Assembly: GCA_947474705.1 (NCBI GenBank)
Contig: CANJJS010000016.1
Coordinates: 1-64,000, forward strand
Direction: 5' to 3'
DNA from: Acetobacteraceae bacterium
GTDB lineage: Bacteria; Pseudomonadota; Alphaproteobacteria; Acetobacterales; Acetobacteraceae
Length of the DNA stretch: 64,000 nucleotides
A model generated the notes under the pieces. The model saw nothing but the letters and a program-made list of their open reading frames with translations. It had not been told where the DNA came from and made no database searches. The position numbers and the translations under genes were made by a program. Shown piece after piece: positions 1-64,000 of this stretch; position 1 is the first letter of the stretch, and the number at the start of each line of letters is the position of its first letter.

Positions 1-34
1 CTGGCATCGCCCCCCTGGGAACACCCCACCGGGA

Positions 35-784
35 TTACACCGTGAAGGGATTTCGCGCGCCCAGACCGCTGAACGCGCCTTGCGCGGACAACTCGGCCGC
101 CGTCGCTTCGATGGAATGCGCGTCGAGCCCGCGCCGGTTGCTTTCCAGCGTGACCACCCGTCCCAACAGGTCGCCAAGAAGATGGGTTTGGTTGACCGGA
201 TCGTGACGGACTCGCAGGCAAACGATTGGCGAGTGGGACCGCGCCCAGGCGGCGGAGACGCCATCGACGCCGGTCACCGCGGGCGAGGAAATGGCGACGG
301 CGGGGACTCCGGTGCGGGCGGACACGATCTGCGCGACGCCGCCGCCGAGCGAATGTCCCGCGATATACAGGTTGTCCAGCGTGCGCATGAGCTGCCGGGC
401 CCGCGCCACCATCTCCGCCGCCGCCTGGCATTGTTGTTCCAGCACCGAGACGCTCACGGCGCTGGCGAGTCCCCCGAACAGCGGATTGAACACGGCCGTG
501 GCGCCGGCGCCGAAGGCCGCCTGGCCGAAGCCCGCGTCGGCGATCGCATCGACGCCGAGGTCTTGTTTGACCTGTGTGCCCGCGATCGCGAGGACCCAGT
601 TTTGACCGCCATGGTAAAGTCCGCCCTGAAACCCGGAGGCGCGGCGGTCCACGCCGCCGGTCAGGCTGAAGCCGTTGGCCAGGGGATTTGTTTGCGAACT
701 ATAAATACCGTTACAGAGTCGGGCGAAATCCCGGAACAGCACGGGTTGCGGTCCGTGCCGGGTCGACGTGTCGTGGATCGGCAT
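35..784 (-). CDS. class 3 lipase-like alpha/beta hydrolase
   Basis: Predicted esterase or lipase of the lipase class 3 type, 249 aa; substrate unknown. The nucleophile elbow GHSLG lies at residues 143-147 (Ser145). Asp195 (in RHDP) and His223 (in DAHS) follow in the right order to complete a Ser-Asp-His triad. The N-terminus (MPIHDTSTRH) is hydrophilic, so no signal peptide is visible. The ATG is well supported by GAGGAGG five bases upstream. It is divergent from the DUF188 gene, with 129 bp between the starts. The family call rests on the elbow and triad spacing; a cutinase-like or phospholipase A1-like activity cannot be excluded. Confidence 0.75.
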   Translation of the reverse strand: MPIHDTSTRHGPQPVLFRDFARLCNGIYSSQTNPLANGFSLTGGVDRRASGFQGGLYHGGQNWVLAIAGTQVKQDLGVDAIADAGFGQAAFGAGATAVFNPLFGGLASAVSVSVLEQQCQAAAEMVARARQLMRTLDNLYIAGHSLGGGVAQIVSARTGVPAVAISSPAVTGVDGVSAAWARSHSPIVCLRVRHDPVNQTHLLGDLLGRVVTLESNRRGLDAHSIEATAAELSAQGAFSGLGARNPFTV

Positions 785-913
785 CGCGGCCTCCTCGAAC
801 AGGATCGGTGCGCATGGACATTATTCTCCAATCGGATCGGTCGTAAACCGATTTTTCCTCTCGCGCGGCGCCGGTCCATGGCGGCGAACCCACGAAGGCG
901 GTAAACCGCGCGG

Positions 914-1396
914 ATGGAACGTCCCCCCATTCGAATCTTCGTCGATGCCGATGCCTGTCCGGTGAAGGCGGAAATCTACCGCGTCGCGGAGCGTCATGGC
1001 GCGAAGGTGTTCGTCGTGTCCAACAGCGTCATCGCGATTCCGCCCGCGCCATGGATCGAACGCGCGATCGTCCCCGGCACCCCCGACGCCGCCGACGACT
1101 GGATCGCCGAGCGCGCGGTCCGGGGCGATGTGGTGGTAACCCAGGACATTCCGCTGGCCGCGCGGGCGGTGAAGGCGGGGGCGGAGGCGCTGTCGCCCAC
1201 GGGCCGGAAATTCGACGAGGCGTCGATCGGGATGACGTTGGCGACGCGGAACCTGATGGAGGATTTGCGCTCCGCCGGTCAGATCACCGGCGGGCCGAAG
1301 CCGTTTGGACCGAAGGATCGCTCGGCGTTTCTATCGGCGCTGGATCTCGCGATCGGACGGTTGAAGCGCGCGGGGTTTGGCGCGGCGGGCCGCTGA
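914..1396 (+). CDS. YaiI/YqxD (DUF188, UPF0178) family protein
   Basis: Conserved 160-aa protein of the UPF0178/DUF188 family, which has a PIN-like fold and no settled biochemical role. The hallmark N-terminus [18 protein letters not shown] is at residues 8-25. The conserved segments [13 protein letters not shown] and [10 protein letters not shown], with acidic residues that could bind metal, follow. Its 3' end overlaps the convergent histidine kinase gene by 66 bp. Length is normal for the family. It is probably cytoplasmic; function cannot be inferred from the context. Confidence 0.85.
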
Positions 1397-2119
1397 TCCT
1401 CCAGGGGACGGGACATGAGTCGAGCCGGTTTCGCGGGGCAAATGGACTTCCACGTGGGTTCCTTGCCCTTCCACGCTCGCGACCGAGAGAAATCCCTGGC
1501 AGGCGCGCGCCGCCGCATGGACCGACGCGAGCCCGAGCCCGCGCCCGCCTTGGCTGGACCGGGTCGTGAACCCCGGCTGGAAGATGCGCGGCAGAATGTC
1601 GGGCCGAACCCCCGTGCCGGTATCGGCGACCGCGACGACCGCGTAATCGCCAGGCGGGATCGTGTCGGGTACCCGGATGTCCGGCGCCGCGACGGTGTGC
1701 CGCCGGGTGCTGAGCGTCACCGTCCCGCCCTCCGGCATCGCGTGGCCCGCATTGGCGGCGAGGTTGAGCAGAATTCGATCCAGGCAGGCCGGGTCGGCGC
1801 GTGTCAGGCCCTCGGGATCGCCGAGATCCAGCGCCAGCGTCACCCCGTCGCCCAGCCGGTGCGCGATCAGCCGCGCCGTGGCGCGGATCATGGCATCGAG
1901 CGCCGCCGGTTCGCGCGGCGCGCCCGGTCCGTTCAGGCGCCAGCGGATCGCCGCCCCGCCGCGCCGCGCGCCTTCCCGGATCGCCTCGATATCCGCGCGG
2001 GTTTCCGGATCGAGGCCATCCCGGGCCAGGATCGCCTCCGCGATCCCCAGCGTGGCCGCCAGGACATTGTTCAGGTCGTGCGCCATTTCCTCGGCCGCGT
2101 CGCGCGCGCGCTTCGTCAT
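1331..2119 (-). CDS. sensor-less histidine kinase coupled to flhB
   Basis: Soluble histidine kinase core of 262 aa. The phosphoacceptor box [13 protein letters not shown] (His14) is at the extreme N-terminus, followed by an N-box ([13 protein letters not shown]), a G1 box (VADTGTGV) and a G2 box (GGRGLGLA) of the HATPase_c domain. No transmembrane, PAS or receiver domain precedes the H-box, so input must come from a partner protein. Its ATG overlaps the flhB stop as ATGA, which suggests translational coupling to the flagellar operon. By inference it may signal flagellar assembly or chemotaxis state. The last ~35 residues are low-complexity and basic, and overlap the convergent DUF188 gene. 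Confidence 0.8.
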
Positions 2120-3171
2120 GCGGCCCGCCGTCCATTAAGCCGCCAGACATAGGCGATCAGCTCGGCCACGGTTTTATACAGTTCCGGCGGAATCTGACTG
2201 TTCAGCGGCAATTGGTGCAGCGTGCGGGCGAGCGGCGGGTTGGCCACGATCGGAACCCCGTGTTGCGTCGCGGTCTCGCGGATGCGGGCGGCCATGGAAT
2301 CCACGCCTTTGGCGACCAGGACGGGAACGCTGCTCTTCTCGCTGTCATAGGTCAAGGCGACCGCGTAGTGGGTGGGGTTGGTGACGACGACGGTGGCTTT
2401 CGGGACCTCGGCGAGCATGCGCTGGCGTGCCCGGCGCATTCGGATGCGGCGGATGCGCATTTTGACCTGGGGGTCGCCGTCGGATTCCTTTTGCTCGTCT
2501 TTGATGTCGGTCCGGCTCATGCGCATCTGTGTCAGATGCTGGCGCCACAACCAGAAGATATCGGCCCCCGCGATGGCGATCTGGGCCAGGGCGGTGGCGA
2601 TCAGCAGCCGCGCGGCGACGGAGGCCAGGATGCCCGGCATGACCGTCAGCGGCGCGCCGGTCAGCAGCGCCAGGCGAGGTAGTTCGCCGCGCAGGACCCA
2701 GTACGCGGCGCCGCCGACGATCGCCAGCTTGGCCAGGGCCTTCGCGGTTTCCACCAGGCTTTCGCTGCCGAACATCCGTTTCAGCCCCTTGCCGGGCGAC
2801 AGCCGGCCGAGCTCGGGGTGCAGCGCCTTGGCGCGCAGCGCGAAGCGGGTTTGCGCCAGCGTCGCGGCGGTGGCGCACAGCGCGGCGGGCACCGCGAAGG
2901 GTGCGACGGCGAGGAGGAAGGCGTGCCCGGCTTCATGCGCCAGGGCGAAAGGTTCCACGCTCCGCGCTGTCAGCAGGACGGACAGCGAACGGACCATCGA
3001 CCGGGCGATCGCGCCGTCCAGCAGCAGGAAGGACAGCGCGATGCCGCCGATACTGGCCAGCAGCACGGCTTCGCGGGAGATGGGGACCTGGCCTTCCTCG
3101 CGCGCTTTTTGCATGCGCCGCGCGGTTGGGGCCTCGGTCCGGTCCTCCTGGTCGCCTTGCTGGCCGGACAT
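2116..3171 (-). CDS. flhB: flagellar type III export protein FlhB
   Basis: Inner-membrane component of the flagellar export apparatus that switches substrate specificity from hook to filament, 351 aa. Visible features: the N-terminal signature RTEAPTARRMQKAREEGQVP (residues 11-30), four hydrophobic segments between about 35 and 215, and the autocleavage motif NPTH at residues 265-268 followed by YAVAL. The gene lies six bases after fliR and overlaps the downstream kinase gene by four bases. It is part of the flgB-flgC-fliE-fliQ-fliR-flhB run on the minus strand. Length and motifs are normal for an active FlhB. Confidence 0.97.
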   Translation of the reverse strand: MSGQQGDQEDRTEAPTARRMQKAREEGQVPISREAVLLASIGGIALSFLLLDGAIARSMVRSLSVLLTARSVEPFALAHEAGHAFLLAVAPFAVPAALCATAATLAQTRFALRAKALHPELGRLSPGKGLKRMFGSESLVETAKALAKLAIVGGAAYWVLRGELPRLALLTGAPLTVMPGILASVAARLLIATALAQIAIAGADIFWLWRQHLTQMRMSRTDIKDEQKESDGDPQVKMRIRRIRMRRARQRMLAEVPKATVVVTNPTHYAVALTYDSEKSSVPVLVAKGVDSMAARIRETATQHGVPIVANPPLARTLHQLPLNSQIPPELYKTVAELIAYVWRLNGRRAA

Positions 3172-3177
3172 GGCGGG

Positions 3178-3960
3178 TCAGCCTCCGCCGGGCAGGCTGG
3201 CGAGGCTGGCGCGCATGGCTTCCATCCAGGCGCCGATCAGCGGGATGGAGAGCGAGGCCAGCAGCAACAGGCCAAGCGCGATCTGCCCCGGCGAGACCAC
3301 GAAAAACACCTGAAGCCGCGGCACGAGCCGGGCGACGAGGCCGACGGCGAGGTTCCAGGCCACCGACGCGAGCACAAAGGGCGCGGCGAGGCGAAGCGCG
3401 AGCATGAAGCTCTCCGATACGGTGGCGACGGTGAGTTCGGCGCTGTCGGTGGCCCAGGAGAGGGTGCCCGGAGGGATGAGGCGGTAGAAACCGGCGAGGG
3501 CGGCGAGGGGGAGCATGTACAGGCCAGACGTCAGCAGCAAAGCGGGCACCGCGATTTCGTGCAGCCGGGCGATGGCGGAGGTCTGCGACCCAAGGTCCGG
3601 CGAGGGCATCAGAACATTGGACACGCCGATCAATTCAGAAATCAGTTGTCCGGCCATCGGCAGGCTGGTGGCGATGGCGCGGGCGAGCCAGCCGAACCAC
3701 AGACCGTTGGCCATCTCCGCCATCAGCATCAGGGCGAAGGCGGTTTCGGTGTCGGGCCTCGGTGGCAACAGCGGGCCCAGACCCGGCAGCAGCAGTAGGC
3801 TCAGCATGAGGATCATGCCGCCTTTGATCTGGGCGGGGACGGTGGCCTCGCCCAACCCAGGCATGAGGGCGAAGGTGGCGCCGACGCGGCCGAGAACGAG
3901 CAGGAGGCCGAAGGCGTGGTCGAGAATCAGGTCGCCGGTCAGGCCGGGGATACCGGTCAT
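3178..3960 (-). CDS. fliR: flagellar export protein FliR
   Basis: Integral membrane protein of the flagellar export gate, 260 aa, strongly hydrophobic with about six predicted membrane segments. The family pattern is visible in the conserved early segment LVLGRVGATFALMPG, in the RLIPPGTL motif before the later helices, and in the C-terminal region rich in A, L and G. The gene overlaps fliQ by four bases (start in the fliQ stop) and precedes flhB by six bases, the usual fliQ-fliR-flhB order. It is expected to assemble with FliP and FliQ into the helical export channel. Confidence 0.95.
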   Translation of the reverse strand: MTGIPGLTGDLILDHAFGLLLVLGRVGATFALMPGLGEATVPAQIKGGMILMLSLLLLPGLGPLLPPRPDTETAFALMLMAEMANGLWFGWLARAIATSLPMAGQLISELIGVSNVLMPSPDLGSQTSAIARLHEIAVPALLLTSGLYMLPLAALAGFYRLIPPGTLSWATDSAELTVATVSESFMLALRLAAPFVLASVAWNLAVGLVARLVPRLQVFFVVSPGQIALGLLLLASLSIPLIGAWMEAMRASLASLPGGG

Positions 3961-4244
3961 GTGCCGCCGACGGCGACCATGCGGTCGATCAGAAAGCGGG
4001 TGAATTCGGCCAGGGAGGCGAACATGGACACCCCCAGCAGCATGAGGACGCCGCCGATGCCCAGCAGTTTGGGGATGAAGACGAGGGTGGCCTCGTTGAT
4101 CTGGGTGACCGCCTGAAGGATGGCGACGATCAGCCCAAGCCCCAGCGCGACGCCCAGCAGCGGGCCGGCGAGGGTAAGGACGAGCATGCCCGCGACCCGC
4201 ATCAGTTCGGCGATGTCCGCCTCGTTCATGGAAATTTTTTCCAA
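3957..4244 (-). CDS. fliQ: flagellar export protein FliQ
   Basis: Small export-gate protein of 95 aa with two hydrophobic hairpin segments (about 18-43 and 55-80). The conserved stretch LGLGLIVAILQAVTQINEAT is typical of FliQ. It lies between fliE (40 bp upstream) and fliR (4-bp overlap). A FliQ-FliR overlap of this kind is common and supports the call. It acts in the inner membrane as part of the FliPQR channel. Confidence 0.95.
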   Translation of the reverse strand: MEKISMNEADIAELMRVAGMLVLTLAGPLLGVALGLGLIVAILQAVTQINEATLVFIPKLLGIGGVLMLLGVSMFASLAEFTRFLIDRMVAVGGT

Positions 4245-4284
4245 TACCGGTCTGAAGGGTCCGGACGTTTCGCCCGGCCCGTGT

Positions 4285-4584
4285 TTAAATCTGGATTTTC
4301 ATGATGTCCTGGTAGGCTTGCAGCATGCGGTCGCGTACGGCGGTGGCGGTTTGCAGGGTCAGCTCGGCGCGCGACAGGGCGGTCGCGACCTCCGTGACGT
4401 TGCCGCCGTTGGTGATGGCGCGCATCGACTGTGTCTCCGCCTCCCGCCCGGTGGCGACGGCGGATTCGACGGCGCCGCGCAGCATCGCGCCGAAATCCGT
4501 GCCCTGTCCCGTGCCCGTTTGGGCACCGCCGCCCTGGGTGGGCGTGATCCGGACGGTGGGAAGAGAGCCGATGGGCGTGGTCAT
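4285..4584 (-). CDS. fliE: flagellar hook-basal body complex protein FliE
   Basis: FliE links the MS ring to the proximal rod; 99 aa here. The C-terminal half matches the family: a helical stretch with TQSMRAITNGGNVTEVATAL and then RAELTLQTATAVRDRMLQAY, ending in the typical DIMKIQI. The N-terminal ~35 residues are low-complexity (G, T and Q rich). The start ATG overlaps the flgC stop by four bases (ATGA), consistent with coupled translation of the rod proteins. Confidence 0.95.
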   Translation of the reverse strand: MTTPIGSLPTVRITPTQGGGAQTGTGQGTDFGAMLRGAVESAVATGREAETQSMRAITNGGNVTEVATALSRAELTLQTATAVRDRMLQAYQDIMKIQI

Positions 4585-4994
4585 TTCAGCAGGTCCAGCG
4601 TGCGGTTCAGCATCGTCCGCGTCGTCGCCGCGACATTCAGGTTGGCGCTGTAGGATTGTTCCGCGTCGCGCATGTCCATCAACTCGATGAAACTGTTGAC
4701 ATTCGGGAGTTTCACATACCCGCTTTTATCGGCCGCGGGGTTGGAGGGATCGTACCGCAACGGCTGCTCGCTCCGATCCCGCCCGACGCGGCGGACGGAG
4801 ACGGTTTCGAGGCCCGCCGCCTTGTCCAGACGGTTCTGAAACGAAACGGTGCGGCGGCGATAGGCCTCCGCGCCCGGCGCCGATCCCGTGGTGTTCTGAT
4901 TGGCCAGGTTTTCCGCGATCACGCGAATGCGCGACGTTTGCGCGTCCATGCCGGCGGCGGACACGCGCAACGAGGAGGTGAGATCCGCGCCCAT
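4581..4994 (-). CDS. flgC: flagellar proximal rod protein FlgC
   Basis: Rod protein of 137 aa. It has the N-terminal rod motif (SLRVSAAGMDAQTSRIRVIA then ENLANQNTTG) and the C-terminal heptad region ending in NRTLDLLK, both of which form the coiled coil of axial flagellar proteins. KLPNVNSFIELMDMRDAEQS is the family signature before the C-terminal helix. It starts two bases after flgB and overlaps fliE by four bases. Confidence 0.96.
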   Translation of the reverse strand: MGADLTSSLRVSAAGMDAQTSRIRVIAENLANQNTTGSAPGAEAYRRRTVSFQNRLDKAAGLETVSVRRVGRDRSEQPLRYDPSNPAADKSGYVKLPNVNSFIELMDMRDAEQSYSANLNVAATTRTMLNRTLDLLK

Positions 4995-4996
4995 CG

Positions 4997-5389
4997 TCAG
5001 CCCGCCCGACCAAGCACGATGCCGAACATGCCGACATATTTCTTATAGATCGCGGTAACCGTGGAATGCAGAGTCTCGGTGTCGGCGACACGCATCAACT
5101 GGTCCTCCATTCTGACCCCGTTCTTGTCCGCCGTCCGGGCGCCGGTCTCCTTGTTCGCCCGGATGCTCAGGCCGGGATCGATCGTGCCCTTCAGGTGATT
5201 GTCGTTGGTTCGCATGGGCTGCGTGCCGGTCATGCCACGCAGCACCTGGTTGAAGGGCCTGGTGTCGGAGGCCTGAAAGCCCGGCGTGCTGAGATTGGCG
5301 ATATTGCGGGCCAGCACGGCCTGACGCTCGCTGGTCCAGGCCAGGCGTTGTTCCGCGGTCGAGAAAAGGTCGTTCCGGAGCAGGGACAT
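4997..5389 (-). CDS. flgB: flagellar basal-body rod protein FlgB
   Basis: Proximal rod protein, 130 aa from the chosen ATG at 5389. The frame stays open further upstream, but homology to the rod family begins at MSLLRNDLFSTAEQRLAWT, so the internal ATG is preferred. The motif ARNIANLSTPGFQ is the canonical axial protein signature, and the C-terminus (DTETLHSTVTAIYKKYVGMF) is FlgB-like. It heads the minus-strand flagellar operon. The 163 bp up to fliO must carry the promoters for both directions; no sigma-28 or sigma-54 site could be recognised there with confidence. Confidence 0.95.
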   Translation of the reverse strand: MSLLRNDLFSTAEQRLAWTSERQAVLARNIANLSTPGFQASDTRPFNQVLRGMTGTQPMRTNDNHLKGTIDPGLSIRANKETGARTADKNGVRMEDQLMRVADTETLHSTVTAIYKKYVGMFGIVLGRAG

Positions 5390-5552
5390 GCGGGGATCGT
5401 GACGGAGAAAAATGAAGGAACCGCTAACGGAAATATTAAGGCGGCGTTCATGTTTCCAGGCTCGAATAAGAACGGGCGCGTGGCCCATCTTTCCAAAAAG
5501 GAAACCTCGTCATTCCGCCAATGCCCAACCGGTCCCGGATGGCCGCCGCGCC

Positions 5553-5828
5553 ATGACGATGCTCGATACCATGGGCACGCTGCTGACCGCCGCCCTCGCG
5601 CTGGCGGGCGTCCTCGGCGCGATCGTGCTGCTGGGACGGGCACTGCGCCATACACCGCTGGCACGGACAACAGGCGGCACACGCACACTGGCGATCAAGG
5701 AAACCTTGGCCCTCGACTCACGGCGGCGGCTGCACGCCATCGAGGCCGGCGGCAAAACCGTGCTGCTCCTGACCGGCGGCGAAACCGACCTGGTCGTCGG
5801 CTGGCTCGACAGAGGGCCAGGCGCGTGA
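5553..5828 (+). CDS. fliO: flagellar biosynthesis protein FliO
   Basis: Short membrane protein of 91 aa from ATG 5553. One N-terminal transmembrane segment (about residues 8-28, rich in A, L, G and V) is followed by a small soluble domain with TLAIKETLALDSRRRLHAIE, typical of FliO, which helps FliP assemble. The long upstream open frame is not needed. It is divergent from flgB and in the same direction as fliP, as in the usual fliO-fliP order. Here the two are separated by a 230-bp palindromic element. Confidence 0.88.
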   Translation: MTMLDTMGTLLTAALALAGVLGAIVLLGRALRHTPLARTTGGTRTLAIKETLALDSRRRLHAIEAGGKTVLLLTGGETDLVVGWLDRGPGA

Positions 5829-5857
5829 GACACGGCGCGCGAGTGCCTGTTGGGGCG

Positions 5858-6087
5858 CGTTGGGGCTCCGCCCCAAACCCCGTGGGGGGCGCTGCCCCCT
5901 CAACCCCCGCCAAGGCTGGGCCTTGGATGCCATCTGTTGGGGGAGATGAAGAAGGGGGCCATGCGAGGCGATTGCAACGTCCGAGTAGGCCCCCTTCTTC
6001 ATCTCCCCCATTAAACGGGTCCAGGGCCCCCGCCCTGGTGGGGTCGAGGGGCAAAGCCCCCGCGGGGTTTGGGGCGGAGCCCCAACG
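5858..6087. repeat. 230-bp nested palindromic element, copy A
   Basis: Outer arms 5858-5881 and 6064-6087 are perfect 24-bp inverted repeats (beginning cgttggggctccgcccc). Nested inside, 5939-5960 and 5988-6009 are perfect 22-bp inverted repeats (containing gatgaagaaggggg) around a 27-base loop. A second copy lies at 46020-46246. The element sits between fliO and fliP and contains the only usual start codons available to fliP. It encodes no protein of its own and has no transposase, so it is a non-autonomous, REP- or MITE-like element. Confidence 0.9.
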
Positions 6088-6814
6088 CCTCCCACCCGGC
6101 ACCCGCCTGCTCTGTCTCACCGCCCTCGCCCTCCTCGTCCCCGCCGCCGCCTGGGCGCAGTCCGTCGCCATCGATCTGGGCGCCCCCGGCCAGGCTGGCG
6201 CGACGGCCAGGCTGGTGCAGTTGACGGCGTTGATCGCGGTGATGTCGCTGGCGCCGAGTTTGTTGGTGATGGCGACGGCGTTCACGCGGATCGTGATGGT
6301 GTTGTCGCTGTTGCGCTCGGCGTTGGGGGCGCAGGGCGTGCCGCCGAACACGGTTCTTATTGGGCTGGCGTTGTTTCTGACCTGGTTCGTCATGCAACCG
6401 GTGTTCGATCAGGCCTGGACGGCCGGGATCGCGCCGATGCTGGAAAACAAGATCTCGGAAATCGAGGGCCTGAAGGCCGCCGCCGCTCCGTTCCACGCGT
6501 TCATGCTGAAGAATGTCCGGAGTGCGGATCTCGCGTTCTTTCAATCTCTGGCGCAGGCGGAAACGGGTGACACGTCGTGGCGGCTGGTGATGCCGTCGTT
6601 CATGGTGGGCGAACTGCGGCGCGCCTTCGAGATGGGGTTTCTGCTGTTCCTGCCGTTTTTGGTCATCGACATGGTGGTCGCCAGCGTTTTGATGTCGCTG
6701 GGCATGATGATGCTGCCCCCGAACGTGGTTTCCTTGCCGTTCAAGCTGGTGTTTTTCGCGACGGTGGACGGATGGCGGCTGGTGGCGGGGGGGCTGGTCA
6801 GGACGTTTGGGTGA
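6038..6814 (+). CDS. fliP: flagellar export protein FliP, start uncertain
   Basis: Export-gate membrane protein. The mature part is complete: a signal-peptide-like segment (LLCLTALALLVPAAAWAQ), then helices with LLVMATAFTRIVMVLSLLRS, the conserved PSFMVGELRRAFEMGFLLFL, and a C-terminal VSLPFKLVFF motif. The start is the problem. No ATG, GTG or TTG lies close to the signal peptide: in-frame options are ATG 5927, GTG 6038 (used here) or a CTG at 6107. The first two lie inside palindromic element copy A. This suggests the element replaced the original 5' end. The protein is otherwise intact and is convergent with mgtA, nine bases away. Confidence 0.9.
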   Translation: MGSRGKAPAGFGAEPQRLPPGTRLLCLTALALLVPAAAWAQSVAIDLGAPGQAGATARLVQLTALIAVMSLAPSLLVMATAFTRIVMVLSLLRSALGAQGVPPNTVLIGLALFLTWFVMQPVFDQAWTAGIAPMLENKISEIEGLKAAAAPFHAFMLKNVRSADLAFFQSLAQAETGDTSWRLVMPSFMVGELRRAFEMGFLLFLPFLVIDMVVASVLMSLGMMMLPPNVVSLPFKLVFFATVDGWRLVAGGLVRTFG

Positions 6815-6823
6815 TGGAGACGG

Positions 6824-9379
<2,556 letters not shown>

Positions 9380-9403
9380 GTCTGGGCCGTCCTTTCGCGC
9401 GGC

Positions 9404-9434
9404 GAGGCGGCGGACCGGTGCGGGCCGCCGCCTC
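9404..9434 (-). promoter_or_regulatory. hairpin in the mgtA leader
   Basis: Perfect 10-bp inverted repeat (gaggcggcgg / ccgccgcctc, loop of 11) 25 bases upstream of the mgtA start and downstream of the SDR stop, both genes on the minus strand. No T tract follows, so it is not a standard intrinsic terminator. It may be an attenuator or leader structure, or a terminator for the upstream SDR gene. The role is inferred from position only. Confidence 0.45.
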
Positions 9435-9493
9435 GTGTCGCGTACAGATGGGCCTTATGCCCCCGGTTTACATGGCCAGGGGCCGATCGCGCG

Positions 9494-10240
9494 TCAGAGC
9501 CCTTGCGCGCCCGCCACCGCGATCGCCTGGCCGGTTACCCAAGAAGCGAGCGGCGAAGCGAGGAACAGCGCGACATTGGCGACTTCCTCGGCATGGCCCA
9601 TGCGGCCGAAGGGGATGGAAGCCAGAGTGGCGTTGTAAAGTTTCGGGTTGTCCGTCTTACGGCGGTCCCAGACCCCGCCCGGGAACTCGATGGAGCCGGG
9701 CGCGATGCAGTTTACCCGCACCTTGTCCCGCGCATACATCGCGGCCTGCGTGGTGGTGTAGTGGATGACGGCAGCCTTGATGGCGCCGTAGGGCGGCTGG
9801 CGCCCCGCCGGGTGCAACGCGGCGACGGACGAAATGTTCAGCACGCTGCCCTGCGACGCCTTCAGTTCCGGCAAGGCTTCCTGTGTCGCGTGCACGATTG
9901 ACAACATGTCGATGGCGAGGCTGTCGGTCCAGCCCTTGTCGTCGTCCGAGGACCCGAACGCGGAGGCGTTGTTGACCAGGAAGTCGCAACCGCCCAGCGC
10001 CTCGATGGCGGACCGGACATACGCCCGGACGGCGTCGCCCTTGGACAGATCGGCGCTGGCGGAATGGGTTTTATGGCCGTGCTTCGCGATCTCCGCGCGG
10101 GCCTGCTCCAGGGTGGGGACGTCTCTGGCGCAAATGGAGACATCGCCACCGGCGGCGGCGAAGCCAAGCGCGATGGCCTTGCCAATGCCGCGGCTGCCAC
10201 CGCAGATAATGGCGCGTTTGCCGGTGAAGTCGATTTGCAT
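9494..10240 (-). CDS. SDR family NAD(P)-dependent oxidoreductase
   Basis: Classical short-chain dehydrogenase, 248 aa from ATG 10240. Rossmann motif GGSRGIG at 14-20, NNAS element (LVNNASAFG), catalytic Ser in ISSVAALHPAG, and YGAIK as the Tyr-Lys pair. The C-terminus SWVTGQAIAVAGAQGL replaces the usual DGG ending. The true start is placed at MQIDFTGKRA because the upstream extension has no homology and the ATG follows a gagg-type site. Substrate unknown; neighbours (mgtA, an acyltransferase) give no pathway. Confidence 0.88.
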   Translation of the reverse strand: MQIDFTGKRAIICGGSRGIGKAIALGFAAAGGDVSICARDVPTLEQARAEIAKHGHKTHSASADLSKGDAVRAYVRSAIEALGGCDFLVNNASAFGSSDDDKGWTDSLAIDMLSIVHATQEALPELKASQGSVLNISSVAALHPAGRQPPYGAIKAAVIHYTTTQAAMYARDKVRVNCIAPGSIEFPGGVWDRRKTDNPKLYNATLASIPFGRMGHAEEVANVALFLASPLASWVTGQAIAVAGAQGL

Positions 10241-10373
10241 GGGTGTTTCCTCGCGAGGTTGTTCGGCCACCCAGGGTGGCAAGCGGGGGAACCCGATGCA
10301 AGCGGGCGCCAGCCATTCCCCATACCGTCAAGGCCGGTCCCCACCCCCGTCTGCGCAAACTGCCCCGAGGCCC

Positions 10374-11426
10374 CTAACCAGAGGCCGCCGCGGCGGTGCC
10401 GTCCGGCCGCCGCCAACGTCCCCCCAGCCGCCGCGTCGCCGGTCCCTCCACCCATCGAAAACTGCCCTGGGCGATCGCCATGGCGAGGGCAAGCGCCACC
10501 AGACCCGCGACAATCCCGGCCACGAAACTCTCCGGCGCGAGGACGCGCCAGATCGACGTCGCGCTTCGAAACGCGAAGGGATGCAGCAAATAAAGCGCAT
10601 AAGAGGCATCCCCGAGATGGCCGAAGCACCGTGCCATGAAAGCCGGCAGGCGTGGCTCGGGCCCCAGCACCGTGGCCGCCGTCACCAGCGCGGCGCCCGG
10701 CGCGAACCCGGGCGGTGGCAGCCAGCCGGTCTCCCCCAGTCCCAGCGCCGCGAGGCCCAAAACGGCGCAGACCAGACGAAGGGCGCCCGGCAGCGACAGG
10801 CCGCGCCCCTTCATCAAGGCCAGCGCCATGCCAAGCGGGAACTCCAGCACGATCGGATCGCACCAAAAGATCGCGGCGGCATGGACCGGCTGAAACATCC
10901 GGCCCGCCGCGACCAGCCCCGCCAGAACAAGCGCGACGCACGCCACGCCACGGACGCGCGCCAACGGCAGAAAAAGCGCGAACAGCACGTAAAAGAACAT
11001 CTCGTGATTAAGGGTCCAGCCCAGCGAATAGACCGGTTGAATGGCGCCGGACGCCCGCTGAAAAGGAACGAAGGCATAGCTCGCCACGATTTCCGGCCAC
11101 GCGGGCATCCCCGACCTCACGCTGCCAGGAAATGCCGCGGCCGCGAGCAGGAAAAAGGTCGTCGTCAGCCAATAGAGCGGCACGATCCGGGCGAGACGGC
11201 GCGCCATGAAAACCCGCCAGGCCCCGGCGGTACCCGCGAGACCGGCGGACGCATGGACCATGACGAAGCCCGAGATGACGAAGAACACATCGACGCCCGC
11301 GGTCAGCGGCAGATGCTCCAGCCAGGTCCAGGCCCGAAGACCATAGGGTTCGTGAGACAAATGGTGCATGGCGACAGCCAGCGCGGCGGCGGCGCGGAGC
11401 GCCTGGAGACTGGCGATGCGGTTCAA
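10374..11426 (-). CDS. acyltransferase 3 family membrane protein
   Basis: Multi-pass inner-membrane O-acyltransferase, about 350 aa. The family signature is visible: LQALRAAAALAVAMHH near the N-terminus (catalytic His), GVDVFFVISGFVM at the second segment, and about ten hydrophobic helices to the C-terminus. Such proteins transfer acetyl or other acyl groups to surface polysaccharides. The start is set at TTG 11426 (LNRIASLQ) because the family begins there; the ATG upstream would run into the neighbouring gene. No polysaccharide cluster adjoins it, so the acceptor is unknown. Confidence 0.85.
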   Translation of the reverse strand: MNRIASLQALRAAAALAVAMHHLSHEPYGLRAWTWLEHLPLTAGVDVFFVISGFVMVHASAGLAGTAGAWRVFMARRLARIVPLYWLTTTFFLLAAAAFPGSVRSGMPAWPEIVASYAFVPFQRASGAIQPVYSLGWTLNHEMFFYVLFALFLPLARVRGVACVALVLAGLVAAGRMFQPVHAAAIFWCDPIVLEFPLGMALALMKGRGLSLPGALRLVCAVLGLAALGLGETGWLPPPGFAPGAALVTAATVLGPEPRLPAFMARCFGHLGDASYALYLLHPFAFRSATSIWRVLAPESFVAGIVAGLVALALAMAIAQGSFRWVEGPATRRLGGRWRRPDGTAAAASG

Positions 11427-11484
11427 TGGGGCGGATTTTCTTTCATGGCATCGTAACCTATCGCGTCGGTCCAGCGCCGGCGGG

Positions 11485-12582
11485 TCAGGAAAACGCCACC
11501 GCCCGCCCGCTGGCGGACGAGTCCGCGATGCCATCGATCAGCCGGTGCAGGTCCACCGCGGTGCCGAAATCGGGCATTCGCGCTGCGTCACCGCCCCTGA
11601 TCGCGCGCGCGAACAAGGCGTACATCTGACCGACATTCACCGGCTCGCCCGCCGGCGTGCCCGCCGATGCGAGTTCGAAACGATCCGGCGCCGCCATCGG
11701 CGCCAGCGTGCCTCCGGTCTTGGTGCCGTGCAAAACCACCTGGCCCAATTGCGGCGAGTCCTCGCCCGACGCCACCAGCGTGCCCTCGCGCCCATAAATT
11801 TCCATGCGGTAGCCGCTGCCCGCATGGGGAATCGCGCTGACATGAGAGGACACGACGGCCCCGTTCGCCAACCGCCCGGAGATCGCGATATTGTCCGGCG
11901 CGGTGACGTCGACCCAAATATTGGCGCCCGTGTCCAGCCACTGTTTCGCCCGTGTTTCGACCACGGCCGACAGCCCGGCGAAATCGCCCGCGACGAACCG
12001 CATCGCGTCGATCGTGTGCCCGTTGGCGATGGTCAAGGTATTGGCGCCCAGCGAGGCATCGCGCTGCCAGGTGCGGTTCGAAGGCCGCGACAGGACCCCA
12101 TCCCGCATCAACGCGATGTGGATCGCCATGATATCGCCCGTGAAGCCGGTGTCCACGAGGTCTTTCATATACATCAGCGCCGGATTGACCCGGGCCTGCA
12201 AACCGATCGCGGCGACCAACCCCTTGTCTTTCGCCAGCCCGGCGAGTTCCACCGCCTCCGCCGTCGTCCGTCCCAGCGGCCATTCGCAATAGACATGTTT
12301 TCCGGCTTCCAACGCCGCCTTGGCGGGCGCGTAATGCGACGGCACGCGCACGACGATGGCGACGGCGTCGATTTCGGGCGATGCAATCATCGCGCGATAA
12401 TCGTGAAACGCCAGCCGCGCGCCATGGGCTTTGCGCGCGGCTTCCGCGCTTTCGGGTTTGGTCGTGCAGACCGCGGTGAGTTCCACGTCCTGGCTGGCCC
12501 GAACCGCAGGCAAATGCGACCGTGCCGACCAGGTCCCGCCCGCGCTGGCGCCAATCAACCCCAGCCGAATCTTATTCGTCAT
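11485..12582 (-). CDS. Gfo/Idh/MocA family oxidoreductase
   Basis: NAD(P)-dependent sugar or cyclitol dehydrogenase family, 365 aa from ATG 12582, which has a ggagg site upstream. N-terminal Rossmann domain: LGLIGASAGGTW (residues 7-18) in the dinucleotide position; the EKP motif is replaced by EWPLGR, and the catalytic-His region is ANGHTIDAMRF. The C-terminal alpha/beta domain follows. Divergent from the beta-propeller lactonase (257 bp apart), which would fit an oxidation-then-lactone-opening route for a sugar; that link is inference. Confidence 0.85.
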   Translation of the reverse strand: MTNKIRLGLIGASAGGTWSARSHLPAVRASQDVELTAVCTTKPESAEAARKAHGARLAFHDYRAMIASPEIDAVAIVVRVPSHYAPAKAALEAGKHVYCEWPLGRTTAEAVELAGLAKDKGLVAAIGLQARVNPALMYMKDLVDTGFTGDIMAIHIALMRDGVLSRPSNRTWQRDASLGANTLTIANGHTIDAMRFVAGDFAGLSAVVETRAKQWLDTGANIWVDVTAPDNIAISGRLANGAVVSSHVSAIPHAGSGYRMEIYGREGTLVASGEDSPQLGQVVLHGTKTGGTLAPMAAPDRFELASAGTPAGEPVNVGQMYALFARAIRGGDAARMPDFGTAVDLHRLIDGIADSSASGRAVAFS

Positions 12583-12839
12583 TTCATGTTCCTCCATCGA
12601 CGCGAAGTCCGCCCGATAAGACGCTATCTTCGCGAAACTCTGTATTTTGCTTCGCCGCCGCGGCGCGCCGGTCTGGTGCGCCGGTCTGGTCCGCGAGACC
12701 TGGGGAGCGATCTTACCCGGCGCCTCGCCTCGTGGCCAATCGAGAGGCAGGGGGTTTGCCGTTTGGGGGGGCGGGGTCATACTGGCGGGAGATAAGGAAG
12801 CGCGGCATCCCCCAACAGCGCCTCCAGGGAGAACGAACC

Positions 12840-13889
12840 ATGGTTGGCTATTTGTACGTCTGCGCTCAGGACGACGATAAAATCCTGGTTTTCGCTCAGG
12901 ACACGGACACCGGCGGCCTGACGCTCCAGCAGGAGATCGCGGCCGAAGGCGGGCCGACGGTTCTGGCGATAAGTCCGGATCAGCGGACAGTTTACGTGGG
13001 ATTTCGCACCGTTCCGGCGATCGCGAGTTACCGGATCGGCGCCGGTGGCGGGCTGACATCGCGCGCCACGGTGTCCGTGGAGCACCCGCCCACGTTCCTG
13101 GCCTGCGACCAGACCGGTGGATATTTGCTGTCGGCCTATTACCAGGGCGGCGGCGCGACGGTTCATCCGCTTGGCGCCGATGGCGCGGTGGGCGCGGCCG
13201 CGGGGGCGTGGATCGCCTCGGCGGTGGGCGCGCATGCGATCGCCACGGACCGGTCCAACCGGTTCGCGTTTGTCCCGCATATCGCGAATCTCAATGACAA
13301 TGTTCTGGAACCGCGCCGCGAAAATCCCGGCCCGAACAAAATCCTGCAATTCCGGTTCGACGCCGCGATCGGCCGGTTAAGCCCCAATACGCCCTTTGAG
13401 GTTATCCCGGCGGGCCGGACCGGGCCACGGCATTTTTGTTTTCATCCAACGCGGGATGTCGTGTATTTTTCGGATGAGCAGGGTTGTAGCGTCACGTCTT
13501 ACCGCCTCGACCCCGCCACTGGCGCCTTGTCGTCGCCACGGACCGTCGCGACGTTGCCGGACGGGTTCGCCGGGCGGAACACCTGCTCGCAGATTCACAT
13601 GACCCGGTCTGGCCGGTTTTTGTACGTGCCGAACCGGGGTCATAACAGTATCGCGGGTTTCGCCGCCGATCCGGTCACCGGGGATCTGACACCGGTGGGC
13701 CATGTCGCCACGGAAGCCGTGCCCAGCGCGTTTTGTTTGGACCCCGCGGGGCGGTTTGTTTACGCGGCGGGAACGGCGTCCGGGCGTTTGGCGTCTTACC
13801 GCGTCGACGAGGCGACCGGCGTGCTGACGCCGTCGACGGTTTACGCTGCTGGTCAGCGTCCCGCCGCGGTGCTGTGCGTGCATATGTAA
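12840..13889 (+). CDS. seven-bladed beta-propeller lactonase (YbhE-like)
   Basis: 349-aa protein of the lactonase / 3-carboxymuconate cyclase-like propeller family (6-phosphogluconolactonase YbhE type). Repeated blades are visible, for example TVLAISPDQRTVYVGFR, RHFCFHPTRDVVYFSDEQG and SQIHMTRSGRFLYVPNRG. The start ATG 12840 follows gggagaacg. No signal peptide, so cytoplasmic. It likely opens a sugar lactone made by a dehydrogenase such as the divergent Gfo/Idh gene. Substrate specificity cannot be read from the sequence. Confidence 0.85.
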   Translation: MVGYLYVCAQDDDKILVFAQDTDTGGLTLQQEIAAEGGPTVLAISPDQRTVYVGFRTVPAIASYRIGAGGGLTSRATVSVEHPPTFLACDQTGGYLLSAYYQGGGATVHPLGADGAVGAAAGAWIASAVGAHAIATDRSNRFAFVPHIANLNDNVLEPRRENPGPNKILQFRFDAAIGRLSPNTPFEVIPAGRTGPRHFCFHPTRDVVYFSDEQGCSVTSYRLDPATGALSSPRTVATLPDGFAGRNTCSQIHMTRSGRFLYVPNRGHNSIAGFAADPVTGDLTPVGHVATEAVPSAFCLDPAGRFVYAAGTASGRLASYRVDEATGVLTPSTVYAAGQRPAAVLCVHM

Positions 13890-13980
13890 TCGTTTTCGTC
13901 GCGCCGCGATCCGGAGCGCGCGGCGTCTGGCGCTCGCCGGACTGCCGCGCACGACCGGACCAGAAACGAAGGAATCCGCC

Positions 13981-14319
13981 ATGACCGCCGCCACCCCGCC
14001 GGGATGCCTGCTGATCGTCACCGCCGAGGTCGATGCCGAGGTGGAGGCGGACTGGAACCACTGGTACGACACGGTCCATTTGCCGGACGCCCTGGCCTGT
14101 CCAGGCGTGTTGAGTGGACGCCGTTACGTCCAATCCGGCGAGGCCAGTCTTTCCGATCGCGGCACGTCGTCCCGCTCGGCGGCCAGGGTTTACACGGCGG
14201 TTTACGAGCTTTCCGGACCCGAAGCGATCGCGACGCCGGAATTTCAGAAAATGCGTGGATGGTACCAGTTCGCGCCGCATGTGCGGGCGACGACCCGGGT
14301 GATGCAAGCACTGCGATAG
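13981..14319 (+). CDS. small dimeric alpha/beta-barrel protein (DUF4286-like)
   Basis: 112-aa protein with the pattern of small ferredoxin-fold stress/EthD-like proteins: VEADWNHWYDTVHLPDALA (residues 22-40) is the characteristic helix with the acidic and His residues. It is followed by a strand with SGRRYVQ and a second repeat ending in RATTRVMQAL. An AAGGA ribosome site precedes the ATG. Such proteins often act in catabolic clusters; it lies next to an amidohydrolase, with which it is convergent. Function unknown. Confidence 0.7.
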   Translation: MTAATPPGCLLIVTAEVDAEVEADWNHWYDTVHLPDALACPGVLSGRRYVQSGEASLSDRGTSSRSAARVYTAVYELSGPEAIATPEFQKMRGWYQFAPHVRATTRVMQALR

Positions 14320-14380
14320 CGCGAAGGACGAAAGTTCCGGGGCAGCGCCCCAGGACCTTCGGCCTCCGCGATCGCGAGGT

Positions 14381-15508
14381 TCACTTCACCCCGTAGAACG
14401 CCAGCGCTCCGCCCGCCATCACCTGGTGCTTCGCTTCCGCGGACAGGGGGCCCAGCCGGTCTCGCATCATTTGCGGCGCGCCCGGAAAGAACCCGTCCTG
14501 ATGCGGGTAATCCGTCGCCCACATGATTTTGTGCGGACCGATATAATCCGCCAGCACGCCGATGCTGTTCTCCACCGGCTCGAAGGAAATCCAGCAATTG
14601 CGCTGGAACAATTCGCTCGGCCGCATGCGGGGCGCGGTGTCGTTGAAGCCCTTGTCGTCGAAATGCCGATCCATCCGGTCCAGCCACGGCGCGATCCAGC
14701 CGCCACCCGATTCGAGGAAGGCGACCCGCAACCGCGGATGGCGATCGACGACCCCGCCCCAGATCACGCTCAGCGCCGCGAGCATCATCTCCATCGTGTG
14801 CGAAATCATGTGCCGCGCCCCGCGGTCGCCCTCGAAACGATCGACGCCGACGGTCGGCATCGCATTGGTCGAACCCTCATGGAACCCGATGGAAAAATCG
14901 AGATCTTCCGCCAGCCGCCAGAACGGCGCGTACATCGGATCGCTGAGCATCTTCTTGCCGTGATACGGGTTCGGCCGCAAAAACCCGCCGGTCATCCCAA
15001 GCACTTCGCGCGCGTGGCGCATCTCCTCCATCGCGAGCTCCACCGACTGCATCGGCAGCATCGCCACCCCGAACAGCCGGTCCGAGTACGGCTTGCAGTA
15101 ATCCGCGAGCCAACGATTGTAAGCGCGGCACATCGCGCCCGCGAGATCGGGGGCTTCGACCGCGCCGGTGAACAGGCCAAGGCTTGGATAAAGAAACGCC
15201 GCGTCGATCCCGTCGGCGTCCATGTCGATCATGCGGGCATGCGGATCGAACCCGCCCTTACGCCCTTCGGCATAGGTCAGGCTGTTGAGCGCGACCTCGC
15301 CCTGCCGCACCCCGACGGAGCCAAGGCTGCCAATGCCGCGCGGATTGCCCAACAGCTTGCCCTCGACCGACAGACGTTCCTTGCCATTGTCGTCGATGAC
15401 GAATTTCGGCCTGCGTTCGCGAAACGCGGGGTCGAGATAATCGTCCCACAGAGTAAGAGGTTCCAGAATATGGCCGTCGGCATCGACAGTATTATACGTC
15501 CGTGTCAT
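14381..15508 (-). CDS. amidohydrolase family 2 (metal-dependent hydrolase)
   Basis: 375-aa TIM-barrel hydrolase or decarboxylase of the amidohydrolase_2 type. Visible motifs: DADGHILEP near the N-terminus (a variant of the usual DxHxH metal site), SIGFHEGS (catalytic His region), HPRLRVAFLESGGGW, and ATDYPHQDG near the C-terminus carrying the conserved Asp. A GGAGG site stands before the ATG. Members hydrolyse or decarboxylate aromatic or cyclic acids. The specific substrate is unknown. Confidence 0.85.
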   Translation of the reverse strand: MTRTYNTVDADGHILEPLTLWDDYLDPAFRERRPKFVIDDNGKERLSVEGKLLGNPRGIGSLGSVGVRQGEVALNSLTYAEGRKGGFDPHARMIDMDADGIDAAFLYPSLGLFTGAVEAPDLAGAMCRAYNRWLADYCKPYSDRLFGVAMLPMQSVELAMEEMRHAREVLGMTGGFLRPNPYHGKKMLSDPMYAPFWRLAEDLDFSIGFHEGSTNAMPTVGVDRFEGDRGARHMISHTMEMMLAALSVIWGGVVDRHPRLRVAFLESGGGWIAPWLDRMDRHFDDKGFNDTAPRMRPSELFQRNCWISFEPVENSIGVLADYIGPHKIMWATDYPHQDGFFPGAPQMMRDRLGPLSAEAKHQVMAGGALAFYGVK

Positions 15509-15608
15509 CGCCTTTTCCTCCTGGGCTTTTGTCGCTCAGGTCAGGCTACCCCGCTGGCGGCGCTACGGCGAATCCTTGGCGGGCGATCGGGCGCCACCCG
15601 GCCACACG

Positions 15609-16478
15609 CTACCCGACCACAAGCTGGATCGGGCCCGGCGCGTTGTCGATACTGAACGGGGTATAACCCGCGCTGTCGCCGTCGGACTGCGCCGGCGCCC
15701 GCCGATTGCCCGGAAAAACCAGGCTTTGCGCCCGCATCTGCCGCGATCCTGGCATCCGCCCGAGCCGGCCGAAGGGAAGCGCGGCCCCGTACATCAGCGC
15801 CGCCGCCGCGCCCCCCCGGTCGAACAGCGACACCGAGAAACCCGGCTCGTCCGGACGCGCGTCTGGCGCCAGTAAATAAGGACCGCCATACAGCCGGCCC
15901 TTGCTGACGATCACGCTCGCCGCATGGGTTTCCTCGCCATCTATTCGGACGGCGATGGGCTCGTAGTCGTATCGAATGACTTCCCGCAGCGTTTGCAACA
16001 CATACGCGCCCCGGCCCAAAATTCGTTTCATCACCGGATTCAAACGATGCACCACCTGGGCGTCCAGCCCAACGCCCAACATTTGCACGAACAAGGACGT
16101 CCCGTCCGGCCCGCTGATCCGGCCGGGCCAATGGGTGCGGACGCGTCCAAACGCCAAAGTCGACGCGACGCCGCGGGGCGACAGCGACAAACCCAGTTCC
16201 CGGGCCAGGACGTTGGCGGTGCCCAGGGGGATGATGCCAAGGCGGGAGGGGGTGCCGGTGAGGCCGTTGGCGACCTCGGCGATCGTGCCATCGCCCCCCG
16301 CCGCGACGATCGTCGTCTTCCCGGCCCGCGCGCCCTCGCGCGCCAGTGACTCCGCATGACCGGGATACCGCGTCTCCACGAGTTCGAAGCGCACGGCGTG
16401 GATCGCGAGCACATCGAGGACGCGCCACAGCAGTTGCGCGCGGCGCCGTCCCGCCGCCGGGTTGAAAATAATCAGCAT
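15609..16478 (-). CDS. diacylglycerol kinase-like lipid kinase (DagK/YegS)
   Basis: 289 aa from ATG 16478. DAGK catalytic domain: FNPAAG (5-10), the ATP-binding AAGGDGTIAEVANGL (GGDGT at 61-65), and the conserved LGIIPLGTANVLARELGL. The C-terminal domain is the usual beta-rich YegS-type part. Members phosphorylate diacylglycerol or related lipids. It is divergent from a PlcP-like metallophosphoesterase operon across 187 bp. If that operon releases diacylglycerol, this kinase would recycle it to phosphatidic acid (inference). The upstream in-frame extension lacks homology and was not used. Confidence 0.8.
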   Translation of the reverse strand: MLIIFNPAAGRRRAQLLWRVLDVLAIHAVRFELVETRYPGHAESLAREGARAGKTTIVAAGGDGTIAEVANGLTGTPSRLGIIPLGTANVLARELGLSLSPRGVASTLAFGRVRTHWPGRISGPDGTSLFVQMLGVGLDAQVVHRLNPVMKRILGRGAYVLQTLREVIRYDYEPIAVRIDGEETHAASVIVSKGRLYGGPYLLAPDARPDEPGFSVSLFDRGGAAAALMYGAALPFGRLGRMPGSRQMRAQSLVFPGNRRAPAQSDGDSAGYTPFSIDNAPGPIQLVVG

Positions 16479-16612
16479 CGTCAGGAAGGAACGGCGAGGG
16501 TTTGCATGGGATTCGGCGCCTGTCCAGAGGGTGGAACCGGCATGATTGCCATGGTTCGGGACTTTATTCGTGACAATTTCAAGAAACAAAGCCGGCCCAT
16601 TCCGAATGTCTT

Positions 16613-16630
16613 CTGTCATCTGAACTTAAC
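16613..16630 (+). promoter_or_regulatory. PHO-box-like site
   Basis: ctgtcat at 16613-16619, four-base spacer, then acttaac at 16624-16630. The first half matches the PhoB consensus CTGTCAT exactly; the second half matches CTGTAAC, the variant second half used in rhizobia, at four of seven positions (taac). It lies about 35-50 bp upstream of the metallophosphoesterase start, where a PhoB site would be expected. A single match of this strength can occur by chance, so this is a candidate only. Confidence 0.45.
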
Positions 16631-16665
16631 GTACACGAATCGCACCGGTGGTATTCACTGCCGCC

Positions 16666-17496
16666 ATGAACATGATCTCTCCATCTCCGCTGCTCGCCGG
16701 CACGCCGGCCTCGTATCGGACCGTGTTCCTTTCCGACACGCATCTTGGCACCAGAGGTTGCCGCGCCAGGTTCCTGGCCGATTTTCTGGCCCATGTTTCC
16801 TGCGAGAACATGTTTTTGGTGGGCGATATCATCGACGGCTGGCGGCTCCGCCGGTCCTGGTACTGGGACGAGGACCACGACGAGGTACTGCGGCTGATTG
16901 TGCGCCATGTCCGGAATGGCGCGGCGGTAACCTATATTCCCGGCAATCACGATGAAATGTTTCGGGCCTGGCTGCCCTTGCACCTGAATGTCTGCGGCAT
17001 CCGGTTACGCCGGGAAGCCGAGCATGTGATGGCGGACGGCAAACGCCTGCTGGTGATCCACGGGGACGAATTCGACAGTGTTGTGCGTTACGCTCGCTTT
17101 CTCGCGCTGCTGGGCGACTGGGCTTATACCGCCGCGCTGGTCGTCAATCGCTGGTTCAACGCGCTGCGCCGCCATCTGGGTTATCCGTATTGGTCGCTTT
17201 CCGCCTGGTTGAAACGGCAGGTGAAAGGCGCGGTGAAGGCGATAGACCGTTTCGAGTCCGCATTGGCATCGGAAGCCCGCCGCCGGGGTTTCGACGGCGT
17301 GGTCTGCGGCCATATCCATCACGCGGAAATACGCGACGTGCAAGGCGTGCTCTACTTAAACACCGGCGATTGGGTGGAAAGCTGCACCGCCCTCGTCGAG
17401 CATCACGACGGGAGGCTGGAGTTGATCGATTGGGCCCGCTTGCAACGGCTTTCATTTTTCGCCAACGGCCCGGCGGCGGCGGTGCAAACTGCTTGA
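16666..17496 (+). CDS. metallophosphoesterase, PlcP-like / LpxH-like
   Basis: 276-aa calcineurin-like phosphoesterase. Metal ligands are visible: SDTH (Asp24, His26), GDIID (Asp54), GNHDE at 93-97, then VIHGDEFD and CGHIHHAEI. The family includes UDP-2,3-diacylglucosamine hydrolases and PlcP, the phosphate-starvation phospholipase C of rhizobia and marine bacteria. Context favours PlcP: it is followed by a lipid-type glycosyltransferase and a phospholipid methyltransferase, is divergent from a DAG kinase gene, and has a PHO-box-like site upstream. The start ATG 16666 is preferred to a GTG 18 bases upstream. Confidence 0.75.
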   Translation: MNMISPSPLLAGTPASYRTVFLSDTHLGTRGCRARFLADFLAHVSCENMFLVGDIIDGWRLRRSWYWDEDHDEVLRLIVRHVRNGAAVTYIPGNHDEMFRAWLPLHLNVCGIRLRREAEHVMADGKRLLVIHGDEFDSVVRYARFLALLGDWAYTAALVVNRWFNALRRHLGYPYWSLSAWLKRQVKGAVKAIDRFESALASEARRRGFDGVVCGHIHHAEIRDVQGVLYLNTGDWVESCTALVEHHDGRLELIDWARLQRLSFFANGPAAAVQTA

Positions 17497-17533
17497 CGCG
17501 ATCCTCCCGGTCCATGCCGCCGGCGAACATTCC

Positions 17534-18583
17534 ATGATGCCTCAATCGCCCTGTCACCGTATCCTGATCGTCACCGACGCGTGGCGACCCCAGGTCAACG
17601 GCGTGGTGCGAACGCTGACCGCGGTGACCGAGGAACTGCGCGCCATGGGTCACGTGGTCGAGGTGGTCGGTCCGGACCGGTTCCGGACCGTTCCCTGCCC
17701 CAGCTATCCAGAAATCGCGCTCTCCGTGCTGCCGGGACGCCGCCTGGTCCGGATCGTCGAAGCGTTCCGTCCCGACGCGCTGCACATCGCGACGGAGGGC
17801 CCTTTGGGGCTCGCCGCGCGGCGATGGGCGCGGCGGAACGGCGTCGCGTTCACCACGGCCTTTCATACGAAATTCGCCGAGTATCTCCATGCGCGCACCG
17901 GCATACCGGCGCGGCCGGTCTATGCCTGGATGCGGCGCTTCCATGCCGCGGGGCAGGGCGTCATGGTCGCCACGGCCTCGTTACGCGCGGAACTCGCGAC
18001 TCGCGGCTTCCGCCATATCCGCGCCTGGTCGCGGGGCGTCGATCTTTCGTTGTTCCATCCGGAGCCGCGCGAGGACTGGGGCGTGAAATCCCCGGTCTTC
18101 ATTTATGTCGGGCGGGTCGCGGTCGAGAAGAATATCGGGGCGTTCCTGGACCTCGATCTTCCAGGGTCCAAGGTCGTGGTGGGTGGCGGGCCGCAACTGG
18201 CCGCCCTGCGCAAGGCGTATCCGGAGGTTTTGTTCACGGGCCCTCGCCATGGACCGGCCCTGGCGCGCGCCTACGCGGGCGCGGACGTTTTCGTGTTTCC
18301 TTCTTTGACCGATACGTTTGGCCTGGTCCTGTTGGAGGCACTGGCGTGCGGGACTCCGGTCGCGGCGTTCCCGGTCACCGGACCAATGGATGTGTTGGGG
18401 GATGCCGAGGGGTGTATCGGCGCGGTGAACACGGACCTGCGCACCGCGGCGCTGGCGGCGTTGGACGCCGATCGGGAGGCCTGCCGACGCCACGCCGAAC
18501 GCTACACCTGGCGCGCCTGCGCCGAAGCATTTCTCTCCCATCTTGTCCCGCTGACGACCCACCGCCAAACGGAGAAAGCCTGA
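17534..18583 (+). CDS. GT4 family glycosyltransferase (lipid-type)
   Basis: 349-aa retaining glycosyltransferase of family 4. N-terminal domain opens with ILIVTDAWRPQVNGVVRTL; the C-terminal donor-binding domain has FIYVGRVAVEKNI and the EX7E-type motif in PSLTDTFGLVLLEALACG. This subgroup (SqdX, PimB and Agt-like) uses diacylglycerol or related lipids as acceptors. In the PlcP-Agt pathway the enzyme puts a sugar on the diacylglycerol released by PlcP. It is 37 bp after the phosphoesterase and overlaps the methyltransferase by one base (TGATG). Confidence 0.85.
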   Translation: MMPQSPCHRILIVTDAWRPQVNGVVRTLTAVTEELRAMGHVVEVVGPDRFRTVPCPSYPEIALSVLPGRRLVRIVEAFRPDALHIATEGPLGLAARRWARRNGVAFTTAFHTKFAEYLHARTGIPARPVYAWMRRFHAAGQGVMVATASLRAELATRGFRHIRAWSRGVDLSLFHPEPREDWGVKSPVFIYVGRVAVEKNIGAFLDLDLPGSKVVVGGGPQLAALRKAYPEVLFTGPRHGPALARAYAGADVFVFPSLTDTFGLVLLEALACGTPVAAFPVTGPMDVLGDAEGCIGAVNTDLRTAALAALDADREACRRHAERYTWRACAEAFLSHLVPLTTHRQTEKA

Positions 18584-19170
18584 TGGACACAATCGCCGCA
18601 TCGCGCGCGCGGCGCGAACCGAGCGGAGCCGCCCTGTTCCTGCGCCGCTGGCTGGCCCATCCCCTGCGCATGGGGTCGGTGATCCCGTCGTCGCCCGCGT
18701 TGTGCCGGCGAATCCTGACACATGGCTGGCCAGAGCCTGGACATGCGGTGCTGGAACTGGGGGCCGGCACGGGCGTGATTTCCCGCGCGTTTCTGGAAGC
18801 GGGCCTGCCACCGGAGCGGCTGATCGTGGTCGAGGTCGATCCGGGACTCGTGGCGCATCTGCGCGATACGCTTCCCGGCGTGACCGTGCTTGAAGGCGAT
18901 GCGAAGATGTTGCCCGCGTTGCTGCCGCCGGCGTTCGGCGGGCGCATCGGGAGCGTGATTTGTGGGATTCCGCTGGTGCTGCAACCGCTGGCGGCGCAGC
19001 TTGGCTTCATTCAGGCGATCGCGGCGGTGGCGCCGGGCCGCGGCTTTCTGCATTACAGCTATTGCGCGACATCGCCGTTATCCGCCCGTAAGACGGGCCT
19101 GCGCGCGAAGCGGGTCGCGTGGACACCGTTGAACCTGCCGCCGGCAAGTCTGTGGCGTTATTCCAACTGA
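18583..19170 (+). CDS. phospholipid N-methyltransferase (PmtA-like)
   Basis: 195-aa SAM-dependent methyltransferase. Motif I is VLELGAGTGVIS; the N-terminal FLRRWLAHPLRMGSVIPSS and the C-terminal NLPPASLWRY match the Sinorhizobium-type phosphatidylethanolamine N-methyltransferase family, which makes phosphatidylcholine. KsgA-like rRNA methyltransferases are related but lack these ends. Third gene of the operon, starting in the stop of the glycosyltransferase. Pairing a phospholipid-degrading and a phospholipid-methylating enzyme in one operon suggests membrane lipid remodelling; this is inference. Confidence 0.75.
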   Translation: MDTIAASRARREPSGAALFLRRWLAHPLRMGSVIPSSPALCRRILTHGWPEPGHAVLELGAGTGVISRAFLEAGLPPERLIVVEVDPGLVAHLRDTLPGVTVLEGDAKMLPALLPPAFGGRIGSVICGIPLVLQPLAAQLGFIQAIAAVAPGRGFLHYSYCATSPLSARKTGLRAKRVAWTPLNLPPASLWRYSN

Positions 19171-19210
19171 CCAGCCCATTGACTCTCCAGCGGCCGCCCA
19201 GGGCGCGATG

Positions 19211-20152
19211 TCACGAAAGGGGGCGGCCGAGCACGGCCATTAATTCCGTCCACTCCCGGCGATTGAGACCGCTGTCCGGCTGGGTGACGGGATGTCCGGA
19301 CAGCATCCGCTTCACAACCTCCAACATACAGGCCGACAGCGTCGCCGCCCCCAGCCGGTAATCCCGGAACGCCTGGGCGGCCAGCGGCACCCAGGCATCG
19401 ACGGTCTTCAACATTTCCTCTGCGTAAACCCGGATTTCGTACTGGGCATGGGCGTCGGCACGCAGCGACAGGAATCCGAACAGATTGTGCAGATCGGTCT
19501 TCCAGTACCATTGCGTGTAAGTGTTCAGCGTCAAATTCATCCGCGCCAACTCGCGCGCCAGACCCTGACGGCCGGGGTCCACGGGATTGCCGTCCGCGTC
19601 CTCGTTCAGCATCGCGGCGTAATGGTCGTAGTTGCGGGCGGCGTCGTCGCGCAGAAGATTCAGGACCTCCGCCGCCTCGTCCCCGCCCAGCACGTCGCCA
19701 CGGCCCTGGCGATTGGAGATGGACTGTGCCGCCAGATGCTCCGGCGCCGGGATATAAAATTCCCGGTCGAGGATCGAATACCGCGCGGAATATTCGTTCA
19801 CGTTGGCGGTGCGGTGCCGGATCCATTGCCGTGCCACGAAGATCGGCAGTTTGACGTGATATTTGATCTCGCACATCTCGAACGGCGTGGAGTGGCGGTG
19901 GCGCATCAAATAGCGGATCAGACCGGCGTCCTCCTGCACCCGGCGGGTGCCGCGGCCATAGGACACGCGCGCGGCCTGCACGATCGCGGCGTCGTCGCCC
20001 ATGTAATCGATGACACGGACGAAACCGTGATCCAGCACCTCCAGCGGGGTATAGAGCATGGCCTCCAGCGCGGGCGCCGTGGGGCGGGCGGTGGCGGACG
20101 ACTGGGCTCGATTGGCGGCGATCTCCGCGCGCTGAACGTCGGTCAGGGGCAT
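19211..20152 (-). CDS. thyX: FAD-dependent thymidylate synthase ThyX
   Basis: Flavin-dependent thymidylate synthase, 313 aa from ATG 20152. The ThyX signature [15 protein letters not shown] (residues 112-126) matches the RHRx7S motif. Other blocks: [15 protein letters not shown] and [14 protein letters not shown]. It converts dUMP to dTMP using folate as carbon donor and replaces ThyA. The frame remains open far upstream, but that region is the divergent tmRNA gene, so the internal ATG is used. A ggaaggggg run 14 bases before the ATG is a distant ribosome site. Confidence 0.95.
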
Positions 20153-20171
20153 GACGCACCCATAAACCCCC

Positions 20172-20200
20172 TTCCAATCGACCGCCAGAGCGCCTATATT
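20172..20200 (+). promoter_or_regulatory. candidate promoter of ssrA
   Basis: ttccaa (20172-20177), 17-base spacer, then tatatt (20195-20200). This is close to the sigma-70 consensus and ideally spaced to start transcription near 20207, just before the tmRNA acceptor piece. It lies in the short gap between the divergent thyX start and ssrA. Inferred by eye only. Confidence 0.5.
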
Positions 20201-20206
20201 CTCGTC

Positions 20207-20475
20207 TGTCAGCTTGCTGACTATGGTGATAAACGGCGCGTGGAATAATCGTTGTGGACCCGGGGGCAGTGCCCGGCGCCTCCACCAGTCCAATTGGGCT
20301 ATATGGGGGCGAAACAGGCTCGACACGCGTGGTAAAGACCCGCCTTTTGCCCGGCATGATACCGCCGTTATCGGGTCAATTTCTAAGTGCCAACGATAAT
20401 CAGGCGCTCGCCGTCGCTGCGTAAGCAGCGATAGGCGCGGTTCGGGGGGCACCGGGCAACAGAAGCCCCCCACTT
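20207..20475 (+). ncRNA. ssrA: permuted two-piece tmRNA (ssrA)
   Basis: Transfer-messenger RNA for ribosome rescue, in the circularly permuted form of alphaproteobacteria. The acceptor piece comes first and ends cgcctccacca at 20277-20287, preceded by a T-arm (cccggg loop cccgg). After a 17-base spacer the coding piece starts gggggcgaaacaggctcgac at 20305. The 7-bp acceptor stem GGGGGCG:CGCCTCC forms, with G:U at pair 3, the AlaRS identity element. The tag frame 20389-20424 encodes [11 protein letters not shown] and a TAA stop. A G6/C6 hairpin at 20444-20471 probably marks the 3' end. The 5' end is estimated from a promoter at 20172-20200; the exact mature ends are uncertain. Confidence 0.93.
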
Positions 20476-20510
20476 CTCAGCCAGGCCGCTCTGGCGCAAA
20501 AACCGGCTCC

Positions 20511-21812
20511 ATGTTCCAGACCGCACCCGGCCCGCGACGCGACCGGCTCCTCGCCGCGCTCGACCGCGCCGCTTTGACCGGCGTCCTGCTCAGCCCCTTC
20601 CTGCTGCTGCACGCCCATGGCATCGCCGAGGTCGCGATCGCCATCGTCTGCGCCGCCTTCCTCGCCCGTTCCGCCCTCGAATCCGACTGGGCCTGGGCTT
20701 CCACCCCCTGGATGCGCGCCGCCTGGGCCTGGAGCCTCTGGATTATCGTTTGCTCCCTCCCCATCCCCGCCCTCCATCTGGGCGAGGGCGGGGCGCGGTC
20801 CCTGATCCAGGCGCTGGTCTTCCCGCGCTTTCCGGTGTTCGTCGCCGCCATCGCGTTCTGGGTGCTACGCCCGCCAGAGCGGCGGCGCTGGATGTACTGG
20901 CTGATCGCGGCCTCCGCCGCCTACATCGCGATCCATACCGTGTTCCAGTTCGTCTTCGGCGTGAACCTGTATGGAGGTCCCCGCGGCGGCGCGGGCGAAC
21001 TGACGGGCCCCTTCGGCAAACCCCGCGCGGGGCCGCCACTGGCGAGAATTCTGCTGCCCGCGATCGTGCCCGTCGCCATGGGCTGGCTGGTCCAAACCGG
21101 ACTCCGCCCGATGGCGAAAGCCCTTCTGACCTTGATCGGCGGCGTCGCCTTGGTGCTGATCGTCGGCCAGCGCATTCCGCTTTTGCTGACCTGTCTCGGG
21201 CTCGCCGTCGTGGGGGTGCTGCTGCCGCGCCTGCGCTGGGGCGTGGCCGCCGCGGGAGTCACGGTCGCCGTGCTGCTCGCGGCCTCGCCCGTCGTCGCGC
21301 CCGAGGCACATCACCGGCTGGTGGAACAATTCTCCAGCCAGATGACGCATTTCTCCTCCAGCCACTACGGCAAACTTTACGCGCGCGCGCTCGAAATCGG
21401 CGTTCGTAACCCGGTCACCGGCCTCGGCGGCGAAGGGTACCGGCACGGCTGCGTCGATCCCCAATATTTCCGGCCCAGCTTCGACGGCGCCGATGCGACC
21501 GGCGGCGGGCGCGAGATTTGTTGGAACCATCCGCATAATTATTACCTGGAAGCCCTGGTGCTCGGCGGCATCCCCGGCCTGATCCTGTTTTGCGCGATGG
21601 CCATCGCCTTCCTGGCGGCACTCGGCAAAGGCCTGTGGCGCGACCCGGACCCGTTACGCGTGGCCCTGTTCGCCGCGGCTTTCCTGCATTTCTGGCCCAT
21701 CGCCTCGTCCACCGGCTTCGTCGCCATGCCCGTCGCCGGGTGGGCCTTTCTGCTGTTGGGCTGGGGGCTGGCCGAGGCACGTTGGCCGAAATCCGCCGGC
21801 CACCCTATATAG
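20511..21812 (+). CDS. O-antigen ligase-like membrane protein
   Basis: 433-aa polytopic membrane protein with about ten to twelve hydrophobic segments and one large periplasmic loop (about residues 260-345). That loop ends in the conserved NHPHNYYLEALVLGGIPGLI, characteristic of Wzy/WaaL-type O-antigen ligases. A second loop carries FGKPRAGPPLARILLPAIV. It would attach polysaccharide to lipid A core or another acceptor. No other O-antigen genes adjoin it. It follows ssrA in the same direction, separated by the tmRNA 3' hairpin. Confidence 0.82.
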   Translation: MFQTAPGPRRDRLLAALDRAALTGVLLSPFLLLHAHGIAEVAIAIVCAAFLARSALESDWAWASTPWMRAAWAWSLWIIVCSLPIPALHLGEGGARSLIQALVFPRFPVFVAAIAFWVLRPPERRRWMYWLIAASAAYIAIHTVFQFVFGVNLYGGPRGGAGELTGPFGKPRAGPPLARILLPAIVPVAMGWLVQTGLRPMAKALLTLIGGVALVLIVGQRIPLLLTCLGLAVVGVLLPRLRWGVAAAGVTVAVLLAASPVVAPEAHHRLVEQFSSQMTHFSSSHYGKLYARALEIGVRNPVTGLGGEGYRHGCVDPQYFRPSFDGADATGGGREICWNHPHNYYLEALVLGGIPGLILFCAMAIAFLAALGKGLWRDPDPLRVALFAAAFLHFWPIASSTGFVAMPVAGWAFLLLGWGLAEARWPKSAGHPI

Positions 21813-21845
21813 GCGCGGATACCATGAACACGCGGAGCTTACCCC

Positions 21846-22823
21846 ATGTCTGACACCCCGAACGATCTGATCCCGGTCACGGTGCTCACCGGCTATCTCG
21901 GGGCCGGCAAGACCACCTTGCTGAACCGCATCCTGACGGAGAACCACGGCCGCAAATACGCCGTCGTCATCAACGAGTTCGGCGAACTCGGCGTCGATAA
22001 CGACCTGGTCGTGGACACCGACGAGGAAGTGTTCGAAATGAACAACGGCTGCATCTGCTGCACCGTGCGCGGCGACCTGATCCGCATCGTCGGCGGGCTG
22101 ATGAAGCGGCGCGAAAAATTCGACGGAATCATCATCGAGACCACCGGCCTCGCCAACCCGGCCCCCGTCGCCCAAACCTTCTTCGTCGATGAGGGCGTGA
22201 AAGCCCGCACCCGGCTGGACGCCATCGTCACGGTGGTCGATGCGAAACATCTGCCCCTGCGGCTCGCCGACAGCCATGAGGCCGAGGACCAGATCGCCTT
22301 CGCCGACGTCATCATCCTGAACAAGACCGATCTGGTGACGCCGGACGAACTCGAGGCCGTGGAAGCCCGAATCAAAGCCATCAACCGCCACGCCATCATC
22401 CACCGCACCCAGCGGTCCGAGGTCGCGATCGACCAGGTGCTGAACCGCGGTGCCTTCGATCTGAGCCGCATCCTAGCGTTCGAACCCGACTTCCTGGATG
22501 GCGACGACGATCACGAGCACAACGAGGATATCGCGTCGCTGAGCTTCGAGTTGGAAAAACCGATTGACCCGGAAAAGTTCAACGCCTGGATCGGGGCGCT
22601 GTTGCAGGAACAAGGCCAGGACCTGCTGCGCACGAAAGGCATTCTCAGCTACGCCGGCGAGCCGCGGCGCTTCGCGTTCCAGGCCGTGCACATGATCGCC
22701 GACGGCGATTTCATCGGGAATTGGAAAGAGGGCGATCCTCGGGTCAGCCGGATCGTGTTCATTGGCCGCAAACTGAACCGGCCGCGGCTGCGGCGCGGGT
22801 TCGAGGGATGCGCGGCGGACTGA
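21846..22823 (+). CDS. COG0523 (CobW-type) GTP-binding metallochaperone
   Basis: 325-aa G3E GTPase. P-loop GYLGAGKT at 16-23, the metal-binding CICC at 69-72, the switch region INEFGELGVD, NKTD for guanine recognition, and a short acidic/His linker GDDDHEHNED before the CobW C-terminal domain. Members deliver zinc, cobalt or another metal to target enzymes. No Zur box was found upstream by eye, so zinc regulation is not shown. The next gene in the same direction encodes a WD40 protein. Confidence 0.9.
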   Translation: MSDTPNDLIPVTVLTGYLGAGKTTLLNRILTENHGRKYAVVINEFGELGVDNDLVVDTDEEVFEMNNGCICCTVRGDLIRIVGGLMKRREKFDGIIIETTGLANPAPVAQTFFVDEGVKARTRLDAIVTVVDAKHLPLRLADSHEAEDQIAFADVIILNKTDLVTPDELEAVEARIKAINRHAIIHRTQRSEVAIDQVLNRGAFDLSRILAFEPDFLDGDDDHEHNEDIASLSFELEKPIDPEKFNAWIGALLQEQGQDLLRTKGILSYAGEPRRFAFQAVHMIADGDFIGNWKEGDPRVSRIVFIGRKLNRPRLRRGFEGCAAD

Positions 22824-22917
22824 TGCGGTCCGGTTGGGTGATTTACCGGATGCGCGCGCCCCTCTCGTCACGGCACGCCGCCAACCTCTCGTCATGGCGT
22901 GCCGTCGCCCCCACTTC

Positions 22918-22953
22918 GTCATGGCCCGGCTTGACCGGGCCACCGGGCGCGGC
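22918..22953. repeat. 36-bp palindromic dispersed repeat, copy 1
   Basis: Contains tggcccggcttgaccgggcca (22922-22942), arms of eight bases. A near-identical copy lies in opposite orientation at 54272-54306. Position is intergenic, between the COG0523 and WD40 genes. It is of REP/ERIC-like type, common in alphaproteobacterial chromosomes. Whether it terminates or stabilises transcripts is unknown. Confidence 0.7.
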
Positions 22954-23018
22954 CCGGCCTGACGGACCAGGCGCGCGCCACGCCCCCTCCGCCCCCCGCA
23001 CGCGATGATCGGACGACC

Positions 23019-24074
23019 ATGAGCCAGACCAAGCGAAAAGCCGACTTCCTCATCGACACCCGCGGCGTCCAACGCGCTTTGGATGCCTTCGTCGTCGCCG
23101 CCCGCTTCTCCCGCGACAACGCAACCGTCGCTTTCGCTCTGGGAGACGGCACCGTGCGCCTGGTCACGGTCGCGGACCCCGCCGGAGACTGGCGGTCCGT
23201 GGACGTTCACGAAGGTGCCGTCTTGTCCTTCGCCACCGGCACGGGGCCCGCCGACTTCGTCTCCGGCGGCGACGACGGCAAACTCCGCCGGATCGCCGCC
23301 GCCGGCGAGGCCGCCGACATCGCCGGCTTCGGCATGAAATGGGTCGAGCAAGTCGCCTCCCACGCGCTCGATAAAGGCAAAGGCCTCATCGCCGCCGGCG
23401 TCGGAAAGGTCGTGCACCTGTTCGATGAAACCGGCAAAAAACTGAAAGAGTGGACCCACCCCTCCACGGTCACCGGCCTGACCTTCGACGGCAAAGGCAA
23501 ACGGGTCGCCACCTCCCATTACAACGGCGCCACCCTGTGGTTCGTCGCCGCCAAAGTGGACACCCCCCGGAAACTGGAATGGAAGGGCAGCCACATCGCC
23601 CTCGCCATGCACCCGGAGGGCGACGCCGTCGTCACCGCCATGCAGGAAAACTCCCTCCACGGCTGGGGCCTGCCGGAAGGCAAGCACATGCGCATGAGCG
23701 GCTATCCCTCCAAAACCCAATCCCTGTCCTTCTCCAAAGGCGGCAAGTGGCTGGCCAGCAGCGGGTCCGACGCCATGGTCCTCTGGCCCTTCTTCGGCGG
23801 CGGCCCCATGGGCAAAGCGCCGATCGAGTTGGCTGGCGGGGACGGGATCAACTGCACCCAGGTCGCGGCCAATCCCCGCGATGACATCGTCGCCGGCGGG
23901 TTCGAGGATGGGCTGGTCGTGGTCGCGGATATCGGCTCCTCGCGCATCCTGCCCGTGGTACCGCCGGGTCAGGGGCCGGTGACGGCGCTGGCGTGGAGCG
24001 CGGATGGCACGCGCCTCGCCGTCGGGACCGAGAAAGGCCTCGCCGGGATCGTCGATTTCGCCAAACGGAGCTAG
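23019..24074 (+). CDS. WD40 repeat protein
   Basis: 351-aa protein built of WD40-type beta-propeller blades, for example SLSFSKGGKWLASSGSDAMV, TALAWSADGTRLAVGTEKG and GLTFDGKGKRVATSHYNGA. No signal peptide or enzymatic domain is visible. It follows the COG0523 GTPase and is followed by the aldo/keto reductase (GTG start five bases after this stop), so the three may form one unit. The function is unknown; a scaffolding role for the metal chaperone is a guess only. Confidence 0.82.
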   Translation: MSQTKRKADFLIDTRGVQRALDAFVVAARFSRDNATVAFALGDGTVRLVTVADPAGDWRSVDVHEGAVLSFATGTGPADFVSGGDDGKLRRIAAAGEAADIAGFGMKWVEQVASHALDKGKGLIAAGVGKVVHLFDETGKKLKEWTHPSTVTGLTFDGKGKRVATSHYNGATLWFVAAKVDTPRKLEWKGSHIALAMHPEGDAVVTAMQENSLHGWGLPEGKHMRMSGYPSKTQSLSFSKGGKWLASSGSDAMVLWPFFGGGPMGKAPIELAGGDGINCTQVAANPRDDIVAGGFEDGLVVVADIGSSRILPVVPPGQGPVTALAWSADGTRLAVGTEKGLAGIVDFAKRS

Positions 24075-24078
24075 CGCC

Positions 24079-24873
24079 GTGGAATTGCCGAAACTCGGTC
24101 TGGGCACGTGGCCGCTGGCGGGCGCCGAAGGCCAGGCCGCCATCGAGAACGCGCTGCGTCTGGGTTTTCGGCACATCGACACGGGCCAGATGTACGGCAA
24201 TGAATCAGAGGTCGGCGCGGCGATCGCGGCCTCGGGATTGCCGCGGAACGAAATCTTTTTGACCAGCAAGGTCTGCCACGCCCTGGCGACGCCGGAGGAA
24301 GCCCGGATTTCGCTGGACGAAAGTTTGCGAAAGCTGGGAACCGATTATCTGGATTTATGTTTAATTCATTGGCCGCGCGCGGGTCTGGATATTCCCGGCG
24401 TGCTGGAAATGCTGATGCGCGCCCAGGAGGCCGGCAAAATACGCCAGATCGGGGTGGCGAATTTTCCGTTGCGGCTGTTGCGTCTGGCGTACGACGAGGT
24501 CCGGGCGCCAATCGTCTGCGATCAGGTCGAATATCACGCCTTGCTGGACCAAAGCGCGCTTCTGAACTGGTTGCGCCCCAGGAACATGACCCTGATCGCC
24601 CATGTCCCCTTGGCCCGCGGACGCCTGATCGATCATCCCGATCTCGCCCGGATCGGCGCGCGGCACGGCGCGACCTCCGCGCAGGTGGCATTGAAATGGT
24701 TGCTGGATCAGGACGGCGTCGCGGCGATTCCGAAGGCGAGCCGCGACGCGAGTCAGCGGGAGAATTTGGCGGCGTTGGATCTTCGGTTGGACGATGCCGA
24801 CCGGGCGGCGATCGCCGCGTTGCCCAAGGACCAGCGGGTCGTCGATCCGCCTTTCGCGCCAAAGTGGGACTGA
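24079..24873 (+). CDS. aldo/keto reductase
   Basis: 264-aa NADPH-dependent aldo/keto reductase from GTG 24079. The tetrad is visible: Asp and Tyr in FRHIDTGQMYGNE, Lys in FLTSKVC, His in CLIHWP. Later blocks are GVANFPLRLL and IPKASRDASQRENLAAL (cofactor binding). The frame is open upstream, but family homology starts at VELPKLGLGTWPLAG. An intrinsic terminator follows at 24890. Substrate unknown; probably a carbonyl reductase. Confidence 0.9.
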   Translation: MELPKLGLGTWPLAGAEGQAAIENALRLGFRHIDTGQMYGNESEVGAAIAASGLPRNEIFLTSKVCHALATPEEARISLDESLRKLGTDYLDLCLIHWPRAGLDIPGVLEMLMRAQEAGKIRQIGVANFPLRLLRLAYDEVRAPIVCDQVEYHALLDQSALLNWLRPRNMTLIAHVPLARGRLIDHPDLARIGARHGATSAQVALKWLLDQDGVAAIPKASRDASQRENLAALDLRLDDADRAAIAALPKDQRVVDPPFAPKWD

Positions 24874-24889
24874 GGAAACGACAGCGCCG

Positions 24890-24932
24890 GAACCGGCGGT
24901 CTTCGGGCGTCGAGTGACCCGCCGGTTCTTTT
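24890..24932 (+). terminator. intrinsic terminator after the aldo/keto reductase
   Basis: Perfect 10-bp stem gaaccggcgg (24890-24899) / ccgccggttc (24919-24928) followed by tttt. It ends the COG0523 / WD40 / reductase unit 17 bases after the stop codon. The same structure could also serve the convergent PEP-CTERM gene. Confidence 0.75.
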
Positions 24933-25045
24933 GTCGACACCCACATTTTTACAAATCGGCTGACCGTTCCGTTTTCGTCATCGCCGTCCTCGATCGACCT
25001 CTGACCGGGTAAAATCGCGCGCTCGCCGCCGGCGAAACGCCTCGG

Positions 25046-27040
25046 TCACCCGGTTTGGGCCCGGCGCCGAAGCGCGCCGAGTCCGAACACGCCAAGGCCG
25101 AAGATCGCCAGCGAGGCTGGTTCCGGCACCTGCGCGGCGTTGAAGAAGGCGCCGCCGCCCATGGAGGCATCGAGCACCTGGCTGAAATTTCCGGTCCCGT
25201 CGTTGAACTGGAAGAGGCCCGCGCCGAAATCCGGCACCAGCGTGGCGTAGATCTCGCCCGGGGCGAGCTGTGTCAGCACATGCGCTGTGCCGCTTCCGCC
25301 GAACAGGGTCATGTCGTCGAACGCGAATGTGTAAAGCGGATTGCCCATGAGCATGGGGTTGAGCATTGGCGTGTCGCCGAAATTCGCCAGCATCAGGATA
25401 TCGTAACCCGGCAGGTCGTTCTGGAACCCCGTGGGTCCCATCCCGCTGGGCGTCAGGCTCAGGAACGCGGTGGTCCCCGCCGGATGATTCGCCACCAGCG
25501 ACGCCAGCCGCGAATCGCCGGTGAGGAGATTGGATGGCAGCAGGCCATAGGCACCGGCGCCGCCCATCATGGACTGGTCGCCCTGTGCGTCGGACGCGAT
25601 CAGCGGGGTGTTGGCCCCGGCGTACGGATTGAACGCCGTAGGCGCCAGGGATGGCGCGTTGACGACTGTGGTGTTGCTCGCGAAGGGGTTGAACAGAGGA
25701 CCGTTCGGGGTGCTGACGCCCAGGACCGTGCGTCCAACGGAACCGGGGTTGCCATTGGGCGCGCCGCCGGCGCCACCCGATGTATCCGTTCCGCCCCCGA
25801 AGAAACCGAAATACGAGGTCGCGGCGATCAGCACCGTGCCCCCCGCGCCGCCTCCGCCCGCGCCGCCGGTGCCTCCGGTGCCACCACTGCCACCGGCCGA
25901 GCCATTGCCGCCGATCCCCGACACGCCATTCGGCGGCAGGGACTGCGCGCCAGGCGAACCGCTTTGTCCGGCCGCACCCGCCTCGCCGGCCCTGCCGGGA
26001 GACCCCTGCGCCAGAATCGCCCCCGCGGTGAAGACGCGTCCGGCGGCGTGTATCGCGATGGCGCCGCCGCCGCTGCCGCCCGCGCCGCCGATCCCGCCAT
26101 CTCCGCCCGAACCTCCCGTTCCGCCCGTGCCACCGGGACGGCCAACGGTTTCAACGGAGAGGCTCGCCGTGCTGCCGCCGCCGCCACCTCCGCCGCCGGC
26201 GCCGGATGCGCCGCCTCCGCCGCCGCCACCGCTACCGCCCGCTCCGCCGCCAAGGCCGCCACTCAGCAGGGTGCCTCCCCCGGATATGGTGCCGCCCGGA
26301 CCGCCATTGCCGCCGGTGCCGCCCTGCCCGCCGTTTCCACCCGGCAATGGCGCGCTCTGTCCGGGCAATCCCGCGCTGAAGAGACCCGTGGCCGCGCCGC
26401 CATTCCCGCCCGGGGTCGCCGAACCGCCGATGCCACCGGCGCCTCCGGTGCCACCGGTCCCCGTGCCCCCCGCGGCGAACCCGGACCCGCCTTGTTCGGC
26501 GTTGAAGCCGTTGCCTCCGCTGGCCCCCGCCGCGCCATTTCCGCCCGTCGTGAGGAAGCCGCCATGTCCCCCGGCCGCCGCGACACCCGGGAATCCGCGC
26601 CCGACACCCCCCGGCGCGAAGTTTGACGGTTGGGCGGCGCTGCCGCCGCCGACGCCGGCGAACCCTGGGCCGGCGCTGACGTCGACGCGGGCGTTAAAGC
26701 CGATATTCACATTGTTGCCGACGATCAGGTCGAGCGGACGGCTGCCGACCGCGGTCAGGAAATCGCCGCCGGGAAATCCCCCGTTCAGCGTCAGATCGCC
26801 GTGCACAATGAATTGCCGGGACCCGTCCACCGGGTTGACCGCGCCGGGGCTGACCGTGACCCCCTGAATACTGCTCGCCGCCGCGCCATTGACGGTGAAG
26901 GTTCCGAGGTCGGTGTTGAACACGATCGTATCGACCGCCCGCGCGGCCGGAACCAGGGCGGTGCCGCCGATCAAAACGGCGTAGAAGCTCGTGCGCAGGG
27001 GCGCCAGCGTGGCTCGAAGCGAAATCATGACGGTATCCAT
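25046..27040 (-). CDS. glycine-rich PEP-CTERM protein with PE_PGRS-like core
   Basis: 664-aa exported protein. An N-terminal signal segment (about residues 13-37, ending ALVPAARA) is followed by a haemagglutinin-like start with VHGDLTLNG. A long core (about 125-430) has GGxGG and GGN-type repeats and runs of Gly, like mycobacterial PE_PGRS proteins. A folded C-terminal domain precedes the sorting signal VPEPASLAIFGLGVFGLGAL plus RRR at 638-664, recognised by exosortase. No exosortase gene is in this window. It is 31 bp downstream of the NGxxx protein, probably cotranscribed. Likely surface- or matrix-associated. Confidence 0.85.
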   Translation of the reverse strand: MDTVMISLRATLAPLRTSFYAVLIGGTALVPAARAVDTIVFNTDLGTFTVNGAAASSIQGVTVSPGAVNPVDGSRQFIVHGDLTLNGGFPGGDFLTAVGSRPLDLIVGNNVNIGFNARVDVSAGPGFAGVGGGSAAQPSNFAPGGVGRGFPGVAAAGGHGGFLTTGGNGAAGASGGNGFNAEQGGSGFAAGGTGTGGTGGAGGIGGSATPGGNGGAATGLFSAGLPGQSAPLPGGNGGQGGTGGNGGPGGTISGGGTLLSGGLGGGAGGSGGGGGGGASGAGGGGGGGGSTASLSVETVGRPGGTGGTGGSGGDGGIGGAGGSGGGAIAIHAAGRVFTAGAILAQGSPGRAGEAGAAGQSGSPGAQSLPPNGVSGIGGNGSAGGSGGTGGTGGAGGGGAGGTVLIAATSYFGFFGGGTDTSGGAGGAPNGNPGSVGRTVLGVSTPNGPLFNPFASNTTVVNAPSLAPTAFNPYAGANTPLIASDAQGDQSMMGGAGAYGLLPSNLLTGDSRLASLVANHPAGTTAFLSLTPSGMGPTGFQNDLPGYDILMLANFGDTPMLNPMLMGNPLYTFAFDDMTLFGGSGTAHVLTQLAPGEIYATLVPDFGAGLFQFNDGTGNFSQVLDASMGGGAFFNAAQVPEPASLAIFGLGVFGLGALRRRAQTG

Positions 27041-27071
27041 ATATTATGGGAAATGAGGCGCGTGGCGCGGC

Positions 27072-27332
27072 TCAGCGCGCCAAGCCGGGGAGTTCGACAC
27101 CGGTCACCCGCGCGGCGGTCGCTCTGTCGCCGGCCGGGGAGTGGATCGAGAGCACGCCATTCGCGTGCGTGCCGTTCGGATAGATGCCGTTCAGCGTCAT
27201 GCCATTAATCGTCATGCCGTTCAGCGACAGGCCGTTCGCCGACAGGCCGTTCGGCTCGATGGCCGCCCGCGCGGGCATCGCGCCGAACAGCAGGGGGGTG
27301 GCGAGACTGGCGAGAACGAAAATCTTTATCAT
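27072..27332 (-). CDS. small secreted protein with NGxxx pentapeptide repeats
   Basis: 86-aa protein not matched to a characterised family. A signal peptide (about residues 1-22, ending PARA) leads into six consecutive pentapeptides starting Asn-Gly: NGLSA, NGLSL, NGMTI, NGMTL, NGIYP, NGTHA, then NG. A short polar tail follows. The spacing of exactly five residues is strict, suggesting a regular beta-helical fold or a repeated binding surface. The ATG has agggaa nine bases upstream. It precedes the PEP-CTERM gene and is divergent from the regulator gene. Confidence 0.75.
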   Translation of the reverse strand: MIKIFVLASLATPLLFGAMPARAAIEPNGLSANGLSLNGMTINGMTLNGIYPNGTHANGVLSIHSPAGDRATAARVTGVELPGLAR

Positions 27333-27528
27333 GACTTGGTTTCCCTTCGGTGTGATCCGGCTGGGCTCATGGCCACCGGCGATGACGGGACCATGCCTCC
27401 GATCCCAAAGGCCTGCTTGTGGGAGGTCTTGCCTTTCCCCGTGGAAAGTCTGATTTATTTCAAAGGACGCATGGGCCTGCCCCGCCAGGACCGGAAAATC
27501 GGGGCGGCATGCGCGGATGGGAGGCAGG

Positions 27529-29070
27529 ATGCGGTATCGATTTGGCGCCCATGCTCTCGATCTGGCGCGCCGGGAGTTACATCGCGACGGCGCACCGGTC
27601 GTCGTCGAACCGAAAGTCTTCGATCTGCTGGCGTATCTGCTGGAAAACCGCGACCGCGTCGTCGGCAAGGGCGAACTGGTCGAACAGGTCTGGGGCGGCC
27701 GGATCGTCTCCGACGCCGCCATCGATACCGCCGTGAAGGCGGCGAGACAGGCCGTCGGCGACAGCGGCGCGGCGCAGGACACGATTCGGACGATCCCGCG
27801 TAAAGGCGTGCGGTTTGTCGCCGCGGCCGGCGCGGAAATGGACGCGCCTTTTGTTCCCGCGAACCCCACGCTACCGGCGCTGCCCGATAAACCCTCGATC
27901 GCCGTGCTGCCGTTCAACAACATGAGCAGCGATCCAGAACAGGAATATTTCGCCGACGGCCTGACCGAGGACATCACCACCGGCCTCGCGCGGCTGCACT
28001 GGCTGTTCGTGATCGCGCGGAACTCCGCCTTTACATATAAGGGTAAAGCCGTCGATGTCCGCGCGGCCGGCGCCGAACTGGGAGTCCGGTATTTGCTGGA
28101 AGGCGGCATCCGCACCGCTGGCGGAACAATCCGGGTGACCGCGCAGTTAATCGACGCCGAAACGGCCGCGCATATCTGGGCTGGCCGCTACGACCGCCCG
28201 ATCGGCGATATCTTCGCGGTGCAGGACGAAATCACCGAAAGCGTGGTCGCCGCGATCGAACCTCACCTCTACGCCCGCGAAGGCTATCGCGCCCAAAACC
28301 AGCCACCAGAGAGCATGGACGCCTGGGCCTGTGTCTCCCGCGCCGTCCCGCTGATGCTGAAACTGACCCGTCAGAACAACCTGGAGGCCCGGAAATTCCT
28401 GGAACAGGCCGTCGCCATCGCCCCCGGCTACGCCCGCGCCCATGCGGTCCTCGCCTGGGCGGAATGGTGGAGCGGGTTGTGTTTTTGGACAAACGATCTC
28501 GCGGGAACCTACGCTAAAGCCATGGCCCGCGCCGAGCAGGCCGTCGTGCTCGACCCCGCCGAGCCCTGGGCTCGTCTCGCATTCGGAATGTCTCTTAGCA
28601 CCGCGGGCGAGCACGATCGCGCACTGGCGCAACTGGAAACGGCCCTGCAATTGAACCCAAGCTTCGCGCTTGGCCATACCTTCCACGGCCAGGCCCTGGC
28701 CCGCGCGGGACGCTTCGAACAAGGCGTGGAAGCCTCCGCGAAAGCCCTGCGCATGAGCCCGGTCGACGATTTTTCCGGCGTTTATCACGTGTTTCACGGC
28801 CTCGCTTTATTGGGCGCGCGGCGGTTCGAGGAAGCGCTTGCCGCCTCTCGGAAATCCGTGTCGGCGCACCCCGATTTTCCCGGCCATTACCATGTGATGA
28901 TCAGTTGTTGCGGTTATCTCGGGTTGTTGGAGGAGGCCAAACCGCTGATCGCGGCGCGCAACCGGATCGGCCCGCCGCTGCGATGGTCGTCGTTCCTGCA
29001 TAATCAAGAATTGAATCGCCAGGCGGCGATGTCGGCGGAAGGCCTGCGGCTGGCGGGCGTGCCGGAATAA
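27529..29070 (+). CDS. CadC-type wHTH regulator with TolB-like and TPR domains
   Basis: 513 aa from ATG 27529 (GGGAGGC site). Residues 1-98 are an OmpR/CadC winged helix (VVEPKVFDLLAYLLENRDRV, TIRTIPRKGVRFV). Then comes a TolB/adenylate-cyclase-associated domain starting PSIAVLPFNNMSSDPEQEYF, and a C-terminal row of TPR repeats (ALQLNPSFALGHTFHGQALA). No transmembrane segment joins the domains, unlike CadC, so it is probably a cytoplasmic regulator. Being divergent from the NGxxx / PEP-CTERM pair, it is a natural candidate to control them; no operator was found. Confidence 0.85.
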   Translation: MRYRFGAHALDLARRELHRDGAPVVVEPKVFDLLAYLLENRDRVVGKGELVEQVWGGRIVSDAAIDTAVKAARQAVGDSGAAQDTIRTIPRKGVRFVAAAGAEMDAPFVPANPTLPALPDKPSIAVLPFNNMSSDPEQEYFADGLTEDITTGLARLHWLFVIARNSAFTYKGKAVDVRAAGAELGVRYLLEGGIRTAGGTIRVTAQLIDAETAAHIWAGRYDRPIGDIFAVQDEITESVVAAIEPHLYAREGYRAQNQPPESMDAWACVSRAVPLMLKLTRQNNLEARKFLEQAVAIAPGYARAHAVLAWAEWWSGLCFWTNDLAGTYAKAMARAEQAVVLDPAEPWARLAFGMSLSTAGEHDRALAQLETALQLNPSFALGHTFHGQALARAGRFEQGVEASAKALRMSPVDDFSGVYHVFHGLALLGARRFEEALAASRKSVSAHPDFPGHYHVMISCCGYLGLLEEAKPLIAARNRIGPPLRWSSFLHNQELNRQAAMSAEGLRLAGVPE

Positions 29071-29158
29071 CGGTGTTGCGATTGGGATCGATTTCTCTCA
29101 CGATCCCCACATCCGGCCAGGCAATCGGACCCGGCCGCGAACCCACGGGTGACCGGAC

Positions 29159-29964
29159 ATGCCAATAACAACATTCCGGGACATTCCGGTGCATACCGAG
29201 ACCTGGGGCACTGGCCGCCCGCTTTTGCTGTTGCACGCCGGCGGAAGTTCCAGCGCGCAATGGCAAAAATGGCGCCGCTGCTCCAGGATCGGTGCCGCCT
29301 CATCGCCCCGGATCTGTTGGGTTTCGGCCGCACCGGCGCCTGGCCGGTCCCCGGCGAACTGACGCACGATCTGCAAGCCGATCTCGTTGCGGCCCTGATC
29401 GACGGCGACGGATGCGGTTCCGTCGATGTCCTCGGTCATTCCTATGGCGGCGCGACCGCTCTCCGGCTCGTCGCGCGGCGGCCGGAACTGGTGCGGAGCC
29501 TTGTGCTGGTGGAACCGGTCGTCACCGTGTTGTTGCGAGAGGCCGGCGACACGCTGTTCGACGAATATCGCGGCATGGCCGAAGGGTTCATCCACTTCGC
29601 GCGCGCGGCCCAGCCAGAGGATGCGTGGCGGTTGTTCCTCGATTACCGCAACGGCCCAGGGACCTGGGCTGGCATGCAGGAGCGCGCGAAAGCCCGCTTT
29701 CTGAGCCAAACGGACCAGACCCTGGACGGTTTTCTGTCGAACCTGTCGAACCCGACCACTCTGGCGGAATGCAGGGGCATCGCGGTGCCCACGACGATCG
29801 TGTGCGGTGCGGATACCACCGCGCCCGACCGGCGCGTGACCGAATTGCTGCGCGCGGCCATGCCGGAAAGCCAATACACGATCGTTCCGGGTGCCGGTCA
29901 CATGTCCCCACTGACACACCCCGACGCGCTCGCGCGGATCGTGCTCGACCATCTCGGCATCTGA
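29159..29964 (+). pseudogene. alpha/beta hydrolase, frameshifted
   Basis: An alpha/beta-fold hydrolase split between two frames. The first 37 codons from ATG 29159 (VHTETWGTGRPLLLLHAGG, then SSAQWQK) and the rest (MAPLLQDRCRLIAPDLLGFG, nucleophile elbow GHSYGG, C-terminal GAGHMSPLTHPDAL) are complete and collinear. They are joined only if one A is added in the run caaaaat at 29265-29269. Six As restore one 268-codon gene. Either a real loss-of-function frameshift or a homopolymer read error. A GTG at 29149 gives an alternative frame with an N-terminus unlike the family. Confidence 0.8.
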
Positions 29965-30273
29965 CGCCAGGGAGATCGCGGTTAAAGACGGCACGCGTTC
30001 GACACGGATCTCCACCTCGCGCCCATGCCCGTGGCATCGCACCCGCCGCCCATACGTCCGGACGCGAAAAAGGCGCGGGCCTTCGCGGCGTCGCCAATGC
30101 CGGAGGACCCCGGCGGCGATGCGCGCATTTTCGCCGATTTTGGGCGCTTCCGGACGGCGGTGCCGCGACATTTGGCGGACACCGGCCCCCGCGCGCGGGC
30201 CTGACCGGCCGGCGGCGGTTGCGGTGTCAGGCCGGGTCCGCGCTATGATGGGGGAAATCGGATCGAGTCGCGC
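29965..30273. other. 309-bp stretch with no recognised gene
   Basis: High-GC intergenic DNA between the frameshifted hydrolase and the Gfo/Idh gene. A 66-codon minus-strand frame (29982-30182) was judged spurious. No tRNA-like fold, repeat shared with other parts of the window, or convincing terminator was seen. A promoter for the downstream Gfo/Idh gene must lie here, but none could be recognised. Confidence 0.5.
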
Positions 30274-31245
30274 ATGTCTGTTCCCGCCCTTCGCATCGGT
30301 GTCGCCGGTGCCGGACACTTCGGCCGCTACCACGCTTTGAAGGTGGCCGCGTCCGGTCGCGCGCGCCTGGTAGGGGTCTACGACCCGGACACGGAGCGGG
30401 CGAAGACCGTCGGCTGGGAAGCCGGCGCGCCAGACATGCCGCTGGACGCCTTGCTGGCGGGCATCGACGCCCTGATCGTCGCCGCGCCGGCGGAGGCGCA
30501 CCACGCTTTGGCCGTCCAGGCCCTGCGCATGGGCAAGCACGTGCTGGTGGAAAAGCCGGTCGCCTCGACCCTGGCGCAGGCCGACGAGCTGGCGACGCTG
30601 GTGCGTGAGACGGGTCTGGTGTTGCAGGTAGGTCATTTGGAGCGGTTTTCCGCCGCTTACCAGGCGCTGGCGCGGCGCACCCAGGCGGCGCTTTATATCG
30701 ACGCGGTGCGGATCGCGCCGTTTAAGCCAAGGGGGACGGATGTGTCCGTCATCCTCGACCTGATGATCCACGACCTCGACCTGGTGCTGGCCCTGGTGGA
30801 CAGCCCCATCGAATCGGTGGAAGCCGTGGGCGCGCCCATCGCCAGCGAGTTCGAGGATATCGCCAACGCTCGCCTGCGCTTCGAAAACGGCGCGGTGGCG
30901 ACCATCACCGCCAGCCGCGTGTCGATCCGGACCGAGCGGCGGATGCGCATTTTCGCCCGCGACTCCTATCTCGCGGCGGATTTTTCGACCCGGAAACTGA
31001 CCGTCATCGGCAAGGGAATCGGCCAGAAACTGCCAGGGGTAGCGGAGTTCGGGATCGAGGAAGCATCCTGGGACGACCATGATTCGCTCGCCGCCGAACA
31101 TGCCGCGTTCCAGGCCTCGATCCTGGACGGCGAGCCGGTGCTGGTGGATGTCGCGGCGGGCAGGCGGGCCTTGTCGGCGGCGCTGGACGTGGCGAAGGCC
31201 ATGGCCGAATCACGCGGGCGGATGGAGCGCGGCGGGTTGCTGTAG
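30274..31245 (+). CDS. Gfo/Idh/MocA oxidoreductase next to lpxB
   Basis: 323-aa NAD(P)-dependent dehydrogenase. Rossmann GVAGAGHFGRYH at the N-terminus, the EKP motif in VLVEKPVAS, and LDLMIHDLDLVL carrying the catalytic His/Asp pair in the C-terminal domain. Its 3' end overlaps lpxB, on the other strand, by 36 bp. In some bacteria an enzyme of this family (GnnA) next to lipid A genes makes 3-keto-GlcNAc for diamino lipid A; no transaminase partner (GnnB) is present here, so that role is only a possibility. Confidence 0.8.
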   Translation: MSVPALRIGVAGAGHFGRYHALKVAASGRARLVGVYDPDTERAKTVGWEAGAPDMPLDALLAGIDALIVAAPAEAHHALAVQALRMGKHVLVEKPVASTLAQADELATLVRETGLVLQVGHLERFSAAYQALARRTQAALYIDAVRIAPFKPRGTDVSVILDLMIHDLDLVLALVDSPIESVEAVGAPIASEFEDIANARLRFENGAVATITASRVSIRTERRMRIFARDSYLAADFSTRKLTVIGKGIGQKLPGVAEFGIEEASWDDHDSLAAEHAAFQASILDGEPVLVDVAAGRRALSAALDVAKAMAESRGRMERGGLL

Positions 31246-32367
31246 CAGGTCCAGGACCACCGCCGCGGCCGCCTCCGACGGGGTTTTTCCGCCGGGCGCG
31301 CGGAGCATGCCCAGCGGAACGGCGAAAGCGGCGCGTTGGGCGGCGGCGCCCTCTGGGGTCAGAATTACCCGCAACGCGGCGGCGAGTTTGTCCGGCGTGG
31401 CATTGTTTTGCAGCAACTCCGGCACGATCTCCCGGTCCGGCAGAATGTTCAGGATCGAGATGTAGCGGGTTTTTATCATGGCCCGGACCATGAGCGCGGT
31501 CACGGCGTGAATACGGTAGGTGACGACCATCGGCACCCCGGCAACCGCGAGTTCCAGCGTGGATGTGCCCGATTTCGTCAGCGCGGCGGCGGCGGCGGCG
31601 AAGGCGTCGTGCTTTTCCTCAGGGCCTTCGACCAGGATGGGCGGGCGCGGCCAGGATTTCGTGGCCTCGCGCACGGCCTCTCGCACCGGGGCGGCCAGCG
31701 GCAGCACCGGGACGATCCCGGCGCCCAGCCGGTCCAACGTCGCCCGGAACACGGGGAGAAGATAGGAAATCTCCATGCGGCGGCTGCCGGGCATCAGGAT
31801 CAGGACGCGGTCGTCCGGCGCCAGGCCATGGCGGGCACGGAAGCGGGTGGGGTCGCCGGGTTTGGCGCCGGTTTCCAGGACGGGATGGCCGGTGAAGGTC
31901 GCGGGCAGATTGTGGCGGGCGAACAAATCGGCTTCGAAGGGCAGCAGGCACAGCATCCGCTCCCACAGGCCCGGGTATTTTTTCGCCCGGCGTTCTTTCC
32001 AGCCCCAGATTTGCGGGGCGACATAGTGGACACGGGGAATGCCCATGGGCTGGATCGCGCGCAGTACGCGCAACGTGAAGCCTGGGGAGTCGATGGTGAC
32101 GATCAGGTCCGGCCGTTTCGCCTCGATATCCGCGATGGTTTCCCGCAGGCGGCGCCGGATCAGCCGGATTTTCGGCAGCACTTCCAAAAATCCCATCAAC
32201 GCGAGGTCGCGGAGCGGGAAGAGGGTCGAAAACCCTTGCGCGGTCATCGCGACACCGCCAACCCCCGTGAACGACGCGTCGGGGCGGTGTTTCCGGATGG
32301 CGCGCATCAGCCGCGCGCCAAGCTCGTCGCCGCTTTGTTCGCCCGCGATAAGGTAAATGAGCGGCAT
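31210..32367 (-). CDS. lpxB: lipid A disaccharide synthase LpxB
   Basis: 385 aa from ATG 32367. Joins UDP-2,3-diacylglucosamine and lipid X in lipid A synthesis at the inner membrane. Conserved blocks: YLIAGEQSGDELGARLM at the start, IDSPGFTLRVLR, VHYVAPQIWGWKERRAKK and SGTSTLELAVAGVPMVVTYR. Full length. The neighbouring lpxD-fabZ-lpxA genes are not in this window. Divergent from otsA, 80 bp between starts. Confidence 0.95.
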   Translation of the reverse strand: MPLIYLIAGEQSGDELGARLMRAIRKHRPDASFTGVGGVAMTAQGFSTLFPLRDLALMGFLEVLPKIRLIRRRLRETIADIEAKRPDLIVTIDSPGFTLRVLRAIQPMGIPRVHYVAPQIWGWKERRAKKYPGLWERMLCLLPFEADLFARHNLPATFTGHPVLETGAKPGDPTRFRARHGLAPDDRVLILMPGSRRMEISYLLPVFRATLDRLGAGIVPVLPLAAPVREAVREATKSWPRPPILVEGPEEKHDAFAAAAAALTKSGTSTLELAVAGVPMVVTYRIHAVTALMVRAMIKTRYISILNILPDREIVPELLQNNATPDKLAAALRVILTPEGAAAQRAAFAVPLGMLRAPGGKTPSEAAAAVVLDLLQQPAALHPPA

Positions 32368-32447
32368 GTCCCCGCGATACCCCATTGACCTCGGCCTTGT
32401 CATCCTGTGGGTTGCCGCCGCCATCGCCTCGGGAGGCCGCCGGTCCC

Positions 32448-33812
32448 ATGTCGCGTCTTGTCGTTGTTTCGAACCGCGTCGCGCCAATTCAGGAAGGCGA
32501 GGCCACCGCGGGGGGGCTCGCCGCGGGTGTGCTGGACGCGCTGCGCCAGAAGGGCGGGATATGGTTGGGCTGGAGCGGCAATATCCGCGACGTGCCGGAA
32601 CAGCAGCCGGAGCATATCGTGGGAGCGATCTCGCTGTTCACGATCGATTTGTCGCGGAAGGATTACGACGAATATTACCGCGGTTTCGCCAATGGCACGC
32701 TGTGGCCGGTGCTGCATTATCAGATCGGTCTGGGCCGTTTCGAGTGGGTGGAATACGAGGGGTATCGCCGGGTCAACAGCCTGTTCGCGCAGGCGCTGGC
32801 GAAGCTGGCGCGGCCGGACGATCTGATCTGGGTGCACGATTATCAGTTGCTGTACATGGCCGAGGCGGCGCGGGACGCGGGCCTGACCAACCGGATCGGG
32901 CTGTTTTTGCACACGCCGTTCCCCGCGCCGGGCGTGTTCATGACCATTCCTGCCCATGCGGACCTGTTTCGCGCGGTCTGCCAATACGATTTGATCGGGT
33001 TTCAGACGGAGATCGATCGCGCGGCGTTCCTGGATTACGCCGTGCGGCACGCGGGCGGCACGGTGCGCGACGAGGTGCTTTCGGTCTTCGATCGCATCGT
33101 CCGCGTCGGCGTTTATCCGATTGGGGTGCATGTGGACGAGGTCAGGGCCTCGGCCGAACTGCCGCGCAACCGGCGCCAGGCAACCCGCATCCGGGCGGCG
33201 CTGCTGGACCGGTTGATCCTGAGCGTGGACCGGCTCGATTACTCGAAGGGTTTGCCCCAGCGGTTCGCGGCGTTCGAGCGGTTTTTGGCGGAATATCCCG
33301 CGCATCACAATCTCGTGACATTCATGCAGATCGCGCCGCCGTCGCGGTCCGATATCGAGACTTATCAGGCGATAAGGCGGGAACTGGAAGGCGAGGCGGG
33401 CCGGATCAACGGGCGGTTCGCGGAGGTGGACTGGGTTCCGTTGCGGTATCTAAACAAAAGCTTCGAGCGGAATGTGCTGATGCCGCTCTATGCCGCGGCG
33501 CAGGCGTGTCTGGTGACGCCGTTGCGGGACGGGATGAATTTGGTGGCGAAGGAGTTCGCCGCCGCGCAGGACCCGGACGATCCCGGCGTTCTTATTCTGT
33601 CGGAATTCGCCGGCGCGGCCCGGGAACTTGGGGATGCGTTGCTGGTTAATCCGTACGACGAGGCGGGTGTCGCGGCCGCCATGGATCGGGCTTTGACGAT
33701 GCCGCTGGAGGAACGCCAGGACCGGCATCGCGGCATGCTGGCGGCGATGCGGGAGAACAGTCTGGAACGCTGGCGCGACCGGTTCGTGGCGGATTTAGGC
33801 GGTCAGGGGTGA
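32448..33812 (+). CDS. otsA: trehalose-6-phosphate synthase OtsA
   Basis: 454-aa GT20 enzyme making trehalose 6-phosphate from UDP-glucose and glucose 6-phosphate. Blocks: VVSNRVAP at the start, GGLAAGVLDAL, WVHDYQLLYMAEAAR, LFLHTPFPAPGVF, VDRLDYSKGLPQR and PLRDGMNLVAKEFAAAQ. The start is ATG 32448, where family homology begins. No otsB phosphatase gene is beside it in this window. Its last bases overlap the convergent DOPA-dioxygenase-like gene by ten. Confidence 0.96.
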   Translation: MSRLVVVSNRVAPIQEGEATAGGLAAGVLDALRQKGGIWLGWSGNIRDVPEQQPEHIVGAISLFTIDLSRKDYDEYYRGFANGTLWPVLHYQIGLGRFEWVEYEGYRRVNSLFAQALAKLARPDDLIWVHDYQLLYMAEAARDAGLTNRIGLFLHTPFPAPGVFMTIPAHADLFRAVCQYDLIGFQTEIDRAAFLDYAVRHAGGTVRDEVLSVFDRIVRVGVYPIGVHVDEVRASAELPRNRRQATRIRAALLDRLILSVDRLDYSKGLPQRFAAFERFLAEYPAHHNLVTFMQIAPPSRSDIETYQAIRRELEGEAGRINGRFAEVDWVPLRYLNKSFERNVLMPLYAAAQACLVTPLRDGMNLVAKEFAAAQDPDDPGVLILSEFAGAARELGDALLVNPYDEAGVAAAMDRALTMPLEERQDRHRGMLAAMRENSLERWRDRFVADLGGQG

Positions 33813-34159
33813 CGATCGACTTCCGGCAGGATGGCGGTTTTTAGCGGCAGGATTTGGCCCATCCAGACGGCGTTAATCGTGTGATCGTCGAGCGGACGGC
33901 CGGATTCCGGATGCAGCAGGATAGTGAGACCATTTTGGTTCATGGTCAGGAACGGCGCGAGGCCGGGAAACTGGTCCGGTTCGAAGGCGATCTGATACAT
34001 CGCCTGGGGGTGCGGTCCCACGGGGATGTCGTGCCAGCGGCCCATCGTCACTTTGAAACCTTGTTCGACGGCGGCACGGAGTTCCGCCGCGCGGGGGCGG
34101 CTGATGGCGTCGTAGTAGATATGGGCGTGCCAGGCCTTGATGCGGGCGGGATCGATCAT
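33803..34159 (-). CDS. DOPA 4,5-dioxygenase family protein
   Basis: 118-aa small protein of the DOPA-dioxygenase-like family. Conserved His-rich strands are visible: KAWHAHIYYD near the N-terminus and GRWHDIPVGPHPQAMYQIAF in the middle. ATG 34159 overlaps the stop of the acyl-CoA synthetase gene as ATGA, so it is the last gene of the thiolase / synthetase operon. Activity in bacteria is often unproven; possible extradiol cleavage of a catechol is consistent with the catabolic context. Confidence 0.82.
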   Translation of the reverse strand: MIDPARIKAWHAHIYYDAISRPRAAELRAAVEQGFKVTMGRWHDIPVGPHPQAMYQIAFEPDQFPGLAPFLTMNQNGLTILLHPESGRPLDDHTINAVWMGQILPLKTAILPEVDRHP

Positions 34160-35688
34160 GAGGCCTCCAGGAGTCGTTTCACATCGCGTTTGACGACTTT
34201 TCCGTATCCGGATTTCGGCAGTTCCGGCCAGACGACATAGGTCGCGGGATGTTTGTAACGGGCGAGTTTGCCCTCGATATGCGCGGCAACGCCGGCTTCG
34301 TCGAAGGTCGCGTTGGGCGCCAGGACGACGACGGCGACGCCGGTTTCGCCCCATTTTTCGTGCGGCATGCCAAGGACACAGGCCTCAGCGATGGCGGGGT
34401 GGGTGAGGAGGAGTTCTTCGACTTCGCGCGGATAGACGTTGGACCCGCCGGAGATGTACATGTCGGAGGCGCGTCCGGTGATGTAGAAGAAGCCGCGTTC
34501 GTCCATATGACCAAGGTCGCCGGTGTGGAACCAGCCGTATGTCGTGGCTTTCGCGGTGGCTTCGGGGTTGTCGTGATACCCAGCGAAGACTCCGGGACCG
34601 CGGACGCAGATTTCTCCCGTTGCGCCCGGCGGGACATGGGCGCCGGTGTCGTCGATTATGGCGACATCCATGCCGGTTCTGGGGAAGCCGCAGCTACCAA
34701 CGGGCATTTCGTCGTCGTTCAGGCTGTGGCAGGAGGACGGGAGGACGGTGATGTTGCCGGTGACCTCGCCCATGCCGAAATATTGCACCAGCACGGGGCC
34801 GAGTTTTTCCAGCGCGTGTTTCTGGTCGGCGCGATACATCGGGGCGCCGGCGTAGATGACATGGCGCAGGCTGGAATGATCGTACTGGTCCACGGACTCG
34901 TGACGAGTCAGCATCGTCAGGATCGTGGGCACGGTGAACATATTGCTGACCCGGTGCTTTTCCACCAGGCGCCAGGCTTCCGCGATATCCAGCCGTTCGC
35001 TGGGCATTAGAACCGTGACGGCGCCGCGCGCGATCTGCGGCAGCGCGTGAATGCCCGCGCCGTGCGACAAGGGCGCGACGACGAGGGAGGCGTCGTGTTC
35101 GGTGGTGCCCGGCATCAGGTCGCAGAGATGGTTGCAGACGATATATTCCATTTGCCCGTGCGTCAGAATGCCCGCTTTTGGGCGGCCGGTGGTGCCGGAG
35201 GTGTAGAAGAACCAGGCGGGGTGGTCGCGATCGACGTCCGCCAGAGTCTTTTCCGCGTCGGGGCCGGTGGCCATGGTTTCCCAATCGCCGGGGATCGAGA
35301 TTTCGAGGCGGCAGGCGGGGTTTTCGGCTTTGGCCGCGGCGGCGTGTTCTGGGAAGGCGTCGTCGAAGATATGGACGGAGGCGCCGGAGGAGGTGGCGAG
35401 ATACGCGACCTCTGGCGGTGTCAGGCGGAAATTCGTGGGCACCCAGGTGCCGCCAAGGATCCATGTGGCGAACATGGATTCGAGAACGGCGTTGGAATTG
35501 CGGGCGTGAAGCAGGACGCGGTCGCCGTGCTTCACGCCGCGCTTTTTCAGCGCGCCCGCGGCTTTTTGGGCGCGGGTGTTCAGTTCCGCCCATGTCCAGG
35601 TTTGGTCTCGCCAGACCAGGGCGGGGCGGTTGGGAAACCGCCGCGCCGACTGGACCAGGAGGTGTGCGAGGTTGGAGGTGGGTATCAG
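34156..35688 (-). CDS. acyl-CoA synthetase (AMP-forming), probable CTG start
   Basis: 510-aa ANL-superfamily ligase. P-loop-like FYTSGTTGRPKAGI, the GMGEVTGNI (A5) block, TGDLGHMDERGFFYITGRAS hinge, and the C-terminal lysine block PKSGYGKVVKRD. The N-terminal region (LVQSARRFPNRPALVW) is required for the fold but has no ATG, GTG or TTG before it. The first plausible codon is CTG at 35688, which overlaps the thiolase stop as CTGA, with ggag eight bases upstream. The 3' end overlaps the next gene as ATGA. It activates a carboxylic acid of unknown kind for the adjacent thiolase. Confidence 0.85.
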   Translation of the reverse strand: MIPTSNLAHLLVQSARRFPNRPALVWRDQTWTWAELNTRAQKAAGALKKRGVKHGDRVLLHARNSNAVLESMFATWILGGTWVPTNFRLTPPEVAYLATSSGASVHIFDDAFPEHAAAAKAENPACRLEISIPGDWETMATGPDAEKTLADVDRDHPAWFFYTSGTTGRPKAGILTHGQMEYIVCNHLCDLMPGTTEHDASLVVAPLSHGAGIHALPQIARGAVTVLMPSERLDIAEAWRLVEKHRVSNMFTVPTILTMLTRHESVDQYDHSSLRHVIYAGAPMYRADQKHALEKLGPVLVQYFGMGEVTGNITVLPSSCHSLNDDEMPVGSCGFPRTGMDVAIIDDTGAHVPPGATGEICVRGPGVFAGYHDNPEATAKATTYGWFHTGDLGHMDERGFFYITGRASDMYISGGSNVYPREVEELLLTHPAIAEACVLGMPHEKWGETGVAVVVLAPNATFDEAGVAAHIEGKLARYKHPATYVVWPELPKSGYGKVVKRDVKRLLEAS

Positions 35689-36857
35689 CGGAGTGGCTCC
35701 AGAATGGACACGTAATTGGCGACGGCCGCGCCGCCCATGTTGAAGACCCCGCCGAGATCGGCTTTGGGGAGTTGCATGCCTTCCGGGGCCTGACCGCAGA
35801 GTTGCATGGCGGTGATGGCGTGCATGGAGACGCCGGTCGCGCCGATCGGATGTCCTTTGGCTTTCAGGCCGCCGGAGGGGTTGACGGGCAGGCGGCCGTC
35901 TTTTTGGGTCCAGCCTTCGAGGACGGCGCGGGCGCCCTGTCCTGGCGCGGTGAGGCCCATGGCTTCGTATTCCATGAGTTCCGCGATGGTGAAGCAGTCG
36001 TGCGATTCGACGAAGGACAGATCGTTGATCTTGATATCCGCCGCTTGCAGGGCCTGGCGCCAGGCGATTGCGGCGCCCTCGAACAGGGTGATGTCGCGTT
36101 TGCTGATGGGGAGGAAATCGTTGACCTGGACGGCCGCTTTGAAGCGGACGGCTTTGCCCATGGCGCGCGCGGTTTCTTCGTCGGCGAGGATCAGGGCGGC
36201 GGCGCCGTCGGACACCAGCGAGCAATCGGTTCGTTTCAAGGGCGGTGCGACGTAGGGGTTTTTGTCGGAGGGGTTACGGCAAAAATCGTAGCCCAGGTCT
36301 TTGCGCATTTGCGCCCAGGGGTTGTCGACGCCATTTTTGTGGTTCTTGGCGGCGATGGCGGCGAGGGCGTCGGACTGGTCGCCATGGCGCTGGAAATAGG
36401 TTTCGGCGATTTTGCCGAAGACGCCGGCGAAGCCCGCGGGGATGTCGGATTCTTCTTTTTGGTAGCTGGCTTTGAGGAGAATGTCGCCGACTTCCTTGCC
36501 GGGCGTGGCGGTCATTTTCTCGACGCCGATGACGAGGGCGAAACGGCCGCGTCCGCTGCGGAGGAAATCGCGGGCGCCGTGGATGGCGGCGGTGCCGGAG
36601 GCGCAGGCGTTTTCATAGCGTGTGATGGGGCGGTGGCGGAGTTCGGGCAGGTGTTGGAGCACCAGCGAGGCCGGGAAGTCCTGGGGGGAGAAGCCGTTGT
36701 TGAACAGGCTGAGAAAGGTGCCTTCGATCTCGTGCGGCGCGATGCCGGCGTCGGCGATGGCGGCGCCGGCGACGCGGCCGATCAGGGATTCGATGTCGGG
36801 GTCTTCCAGTTTGCCGAAGGGCGAGTGCGCCCATCCGACGATGCAGGCTTCGGTCAT
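35685..36857 (-). CDS. thiolase / acetyl-CoA acetyltransferase family protein
   Basis: 390-aa thiolase of the SCP-x/PksG-like branch. ENACASGTAAIHGARDF contains the active-site Cys; the later blocks CFTIAELMEYEAMGL and NPSGGLKAKGHPIGATG carry the catalytic His region. The first gene of a three-gene operon: its TGA overlaps the CTG of the acyl-CoA synthetase. Probably cleaves or condenses beta-ketoacyl-CoA; members of this branch may lack the second Cys and act in sterol or branched-chain breakdown. Confidence 0.88.
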   Translation of the reverse strand: MTEACIVGWAHSPFGKLEDPDIESLIGRVAGAAIADAGIAPHEIEGTFLSLFNNGFSPQDFPASLVLQHLPELRHRPITRYENACASGTAAIHGARDFLRSGRGRFALVIGVEKMTATPGKEVGDILLKASYQKEESDIPAGFAGVFGKIAETYFQRHGDQSDALAAIAAKNHKNGVDNPWAQMRKDLGYDFCRNPSDKNPYVAPPLKRTDCSLVSDGAAALILADEETARAMGKAVRFKAAVQVNDFLPISKRDITLFEGAAIAWRQALQAADIKINDLSFVESHDCFTIAELMEYEAMGLTAPGQGARAVLEGWTQKDGRLPVNPSGGLKAKGHPIGATGVSMHAITAMQLCGQAPEGMQLPKADLGGVFNMGGAAVANYVSILEPLR

Positions 36858-37024
36858 GTGAGGGTCTCCTGTCGAACGATGGGGGGTATTTTGCCATGTT
36901 TGGCGGGGGATGGCGATGGTGGATTGGTCACGCGGTCAGGGGCGCGGCATCCGGCTTTCGTCGTCCGGCGAGGGATTTGCGGGCCGTCGGGCTGGGTTAC
37001 GAACGCATCGTTCGAGATTCAGCC

Positions 37025-37774
37025 TTATGCCGCTGTCCAGCCGCCATCGATCACCAGGCTCTGCCCGGTCATGAACGACGAGGCATCGGATGCCAGAAAC
37101 ACCACGCCGCCCGCCATGTCCTTCGGGGTCGCGAACCGGCCCAACGGTGTTCCCGCCAGCATCCGTTGTCCGTGGACGTCGTGGGTGAGGAGTTCGTGTG
37201 TCAGGTCGGTGTCCACCCAGCCCGGCGCCAGTGTGTTCACGCGGACGCCGCGGGAAGCCCAGTCGATCGCCAGGGCTTTGGTCATGAGTTCCGCGCCGCC
37301 TTTGGACGCGCAATAGGGCACCGATCGCATCAGCCCGACGTGACCGGCGACGGAGCTGACGTTGATCACCGAGCCACCTTCCTTCATCGCGCCGCCGAGA
37401 TATTTACAGCACAGGAACAATCCGGTCAGGTTGATGTCGACGATGTGCTTCCATTCCTCAAGGCTTGTGCGGTCGATCATCTTGAAGATCGGGTCCACGC
37501 CGGCGTTGTTCACGAGCACGTCGATCTTGCCGTGTCGCGCGAGGACGGCGTCGCGGAGCGCGATGACGTCGTCTTCCTTGGACACGTCGGCGGGGTGAGA
37601 CCAGGTGTCGCCGCCGATTGCCGCGGCGGCCTCGTCAAGGGTGGTTTTCGTGCGCCCTGAAAGCACGACGGTGGCGCCGTTACGCGCCAGGCCCTCGGCC
37701 ATGCCGCGGCCGATGCCGCGGCCGCCGCCGGTGACGATGCAGATTTTGCCGGTCAGGTCGAAGTCGTGGCTCAC
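37025..37774 (-). CDS. SDR family oxidoreductase
   Basis: 249-aa classical SDR from GTG 37774. TGGGRGIGRG cofactor motif, NNAG in VLVNNAGVDP, Ser in INVSSVAGH, YCASK catalytic pair, and the SLVIDGGWTAA C-terminus. The GTG overlaps the acyl-CoA dehydrogenase stop (GTGA), so the two are coupled. It likely oxidises a hydroxy intermediate in the same catabolic unit. The upstream extension is not homologous. Confidence 0.9.
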   Translation of the reverse strand: MSHDFDLTGKICIVTGGGRGIGRGMAEGLARNGATVVLSGRTKTTLDEAAAAIGGDTWSHPADVSKEDDVIALRDAVLARHGKIDVLVNNAGVDPIFKMIDRTSLEEWKHIVDINLTGLFLCCKYLGGAMKEGGSVINVSSVAGHVGLMRSVPYCASKGGAELMTKALAIDWASRGVRVNTLAPGWVDTDLTHELLTHDVHGQRMLAGTPLGRFATPKDMAGGVVFLASDASSFMTGQSLVIDGGWTAA

Positions 37775-38940
37775 CAGTTCGCTCCGTCGCGGTTGATTTT
37801 TTGCGCGAGGCTCCAGCGGTGGACTTCGGAGGGGCCGTCGTAAATGCGAAAACCGCGGACTTCGTTGAAGATGCGGGCCACGAGGGTTTCGCCGGTGACG
37901 CCCTGGCCGCCGAGCACCTGGACGCAGCGATCGACCACGCGCCAGATGGCTTCCGAACAAAAAACTTTCGCCATCGAGGATTCGGTGCCGCCGCGGGCGC
38001 CCTGGTCCAGCAGCCAGGCCGTGTGCCAGATCGAAAGGCGGGACATACGGATATCGATCTCGTTGTCGGCGAGTTGGAAGCCGACGCCTTCGTGGTCGAT
38101 CAGTTTACGGCCGAAGACTTCTCGCCGTTTCGCGTAATCGGTGGCGATGTCGTGCGCCCGGCGGGCGGTGCCGAGCCAGCGCATGCAATGGGTCAAACGC
38201 GCGGGCGCCAGCCGGACCTGTGCGTAACGAAAACCTTTGCCGGGTTCGCCAAGGATGTCGGTGGCGGGGACCCGCAAATTGTTGAAGCGGACGACGGCAT
38301 GACCGCCAGAAAATGCGCTGTCGAGGCTGTCCATTTGGCGGACGATTTCGATGCCGGGCTGGTCCATGTCGGCGAGGAACATGGTGGCGTGGCCGTCGTC
38401 GTCCTTGGCCATGATGATGGCGAAGGCGGCGCCGTCGGCTCCGGTGATGAACCACTTATCGCCGTTTATGACGTAATGGTTGCCATCCTTGCGGGCGGTG
38501 GTGTTCATCGCTGAGGGGTCGGACCCGGCGCCGGGCGAGGGCTCGGTCATGCAGAAGCAGGAGCGTGTGGCGCCGGATGCCAGCGGACGTAGCCAGCGTT
38601 CTTTTTGTTCCTTGGTCGCGACGGCTTCCAGGAGGTGCATGTTGCCTTCGTCGGGGGCGAAGATATGCATCGCGACGGGTCCCAGCAGCGAGTAGCCGGC
38701 TTCCTCGAAAACGATGGCTTTGGCGACGTGGTTCAGCCCGAGCCCGCCCCATTCGGTGCCGACATGGGGGGCGGTGAAGCCGGCTTCGCGGCCCAGAGCG
38801 ACGAGTTCGACGCGAAGGGCTTCGGTGGGGCCGTGGTGTGTCTGGCGTTTGTCGCCTTCCATTGGCAGGATTTTGTCCCGGATGAAGACGCGGGCGCGTT
38901 GTTGCAGGTCCTGCAACTCGGGGGTCAGGGAAAAATCCAT
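37771..38940 (-). CDS. acyl-CoA dehydrogenase
   Basis: 389-aa flavoprotein of the acyl-CoA dehydrogenase family. FAD/substrate segments FCMTEPSPGAGSDPS and WFITGADGAAFAIIM are visible, and the C-terminal domain has VQVLGGQGVTGETLVARIFN. ATG 38940 shares one base with the phosphotransferase stop (TGATG). The sequence resembles the FadE-like enzymes often found beside APH-type kinases (human ACAD10/11-like pairing). Substrate chain type not evident. Confidence 0.92.
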   Translation of the reverse strand: MDFSLTPELQDLQQRARVFIRDKILPMEGDKRQTHHGPTEALRVELVALGREAGFTAPHVGTEWGGLGLNHVAKAIVFEEAGYSLLGPVAMHIFAPDEGNMHLLEAVATKEQKERWLRPLASGATRSCFCMTEPSPGAGSDPSAMNTTARKDGNHYVINGDKWFITGADGAAFAIIMAKDDDGHATMFLADMDQPGIEIVRQMDSLDSAFSGGHAVVRFNNLRVPATDILGEPGKGFRYAQVRLAPARLTHCMRWLGTARRAHDIATDYAKRREVFGRKLIDHEGVGFQLADNEIDIRMSRLSIWHTAWLLDQGARGGTESSMAKVFCSEAIWRVVDRCVQVLGGQGVTGETLVARIFNEVRGFRIYDGPSEVHRWSLAQKINRDGANW

Positions 38941-40001
38941 CAGAAGGCGCGTCCTTGGGCGATTTCGTGGGTGAATTCCAATATCCCGGTGCCGATGGCG
39001 GTCAACGGGGCGTAGCGCGGTTCGGTGGTGGCGCCGCTGCGGTAGCGGAAGCCGAGTTGTAAAAATATCACCGATAGTTTGTACATGGTCGCGACACGGT
39101 GGAACAGGATGTTCGACACGTCGCGTCCCGTGATTTTCGCATAGGCTTCGACGGCGTCGAGGCGCGGGCAGAGCCCAACCTCGACGGCCGGCATTTGTTT
39201 CATATCGTGCATGGCCCAGGGATCGTCGTCGTGAATCCAGTAGGACAGCAACGTGCAAAAATCGAACAAAGGATCGCCGCGGGTGCCTTGATCCCAGTCC
39301 ACGACAGCGACGGGGGCCAGAGTGACCGGGTCCAGAATGATATTGTTCAATTTGAAATCGTTGTGCAGCAGCCCGGGCGCGCCTTCCGGCACGATATTCT
39401 TTTCCAGCCACGCGCCGACGTCGCGATGCAGCGCTTCGGTGCCGTCTTCCATCGCGGCCAGCCCGCGTTTGGTCCAGCCGGAGACGGCGCGCGCCAAAAA
39501 CCCCTCGGGGCGGCCGAGATCGTCCAGGCCGATGGCTTTGGTATCGACGGCGTGGATGGCGGCGATGGTTTCCAGCAGGACTTCCGAGATGCGCGGGCCG
39601 AAACCCGGCCTCGCGGCCAGGTCCGGCGGGACGTGTTCGCGGACGACTAGGCCGGGCCGGTATTCCAGGATCTGGAAGCGCTGGCCGCAGACGGTGGGGT
39701 CGTCGCACAGATGAAAACTTCGGGGCACGAAGGGCAGCGCGTCCGGCAGCCGCGACAAAATCCTGTGCTCGCGGGCCATGTCGTAGGCGCCCGCCGGCAG
39801 TTCGCCCATGGGCGGACGCCTGAGCACGGCGGGCTTGCCGTCGAGATGGATCAGATAATTCAGGTTGGCGAGGCCGCCGGCGAACTGGCGCGGCGGCGGG
39901 TCGGTGTCCAGGCGCAGCCCGTGGCGCGCGAGGTAGGCGCGCACGGACGCCCAATCCAGCGGGACGCTCTCTTCGGGTCCTCTTAAATCGCCTTCCGGCA
40001 C
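38940..40001 (-). CDS. APH-family phosphotransferase (ACAD10/11 kinase-like)
   Basis: 353 aa from GTG 40001, which has caggagg four bases upstream. Aminoglycoside-phosphotransferase fold: QFAGGLANLNYLI (ATP loop), LLHNDFKLNNIILD (catalytic HxDxxxxN) and VVDWDQGTRGDPLFDF. Linked to the acyl-CoA dehydrogenase by a one-base overlap. In animals the fused pair ACAD10/11 phosphorylates and then degrades 4-hydroxy acids; the bacterial pair may do the same for hydroxy fatty acids. That role is inference from the gene pair. Confidence 0.87.
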   Translation of the reverse strand: MPEGDLRGPEESVPLDWASVRAYLARHGLRLDTDPPPRQFAGGLANLNYLIHLDGKPAVLRRPPMGELPAGAYDMAREHRILSRLPDALPFVPRSFHLCDDPTVCGQRFQILEYRPGLVVREHVPPDLAARPGFGPRISEVLLETIAAIHAVDTKAIGLDDLGRPEGFLARAVSGWTKRGLAAMEDGTEALHRDVGAWLEKNIVPEGAPGLLHNDFKLNNIILDPVTLAPVAVVDWDQGTRGDPLFDFCTLLSYWIHDDDPWAMHDMKQMPAVEVGLCPRLDAVEAYAKITGRDVSNILFHRVATMYKLSVIFLQLGFRYRSGATTEPRYAPLTAIGTGILEFTHEIAQGRAF

Positions 40002-40064
40002 GCGTCCTCCTGTTGGCTTGCGGGCGGTCCTGGTAGTAGCCAATACTGATACAGGAGGAACGCG

Positions 40065-41024
40065 ATGACGCAAACGGGCGCGAGGGCGGGGGCTGACACC
40101 GTGAAACGGGCCGCCGTGTTGGGCGCGGGCACGATCGGCGCGAGCTGGACGGCGTGGTTTTTGGCGCGCGGCATCTCCGTGACGGTGTGGGACCCTCGGC
40201 CGGAGGCGGAGGCTTATGTGCGGCGTTATGTCGCGGAGGCCTGGCCGGCGATGTCGCGGATCGGGATGATCGACGGGGCTTCGCCCGACGCCTGGCAATT
40301 CGTGGCGACGGCGGAGGCGGCGGTCGAGGGGGCGGATTTCGTCCAGGAAAACGCGCCGGAGCGGTTGCCGATCAAGCGGGAGCTTTACGCGCGCATCGAT
40401 GGGGTGTTGGGCGCGGACGCGATCTTGGCGTCGAGCACGTCCGGTTTGATCATGACGGAGATGCAGGCGGGGTTTCGCTCGGCGGCGCGGATGGCGGTGG
40501 GGCACCCGTTCAATCCACCGCATCTCATTCCGCTGGTGGAGGTGGTCGGCGGCAAGGAAACGGCGCCAGAAACGATCGCCTGGTGTCTGGAATTTTATCG
40601 GGCCATTGGCAAAAAGCCGATTCACATCAGGAAGGAGGCGCCGGGGCATTTGGGCAACCGGTTGCAGGCGGCGCTGTGGCGGGAGGCGGTGAGCGCGGTG
40701 GTCACGGGCCTGGCCTCGGTGGAGGATGTCGATACGGCGATATCGGCCGGCCCAGGGCTGCGATGGGCGGCGATGGGGCCGCATATGACGTTCCATCTGG
40801 GCGGCGGCGAGGGCGGAATGGCCCATATGATGGAACAATTTCGTCCGGTGTTCGAAACATGGTGGGCGTCGATGACGACCCCGGAACTGACCGACGACAC
40901 GATCCGCCAGATCGTCGAGGGCGTGGCGGCGGAGGCGAAGGGGCGCTCCATCGCCGAACTGGCGGCGGAACGGGACCGGATTTTGCTGCCTTTGTTGGAA
41001 CTGACGCAGGGAAAGCCGCGATGA
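40065..41024 (+). CDS. 3-hydroxyacyl-CoA / L-carnitine dehydrogenase-like protein
   Basis: 319-aa NAD-dependent dehydrogenase. [19 protein letters not shown] is the Rossmann motif; [22 protein letters not shown] and [19 protein letters not shown] are the shared 3HCDH signatures. The length and [19 protein letters not shown] are like L-carnitine dehydrogenases and lambda-crystallin-type enzymes, which are shorter than fatty-acid FadB. Start of a plus-strand operon, divergent from the kinase gene across 63 bp. A caggagg site precedes the ATG. Confidence 0.85.
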
Positions 41025-42709
41025 CACAAGTTCTGAGTTACGCGCATGGGCTGGCGGACGCGCCGCTGATTGGCGAAACGATCGGCGTGCATTTCGATCG
41101 CACCGTGGCGCGCTGGGGCGATGAGCCGGGCCTGGTTTCCCGCGGGCAGGGGATCGCGTGGACGTGGCGCGAACTTGGCGAGAAAGTGGATGCTTTCGCG
41201 GCGGGCCTGGTGGCGCTGGGGCTGAAGCCCGGCGACCGGGTGGGGATTTGGTCGCCGAACAACGCGGAATGGATTGTGGCTCAGTACGCGACCGCGAAGG
41301 CGGGGCTGATTCTGGTCAATATCAATCCCGCCTACCGGCTGTCGGAGCTGGAATACGCCCTGAACAAGGTGGGATGCCGGGCGCTGGTGACGGCGACGCG
41401 GTTCAAAACCAGCGATTATATCGGGATGGTCAACACGCTGGCGCCGGAACTGGCGCGGGCGCGTCCCGGACATCTCGACGCGGCCAAACTGCCGTCGTTG
41501 CGGGCGGTGATTCAAATTGGAGAGACGGCGCCGGGCGCGATCGGCTTCGAGAGCGTTTATGCCATGGGCGGGGCGGCGGAGCGGACGGTGCTGGCGGACC
41601 TGGCCGGGACGCTGCAATTCGACGACGCGATCAATATTCAGTTTACCTCGGGAACCACGGGGCTGCCGAAGGGCGCGACGCTGACCCATCACGGGATACT
41701 CAATAACGGGTACTTCCTTGGGAAAGTCATGCGTTACACACACCGGGACAAGGTGTGCATTCCGGTGCCGATGTATCATTGTTTCGGGATGGTCATCGGC
41801 AGCCTCGCCTGCCTGACCAGCGGGGCGGCGATCGTGTTGCCGGGGGAAGGGTTCGATCCGCTGGTCACACTGGAAACCATTTCCGAAGTTCGCTGCACGT
41901 CGCTGTACGGCGTCCCCACGATGTTCATCGCGGAACTGGACCATCCCGACTTCAAAAAATTCGATCTGACCAGCCTGCGCACCGGGATGATGGCGGGCGC
42001 GCCCTGTCCCATCGAGGTCATGCGCCGCTGTATTTCGGACATGAACCTGACGGAACTGACCATCGGTTACGGCATGACCGAAACCAGCCCGGTCAGCACG
42101 CAAACCCTGATTGGCGACACGCTGGAACACCAAACGGCCACGGTGGGAAAAGTCCATCCTCATGTGGAGGTCAAAATTATCGATTCCGAGGGCCGCATCG
42201 TCCCCGTCGGCGAAAAAGGAGAATTCTGCACGCGCGGTTATTCCGTCATGCTGGGCTACTGGGACGACGAGGAGCGCACGGCGCAGGCGATCGACAAAGC
42301 GGGCTGGATGCACACCGGCGATCTGGCGACGATGGACGCTGACGGCTACTGCAACATCGTCGGCCGCATCAAGGACATGGTGATCCGCGGCGGCGAAAAC
42401 ATCTATCCTCGGGAAATCGAGGAGTTTTTATACCGCCATCCCGCGATCCAGGATGTGCAGGTGTTCGGGGTGCCGGACAAGCGGTTCGGTGAGGAACTCT
42501 GCGCCTGGATCAAGACGCGCGATGGGGCGGCGCTGACCGAGGACGACGTGAAGGCGTTCTGCAAGGATCAGATCGCGCACTACAAAGTGCCGCGGCACAT
42601 CCGGTTCGTGAGCGAGTTCCCGATGACCGTGACCGGCAAAATGCAAAAATTCATCATGCGCGAGAAAATGGTGGACGAACTCGGCGTCGCGGAAATCGCG
42701 ACGGCCTGA
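41021..42709 (+). CDS. AMP-binding acyl-CoA synthetase
   Basis: 562-aa acyl-CoA ligase from ATG 41021, which overlaps the previous stop as ATGA. Blocks: [71 protein letters not shown] and a C-terminal [15 protein letters not shown] (catalytic Lys). It is closest to medium- and long-chain FadD-type ligases (FadD35/AcsF-like). The substrate in this operon is unknown. Confidence 0.92.
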
Positions 42710-42739
42710 TAATCGGATAGCAACAACAGGAGAAACCCA

Positions 42740-43525
42740 ATGCGTTGGGCGCGTTTCGATAGCAATGGCACACCCACCTACGGCGTCGTCGAAGGCGATA
42801 CCATCATCCCCGTCCGCGGCTCGCCGTTCGAGGCCTGGGACCGGACCAGCCAGAAGTTGAAGCTGGCTGATTTGAAATTGATGATTCCGGTGGAGCCGCC
42901 GACGTTCTACGCCGCGGGTCTGAATTACGCCGAGCATGTGAAGGAAGCCGCGCAGAAGCTGGGGCTTCCGGTCAATCTGCCGACGCAACCGGACATCGGG
43001 TATCGCGCCAATAACGCGCTGATCGCGCATGGCGAGAATATCGTGATTCCCGCCGACGCGACGGAGAAGGTGCAGTACGAGGGCGAGCTGGTCGCGGTCA
43101 TCGGCCAGAAGTGCAAGAATTTGACGCGGGAAAACGCGCTGTCAGCCGTCATGGGCTGGACGATCGGCAACGATGTCTCGGAACGCACCTGGCAGAAATC
43201 CGACCGGACACTGTGGCGCGCGAAGAACACCGACACGTTCAAGCCGATGGGGCCGTGGATCGAGACCGATGTCGATCTCGACAAATTGGTCACCAAAATC
43301 CGGCTGAACGGTAGGGAATTGATCGCGTTCGACACCAACAACATGGTGTTCGGCGTGGTGGATTACCTCGTCGCGATGACCACGTGCCTGACACTTTATC
43401 CCGGCGACGTCGTGTGGATGGGCACCGAGGGGCACACCGAAAACATGAAACACGGCGATACGATCGAGGTGGAAATCTCGGGCATCGGCACCCTATCGAA
43501 TGGGGTGGTCCGGGAGGGGCAATAG
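42740..43525 (+). CDS. fumarylacetoacetate hydrolase family protein
   Basis: 261-aa FAH-fold enzyme. The metal-binding acidic motif lies in EKVQYEGELVAVIGQKC; other signatures are FYAAGLNYAEHV, GWTIGNDVSERTWQ and YPGDVVWMGTEGHTENMKHG. Members hydrolyse C-C bonds of beta-diketones or act as hydratases, isomerases or oxaloacetate decarboxylases. Thirty bases after the ligase with an aggag site, so it probably belongs to the same operon. Its 3' end overlaps the PRISE gene by 33 bp. Confidence 0.9.
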   Translation: MRWARFDSNGTPTYGVVEGDTIIPVRGSPFEAWDRTSQKLKLADLKLMIPVEPPTFYAAGLNYAEHVKEAAQKLGLPVNLPTQPDIGYRANNALIAHGENIVIPADATEKVQYEGELVAVIGQKCKNLTRENALSAVMGWTIGNDVSERTWQKSDRTLWRAKNTDTFKPMGPWIETDVDLDKLVTKIRLNGRELIAFDTNNMVFGVVDYLVAMTTCLTLYPGDVVWMGTEGHTENMKHGDTIEVEISGIGTLSNGVVREGQ

Positions 43526-44599
43526 CCTCGCCTGCTGGAAGGCGCGGAACCATTTCGAAAACATCGCTTCGGTGTCGATGGTATCGTGGAACCCCGCCTG
43601 GTTGATTTTGATCGTTGAAACGAAGGAGGGCGGGCCGGGTTCGGTCCGCCCGAACTGCATTTGGTAGTCGGCGTATTCCAGCGACAGGCCGACGAAATCG
43701 GCCAAAGCGGGCGCCGCCAGGTTGTGACTGGTACAGAGAAAATCCCAGTCCGCGGCGCCGGTTTCCAGGAGCGATTGAAGCGCGAAGGGCTCGTGCCCAC
43801 CGGGTTTCATGCCATTGGCTTCGGCGATGGCGGGCCAGATATTTTCCCAGACCATGACGTCGCCGTTGGTGACGTTGAAAATATCGTTGCGCGCGGCCAG
43901 GGTGCGGCCAGCCCAGTCGATGGCGCGCGCCAGAAGATCGGCGTCGACGGCCTGGCTGAGGCGGGGGGCGCCGCCGGGATAAGGCAGCGTGTCGCCCTTC
44001 AGGCGCATCAGGGCGGCGTAGACGCCGAGCGCCGGGATCAGGTTCATGGCGCCGCCAATGGCCTCGCCGACGATCAGCACGGGCCGGAGAACGGTCCAGT
44101 GCCAGGAGGCCCCCTTTTGACGGTTCCGCAGATAATCCTTTTGGGCCCAATAGAAATTGGGTTGCTCGCGCATTTCGGAGCGGTTTTCGCGTGCCGGGAC
44201 TTTCATGGCGCGGACGTGCACCCCGTAGGCTTTGGTGCCTTGCAGCAAGGTGACGTGTTGCAGGCCTGGATTGGCCTCGATCAACGGTTCCAGCAAATTG
44301 CGCAACATTTGGTCGTTGACGCGGATCTGGCGGTCGTCGCGCCAGCCCTCCACCAGGCCGGGGAGTTCGAACAAGGCGGCGTAGACGAGATGGGTGACGC
44401 CGGTCAGGGTGCGCGCGGCCTCGCGCGTGGCGGCCGCGTCGGCGAGGTCCAGCGAGATGAATTGCGCGCCGTGCAAATCCCTGGGCTGGCGGCGCGATAG
44501 CGCGATGACCCGGTTGTCCGGGTCTTGTGTGAAATGCTTGAGTGCGGCGTAGCCGACCAGGCCGGTCGCTCCCGCGATCAGGATCGTCCGGCCCGGCAT
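43493..44599 (-). CDS. PRISE-type SDR (progesterone 5-beta-reductase-like)
   Basis: 368-aa atypical short-chain reductase. IAGATGLVGYAALKHF is the NADPH loop; LLQGTKAYGVHV and the NFYWAQKDYL motif are typical of the plant-type progesterone 5-beta-reductase/iridoid synthase (PRISE) group, which reduces activated enones. It follows the LLM monooxygenase gene by three bases. PRISE-like genes do occur in bacteria, where the natural substrate is mostly unknown. Confidence 0.83.
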   Translation of the reverse strand: MPGRTILIAGATGLVGYAALKHFTQDPDNRVIALSRRQPRDLHGAQFISLDLADAAATREAARTLTGVTHLVYAALFELPGLVEGWRDDRQIRVNDQMLRNLLEPLIEANPGLQHVTLLQGTKAYGVHVRAMKVPARENRSEMREQPNFYWAQKDYLRNRQKGASWHWTVLRPVLIVGEAIGGAMNLIPALGVYAALMRLKGDTLPYPGGAPRLSQAVDADLLARAIDWAGRTLAARNDIFNVTNGDVMVWENIWPAIAEANGMKPGGHEPFALQSLLETGAADWDFLCTSHNLAAPALADFVGLSLEYADYQMQFGRTEPGPPSFVSTIKINQAGFHDTIDTEAMFSKWFRAFQQARLLPLPDHPIR

Positions 44600-44602
44600 G
44601 GT

Positions 44603-45952
44603 TCAGCGCCCGCCGAGTTTCCAGCCGCCGACTTCGGGGACGGCCAGACCGAGATTTTCGCGCAGTGTAGCGCCCTTATATTCCTTGGGCGAAAGGCCAC
44701 GCTTTTGCAGTTCCGGAACAACGAATTTCACGAAATCCTCGAAAGTGCCGGGAGTATGCGTGCCGGCGACGACGTAGCCGTCGCAGGCGCCCTCGACGAA
44801 CCATTTTTCCAGGCGGTCGGCGATGTCCTTGCCGGAGCCGACAATGGCCTCGCGGGGCCGGCCGCGGCGGGTGATTTCCAGGAAGTCGCGGACGGTGGGG
44901 TTGCGGCCTTTTTCCTCGACGACGCGATTGCGCATCGCGTGCATGCCGGACATGCCCTCGATTTCCTCGTCGGAGAATTGCTCGTCCATGCCCTTTTTGG
45001 AAAAGTCGTAGTTCAGGGCTTCTGACAACAGAGACAGACCGTCGACTTCCTTGTAGAGCGAGTCGATGAGAGCCATCTTGTCCTCGGCCTCCGCGCGGGT
45101 TTCGGCGGCGACGGGGTAGGCGATGGTGTTGATCGTGACTTTCGAGGGGTCGCGGCCGTGCGCGGCGATGGACGCTTTCATGTCGGCGTATTGGCGTTTG
45201 GCGGATTCGAAATCCGGGTAACCCACGAACATCGTTTCGCCCCAGCGCGCCGAGAAGGCCTTGCCGCGCGGGCTGGAGCCGGCCTGGATGACGACCGGAT
45301 GGCCCTGGGGCGAACGCGGGACGGTGAAGGTGCCGTGGGATTTCAGGAATTTGCCTTCGAATTCCAGGCGGTGGACTTTTTCCGGATGCGCGAAAAGGCC
45401 GGAATTCTTATCGACGACCAGGGCATCGGCTTCCCAGCCGTCCCAGCAACTATGGACAATTTCCATGAACTCGTCGGCGCGGTCGTAGCGCAGATCGTGC
45501 TCCATATGCACGTCGCGGCCCATATTGTGGGCCTCGCCGTCGTTGACCGAGGTGACAACGTTCCACGCGGCGCGGCCACCGATCATGTGATCGACAGTCT
45601 GGAAGCGGCGGGCGACGTCGAAGGGCTCGTAGTAGGTGGTGGAGGCGGTGGAACCAATGCCGAGATATTTGGTGCCGAAGCCCATGGCCATCAGCGTCGC
45701 CACCGGGTCCATTTTCACGACGCGGACGCCGTTCGCGACGACCTCGGCCGGGTTGCCACCGTAAATGTCGGGCATGGCGAGGCGATCGTCGAAAAAGCCC
45801 ATCTGGAATTTGCCCTCCTCCAGAACCTGACCAATTTTCTGGTAATAGGCGGCGGTGGTGAAATCGGTGCGGGCGTCGGGATGGCGCCAGGCACTCGCAA
45901 GCGTGGTGCAGTTCTGTGCCTGCAGGAATCCGACCAGGACCATTTCGCGCAT
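44603..45952 (-). CDS. LLM class flavin monooxygenase (NtaA/DszA type)
   Basis: 449-aa FMNH2-dependent monooxygenase of the nitrilotriacetate monooxygenase / DszA family. TIM-barrel blocks visible: AMGFGTKYLGIGSTASTTYY, ASPTs-type RFQTVDHMIGGRAAWNVVTS, GHPVVIQAGSSPRGKAFSAR and the C-terminal FVEGACDGYVV. It needs a separate flavin reductase, absent nearby. A ggaga site precedes the ATG. With the PRISE gene it may act on a cyclic ketone or similar compound; inference only. Confidence 0.9.
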   Translation of the reverse strand: MREMVLVGFLQAQNCTTLASAWRHPDARTDFTTAAYYQKIGQVLEEGKFQMGFFDDRLAMPDIYGGNPAEVVANGVRVVKMDPVATLMAMGFGTKYLGIGSTASTTYYEPFDVARRFQTVDHMIGGRAAWNVVTSVNDGEAHNMGRDVHMEHDLRYDRADEFMEIVHSCWDGWEADALVVDKNSGLFAHPEKVHRLEFEGKFLKSHGTFTVPRSPQGHPVVIQAGSSPRGKAFSARWGETMFVGYPDFESAKRQYADMKASIAAHGRDPSKVTINTIAYPVAAETRAEAEDKMALIDSLYKEVDGLSLLSEALNYDFSKKGMDEQFSDEEIEGMSGMHAMRNRVVEEKGRNPTVRDFLEITRRGRPREAIVGSGKDIADRLEKWFVEGACDGYVVAGTHTPGTFEDFVKFVVPELQKRGLSPKEYKGATLRENLGLAVPEVGGWKLGGR

Positions 45953-46019
45953 CTCGGTGTCTCCAATGTCTTTTCTGACGGAACATTAGGCCCCGAGGAC
46001 ACGTCCGGGAAGGGGCACG

Positions 46020-46246
46020 CGCTGGGGCTCTGCCCCAGACCCCGCGAGGGCGCTGCCCTTCGAACCCGCCAAGGCAGGGCCTTGGATGCCATCTTTTGGG
46101 TGAGATGAAGAAGGGGGCCGACCGTAGCGGTTCAACAGCCTCGCATGGCCCCCTTCTTCATCTCACCCAATTAAACGGGTCCAGGGCCCCCGCCCTGGTG
46201 GGGTCGAGGGGCAAAGCCCCCGTGGGGTCTGGGGCAACGCCCCGGC
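46020..46246. repeat. nested palindromic element, copy B
   Basis: Second copy of the element at 5858-6087, in the same orientation outside the core. Inner arms 46096-46119 and 46147-46170 are perfect 24-bp inverted repeats; the 27-base loop has the same length as copy A. Relative to copy A, paired changes in the inner arm (gggtgagatg / catctcaccc against gggggagatg / catctccccc) keep pairing. The outer arms (about 46019-46043 and 46224-46247) pair imperfectly. It lies between the priA stop and the LLM monooxygenase start and fills the gap with no gene. Confidence 0.9.
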
Positions 46247-46255
46247 GCCTGCCAC

Positions 46256-48475
46256 TTACAGGAACGAGACCGGGTCCACGTCCACGTCCACGCGGCCGGA
46301 ATTGGGGACTTTCACGCGGGACAGCCAGGCGGTCAGGATGGGTTGGACGGCGATATCGCGGCGTGTCTTCAGCAGCAGGCGGCGGCGGTGCCGCCCGCGG
46401 AGGATCGCGAGGGGGGCGGGGGCGGGTCCGAGCACGACGATGCCCTCGGCGTGCGGTGCGGCCAGGCCCAGATCGCGGGCCAGGGCGTCGGCGATCGTTG
46501 AGGTGTCGGCGCTGACGATCAGCGCGGCGAGGCGGCCGTAGGGGGGCCAGTTTCCGGGCCTGCGGACGGCCGCCTCGCTGGTCATGAAGGCGTCGAGATC
46601 GCCGTGGATCAGGGCGTCCATGACGGGGTGCTCGGGCGAGAAGGTTTGCAGCAGGACCAGGCCGGGGGCTTCGGCGCGGCCGGCACGGCCCGCGACCTGG
46701 TGCAGCAGTTGGACGGTGCGTTCCGCCGCGCGGAGATCGCCACCGGCGAGGCCGAGGTCGGCGTCCACCACCCCGACCAGGGTCAGATGCGGGAAATGCC
46801 AGCCTTTGGCGACGATTTGGGTGCCGATGATGAGGTCGATTTCGCGGCGTTCGATGGCGGCGGCGGCCTCGGCGGCGGAATGTGGGCCGGGCATGGTGTC
46901 GCTGGCCATGACCAGGCGGCGGGCGTCGGGGAACAGCTCCGTCGCTTCCTCGGTGATGCGTTCGACGCCGGGCCCGACGGCGGTGAGGGAGGCTTCGGCC
47001 TCGCAGGCCGGGCATTTTTCCGGGATGGGCACGTTGTGGCCGCAATGGTGGCAGCGCAGTTCGTGGCGGGCGCGGTGTTCCACCAGCCAGGCCGTGCAGT
47101 TCGGGCACTGCATGCGGTGCCCGCAGCGGCGGCACAGCGTCAGCGGCGCGTAACCGCGGCGGTTGAGAAAGAGCATCGCCTGCTCGCCGCGGGCGATAGT
47201 GTCGCGGATGGCGGCGATCAGTTTCGGGGCGAGGAAGTGGCCGCGTTCGGGCGGGTCGTCGCGGAGGTCGATGGCCTCGATGCGCGGCATGGTGGCGCCG
47301 CCGTGACGGGTCGGCAAATGCAACCGCGTATAGCGGCCCGCCTCCACATTCGCGACCGTCTCCAAACTGGGCGTCGCCGACACGAGAATCGCGGGCGCCT
47401 GACAGAAACGGGCGCGGACCACGGCCATGTCGCGGGCGTGATAGACAACGCCGTCCTCCTGCTTGAACGCGGTTTCGTGTTCCTCATCGATGACGAGGCA
47501 GCCCAGATCGGGGAACGGCAGAAACAAAGCGGAGCGGGCGCCGACGACGACGGGAGCTTTGCCTTCGGCCACCGCGCGCCAGGTGGTGCGTCTGGTGCGT
47601 GACGTGAGGTCGGAGTGCCAGACGGCGGGCGCGACGCCGAAGCGGCGCTGGAACCGCGACAGCCATTGCGAGGACAGCGCGATTTCCGGCAGCAGGATCA
47701 AGGCCTGGCGCCCCAGACGCAGCGCGGCGGCGATGGCCTCCAGATAAACCTCGGTTTTTCCGGACCCGGTGACGCCGTCGAGCAGCGTGACGGAGAATTT
47801 CCGCGCGGCGACGGCCTCGCGCAGCGCGGTGGCGACGTGGGTTTGGTCCTCGGACAGGACGGGGCCGGTGTGGTCCGGGTTGGGGAACACGAACGGGTCG
47901 GGCGTGGGGATCGCGACGGCGACCAGCAGGCCGGCCTCTTGCATGCCGCGGATGACGGTGGCGCCGGTTTCGGCCTGGCGGGCGAGTTCCGCGGTCGTGC
48001 GTGGCTCGGCGGCGGCGAGGCGGTCGAGGACGCGTTGGCGGGCTTCGGTGATGCGGGCGGTTTTCGGGGGGGCGGGCGCGCGGATCCAGCCCAGGGTGGG
48101 GCCGGTGTCGGGGCGAAGGACACGGAGCGCCATGCGCATGACCTCGCCGGGTGGAGAGAGCGTGTAGGCGGCCATCCAGTCGACGAGGCGGCGGAGGTCG
48201 GCGCGCATCGGCGGCGTGTCGACGACGGCGATGACGGGCTTCAGGCGGTTGGCGGCGATGGGTTTGTCCAGGCTGGCGTGGTCCCAGACAACGCCGATTT
48301 CCTCCCGCCGGTTCAGGGGCACCATGACGATGTCGCCGGGGTGGAGGTCGAGTCCGTCCGGCACGCGATAATCGAAGGGGCCCGCGAAGGGGTAGGGCAG
48401 CATCACCGGCACCCGTTGGCCTGCCGTCTGGGCTGTGCTATCCGCCGCGAACAGGTCCGTCACGAGAGTCACCAT
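46256..48475 (-). CDS. priA: primosomal replication helicase PriA
   Basis: 739-aa helicase that restarts stalled replication forks. Walker [20 protein letters not shown] box in [12 protein letters not shown], and the zinc-binding domain with four CxxC pairs ([19 protein letters not shown] then CPAC). N-terminal DNA-binding domain starts [23 protein letters not shown] 48475 is used; GTG 48472 or 48463 are alternatives. This ATG overlaps the transaldolase ATG of the other strand in the same CATG. The stop is ten bases from repeat copy B. Confidence 0.95.
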
Positions 48476-49127
48476 GAAGTTCTTTGTCGATACCGCCGAC
48501 ACCGCCGAAATCAAGTCGCTGTCGTCCAGCGGCCTGCTCGACGGTGTGACCACCAATCCCTCGCTGATCGCCAAGTCCGGCCGCAAATTCGTCGAGGTCA
48601 TCGACGAGATCTGCGACATCGTGCCGGGTCCGGTCAGCGCCGAGGTCGCCGCGACCGATTATGACGGGATGATGCGCGAGGCGCACGTCCTACGCGCGAT
48701 CGCGAAGAATGTCGCCATCAAGGTGCCGCTTACTCCGGACGGGCTGCGGGCCTGCCGGACGCTGCGGGCGACGGGGACGATGGTGAATGTCACCTTGTGT
48801 TTCTCCGCGTCGCAGGCGTTGCTGGCGGCGAAGGCGGGGGCGAGTTTCATCAGTCCCTTCGTCGGGCGGCTGGACGACATCGGCGAGTCCGGCATCGGGC
48901 TGATCGCGGACATCTGCCAGATTTATAAGGCCTATGGCTTCGCGACCGAGGTGTTGGTCGCCTCCATCCGCAATCTTGGGCATGTGGAAGAATCCGCCAA
49001 ACTGGGCGCGCATGTCGCGACGCTGCCGCCGGCGGTGCTGCGGTCCATGTTCAATCATCCGCTGACCGATAAGGGGCTCGCGGCGTTCCTGGCGGATTGG
49101 GCGGCGACCGGTCAGACGATCGCTTGA
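48474..49127 (+). CDS. tal: transaldolase / fructose-6-phosphate aldolase
   Basis: 217-aa small-type (TalC/Fsa) transaldolase. [12 protein letters not shown] at the start, [15 protein letters not shown], Schiff-base Lys in [30 protein letters not shown], and the C-terminal [13 protein letters not shown]. Acts in the pentose phosphate pathway or cleaves fructose 6-phosphate. Its ATG shares the CATG with the divergent priA start. It is followed after 13 bases by the DUF484 gene. Confidence 0.93.
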
Positions 49128-49140
49128 CGCGGTTCGCGGC

Positions 49141-49782
49141 ATGAGCGGGGAGGCGGACTCCGCCGCTGTCGCCGCGTATTTGCGGGCGAACCCGGGCTGG
49201 CTGGCGGAGAATCCCGACCTGTACCGAATTCTGACCCCGCCAGTGCGTGTGTACGGCGAAGTGCTGGCCGACCACATGGCCGCCATGGTGCAGGCGGAAC
49301 GCGCCCATGCGGCGGCGATGGAGGAGCGGGCGGACGGCGTCCTGGCCGCGGGCCGCGCCGCCGCGGGGATGGCGACGCGGGTGCAGGAGGCGGTGTTGGC
49401 GCTGCTGCGCGCGTCCGATCCGCTGGAATGCGTGGCGCACGAAATACCTTCGATTTTGGCGGTCGATTCCGCGCATGTGTGCATCGAGGCGATCATGCCG
49501 GGCACGCTGCCTCTGCCAGAGGGCACGGTGGCGCGGTTATTGGGCGGGCGGCAGGTGTTGTTCCGGGATACCGTCACCGATACGCGGCGGTTGCACGCGG
49601 AGGCGGCGGGCCTGGCGGGGCATGACGCGCTGGTGATGGTGCCCGCGCATGGGCCGCCGTGTTTGCTGGCGCTGCTGGCGCGGGACCGGACAGTGCTGGA
49701 CCCGGTGCGCGGCGCGGGGGCGCTGGGGTTTTTGGGGCGGGCGATCGCGTCCTCCATGGGGCGGACCTGGGGCGGGCGGTGA
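49141..49782 (+). CDS. DUF484 family protein
   Basis: 213-aa protein of the DUF484 family, which has a GAF-like fold and usually lies next to xerC. The N-terminal VAAYLRANPGWLAENPDLYR and the coiled region before the GAF-like core (QEAVLALLRASDPLECVAHE, then HDALVMVPAHGPPCLLALLA) match. Role not established; possibly linked to chromosome segregation or envelope functions. Its stop overlaps the xerC GTG (GTGA). Confidence 0.88.
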   Translation: MSGEADSAAVAAYLRANPGWLAENPDLYRILTPPVRVYGEVLADHMAAMVQAERAHAAAMEERADGVLAAGRAAAGMATRVQEAVLALLRASDPLECVAHEIPSILAVDSAHVCIEAIMPGTLPLPEGTVARLLGGRQVLFRDTVTDTRRLHAEAAGLAGHDALVMVPAHGPPCLLALLARDRTVLDPVRGAGALGFLGRAIASSMGRTWGGR

Positions 49783-50690
49783 CGGCCGACGAGGCCCGGA
49801 CGGCGTTTTTGTCGTGGCTTTTGCTGGAGAAGCGGGCTTCGCCGTTGACGGTCGAGGCTTATGGGACGGACCTCGCCAGTTTTCTTGGGTTCTTATCGGG
49901 ACATTTGGGAGGCGAGGTTTTTCTCGCGGATCTGGGGTCCGTGGGACAGGCCGATCTTCGAGGTTGGCTGGCGTCTTTGGCGAATGAAGGGCTCGTGAAT
50001 GCGTCGCGGGCCCGGCATTTGTCGGCGGTGCGAAGTTTTTACGCGTATCTGGCGCGGCATTTGGGGATCGAGAATCCGGCGGTGAAGCTGGTGGCGACGC
50101 CCCGGGCGCGGCGGCCGTTGCCACGCGCGCTGGCGGTGGAGGCGGCGCGCGGGGTCGCGGACGATATCGGCGAGGTCTCGGACACGGCCGCGGTGCAGGC
50201 GCGGGATACGGCGTTGTTTACGTTGCTGTATGGGTGCGGGCTGCGGATCGCGGAGGCTCTGTCGTTGAATGTGGGGGATGTTGCTTCGTTGAGCGCGGAT
50301 GCGGCGTTGCGTGTCGTGGGGAAGGGGTCGAAGGAGCGGCTGGTGCCGGTGTTGCCGGCGGTGCGGGAGGCGATTCTTGCGTGGTTGCGGCTGCATCCGG
50401 GTGGGGGGCCGGAGGCGCCTTTGTTCGTCGGGGTCCGCGGCGGGCGGTTGGATGCGGCGGTGGCGCAGCGCACGCTTCGAGAATACCGGCGGTTGAATGG
50501 GTTGCCGGAGCATGCGACGCCGCATGCTCTGCGGCACTCTTTCGCGACGCATTTGTTGGCGGGGGGGGCGGATTTGCGGTCGATCCAGGATTTGCTGGGG
50601 CATGCGAGTTTGTCGACGACGCAGCGGTATACGAGTGTGGATGAGGTGAAGTTGTTGGAGGTTTGGCGGAAGGCGCATCCTAGGGGGTAG
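49779..50690 (+). CDS. xerC: tyrosine recombinase XerC
   Basis: 303-aa site-specific recombinase that resolves chromosome dimers with XerD. N-terminal SAM-like domain (LLEKRASPLTVEAYGTDL); catalytic residues visible as Arg in YGCGLRIAEAL, Lys in GKGSKERLVPV, HALRHSFATHLL (HxxR), GHASLSTTQRYT (His and the nucleophilic Tyr). GTG 49779 overlaps the DUF484 stop. The end of the housekeeping block: base composition drops sharply right after it. Confidence 0.95.
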   Translation: MTADEARTAFLSWLLLEKRASPLTVEAYGTDLASFLGFLSGHLGGEVFLADLGSVGQADLRGWLASLANEGLVNASRARHLSAVRSFYAYLARHLGIENPAVKLVATPRARRPLPRALAVEAARGVADDIGEVSDTAAVQARDTALFTLLYGCGLRIAEALSLNVGDVASLSADAALRVVGKGSKERLVPVLPAVREAILAWLRLHPGGGPEAPLFVGVRGGRLDAAVAQRTLREYRRLNGLPEHATPHALRHSFATHLLAGGADLRSIQDLLGHASLSTTQRYTSVDEVKLLEVWRKAHPRG

Positions 50691-50842
50691 GGGGGCGAAA
50701 GCCAGTCGTTTGAATGGAAACATGGTATGACGAACCTATTCCGATATCGAATGGATGGGTGTTCAAGGAGTTTTGTGCACATAAGATAATTCCTGACGTA
50801 TCCTCAATTATTCAGGGCCACCTTAGAAAATTCAACCGCCAT

Positions 50843-50875
50843 CCAACGCGGCCATTGACAGCGTTGGTTTTTTTT
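50843..50875 (+). terminator. intrinsic terminator downstream of xerC
   Basis: Perfect 7-bp stem ccaacgc (50843-50849) / gcgttgg (50861-50867) followed by eight Ts. Correctly oriented to end the tal / DUF484 / xerC transcript, though 150 bp after the xerC stop. The 269 bp between xerC and the HEPN remnant are AT-rich and hold no gene. Confidence 0.85.
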
Positions 50876-50959
50876 GTTCATTAAGGTCGGTTTGAGGCAT
50901 TTCTAGAGGTGCTGTAAACATTCTCGGTTACGGGAGCAAATAAGCAGCTTGATTGGAGG

Positions 50960-51547
50960 TCAATTATTCAGATGAGGGTCTGCGCAGACAGCATCGAAGA
51001 GGCATTTGGCATACTCGTTAAATTGATCGATTGTTCTTACGATATCAGAAAAGCTAAGATCGAGTGCATCATCATTATGGTGTACTATTTTATTCCTTTT
51101 ATCGACCGTAGAGGCGATAACGTCCTTGTATTTCGAGACGTCGGATGCTGAAAGGTCGATGCCAATAGTTTTGAACGCTTGCATCGTCTTATAGTAATTG
51201 GGAGATATTAGATTGGAAATGTCCTTCTTGTTTTTTTTTGCTAAAAACGCTTTGAATTGAGGTTTCGCCTTGTCGTGCTCCGCTATTCACACGACCAGAT
51301 TGAATGGAAGATTGGCGGAATTGATCCGTTCTTGGAGTCTATCAACATATGCAGCTGCCAAATCCTGAATAAATGCTTCCAGCATCGAACATGCGCTGAC
51401 CAAATATGATTTAATAAATACGTTTTGGTGCTCATAAAAAAGACTGTCGGGTGGGTCTTTCATCGACCGTGCACTAGACTCGATAACAACCTTCTTCAGG
51501 TTCTCGAATTGGCCCACAAAATTGGATAAAAGGGTTGTATCAATCAC
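50960..51547 (-). pseudogene. RiboL-PSP-HEPN-like protein with in-frame TGA
   Basis: HEPN-type protein broken by one stop codon. From GTG 51547, coupled to the DUF262 stop as GTGA, 86 codons run to a TGA at 51287-51289. The same frame then continues for 108 codons to 50960, with sensible sequence throughout (FKAFLAKKNKKDISNLIS). The second part holds the HEPN catalytic motif RNKIVH (RX4H, codons 151-156). If TGA is a mutated TGG the intact protein had about 195 residues. HEPN proteins are RNases in toxin-antitoxin and defence systems; pairing with DUF262 is known for this family. Lower GC than the chromosome. Confidence 0.78.
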
Positions 51548-52605
51548 TTGATGGCGGCCCGCAGCCCATTATTCCAAAATCGATTTCGGCTAGCGATTGT
51601 CGTCCTCTGTTGAACCCCACCTGCAGTCAGTCGACGGAAGGCAGGCGAGGCGCAGAGTTTCACGAATGCCTTGCGTATCTCACCTCTTTTTTCCCGAAGT
51701 ATCTCTGTATCGATGTCGCCAAGCGAGCCCATGAGCAAGTCATAATAAACCACTCCTTGCCTTTTCCGGCCACTGCTGATGTTAGAAAAAATCTCCTCTT
51801 CTGAGAAAATTTCTTGACATGCGGCCAGTGCGCGTTCGAAGTCCGAACGTAGCTCATTAATTCTATCCGTGTCGAAGCTCTTTGACTTCTCCATGAATCT
51901 ATCTAGAAATTTCGCTAGATTGTCGCTGTAAATTCCGTCAGTTTCTTTAAATGCGAAGTACCGTAGGACTAGTTCATCGCCTTCGCGTGAGTTCTTTTTT
52001 GTCTGACCGGACTTGCCCATTTTAAAGTTGCTGATAGCGGGATGGTTGGCAAGCTCGCTAAGCAGGTCATCAAAGGGGCCCGCGAAAAGTGCGTGGCGGA
52101 TTTCCTGATCTGAGAGTTCAACCGCGCCTTTGTTGAGGCGGGAAAAAATCTCGGCGATTAACGCGGGAGGATTTTCATTGCGGAGAACAACGCAACGAAT
52201 TGTTGTCGATTCGAAATCGGCCGCCAGCGGCCCGAGTTCGGAAAATTTTTTCCCTTCAAGTTCCGGGAAGGCCGTCATTCCCTCGAGCGCAAAGTCATCG
52301 TCCATGAAGCGAATAATGGTCGTAATTCTCTGTACTCCGTCAATAACCAAATGCGACCGCTTGTCGTTCTCGGCGAAATAGCATGACGGAAGCGGAATCC
52401 TCATCAGACAGGATTCTATGAACTTGGATGCTCTGCCCCAACCGTCCTTGTCCCACTTATATTGTCTTTGAAAGTCAGGGTCGAGAATTAGCTTTGGAGG
52501 GTTCGCCTTTGCGCGCTGCGCCAATGTCTCGAACGGGTAGTCAACAGTATGCAGGCTCAGCGTTGCGGATTGCGTCTTCTCAGAGGCCCCTGTCGTCTCG
52601 CTCAT
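51544..52605 (-). CDS. DUF262 domain protein (GmrSD/ParB-like nuclease fold)
   Basis: 353-aa DUF262 protein from ATG 52605. Family motifs: LDPDFQRQYKWDKDGW (41-56), the DGxQR catalytic-type motif as DGVQR at 89-93, and FSRLNKGAVELSDQEIRHAL. DUF262 proteins include the GmrS subunit of type IV restriction enzymes and partners in phage defence. It stands alone with no DUF1524 nuclease part. Its stop is within the start of the HEPN gene, so the two form a coupled pair. Base composition and AT-rich flanks suggest acquisition. Confidence 0.88.
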   Translation of the reverse strand: MSETTGASEKTQSATLSLHTVDYPFETLAQRAKANPPKLILDPDFQRQYKWDKDGWGRASKFIESCLMRIPLPSCYFAENDKRSHLVIDGVQRITTIIRFMDDDFALEGMTAFPELEGKKFSELGPLAADFESTTIRCVVLRNENPPALIAEIFSRLNKGAVELSDQEIRHALFAGPFDDLLSELANHPAISNFKMGKSGQTKKNSREGDELVLRYFAFKETDGIYSDNLAKFLDRFMEKSKSFDTDRINELRSDFERALAACQEIFSEEEIFSNISSGRKRQGVVYYDLLMGSLGDIDTEILREKRGEIRKAFVKLCASPAFRRLTAGGVQQRTTIASRNRFWNNGLRAAIK

Positions 52606-53191
52606 GCAAATTTTCCCGCCGTGATCACGATACCGGATGTTATCATTAGAATCTCCACACCCCAATTATCGACACCGTCCGGTATCAGCCGGATCAGGGG
52701 GGCGTAGACCCCAGCACCCGCGCCGTATCCCGACCGATCAAGGAGGCGTCTAGTTTGTTTGCACAACGCACCGCACGATAGTGTATCAGATATCCGTACC
52801 CAAAAATATTGTCAATCGCCTTGTGTCCCAAAGATCAGTCAATCGCGTATACGCAGGTGCTGGCCGTTAATCATTTTGACGAGGTCGTGTTAGACCGGCG
52901 TGGTAATAGACACGCCGCCCAGCTCATGAGACGGCCCGGGGCTTAGAGAATGGCCAGCCTGGTTGTGGTACTATCTCTGTCGATCACGAGGATTGCTTTC
53001 GTCCAGTCCGCGCGGATGAAATCGCAGACGTAATGGGCGGCCGGCTCCGCGGTCCCATGCGTTGACACGTCAGGAATTTGGCTGATTGGGATATATGGGC
53101 AATAGCTCAATATCATTCTAGATAATACTTTGGTCGCAGGGGCATTTCTGTCTTCGCCCTTGCGAATTTTCTTTCTGCCCACGACAATCCG
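52606..53191. other. gene-poor island segment
   Basis: About 590 bp between the DUF262 gene and a short plus-strand frame. Reading frames here are short and interrupted; none has a convincing start and homology together. Base composition is intermediate. It may hold remnants of genes acquired with the island. The promoter for the minus-strand DUF262 gene must lie near 52606-52680 but was not recognised. Confidence 0.45.
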
Positions 53192-53443
53192 ATGCCCTCC
53201 GTTGAAAGACGCCAAATGCCCTGCCGCAACGACGAACATGTTTGCAATGAAGCGGCGAACGAATTGCCGCTTGCCCGAGATTTCATCTGGGCGAGCGGAT
53301 GCGAGGAAATGCAACGCCTTAAAGCCCTCTCCGGCTGCAGCCGCGCCGTCGTCGATCTGACCCCAGAGGAGATCGCGCGAATGGCGGCTACCCGCATGGC
53401 CCCCGAACACGACCACCTCAACGCGCTGCTGGATAACAAATAG
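53192..53443 (+). CDS. hypothetical protein, low confidence
   Basis: 83-codon frame (from ATG 53192; open back to 53126). The second half (LTPEEIARMAATRMAPEHDH, ending in ALLDNK) has strongly G/C-biased third positions, as real genes here do; the first half does not. A longer frame on the other strand (52943-53566) is considered a shadow because its codon bias is weaker. No family recognised. It may be the 3' remnant of a longer gene. Confidence 0.3.
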   Translation: MPSVERRQMPCRNDEHVCNEAANELPLARDFIWASGCEEMQRLKALSGCSRAVVDLTPEEIARMAATRMAPEHDHLNALLDNK

Positions 53444-53505
53444 GCCGCCGCCGCATGCCATTCCTCTGCCCATTACGCGGAGGGCGATTGAACCGCTTCC
53501 CTCAT

Positions 53506-53525
53506 TGGTAATCTTTATGTTACCA
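53506..53525 (+). promoter_or_regulatory. inverted repeat at the toxin-antitoxin promoter
   Basis: tggtaa (53506-53511) and ttacca (53520-53525) with an 8-base spacer lie directly before the toxin ATG. The spacing fits an operator bound by the antitoxin of a type II system, giving autorepression. A -35-like ttgaac lies about 18 bases upstream. Inferred by position and symmetry only. Confidence 0.5.
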
Positions 53526-53875
53526 TGATCGTCATGCGGACGCTCCGGGAATATCTCGACGACCAAGCCCGAAGCCCGTTCGCGCGCTGGCTCGACGGTC
53601 TCGCGGCACCGGCGGCGTTAAAGGTCCGAACGGCTCTGGCGCGGCTGGAAGCCGGCAATACCTCCGCGCTGAAAAGCGTCGGCGGCGGTGTCCATGAGGC
53701 GCGGATCGACTTTGGGCCGGGGTATCGCGTGTATCTCGGCCTCGACGGCGTCGAACTGGTGATCCTGCTGGGCGGAAGCGCCAAGGCGCGGCAGAGCGCC
53801 GCGATCGCCGATGCCCAGGCGAGATGGGCCGACTATCGGCGCCGAAAGCGTTCGGGTGAAGAGGAGACAGAGTGA
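53525..53875 (+). CDS. HigB/RelE-type toxin (COG3657 addiction module killer)
   Basis: 116-aa small basic toxin of the RelE/HigB superfamily, COG3657 subtype, predicted mRNA endonuclease. Visible signatures: LREYLDDQARSPFARWLDGL, ALKVRTALARLEAGNTSALK, GGGVHEARIDFGPGYRVYLG and VILLGGSAKARQSAAIADA. ATG 53525 (or ATG 53534, MRTLREYL) is preceded by the inverted repeat. Toxin first, antitoxin second, sharing TGATG, is the usual HigBA order. Confidence 0.87.
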   Translation: MIVMRTLREYLDDQARSPFARWLDGLAAPAALKVRTALARLEAGNTSALKSVGGGVHEARIDFGPGYRVYLGLDGVELVILLGGSAKARQSAAIADAQARWADYRRRKRSGEEETE

Positions 53876-54234
53876 TGCCTTTGACCAGAGACTTCCGCGA
53901 AACGGTGAAAACCCGCGCCGGCCGGGACCCGGCATTCCGCGCGGGCCTCTACCAGGAGGCCGTGCAGGCCCTGTTGGACGGCGACCTCGGCACGGCGAAA
54001 ATCCTGCTCCGAGACACCATAAACGCGACCGCCGGCTACGCCCGCCTCGCCGCGATCGTCGATGTCCCCGAAAAATCGCTGATGCGCATGTTCGGCCCCA
54101 ACGGCAATCCGCGTGCGGAAAACCTGATCGCGGTGGTCGCGGCGTTGAAAGAGGCATGCGGCCTGTCGCTGACCGTCTACGCCGCGCCGCGCCGCCGCAA
54201 ACACGCTCGAGCGCCCCAGCCCGCGGCGCCGTAA
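53875..54234 (+). CDS. HigA-type antitoxin (COG3636)
   Basis: 119-aa DNA-binding antitoxin, COG3636 type. TAKILLRDTINATAGYARLA and VDVPEKSLMRMFGPNGNPRA show the HTH region; the C-terminus is basic and disordered. It neutralises the adjacent toxin and is expected to repress the promoter through the inverted repeat at 53506-53525. GTG 53872 would also fit the frame; ATG 53875 is preferred as it overlaps the toxin stop by one base. Confidence 0.85.
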   Translation: MPLTRDFRETVKTRAGRDPAFRAGLYQEAVQALLDGDLGTAKILLRDTINATAGYARLAAIVDVPEKSLMRMFGPNGNPRAENLIAVVAALKEACGLSLTVYAAPRRRKHARAPQPAAP

Positions 54235-54271
54235 GTCATGCCAGCCGTCCGGACGAATGGCGTATCGCCAT

Positions 54272-54306
54272 GCCGCGCCGGGTGGCCCGGTCGAGCCTGG
54301 CCATGA
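54272..54306. repeat. 36-bp palindromic dispersed repeat, copy 2
   Basis: On the minus strand this reads almost identically to 22918-22953 (about 33 of 36 positions), with the palindrome tggccaggctcgaccgggcca. It lies between the antitoxin gene and the TIGR03032 gene. The arms differ at one pair relative to copy 1. The 183-bp gap holding it contains no gene. Confidence 0.65.
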
Positions 54307-54417
54307 CAAAGAGAGGCATGGCGGATCGGTTCAGGCGCCACCCCCGCGTCTCGACGACGCCGCGACCGCCCGATAAGATGAAACACCCTTCGCGCCCCCA
54401 TTACGCCGGACACCGCC

Positions 54418-55491
54418 ATGCCGCCCAGCGATACAATTCTTCCCTCCGCGCCCCAGGCGACGCTGGAAATCCAAACATCCCGGCAATTCCCCAATTTTCT
54501 GGCGGAACAAGGGATCAGCCTCGCGCTGACCACCTACCAGGCCGGCAAATTGTTTCTGCTCGGCACAAGGCCCGACGGACGTCTGTCGGTCTTCGAACGC
54601 ACGCTGGAACGCTGCATGGGCCTGCACGCCACCGCCGAGGCCCTGCATGTCGCCACCCTGTACCAGATCTGGAAATTCCAGAACGTGCTCCCGCCGGGCA
54701 CAACCCAGAACGAGCACGACGCGGTCTTCACGCCGCGCATGTCGTGGGTCACCGGCGACCTCGATGTCCACGACCTCGCCTTGGGCGCCGACGGCACGCC
54801 GGTCTTCGTCAACACGCTGTTCAGTTGCCTCGCCAGCGTCTCCGCCACCGCCAGCTTCACGCCCCTGTGGAAACCCCGCTTCATAAGCCGCCTGGCCGCC
54901 GAGGACCGGTGCCACCTGAACGGCATGGCCATGCGCGACGGCAAACCGGCCTTCGCGACGGCGGTCGGACAGTCCGACGTCGCCGATGGCTGGCGGGAAC
55001 ACCGCCGGAGCGGCGGCTGCCTGATCGACGTCGAAAGCGGCGAGGTCGCGGTGACCGGCCTGTCGATGCCGCACTCGCCGCGCTGGCATAACGGCAAACT
55101 CTGGATGCTGAACGCCGGCACCGGAGACTTCGGCTGGGCCGATACCGCGGCGGGCAAATTCGAGCCCGTGGCATTCTGCGCCGGCTATGCCCGCGGCCTG
55201 TCGCTGATTGGCGACTTCGCGCTGATCGGGCTGTCGTTGCCGCGCGACAACAAGACCTTCACCGGCCTGCCGCTGGACGACGAACTGACCCGGCGCGGCG
55301 CCGAACCGCGTTGCGCCGTGCTCGTCATCGATCTCCGCACCGGCGACACCGTGCACTGGGCGCGCTTCACCGGCGTCGTCACCGAACTCTACGACGTCGC
55401 CGCGATACCGGGCTCGCGCCGGCCCTCGGCGATCGGCTTCCGCTCCGACGAAATCCGCCGCGTGATCTCCATCGGCGACTCGGAGCTCTAA
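54418..55491 (+). CDS. TIGR03032 family protein
   Basis: 357-aa protein of the TIGR03032 (DUF4915-like) family, probably a beta-propeller. Blocks: SLALTTYQAGKLFLLGTRPDG, CMGLHATAEALHVATLYQIW, CHLNGMAMRDGKPAFATAVG, MPHSPRWHNGKLWMLNAGTG and IGLSLPRDNKTF. No signal peptide. Biochemical function is not known; such genes often lie beside TPR or glycosylation genes, as here. The downstream TPR/glycosyltransferase gene begins six bases after the stop. Confidence 0.85.
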   Translation: MPPSDTILPSAPQATLEIQTSRQFPNFLAEQGISLALTTYQAGKLFLLGTRPDGRLSVFERTLERCMGLHATAEALHVATLYQIWKFQNVLPPGTTQNEHDAVFTPRMSWVTGDLDVHDLALGADGTPVFVNTLFSCLASVSATASFTPLWKPRFISRLAAEDRCHLNGMAMRDGKPAFATAVGQSDVADGWREHRRSGGCLIDVESGEVAVTGLSMPHSPRWHNGKLWMLNAGTGDFGWADTAAGKFEPVAFCAGYARGLSLIGDFALIGLSLPRDNKTFTGLPLDDELTRRGAEPRCAVLVIDLRTGDTVHWARFTGVVTELYDVAAIPGSRRPSAIGFRSDEIRRVISIGDSEL

Positions 55492-55496
55492 CCCCC

Positions 55497-56783
55497 ATGG
55501 CCGCGCCCGGCCCCGCCTTCCAGGCGGTCTGGGCCACGGCCCAGAACCTCGCGCGGCAACGCCGATTCGAGGAGTCACTCCGTGTGTTCGACCGGTTGGC
55601 CGCCCTCGCGCCGGACAACCCGAGCCTGCTGGTCTCCCGCGGCGCCACCTTGCTGCTGTCCGACGATTCCCAAAACGCGCTGCGCCATTTCGAGGACCTG
55701 ACACGGTCTCACCCCCATCTCGAAGACGCCTGGCAAGGACTCGGCAAAGCCCTCTACGACCAGCACCGGGCGGAAGAGGCCGTGGCGGCCTTCACCCAGG
55801 CGGCGGGATTAAGCGCCGATCCCGCGCGGGCCTTATACCATCGCGGCATGGCCTACCTGTTGATGGGCGATTTCGCGCGGGGCTGGCGCGACTACGAACA
55901 TCGCCTGACCATCCCCGCCTTCGGCCATCGCGTCTTCGCCCAACCCCGCTGGGACGGCACGCCCTTGGCCGGACGCCGTCTGCTGGTCATTTGCGAACAA
56001 GGCTACGGCGACGTCTTTCAGTTCGCCCGCTTCCTGCCCGTCCTCCGCGACCGGCACGGCCCCTTCGCCTTCGAGTGCCCGATGGAACTGCGCGATATCC
56101 TCGCGCCGACGCTCGATGGACTCGACATCGTGCCCCTGCGCGGACGCCAGGCGCCGGACACAAGGTTCGATTGTTACGCCTCCTTGTTAAGCCTACCGTT
56201 TCTGCTGAAGATCGAACCGGCGGATATCCCCGCCGCGCCCGCCCACCTCGCCATCCCCCCCGCCCCTGGGCGTCCCCCCGGTTTCCGCGCCGGTGTCGTC
56301 TGGGCCGGCAAAACATCGCACCCGCAGGACAGCCATCGCTCGATGGACCCAGAGTTTTTGGGCCCCCTGACCTCGCTCCCCGGCGTGCAATTCGTGTCAC
56401 TGCAAAAAGAAACGGGGTCTCGCCCGCCATTGCCCGGCCTGTGCCCGTTTCCACCGGAACCGGAGACGCCGCTGGCCAGTTTCATGGACACCGCGCGGCA
56501 TATCCAGACGCTCGACCTGGTCGTCGCGGTCGATACCGCGGTGGCGCATTTGGCCGCGGCGATGGGCAAACCCACATGGCTGTTGCTGTCCGCCGCCGGC
56601 GAATGGCGCTGGTTACGGGAGCGATCCGACTCGCCTTGGTATCCCACGATGCGGATTTTCCGCCAGACCCGCCTTGGCGACTGGCCATCCGCCATCGCGC
56701 CGGCACGCGCGGCACTGGCCCGCCTCCTCGCGGACCAGTGCCGATCGCCGCTTACGCCCGTGGCGGCGGCGCCGTGTTCTTAA
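55497..56783 (+). CDS. TPR protein with GT9/heptosyltransferase-like domain
   Basis: 428-aa protein from ATG 55497. Residues about 10-140 are TPR repeats (RQRRFEESLRVFDRLAALAP, ARALYHRGMAYLLMGDFARG). The C-terminal ~250 residues look like a GT9 (heptosyltransferase-type) fold with FRAGVVWAGKTSHPQDSHRS and LVVAVDTAVAHLAAAMGKPT. Such fusions occur in protein O-glycosylation or adhesin systems. Likely cotranscribed with the TIGR03032 gene. Its 3' end overlaps the convergent GST by 32 bp. Confidence 0.82.
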   Translation: MAAPGPAFQAVWATAQNLARQRRFEESLRVFDRLAALAPDNPSLLVSRGATLLLSDDSQNALRHFEDLTRSHPHLEDAWQGLGKALYDQHRAEEAVAAFTQAAGLSADPARALYHRGMAYLLMGDFARGWRDYEHRLTIPAFGHRVFAQPRWDGTPLAGRRLLVICEQGYGDVFQFARFLPVLRDRHGPFAFECPMELRDILAPTLDGLDIVPLRGRQAPDTRFDCYASLLSLPFLLKIEPADIPAAPAHLAIPPAPGRPPGFRAGVVWAGKTSHPQDSHRSMDPEFLGPLTSLPGVQFVSLQKETGSRPPLPGLCPFPPEPETPLASFMDTARHIQTLDLVVAVDTAVAHLAAAMGKPTWLLLSAAGEWRWLRERSDSPWYPTMRIFRQTRLGDWPSAIAPARAALARLLADQCRSPLTPVAAAPCS

Positions 56784-57378
56784 ACGAATCCCGCGCCGTC
56801 AGCTTCGCGATGTAAGCCGAGACATGCGCGTGCTGATCGAGCACCGCCTTGCACGCCGGGAACATCGCCCCCGTCGCCAGCATCGGCAGCACGTTCATAT
56901 CGGCATAGGTTAACGCATCCCCCACCAAATACCCCGTCGCCGCCAGCGCCTTGTCCAACGCGGCGGCGCATTTTTCGATTTCCGGCAACGCGGCCTCGAT
57001 CTTCGCGGTGTCCGGCCCTTTCTCCTTGTTGAAAAAGATGGAGGGCACGACGAATTGCCGCATGATCCAATCGTCGACCTTGCCGTTGCCGTAGGACACC
57101 CATTGCTCGCAGCGCGCGGCGCCCAAAGCGTCTTCCGGAATGAACTTCGGGCCCGGAAAGGCCTTGTCGATGTAAGTGGCGATCGCTTTGCTTTCGAACA
57201 GCGCGACATCGCCGTGGCGCAGGCAGGGGATCTGGCCGGCGGGATGGATCGCGTCCACTTCCGGCGAATGCGGAAACACCGGGTTCAGCTTATAGGCGAC
57301 GCCCTTTTCCTCGCACAGCATGCGAATGGAACGCACGTAATTCGACAACGGAATGCCAAGAATTTCCAGATCGGCCAT
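56752..57378 (-). CDS. glutathione S-transferase family protein
   Basis: 208-aa GST. Thioredoxin-fold N-terminal domain with PLSNYVRSIRMLCEEKG and the cis-Pro region GQIPCLRHGDVALFESKAIA; alpha-helical C-terminal domain with YLVGDALTYADMNVLPML. Near the CoA cluster it may conjugate or isomerise an intermediate. The substrate is unknown. It is 28 bp after the crotonase gene in the same direction. Confidence 0.9.
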   Translation of the reverse strand: MADLEILGIPLSNYVRSIRMLCEEKGVAYKLNPVFPHSPEVDAIHPAGQIPCLRHGDVALFESKAIATYIDKAFPGPKFIPEDALGAARCEQWVSYGNGKVDDWIMRQFVVPSIFFNKEKGPDTAKIEAALPEIEKCAAALDKALAATGYLVGDALTYADMNVLPMLATGAMFPACKAVLDQHAHVSAYIAKLTARDSFKNTAPPPRA

Positions 57379-57405
57379 GGTTTCGTATCCTTTCGATCGC
57401 GGTGT

Positions 57406-58212
57406 TTACCGTCCCTTGAAGTTCGTCCGCCGCTTCTCGCGAAACGCCGTCACACCCTCGGTATGATCCTCGGACATGCCCGCCGACGTTTGCAACTTGG
57501 CTTCCAGCGCGAGCTGCTGCTCATACGTATTGTCCGGGCTGGCCCAGTACATTTTCCGGATCAACGCCAGCGACATCGGTCCATCCGCCAGCCTCTGTCC
57601 CATCTCCCGCACCGCCGCCGGGAATTCCGCATCGTCCACGACCCGGTTGATCAGCCCCCACTCAAGCGCTTTTTCGGCCGGCAAACGTTCCGCGAGCATC
57701 GACATTTCCATGGCGCGCGCCAGCCCGATCAACCGCGGCAGCGTATACGACGACCCGCCATCCGGCACCAAACCGATCCGCGCGAAAGCCTGCAAGAACG
57801 ACGCGGACCGCGCCGCGATGCGAATATCGCCCGCCAGCGCGAGACTCATCCCAACGCCCGCCGCGATCCCGTTGATCGCGGTCAGAATCGGCATCTTCAA
57901 GTCGCGCAGCCGCAGAAAGAACGGGTTGTACCAGGTTTCCAGGGAACTCTTCACCTCGCCGCGCGCTTCGGCGGCGCGGTCGCGCGGCGGAGCGTCCTTG
58001 TCGTTCAGATTGGCGCCAGAGGAAAAGGCGCGGCCCGCGCCCGTGATCGTCAGGCAGCGCGCATCGCTGGCCTCGATTTTTTCCATCGCCCAATCGATAT
58101 CTTTTCGTAGCTTAACCCCAAAAGGATTCAGGACGGACGGGTCGTTCAACGTCATCGTCGCGACGTTGTTTTCGAAGTTGAGGAGAACACGTCCGTTCGG
58201 CGCATCGGTCAT
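57406..58212 (-). CDS. enoyl-CoA hydratase/isomerase (PaaG-like)
   Basis: 268-aa crotonase-fold enzyme from ATG 58212. Oxyanion-hole segments GAGRAFSSGANL and NGIAAGVGMSLALAGDIRIA. At the first catalytic position the usual PE is replaced (LQAFARIGLVPDGG), as in PaaG-type isomerases, with an Asp nearby; the second Glu (AMEM) is kept. So an isomerase role is more likely than plain hydration. One base separates it from the upstream CoA-transferase stop. Confidence 0.87.
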   Translation of the reverse strand: MTDAPNGRVLLNFENNVATMTLNDPSVLNPFGVKLRKDIDWAMEKIEASDARCLTITGAGRAFSSGANLNDKDAPPRDRAAEARGEVKSSLETWYNPFFLRLRDLKMPILTAINGIAAGVGMSLALAGDIRIAARSASFLQAFARIGLVPDGGSSYTLPRLIGLARAMEMSMLAERLPAEKALEWGLINRVVDDAEFPAAVREMGQRLADGPMSLALIRKMYWASPDNTYEQQLALEAKLQTSAGMSEDHTEGVTAFREKRRTNFKGR

Positions 58213-58213
58213 T

Positions 58214-59413
58214 TCAAATTGCTCCTGTTTCGCGCAGCCGCGCGATTTCGGCGGCGGACAGTCCCAGCCAGCCGCCATAGATTTCGTCGTTGTGCTCGCC
58301 GACCATCGGACTGAGGCGGGTCGGAACTTTTTCGGTCTCGTGGAACCGTAGCGGGGAATTCGGCAGCACCACCGGCCCATAGTCGTAATGGTCGACCACT
58401 TCCAGCGTGCCGCGCCCGTGCATATGCGGATCGTCGAGCATTTCCTGAAGATCGCGCACCGGCGCGCAGGGCACCTTGAACCGGCTGGTCGCGGCGAAAA
58501 TCTCCGCGCGGGTATGGGCCTTGGTCCAGGTGGACACCACGCCTTCGGTCTCCGCGTAATGCGCGACGCGGGCGTCGTTTTTAATGAACCGAGGGTCGTC
58601 CTTCAGGTCCTCCCGCTCCATCGCGCGCAGCAGGTTCTGCCATTGCGTTTCCGTGACCAGGATGATCGCGACATGCCCGTCCGAGGCCTCGTACACATTG
58701 TACGGCGCCCGGTTGAAATTGGCGAAGGCGTTGCCGGTCCGGCCCGGCACGTTCTTACCGGCGCGGTGATACTGGTCGATCGCGGTGGCCAGCGCCGGAA
58801 ACACCGCCTCCACCATCGCGATTTCCACCAGCCTGCCCTTGCCGGTTCGTTCCCGCTGCAACAACGCGGTCATAAGTCCCGCGTAAAGATGCGCGCCGCC
58901 GAGAATATCCACGTAAGGCGCACCCGTTCGCAGCGGCGGTCCGTCGGGATACCCGGTCAGAGACATCACGCCCGAGGCCGCCTGAATCGTGAAATCCATC
59001 GCCAGATTATCGCGATCCGGCCCCGACAACCCGAATCCAGTACCGGAAACATAAACCAGCTTCGGATTAATTTCTCGAAGCACGGACCAGCCGACACCCA
59101 ACCGGTCCATCACCCCCGGCGCGTAATTTTCCACGACGGCATCCGCCTTGAGCACCATTCGCTTCAGCAGCGCGACACCCTCCGGATGTTTCAAATCCAT
59201 CGTGATCCCGCGCTTGTTCGCGTTCAGCGCGGCCACCGGATAAGAACCCGTCATCCCCGGCGGCGCCATCCCGCGAAGACTCTCGCCTTTCGGTGGCTCG
59301 ATTTTTATCACATCGGCGCCCGCCTTCGCGGCCATGAAGGTCGCGTAGGGCCCCTGATAGAACTGGGTGAAATCGAGGATGGTAAACCCATCCAACGGCG
59401 GTGTGTCGTCCAT
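58214..59413 (-). CDS. class III CoA transferase (CaiB/BaiF family) 1
   Basis: 399-aa family III CoA transferase from ATG 59413. ILDFTQFYQGPYATFMAAKA, GADVIKIEPPKGESLRG, and DVVENYAP-type FAPGVMDRLGVG region (AVVENYAPGVMDRLG) containing the catalytic Asp context NLAMDFTIQAASG; C-terminal LPNSPLRFHET. It moves CoA between carboxylic acids. The next gene upstream is a paralogue sharing TGATG with it; the two may work as a heteromeric transferase. Confidence 0.9.
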   Translation of the reverse strand: MDDTPPLDGFTILDFTQFYQGPYATFMAAKAGADVIKIEPPKGESLRGMAPPGMTGSYPVAALNANKRGITMDLKHPEGVALLKRMVLKADAVVENYAPGVMDRLGVGWSVLREINPKLVYVSGTGFGLSGPDRDNLAMDFTIQAASGVMSLTGYPDGPPLRTGAPYVDILGGAHLYAGLMTALLQRERTGKGRLVEIAMVEAVFPALATAIDQYHRAGKNVPGRTGNAFANFNRAPYNVYEASDGHVAIILVTETQWQNLLRAMEREDLKDDPRFIKNDARVAHYAETEGVVSTWTKAHTRAEIFAATSRFKVPCAPVRDLQEMLDDPHMHGRGTLEVVDHYDYGPVVLPNSPLRFHETEKVPTRLSPMVGEHNDEIYGGWLGLSAAEIARLRETGAI

Positions 59414-60600
59414 CAGATCGCCTTCTCCGCGCGCAGCGTTTCCAGTTCGGCGGCGGACAGGCCCAGCCACCCGCCATAAACCTCGTCGTTATGGGCCCCA
59501 ACCAGCGCGCTCGGCACCGGCGGCGCGGTCTCCAGCCCATGCAGCCGCAACGGCGAATTCGGAAGCACGACCCGCCCGAGATCGGGATGATCGACCCATT
59601 CCAGCGTGCCCCGGCCATGCATGTGCTCGCACATCATGACCTCCGCGACGTCGCGCACCGCCGACAACGGGATTTTGTTCGCCCGCGCGATCGCCTCCGC
59701 CTCGGCCTTGGTCAGCCCCGCGGTCCAGGCGGACACCATGTCCGAAACCTCCTGCTCCCGCTGCGCCCGCCCATGCATCGTGGCGAGGCCCGGATCGTCC
59801 TTCATCTCACCGCGACCCATGACATCCAGCAATTTCAGCCAGTGCCCATCCGTGCCCGTGTGAATCGCGACATATCCGTCCTTGACCGGGAACACGCCGT
59901 AGGGCGCGATCGACCCATTGCCGCCGTTACCGCTCCGTTCCGGCACGGTGCCTCGCCGCGTGTAGGAATCAATCGGCCCCGCCAGCGGAAAATACATCGC
60001 CTCCAGCATCGCCGTTTCGACCAGCCGTCCTTCGCCGCTCCGTTCGCGCTCGAACAAGGCCGTCATGATCGCGCCATAAGCGTGAATACCGCCGGAGAAA
60101 TCGGCCACCGTGACCCCCGCGCGCATCGGCGGCCCACCGGCCTCGCCCGTCACGCTCATCAGCCCGGAGGACGCCTGCACGACCAGATCCATCGCCAGAT
60201 CGCCACTGCGCGGCCCGGAAATACCGTAACCGGACGCGGTGCAATAAATCAGCCGCGGATTGATGTCATGCAGCACGGACCAGCCGACGCCGAGCTTGTC
60301 CATCGCGCCCGGCGCGAAATTCTCCAACAGCACGTCGGCGCGCTTCACCATTTCGAACAGCAGCGCCTTGCCCTTTTCCGTCTTCAAATTCAGCGTCACC
60401 GCCCGCTTGTTCGCGTTCAGCATCGCGAAGGGCATCGTCGTCTTGCGCCCCGGCGCGACGCGGCGGCGCAGCGGCTCGCCCCCCGGCGGCTCGATCTTGA
60501 TGACATCGGCCCCCGCCTTCGCCATCAGCAGCGTGGCATAGGAGCCCTGGTAAATCTGTCCGAAATCGAGAACGGTGATACCGGTCAGCGGCATGGTCAT
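59413..60600 (-). CDS. class III CoA transferase (CaiB/BaiF family) 2
   Basis: 395-aa paralogue of the downstream gene. VLDFGQIYQGSYATLLMAKA, GADVIKIEPPGGEPLRRR, VLLENFAPGAMDKLGVG, and DLAMDLVVQASSGLM with the catalytic Asp. C-terminal LPNSPLRLHGL. Same length and domain order as its neighbour, with which it is clearly a tandem duplication. Pairs like these form SmtAB-type or single-enzyme transferases. Located three bases after a crotonase gene. Confidence 0.9.
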   Translation of the reverse strand: MTMPLTGITVLDFGQIYQGSYATLLMAKAGADVIKIEPPGGEPLRRRVAPGRKTTMPFAMLNANKRAVTLNLKTEKGKALLFEMVKRADVLLENFAPGAMDKLGVGWSVLHDINPRLIYCTASGYGISGPRSGDLAMDLVVQASSGLMSVTGEAGGPPMRAGVTVADFSGGIHAYGAIMTALFERERSGEGRLVETAMLEAMYFPLAGPIDSYTRRGTVPERSGNGGNGSIAPYGVFPVKDGYVAIHTGTDGHWLKLLDVMGRGEMKDDPGLATMHGRAQREQEVSDMVSAWTAGLTKAEAEAIARANKIPLSAVRDVAEVMMCEHMHGRGTLEWVDHPDLGRVVLPNSPLRLHGLETAPPVPSALVGAHNDEVYGGWLGLSAAELETLRAEKAI

Positions 60601-60603
60601 GGT

Positions 60604-61392
60604 TCAGCGGCCCTTGAATGCGGGTTTGCGGCGTTCGCGCCAGGATTTGTGGCTCTCCGCCTTGTCTTCGGTCATTTCCAGCATGGCGAATCGATACAGA
60701 TCGCCAAGGACCGCGTCCGGCAGAGGCGTCTCCATCCCCGATCGCAACGATTCCTTGGTCAGTCTCGCGGCCAAAGGCGGCAGCGCGGCGATGTGATTCG
60801 CGACCTCCATCGCCCTGTCCATCAGCGCCTCCGGCTTCGCCAGAAACTGTGCGAGGCCAATCCGGAACGCCTCGTCGCCGGTCACCGGAAATCCATAGGC
60901 GGCGCGCATCGCATTGGCCTTGCCCACCCAGCGCGCCAGCCGCACCGTGCCCGCCTGCGCCGGAATGATCCCCAGACCGGCCTGCGGCAAACGCCACTCC
61001 GCCGCCTCCGACGCGACGATCATGTCGCAGCAATAGGTGACAATGCACCCGATCCCGATCGCATACCCGTTCACCGCCGCGATAATCGGCTTCGAAAAAT
61101 CCGTCACCAGCGCGATCGCGCTTTGCCGCCGCCGCGACGGCAACTCCTCGATGAAATCCGCCACCGACTCATGCGTGTGCGTCTTCGGGTTCTTCAGATC
61201 CGCCCCCGCGCTGAACGCATTCCCCGCCGGATCGCCCGTCAACACCACGCAGCGGACATCGCGATCCTCCTCCAGTTGCGGCATCAGTTCGATGAATCGC
61301 TCGTTATACTCCTGGCACCAGGCGTTGCGCGCCTCCGGACGGCTGAGCGTCAGGATCGCGACCTGGCCGCGCTTCTCGCGGAGCAATGGCAT
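60604..61392 (-). CDS. crotonase-family protein lacking both usual glutamates
   Basis: 262-aa protein of the enoyl-CoA hydratase family. Oxyanion-hole segments GNAFSAGADLK and NGYAIGIGCIVTYCCDMIV are present. At the two catalytic positions there is Gln instead of Glu (RLPQAGLGIIPAQAG) and Arg (AMRA) instead of AMEM. So simple hydration is unlikely; it may catalyse another crotonase reaction. First gene of the minus-strand CoA cluster, divergent from the next crotonase gene across 88 bp. Confidence 0.85.
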   Translation of the reverse strand: MPLLREKRGQVAILTLSRPEARNAWCQEYNERFIELMPQLEEDRDVRCVVLTGDPAGNAFSAGADLKNPKTHTHESVADFIEELPSRRRQSAIALVTDFSKPIIAAVNGYAIGIGCIVTYCCDMIVASEAAEWRLPQAGLGIIPAQAGTVRLARWVGKANAMRAAYGFPVTGDEAFRIGLAQFLAKPEALMDRAMEVANHIAALPPLAARLTKESLRSGMETPLPDAVLGDLYRFAMLEMTEDKAESHKSWRERRKPAFKGR

Positions 61393-61480
61393 GTCGAAAA
61401 GTCTCCCCCCGTTTGCGGTCTGCTTCCTCGGTCCCTAGGCTACACCACATGACGCGAAACGCCATGCCAAGGAGGAACAG

Positions 61481-62272
61481 ATGACCGACGAGCGGCAATA
61501 CGTCGACTACGAACGGAACGGAAACATCGTGACCATCGCGATGAACCGGCCCGAAAAACTCAACGCCGTCAGCGACGAGGTCGTCCGGCAACTGATGACC
61601 GCGTTTCGACAATTCGACGCCGATCCCGAAGCCCATGTCGCGATCTTCTGCGGCCGCGGCCGCGCCTTTTGTTCCGGCGCCGACGTGTTGCAGCGGCAAT
61701 TACGTTCGCGCGAGGAATTCGAACGTCTGGGCGGCCCCCAGGGTCACGGTGCCAATTCCGGCGACCTGCTTATGCAATCCGTCAACTGGAAGCCCGTCAT
61801 CTGCGCCGTCCACGGCTACGTCCTTGGCCTTGGCCTTGGCATGATGCTGGACTGCGACCTGATCGTCGCCGAAACCGGAACGAAAATGCACCTGACGGAA
61901 ACGTCCCGCGGCCTTGGTTCGGCCAAGCAATGGGCGCAATTGCACTTCCGCAGCGGCGCCTTCGCCGACGAAATCGCCCTGACCGGCCGTTACTTCACCG
62001 CCGAGGAAGCCAAAGCCGGCGGCCTGATCAACCGCGTCGCCCCCGAAGGCAAGCTGATGGAAGAAGCCCGGAAACTGGCGGAAGAAGTCGCCGCCAACCC
62101 GCCACTAAGCGTCCGCGCCGTCGTCCGCACCCGCCGCTGGCGGTTGGGCGAGGTGGTACGCGAAGCCGCGCACCAACAGGCACCCATGAAACTTTATCTG
62201 AGCGAGGATTTCCACGAAGCCGCTCTGGCCTTCAAGGAAAAACGCAAGCCGCGCCCCTTCAAGGGACGCTGA
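61481..62272 (+). CDS. enoyl-CoA hydratase
   Basis: 263-aa crotonase. FCGRGRAFCSGADV and HGYVLGLGLGMMLDCDLIVA form the oxyanion hole. Glu is present at both expected positions (LTETSRGLGSAKQW and ADEIALTG), so hydration or a related reaction is possible. It is divergent from the minus-strand CoA cluster and lies next to mucR. A caaggagg site precedes the ATG. Confidence 0.88.
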   Translation: MTDERQYVDYERNGNIVTIAMNRPEKLNAVSDEVVRQLMTAFRQFDADPEAHVAIFCGRGRAFCSGADVLQRQLRSREEFERLGGPQGHGANSGDLLMQSVNWKPVICAVHGYVLGLGLGMMLDCDLIVAETGTKMHLTETSRGLGSAKQWAQLHFRSGAFADEIALTGRYFTAEEAKAGGLINRVAPEGKLMEEARKLAEEVAANPPLSVRAVVRTRRWRLGEVVREAAHQQAPMKLYLSEDFHEAALAFKEKRKPRPFKGR

Positions 62273-62344
62273 CGCGGCCAACCCATGCCGTGGCGCCCGG
62301 CGCCGCAGCATGCCCTATAGGGAAAGCAAGCCCAGACCGCGCGG

Positions 62345-62770
62345 CTATTTGCGGCGCGTGCCTTTTTTGGCGCCGGCGGTGCGGCTTTTGCCCAAACCCA
62401 TTTCCTTCGCCAGCGACGACCGCGTCTTCGCGTATTCCGGCGCAACCATTGGGTAGGTGTTCGGCAATCCGTGCCGGGTCCTGTACTGATCGATCGTGAA
62501 ACTGTGTTCGGTCATCAGATGACGCTTGAGCATTGTCATCTTCTTCCCGCATTCCATGCACACGATATAGGTCGGAAACACGGATCGGGCGGCCGGAACA
62601 ACGGATTTCACCGTCTCAACCGGTGCCGGCGCGGCCGGCGCATCGCCAAGACCGGCGAGCGTCTGAAAAACATCACGGATCAGGTCGGGGAGTTCCCCGG
62701 CGTCCACCGCGTTCTTGGTGACGTGCGCGCTCACTATCTGCGCGGTAAGGCTTAGTAGTTCCTCTGACAT
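62345..62770 (-). CDS. mucR: Ros/MucR family zinc-finger transcriptional regulator
   Basis: 141-aa regulator of the Ros/MucR type, typical of alphaproteobacteria. Prokaryotic zinc finger CMECGKKMTMLKRHLMTEH (CX2CX9HX4H), followed by FTIDQYRTRHGLPNTYPMVA, as in all MucR proteins. The C-terminus is basic. It acts as a global or local repressor binding AT-rich DNA. The start at MSEELLSL (62770) is chosen from family homology; a GTG-free ATG at 62785 is possible. Confidence 0.93.
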   Translation of the reverse strand: MSEELLSLTAQIVSAHVTKNAVDAGELPDLIRDVFQTLAGLGDAPAAPAPVETVKSVVPAARSVFPTYIVCMECGKKMTMLKRHLMTEHSFTIDQYRTRHGLPNTYPMVAPEYAKTRSSLAKEMGLGKSRTAGAKKGTRRK

Positions 62771-62929
62771 TGAGGGGGTTCCCATTCGTTAAGGTGGTTC
62801 GGCAAAAGTACCCGGCTCCCACGTTGCCCCGTTGTTGCGCCATTACGTCCGGCATGGAGTTCCATGAAAGTTGCCCCTTTTGGCCAATCTGGGCATGCTT
62901 GTCGAGTATCGCGTGCGGGAGACGTCGAA

Positions 62930-63715
62930 ATGGAACTCGGATTGAATGGAAAAACCGCGCTGGTGACAGGCGCGAATCGCGGAATTGGCGCCGCGATCGC
63001 CATGACATTGGCGCAAGAAGGCGCCGATGTGTGCCTCGTCGCGCGCGATCTGGCCAAACTGGAGGAAACCGCGGCCGCGATTCGCGCCGCCGCCAATGTC
63101 AAGGTCGTGGTGCACGCGGCCGATCTCCGACCGCCGGAAGCCGCGGCCCGGACGGTGGAAAAAGCCGTGGCGGAACTGGGACGCCTGGATATTCTGGTGA
63201 ACAACGCCGGCGCGACCAAACGCGCGGATTTCTTTTCCCTGACCGAGGACGATTGGCAAGATGGGTTCGCGTTGAAATTCCATGGCTATGTCCGCATGAC
63301 CCGTGCGGCCTGGCCACATTTGAAAAGTGTCAAAGGAAACATTGTCAATATCGTCGGCATCGGCGCCCGCGCGGGATCGGCGGAATTCACCATCGGCGGT
63401 TCGGTCAATGTCGCGATCCTCAATTTCACCAAGGCCATGGCCGATATCGGACTCAAAGATGGGGTGCGCGTTAACGCGATCAACCCCGGCCTGATCGAAA
63501 CAGACCGTTTCACCCGCAACATCGAGCGGACGATGAACGATCGCGGCCTGGACCGCGACGCGGCGATCGCTTTCCTGCTCGCCGCCTCCGGCACGAAACG
63601 GCCCGGACGCGCGGACGAGGTCGGCGCTTTGGCCGCCTGGCTGGCATCGGCCAAAGCGGATTTCATGCAAGGCGCCATCGTCGATATCGACGGCGGCTCG
63701 AATCGCGCGCTGTAA
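62930..63715 (+). CDS. SDR-fold protein without the catalytic residues
   Basis: 261-aa protein with an SDR cofactor fold: VTGANRGIGAAIAMTLA and VNNAGATKRADF are intact. But the active site is not: where ISS and YxxxK are expected, the sequence reads NIVGIGARAG and FTIGGSVNVAILNFTKA, so the catalytic Ser, Tyr and Lys are all absent. The C-terminal VDIDGGSNRAL is normal. It may act as a non-reductive enzyme or a scaffold. It is 15 bases before the MmgE/PrpD gene. Confidence 0.85.
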   Translation: MELGLNGKTALVTGANRGIGAAIAMTLAQEGADVCLVARDLAKLEETAAAIRAAANVKVVVHAADLRPPEAAARTVEKAVAELGRLDILVNNAGATKRADFFSLTEDDWQDGFALKFHGYVRMTRAAWPHLKSVKGNIVNIVGIGARAGSAEFTIGGSVNVAILNFTKAMADIGLKDGVRVNAINPGLIETDRFTRNIERTMNDRGLDRDAAIAFLLAASGTKRPGRADEVGALAAWLASAKADFMQGAIVDIDGGSNRAL

Positions 63716-63730
63716 CGAAAGGACCTCCGC

Positions 63731-64000
63731 ATGACATCCACGGACACCGCCGTCACCGCGCGCCTCGCCGCCTTCGCGGTGGAAACCGATCCCGCCACCT
63801 GGCCCGACACCGTCCGGCGCGAGGCGCTGCGTTCCTTCTTCAACGCGATGGGCTGCGCTCTCGGCGGCGCCAGGCACGCGATGGTCGATATCGCCGACAA
63901 AACCCTTGGCGCCTTCGCCGGACCGGGACAGGCGACCTTGTTCGGCCGGGCGCGCAAATCCGACATCCTGCACGCGACATTAATCAACGGACTCGCCTCC
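63731..64000 (+). CDS. MmgE/PrpD family protein, cut by the window edge
   Basis: First 90 codons of a MmgE/PrpD-type dehydratase; the gene continues beyond the window. VTARLAAFAVETDPATWP, REALRSFFNAMGCALGGARH and LHATLINGLAS match the N-terminus of the 2-methylcitrate dehydratase family, and GPGQATLFGR is a family block. Fifteen bases after the SDR gene, so probably in the same operon. The natural substrate of non-PrpD members is usually unknown. Confidence 0.85.
   Translation, partial: MTSTDTAVTARLAAFAVETDPATWPDTVRREALRSFFNAMGCALGGARHAMVDIADKTLGAFAGPGQATLFGRARKSDILHATLINGLAS

Follow-up and report, generated by a model that had tools for sequence, protein, structure and literature searches.

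Four genes lie between positions 15609 and 19170 of the window, by which we mean the whole analysed stretch of 64,000 nucleotides from contig CANJJS010000016.1 of an Acetobacteraceae bacterium, as confirmed by reading its open reading frames (Table 1). The genes for a PlcP-type phosphoesterase, a GT4 glycosyltransferase and a PmtA-like methyltransferase follow each other on one strand, as the original prediction had it, with 37 bp between the first two and the methyltransferase ATG overlapping the GT4 stop codon TGA (18581-18583) by one base.

Table 1. Features of the locus, in positions of the window.
Feature	Position	Strand	Basis or remark
Lipid kinase gene, DAGK_cat/YegS_C, 289 aa	15609-16478	-	Divergent from plcP; Pfam and NCBIfam
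Divergent promoter region, 187 bp	16479-16665		Intergenic between kinase gene and plcP
Pho-box-like site CTGTCATCTGAACTTAAC, into plcP	16613-16630	+	Kept before plcP in relatives
-10-like element TATTCA	16652-16657	+	Same spacing as in relatives
plcP, PlcP-type metallophosphoesterase, 276 aa, predicted intracellular phospholipase C	16666-17496	+	Kinship, models, residues
agt-like GT4 glycosyltransferase gene, 349 aa	17534-18583	+	55% identity to P. aeruginosa Agt1 (PA3218)
PmtA-like (S-type) phospholipid N-methyltransferase gene, 195 aa	18583-19170	+	Models, tree, residues

The phosphoesterase scores 41.7 bits with the Pfam model Metallophos (cut-off 21.5). Its identity to the presumed PlcP of S. 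meliloti is 50.4% across 258 aa, and to Pseudomonas PA3219 it is 53.4% across 251 aa; those two share 47% with each other, a level that the window protein reaches with both. Residues D24, H26, D54, N94, H95, H132, H216 and H218, among others, are conserved in at least 97% of the 110 rows of the alignment, and the metallophosphoesterase/PlcP residues (D24, H26, D54 etc.) are also found in both characterised PlcP. The GT4 gene directly 3' of plcP provides the usual, not universal, PlcP setting, with a gene for a phosphorus-free lipid adjoining. Its product scores 75.5 bits with Glyco_transf_4 (cut-off 28.5) and is identical to P. aeruginosa Agt1, which is reported to make MGDG (PMC8528852), at 179 of 328 positions. 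It is kin of the characterised Agt and a predicted diacylglycerol glycosyltransferase.

The promoter region and Pho-type sites of the genome

A PHO-box-like site had been predicted 36-53 bp before plcP, and its position was confirmed: the arms ctgtcat and acttaac, separated by ctga, occupy -53 to -36 from the ATG at 16666. Measured against the textbook consensus CTGTCATN4CTGTCAT the site is at chance level, with 5 mismatches, a match that 546 of 2000 shuffled versions of the 187-nt intergenic region equal or better, but it is conserved in relatives. Their consensus CNGTCATNNAANCTTCAC, made by eye from plcP upstream regions, is matched with 2 mismatches, equalled in 0 of 2000 shuffles. Plus-strand matches to CNGTCATNNAANCTTCAC with at most 3 mismatches were found in 71 of 104 upstream regions including that of the window (shuffle mean 0.7, maximum 3), a count that overstates independence, since the same regions gave both the consensus and the count and the sequences are related. 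Contig-end rows (L042, L105) and duplicates had been removed beforehand. Of the 52 relatives whose box has at most 2 mismatches, 29 have a TAT that begins 20-24 nt past it; at two control offsets the numbers are 2 and 0. A scan with the sigma-70 consensus found no promoter. A Pho-type promoter before plcP, with a candidate PhoB site, is supported by this conservation.

PhoB is encoded in the genome, scoring above its model cut-off, and a pst/phoU set was recognised by eye in the reading frames beside phoB. A Pho box with 1 mismatch lies 65 bp 5' of pstS, and a plcP-type box with 2 mismatches 5' of an acid phosphatase gene. Genome-wide, the generic Pho box with at most 3 mismatches has 168 sites versus 81 for the reversed pattern, so that single matches mean little and conservation in relatives was used instead. 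Eighteen genomic Pho-box or plcP-type sites were inspected: besides one before pstS and one before the acid phosphatase gene, there were two overlapping ones before an exported protein without family match and three not followed by a reading frame of at least 100 aa, and the remainder lay before or in genes with no visible phosphate link (a gyrase-like gene, by eye, an epimerase, a rhodanese, a TPR protein, a solute-binding protein and others). That several plcP-type boxes in the genome precede or sit inside unrelated genes counts against our preferred explanation, a PhoB-controlled locus.

The methyltransferase, the lipid kinase and competing identities

Gene order was compared across 80 named loci, rows L089 and L118 having been removed. 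In 74 loci a GT4 gene follows plcP at less than 1 kb, in 62 the kinase gene is divergent within the same distance, and 59 loci have both. The gene order of the window is shared by Belnapia sp. F-4-1, a culturable relative from the environment. A methyltransferase gene was found inside the 5-kb flanks of plcP in 12 loci, in several arrangements, which bears out the expectation that it is unusual beside plcP-agt. The kinase had likewise been taken for an unusual addition; this had to be abandoned, given its frequency and the Pho-dependent DagK that PMC5082522 had described alongside PlcP in Pseudomonas putida. At plcP loci a divergent kinase is the norm, and the methyltransferase is the variable part.

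The locus could be an ordinary plcP-agt operon with the methyltransferase as a passenger, which serves constitutive PE methylation or PC elsewhere and has moved beside plcP with no functional coupling. A pleD-type gene is often its neighbour instead (in 11 loci read), and Pho-box-like sites were found in 0 of 12 upstream regions of copies at or near this usual place, among them row L156, which was called pleD-linked by kinship, its contig ending there with a short upstream region and no pleD-type neighbour visible. Against a passenger, such sites precede some relocated copies: among those lying away from the GT4 promoter, 2 of 2 in one group and 3 of 7 in another have them, the groups having been defined after a first look at the data and with the stand-alone rows L160, L162 and L216 omitted, of which L162 has a 3-mismatch site. 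In Roseomonas mucosa a second plcP, with a Pho-box-like site, lies directly 5' of a methyltransferase gene.

The distribution of the gene fits a passenger: no match at E<=0.001 was obtained in 6 of 24 genomes or records and only weak matches in 4 more, and the gene is absent from 2 of 13 plcP-bearing genomes of the same genus that were searched. Since many carriers of plcP-agt are without it, the module works without the methyltransferase. The history of the linkage can be read both ways. The plcP linkage occurs in different orientations and takes 8 changes by plain parsimony, which, like the overlap of the methyltransferase start with the GT4 stop in the window, speaks for coupling, but as few as 3 changes can account for the plcP-linked label on the tree, compatible with one gain and two losses. 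Three partial rows were removed before this tree was built, the length filter excluded partial or split methyltransferase genes (including that of G015 beside plcP, L110, and the split one of G004), and alignment A1 is without 4 of the 42 other methyltransferase rows (L056, L058, L189, L203). On balance we hold a mere passenger to be rather unlikely, while granting it some weight.

The kinase scores 96.4 bits with DAGK_cat (cut-off 23.6) and 55.2 with YegS_C (cut-off 27), and is the sole DAGK_cat match found in the genome. The kinase side of plcP often carries Pho-box-like sites in the named loci; on that side of the window no good Pho box was found, the best having 5 mismatches. Its substrate might be ceramide, phosphatidylglycerol or a glycolipid instead of diacylglycerol: CpgB, which acts on ceramide, and YegS, which acts on phosphatidylglycerol, are among the related bacterial lipid kinases (PMC10331486), and with none of the 11 NCBIfam models listed does the window protein reach the cut-off, although it comes close with TIGR00147 (108.1 versus 118.65). 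We consider such a substrate unlikely, since in those 62 loci the gene adjoins genes for enzymes that make or use diacylglycerol.

For the methyltransferase the only Pfam match above cut-off is modest (RrnaAD, 27.3 versus 24). Its best NCBIfam match is PmtA (NF045881) with 105.2 bits, under the cut-off of 250, where S. meliloti PmtA as control reached 376.1. It matches the structure 9KO3 of A. tumefaciens PmtA with an E-value of 1.9e-23 and contains all AtPmtA activity residues, E58, G60, G62, E84, D106, A107 and Y161, the last as Y160 (roles as described in PMC3972451 and PMC12139422). The PmtA-like label holds for a protein scoring under the PmtA equivalog cut-off, a shortfall that, like that of the kinase, counts against our preferred explanation. 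Its groove is formed by Gly128 and Tyr158, the latter at the place of AtPmtA Ile159, which is absent, and from these residues mainly monomethyl-PE is predicted, not full PC synthesis, on the basis of what PMC12139422 reports. Position 158 is aromatic in 17 of 18 plcP-linked rows, 10 of 11 pleD-group rows and 11 of 14 other rows; being common in the family outside both linked groups, the aromatic residue is no special mark of plcP-linked genes. No PC synthase was found among the model matches of three CDP-alcohol transferases in the genome, which are PgsA (above cut-off) and a PgsA-like and a PssA-like protein (both under). An OlsG-like action on ornithine lipid, giving a phosphorus-free methylated aminolipid and not methyl-PE, appears quite improbable: the OlsG model gives 67.3 bits, a score that is unspecific because S. 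meliloti PmtA itself reaches 65.8, and an OlsB homologue is present (273.4 and 270.9 bits, under the cut-offs of 320 and 350), but the PmtA model scores higher and the PmtA catalytic residues and the tyrosine are kept. Betaine lipid as a partner was rejected, as the genome gave no BtaA-family match (PF11899).

An LpxH-type lipid A enzyme in a locus for lipopolysaccharide synthesis would belong to the same superfamily as the phosphoesterase, which is called UDP-2,3-diacylglucosamine diphosphatase in 24 of the 32 plasmid records with a match, but we reject it, because identity to E. coli LpxH is 20.8%, the LpxH models score far under cut-off (TIGR01854: 27.4 bits, cut-off 190.35, where both characterised PlcP also score low, 38.9 and 44.5, and E. 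coli LpxH scores 388.9; NF003743: 33.6, cut-off 134, with 364.3 for E. coli LpxH) and LpxI is encoded in the same genome. The phosphoesterase is PlcP-type, a predicted phospholipase C, and the grouping with LpxH that had been named in advance as contrary evidence was not found; the PlcP tree adds little to identities and models, as LpxH is represented by one row only, whose branch is some 10 changes per column long.

A probable membrane-remodelling locus and its relation to known systems

We read the four genes as a PhoB-controlled membrane-remodelling locus that turns phospholipid into sugar lipid under phosphate shortage, with a probability of roughly 0.77. Kinship to PlcP and Agt and conservation of the promoter site in relatives support the phosphate-starvation role that had been predicted. 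In the mechanism that we infer, PhoB would bind at 16613-16630 at low phosphate, and the three genes on the plcP strand would be co-transcribed. PlcP would cut the phosphorylated head group off PE-type phospholipids, and the GT4 enzyme would glycosylate the resulting diacylglycerol, with glucose if it acts as Agt1 does, to yield a glycolipid free of phosphorus. PE would be converted by the methyltransferase mainly to monomethyl-PE, as the groove residues suggest, and this may either feed PlcP or keep the remaining phospholipid more bilayer-forming as glycolipid accumulates. The divergent kinase would turn surplus diacylglycerol back into phosphatidic acid. Such rephosphorylation would cost a starving cell ATP, which counts against the explanation.

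The locus is a variant form of a known system, PlcP-Agt remodelling. Operons of plcP and agt are described for P. aeruginosa (PA3219-PA3218), Methylosinus trichosporium OB3b and SAR11 HTCC7211, and plcP alone for S. meliloti. As far as PMC8528852, PMC9239053 and PMC4796936 describe them, the operons share with the window kin PlcP and GT4 proteins, their order and a Pho-type promoter site, whereas the overlapping PmtA-like gene and the divergent lipid kinase are added in the window; the words kinase and methyltransferase are absent from the main texts of PMC4796936 and PMC9239053, whose neighbourhoods are given in figures and supplements. Marine HIMB59 has genomic islands related to phosphate, with pst and phoRB (PMC10734472), that likewise carry genes for a diacylglycerol kinase, a glycosyltransferase and a protein called "LpxH"; some versions also include a methyltransferase. 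Their authors take LpxH as a lipid A enzyme, a figure legend explains a methyltransferase as SET domain, and the portions of the paper on these islands describe no operon like that of the window.

With the S-type PmtA of PMC12139422 (AtPmtA 9KO3, BdPmtA) the window methyltransferase shares the SAM motif, E84, D106, A107 and the groove tyrosine, its Gly128/Tyr158 groove being nearer to Bradyrhizobium BdPmtA (Gly/Phe) than to AtPmtA (Ala/Ile) as given there. It differs in forming a separate, mainly Acetobacteraceae clade that is partly plcP-linked and scores under the equivalog cut-off. The DagK of P. putida BIRD-1 resembles the window kinase as a diacylglycerol kinase alongside PlcP, there low-phosphate-induced, a divergent position beside plcP not being stated in the relevant text of PMC5082522.

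As judged from sequence, Acetobacteraceae-type bacteria can be added to those with PlcP-Agt remodelling, the promoter signature being clear, and a widely conserved divergent lipid kinase with a putative part in phosphate starvation lies at plcP loci. The diphosphatase name hides PlcP in plasmid records and may cause gene clusters related to phosphate to be misread. For the methyltransferase that joined the locus, monomethyl-PE is a residue-level, easily tested prediction. We suggest, tentatively, that part of the Acetobacteraceae recruited the methyltransferase, probably repeatedly, to the starvation response, where with a Pho-controlled kinase it might form a three-way switch, monomethyl-PE then being cut or kept as bilayer-forming partner of the glycolipid. 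If true, these bacteria would methylate, cut and glycosylate, or rephosphorylate, as opposed to the one-way PlcP-Agt route.

Composition of the locus in the window and among relatives

All four genes claimed by the original prediction are present at the positions it had assigned to them, in a genome of 5.48 Mb and 205 contigs. The genome's one DAGK_cat match is the window's kinase. Convergent with the methyltransferase gene, on the minus strand at 19211-20473, lies a neighbour which we take, from a sequence motif, to resemble a ThyX-type thymidylate synthase.

Features of the plcP locus and of a related plasmid arrangement
Feature	Position	Strand or direction	Remark
DAGK_cat/YegS_C kinase	15609-16478	minus	
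Pho-box-like site	16613-16630	plus, into plcP	
-10-like TATTCA	16652-16657		upstream of plcP; same TAT element as in relatives
Metallophosphoesterase (PlcP)	16666-17496	plus	
GT4 glycosyltransferase	17534-18583	plus	
Small methyltransferase	18583-19170	plus	ATG overlaps GT4 stop by one base
Roseomonas mucosa second plcP and methyltransferase	L217 (fetched locus) 2002-3576		plasmid

Gene order was compared in 80 named loci, the best 80 of at least 587 confirmed PlcP matches, a sample biased to close kin in which some fetched stretches stop at contig ends. Among these best 80, the GT4 gene follows plcP at less than 1 kb and in the same orientation in 74, a divergent kinase lies within 1 kb in 62 and both together in 59, and a methyltransferase was found within the fetched stretch in 12. 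The view that both added arms are unusual therefore holds for the methyltransferase and fails for the kinase. One Acetobacteraceae MAG carries the plcP-GT4 pair twice in tandem (L071, 4199-7879); it is left out of the 74, since the GT4 with the better score is that of the second pair. The close named PlcP matches listed are for the most part from Acetobacteraceae, the nearest among them belonging to a Rhodopila MAG (81%), and the phosphoesterase was found in 22 of 23 genomes of the genus, the window's own excluded.

Phosphoesterase and glycosyltransferase

Judged by its sequence, the phosphoesterase is PlcP and not LpxH. It shares 50.4% identity over 258 aa with an S. meliloti protein taken as PlcP, 53.4% over 251 aa with a P. 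aeruginosa protein taken as PA3219, and 20.8% with E. coli LpxH. The S. meliloti protein is the sole match in its record and its gene lies about 2.8 kb from genes for a LuxR-type regulator and an acyl-homoserine-lactone synthase; from this, presumably the sinR/sinI neighbourhood, we take it to be the plcP product of the literature. The P. aeruginosa reference segment came from a plasmid, and its PlcP and GT4 are presumably PA3219 and PA3218, by gene order and the adenylate/guanylate cyclase gene that adjoins them. Chromosomal-type plcP-agt1 segments stand on P. aeruginosa plasmids in three records (L172, H17, H18).

An LpxH assignment is contradicted by that low identity, by the LpxH model TIGR01854 (27.4 bits, cut-off 190.35; the two reference PlcP proteins 38.9 and 44.5, E. 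coli LpxH 388.9) and by the presence in the genome of LpxI (154 bits, cut-off 25), which performs the LpxH step of lipid A synthesis. A phylogeny of 34 rows includes one LpxH row, which is set apart on a very long branch. The name UDP-2,3-diacylglucosamine diphosphatase, given to the PlcP homologue in 24 of the 32 plasmid records with a match, conceals plcP in annotation. The GT4 is 55% identical (179/328) to PA3218, which is reported to make MGDG out of UDP-glucose and diacylglycerol (PMC8528852).

Sites upstream of plcP and the kinase gene

The PHO-box-like site proposed upstream of plcP is found in its place and is kept in relatives, although its 5 mismatches to the generic Pho box are at chance level (equalled in 546/2000 shuffles). 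Against CNGTCATNNAANCTTCAC, the plcP-type box of the same region in relatives, it has 2 mismatches, equalled in 0/2000 shuffles. This box occurs on the plus strand with at most 3 mismatches in 71 of 104 distinct upstream regions (shuffled controls: mean 0.7, maximum 3), a count that overstates independence, the consensus having been drawn by eye from the same, related regions. Of the 52 relatives with at most 2 mismatches, 29 have a TAT element at a fixed distance behind the box; at two control offsets the counts are 2 and 0. In the window the -10-like element stops 8 nt short of the plcP ATG (16652-16666), and this spacing looks equally short in many relatives, so that the plcP mRNA may be nearly leaderless.

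On the kinase side a generic Pho box with at most 3 mismatches points into the kinase in 30/80 relatives (shuffle mean 0.6, maximum 4); the window's best match there has 5 mismatches. A phoB gene is present in the genome (product 327.2 bits, cut-off 296.2), with a pst/phoU set recognised by eye among the ORFs beside it, and GTGTCATCTAACTGTCAT sits 65 bp upstream of pstS. The plcP-type box with at most 2 mismatches has 18 genomic copies including the window's (reversed pattern 6), one of them upstream of an acid phosphatase gene (TIGR03397, 433.3 bits, cut-off 362.75); others lie upstream of or inside unrelated genes. Elsewhere in the genome (G000), contig C91 carries two overlapping Pho-box-like sites in an 11-bp register (777-805; L126, L232), preceding an exported-looking protein that reaches the contig end and gave no match in Pfam and NCBIfam searches.

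The methyltransferase and its part in the locus

Compared with the solved structure of A. tumefaciens PmtA (9KO3/9KO5; PMC12139422), the methyltransferase gives a match at E 1.9e-23. E58, G60, G62, E84, D106 and A107 have identical numbering in both, that of the AtPmtA chain being deduced from the alignment, and the groove tyrosine is Y160. In AtPmtA the E84A and D106A exchanges are reported to leave almost no activity, A107F to lower it strongly and Y161A severely (PMC12139422), and E58, G60, G62 and E84 are named essential (PMC3972451). The window protein scores 105.2 of 250 with the NCBIfam PmtA model (S. meliloti PmtA 376.1) and 67.3 of 350 with the OlsG model (S. meliloti PmtA 65.8).

AtPmtA, with Ala128 and Ile159 in its groove, is described as proceeding to PC and BdPmtA, with Gly and Phe, as making mainly monomethyl-PE, an exchange of Ile and Phe altering the product (PMC12139422). 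The window protein has Gly128 and Tyr158, unlike AtPmtA; it shares the Gly with BdPmtA but has Tyr for its Phe. Gly and an aromatic residue occur in 17/18 and 17/18 plcP-linked rows (13 Tyr, 4 Phe), 11/11 and 10/11 pleD-group rows, and 10/14 and 11/14 others; in the PmtA of S. meliloti and of Mesorhizobium these places hold Ala and Ile. Since this groove occurs in all three groups, monomethyl-PE is predicted, by analogy and by extension from Phe to Tyr, as the main product of much of the family, beyond the plcP-linked members. The row of locus L074 deviates at two catalytic positions.

The gene is variably placed. The window's genome has a single match; 14 of 23 same-genus genomes were searched, with a strong match in 11, 4 of them beside plcP. 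In G004 (contig C568, 20760-21300; L161, L165) the match is broken across two frames by a frameshift or assembly error. A hand-chosen set of 24 genomes or records comprised the S. meliloti record and 23 from the 80 named loci; a search at E<=0.001 gave nothing in 6 of them and weak matches alone in another 4, which counts against coupling to plcP. Around plcP the gene lies downstream on the same or opposite strand, past the kinase, or upstream; its other usual place is beside a presumed pleD-type gene (11 loci), some also with a glutathione-transferase-like gene, both named by recognised sequence starts. Roseomonas mucosa carries, in addition to a plcP-GT4 pair, another, near-identical plcP directly 5' of a methyltransferase gene, with a plcP-type site (2 mismatches) at -74 of each copy; the next genes are UgpC-like and UgpA-like by their best models, yet below cut-offs.

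Within 250 nt and at most 3 mismatches to either pattern, Pho-box-like sites were found in 0/12 of the pleD group (shuffle mean 0.17), 2/2 for genomes G009/G011 (0.02) and 3/7 near plcP with an own promoter (0.12), one of the three (L070) in a region common to plcP; these groups are small and were defined after an initial look at the data. A tree of 43 rows separates the window's clade from S. meliloti and Mesorhizobium PmtA. By parsimony the plcP-linked label changes 8 times (shuffled mean 14.0), well-supported branches forcing at least 3, for which one gain and two losses would suffice. The methyltransferase probably joined the plcP locus more than once, at odds lowered slightly by an aromatic groove residue common in the family and by a tree in which repeated gains are not obligatory.

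The reported substrates of S. meliloti PlcP are PE and PC (PMC4796936) or PE, monomethyl-PE and PC (PMC3972451). The third gene's product might thus supply PlcP with methylated PE; alternatively, methylated PE might balance the non-bilayer glycolipid. The kinase would act on diacylglycerol, a putative substrate suggested by its gene's place in the locus. An OlsB homologue was found in the genome; BtaA-family matches were absent from it, and no PC synthase was recognised among its three CDP-alcohol transferases, which are PgsA/PssA-type.

Remodelling by plcP-agt with Pho boxes and variable neighbours has been described (PMC4796936, PMC8528852, PMC9239053, PMC3972451), DagK and PlcP are reported as Pho-dependent proteins (PMC5082522), and HIMB59 phosphate islands are said to hold diacylglycerol kinase, LpxH, glycosyltransferase and methyltransferase (PMC10734472). 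No description of a plcP-agt-methyltransferase operon was found among the listings and text passages of open-licence literature. Sequence kinship gives good support to the core of the lipid-remodelling locus first proposed, and the synthesis and recycling arms, methyltransferase and kinase, stand as predictions. The locus most likely serves phosphate-starvation lipid remodelling, a system already known, here in a variant to which a methyltransferase has been added.
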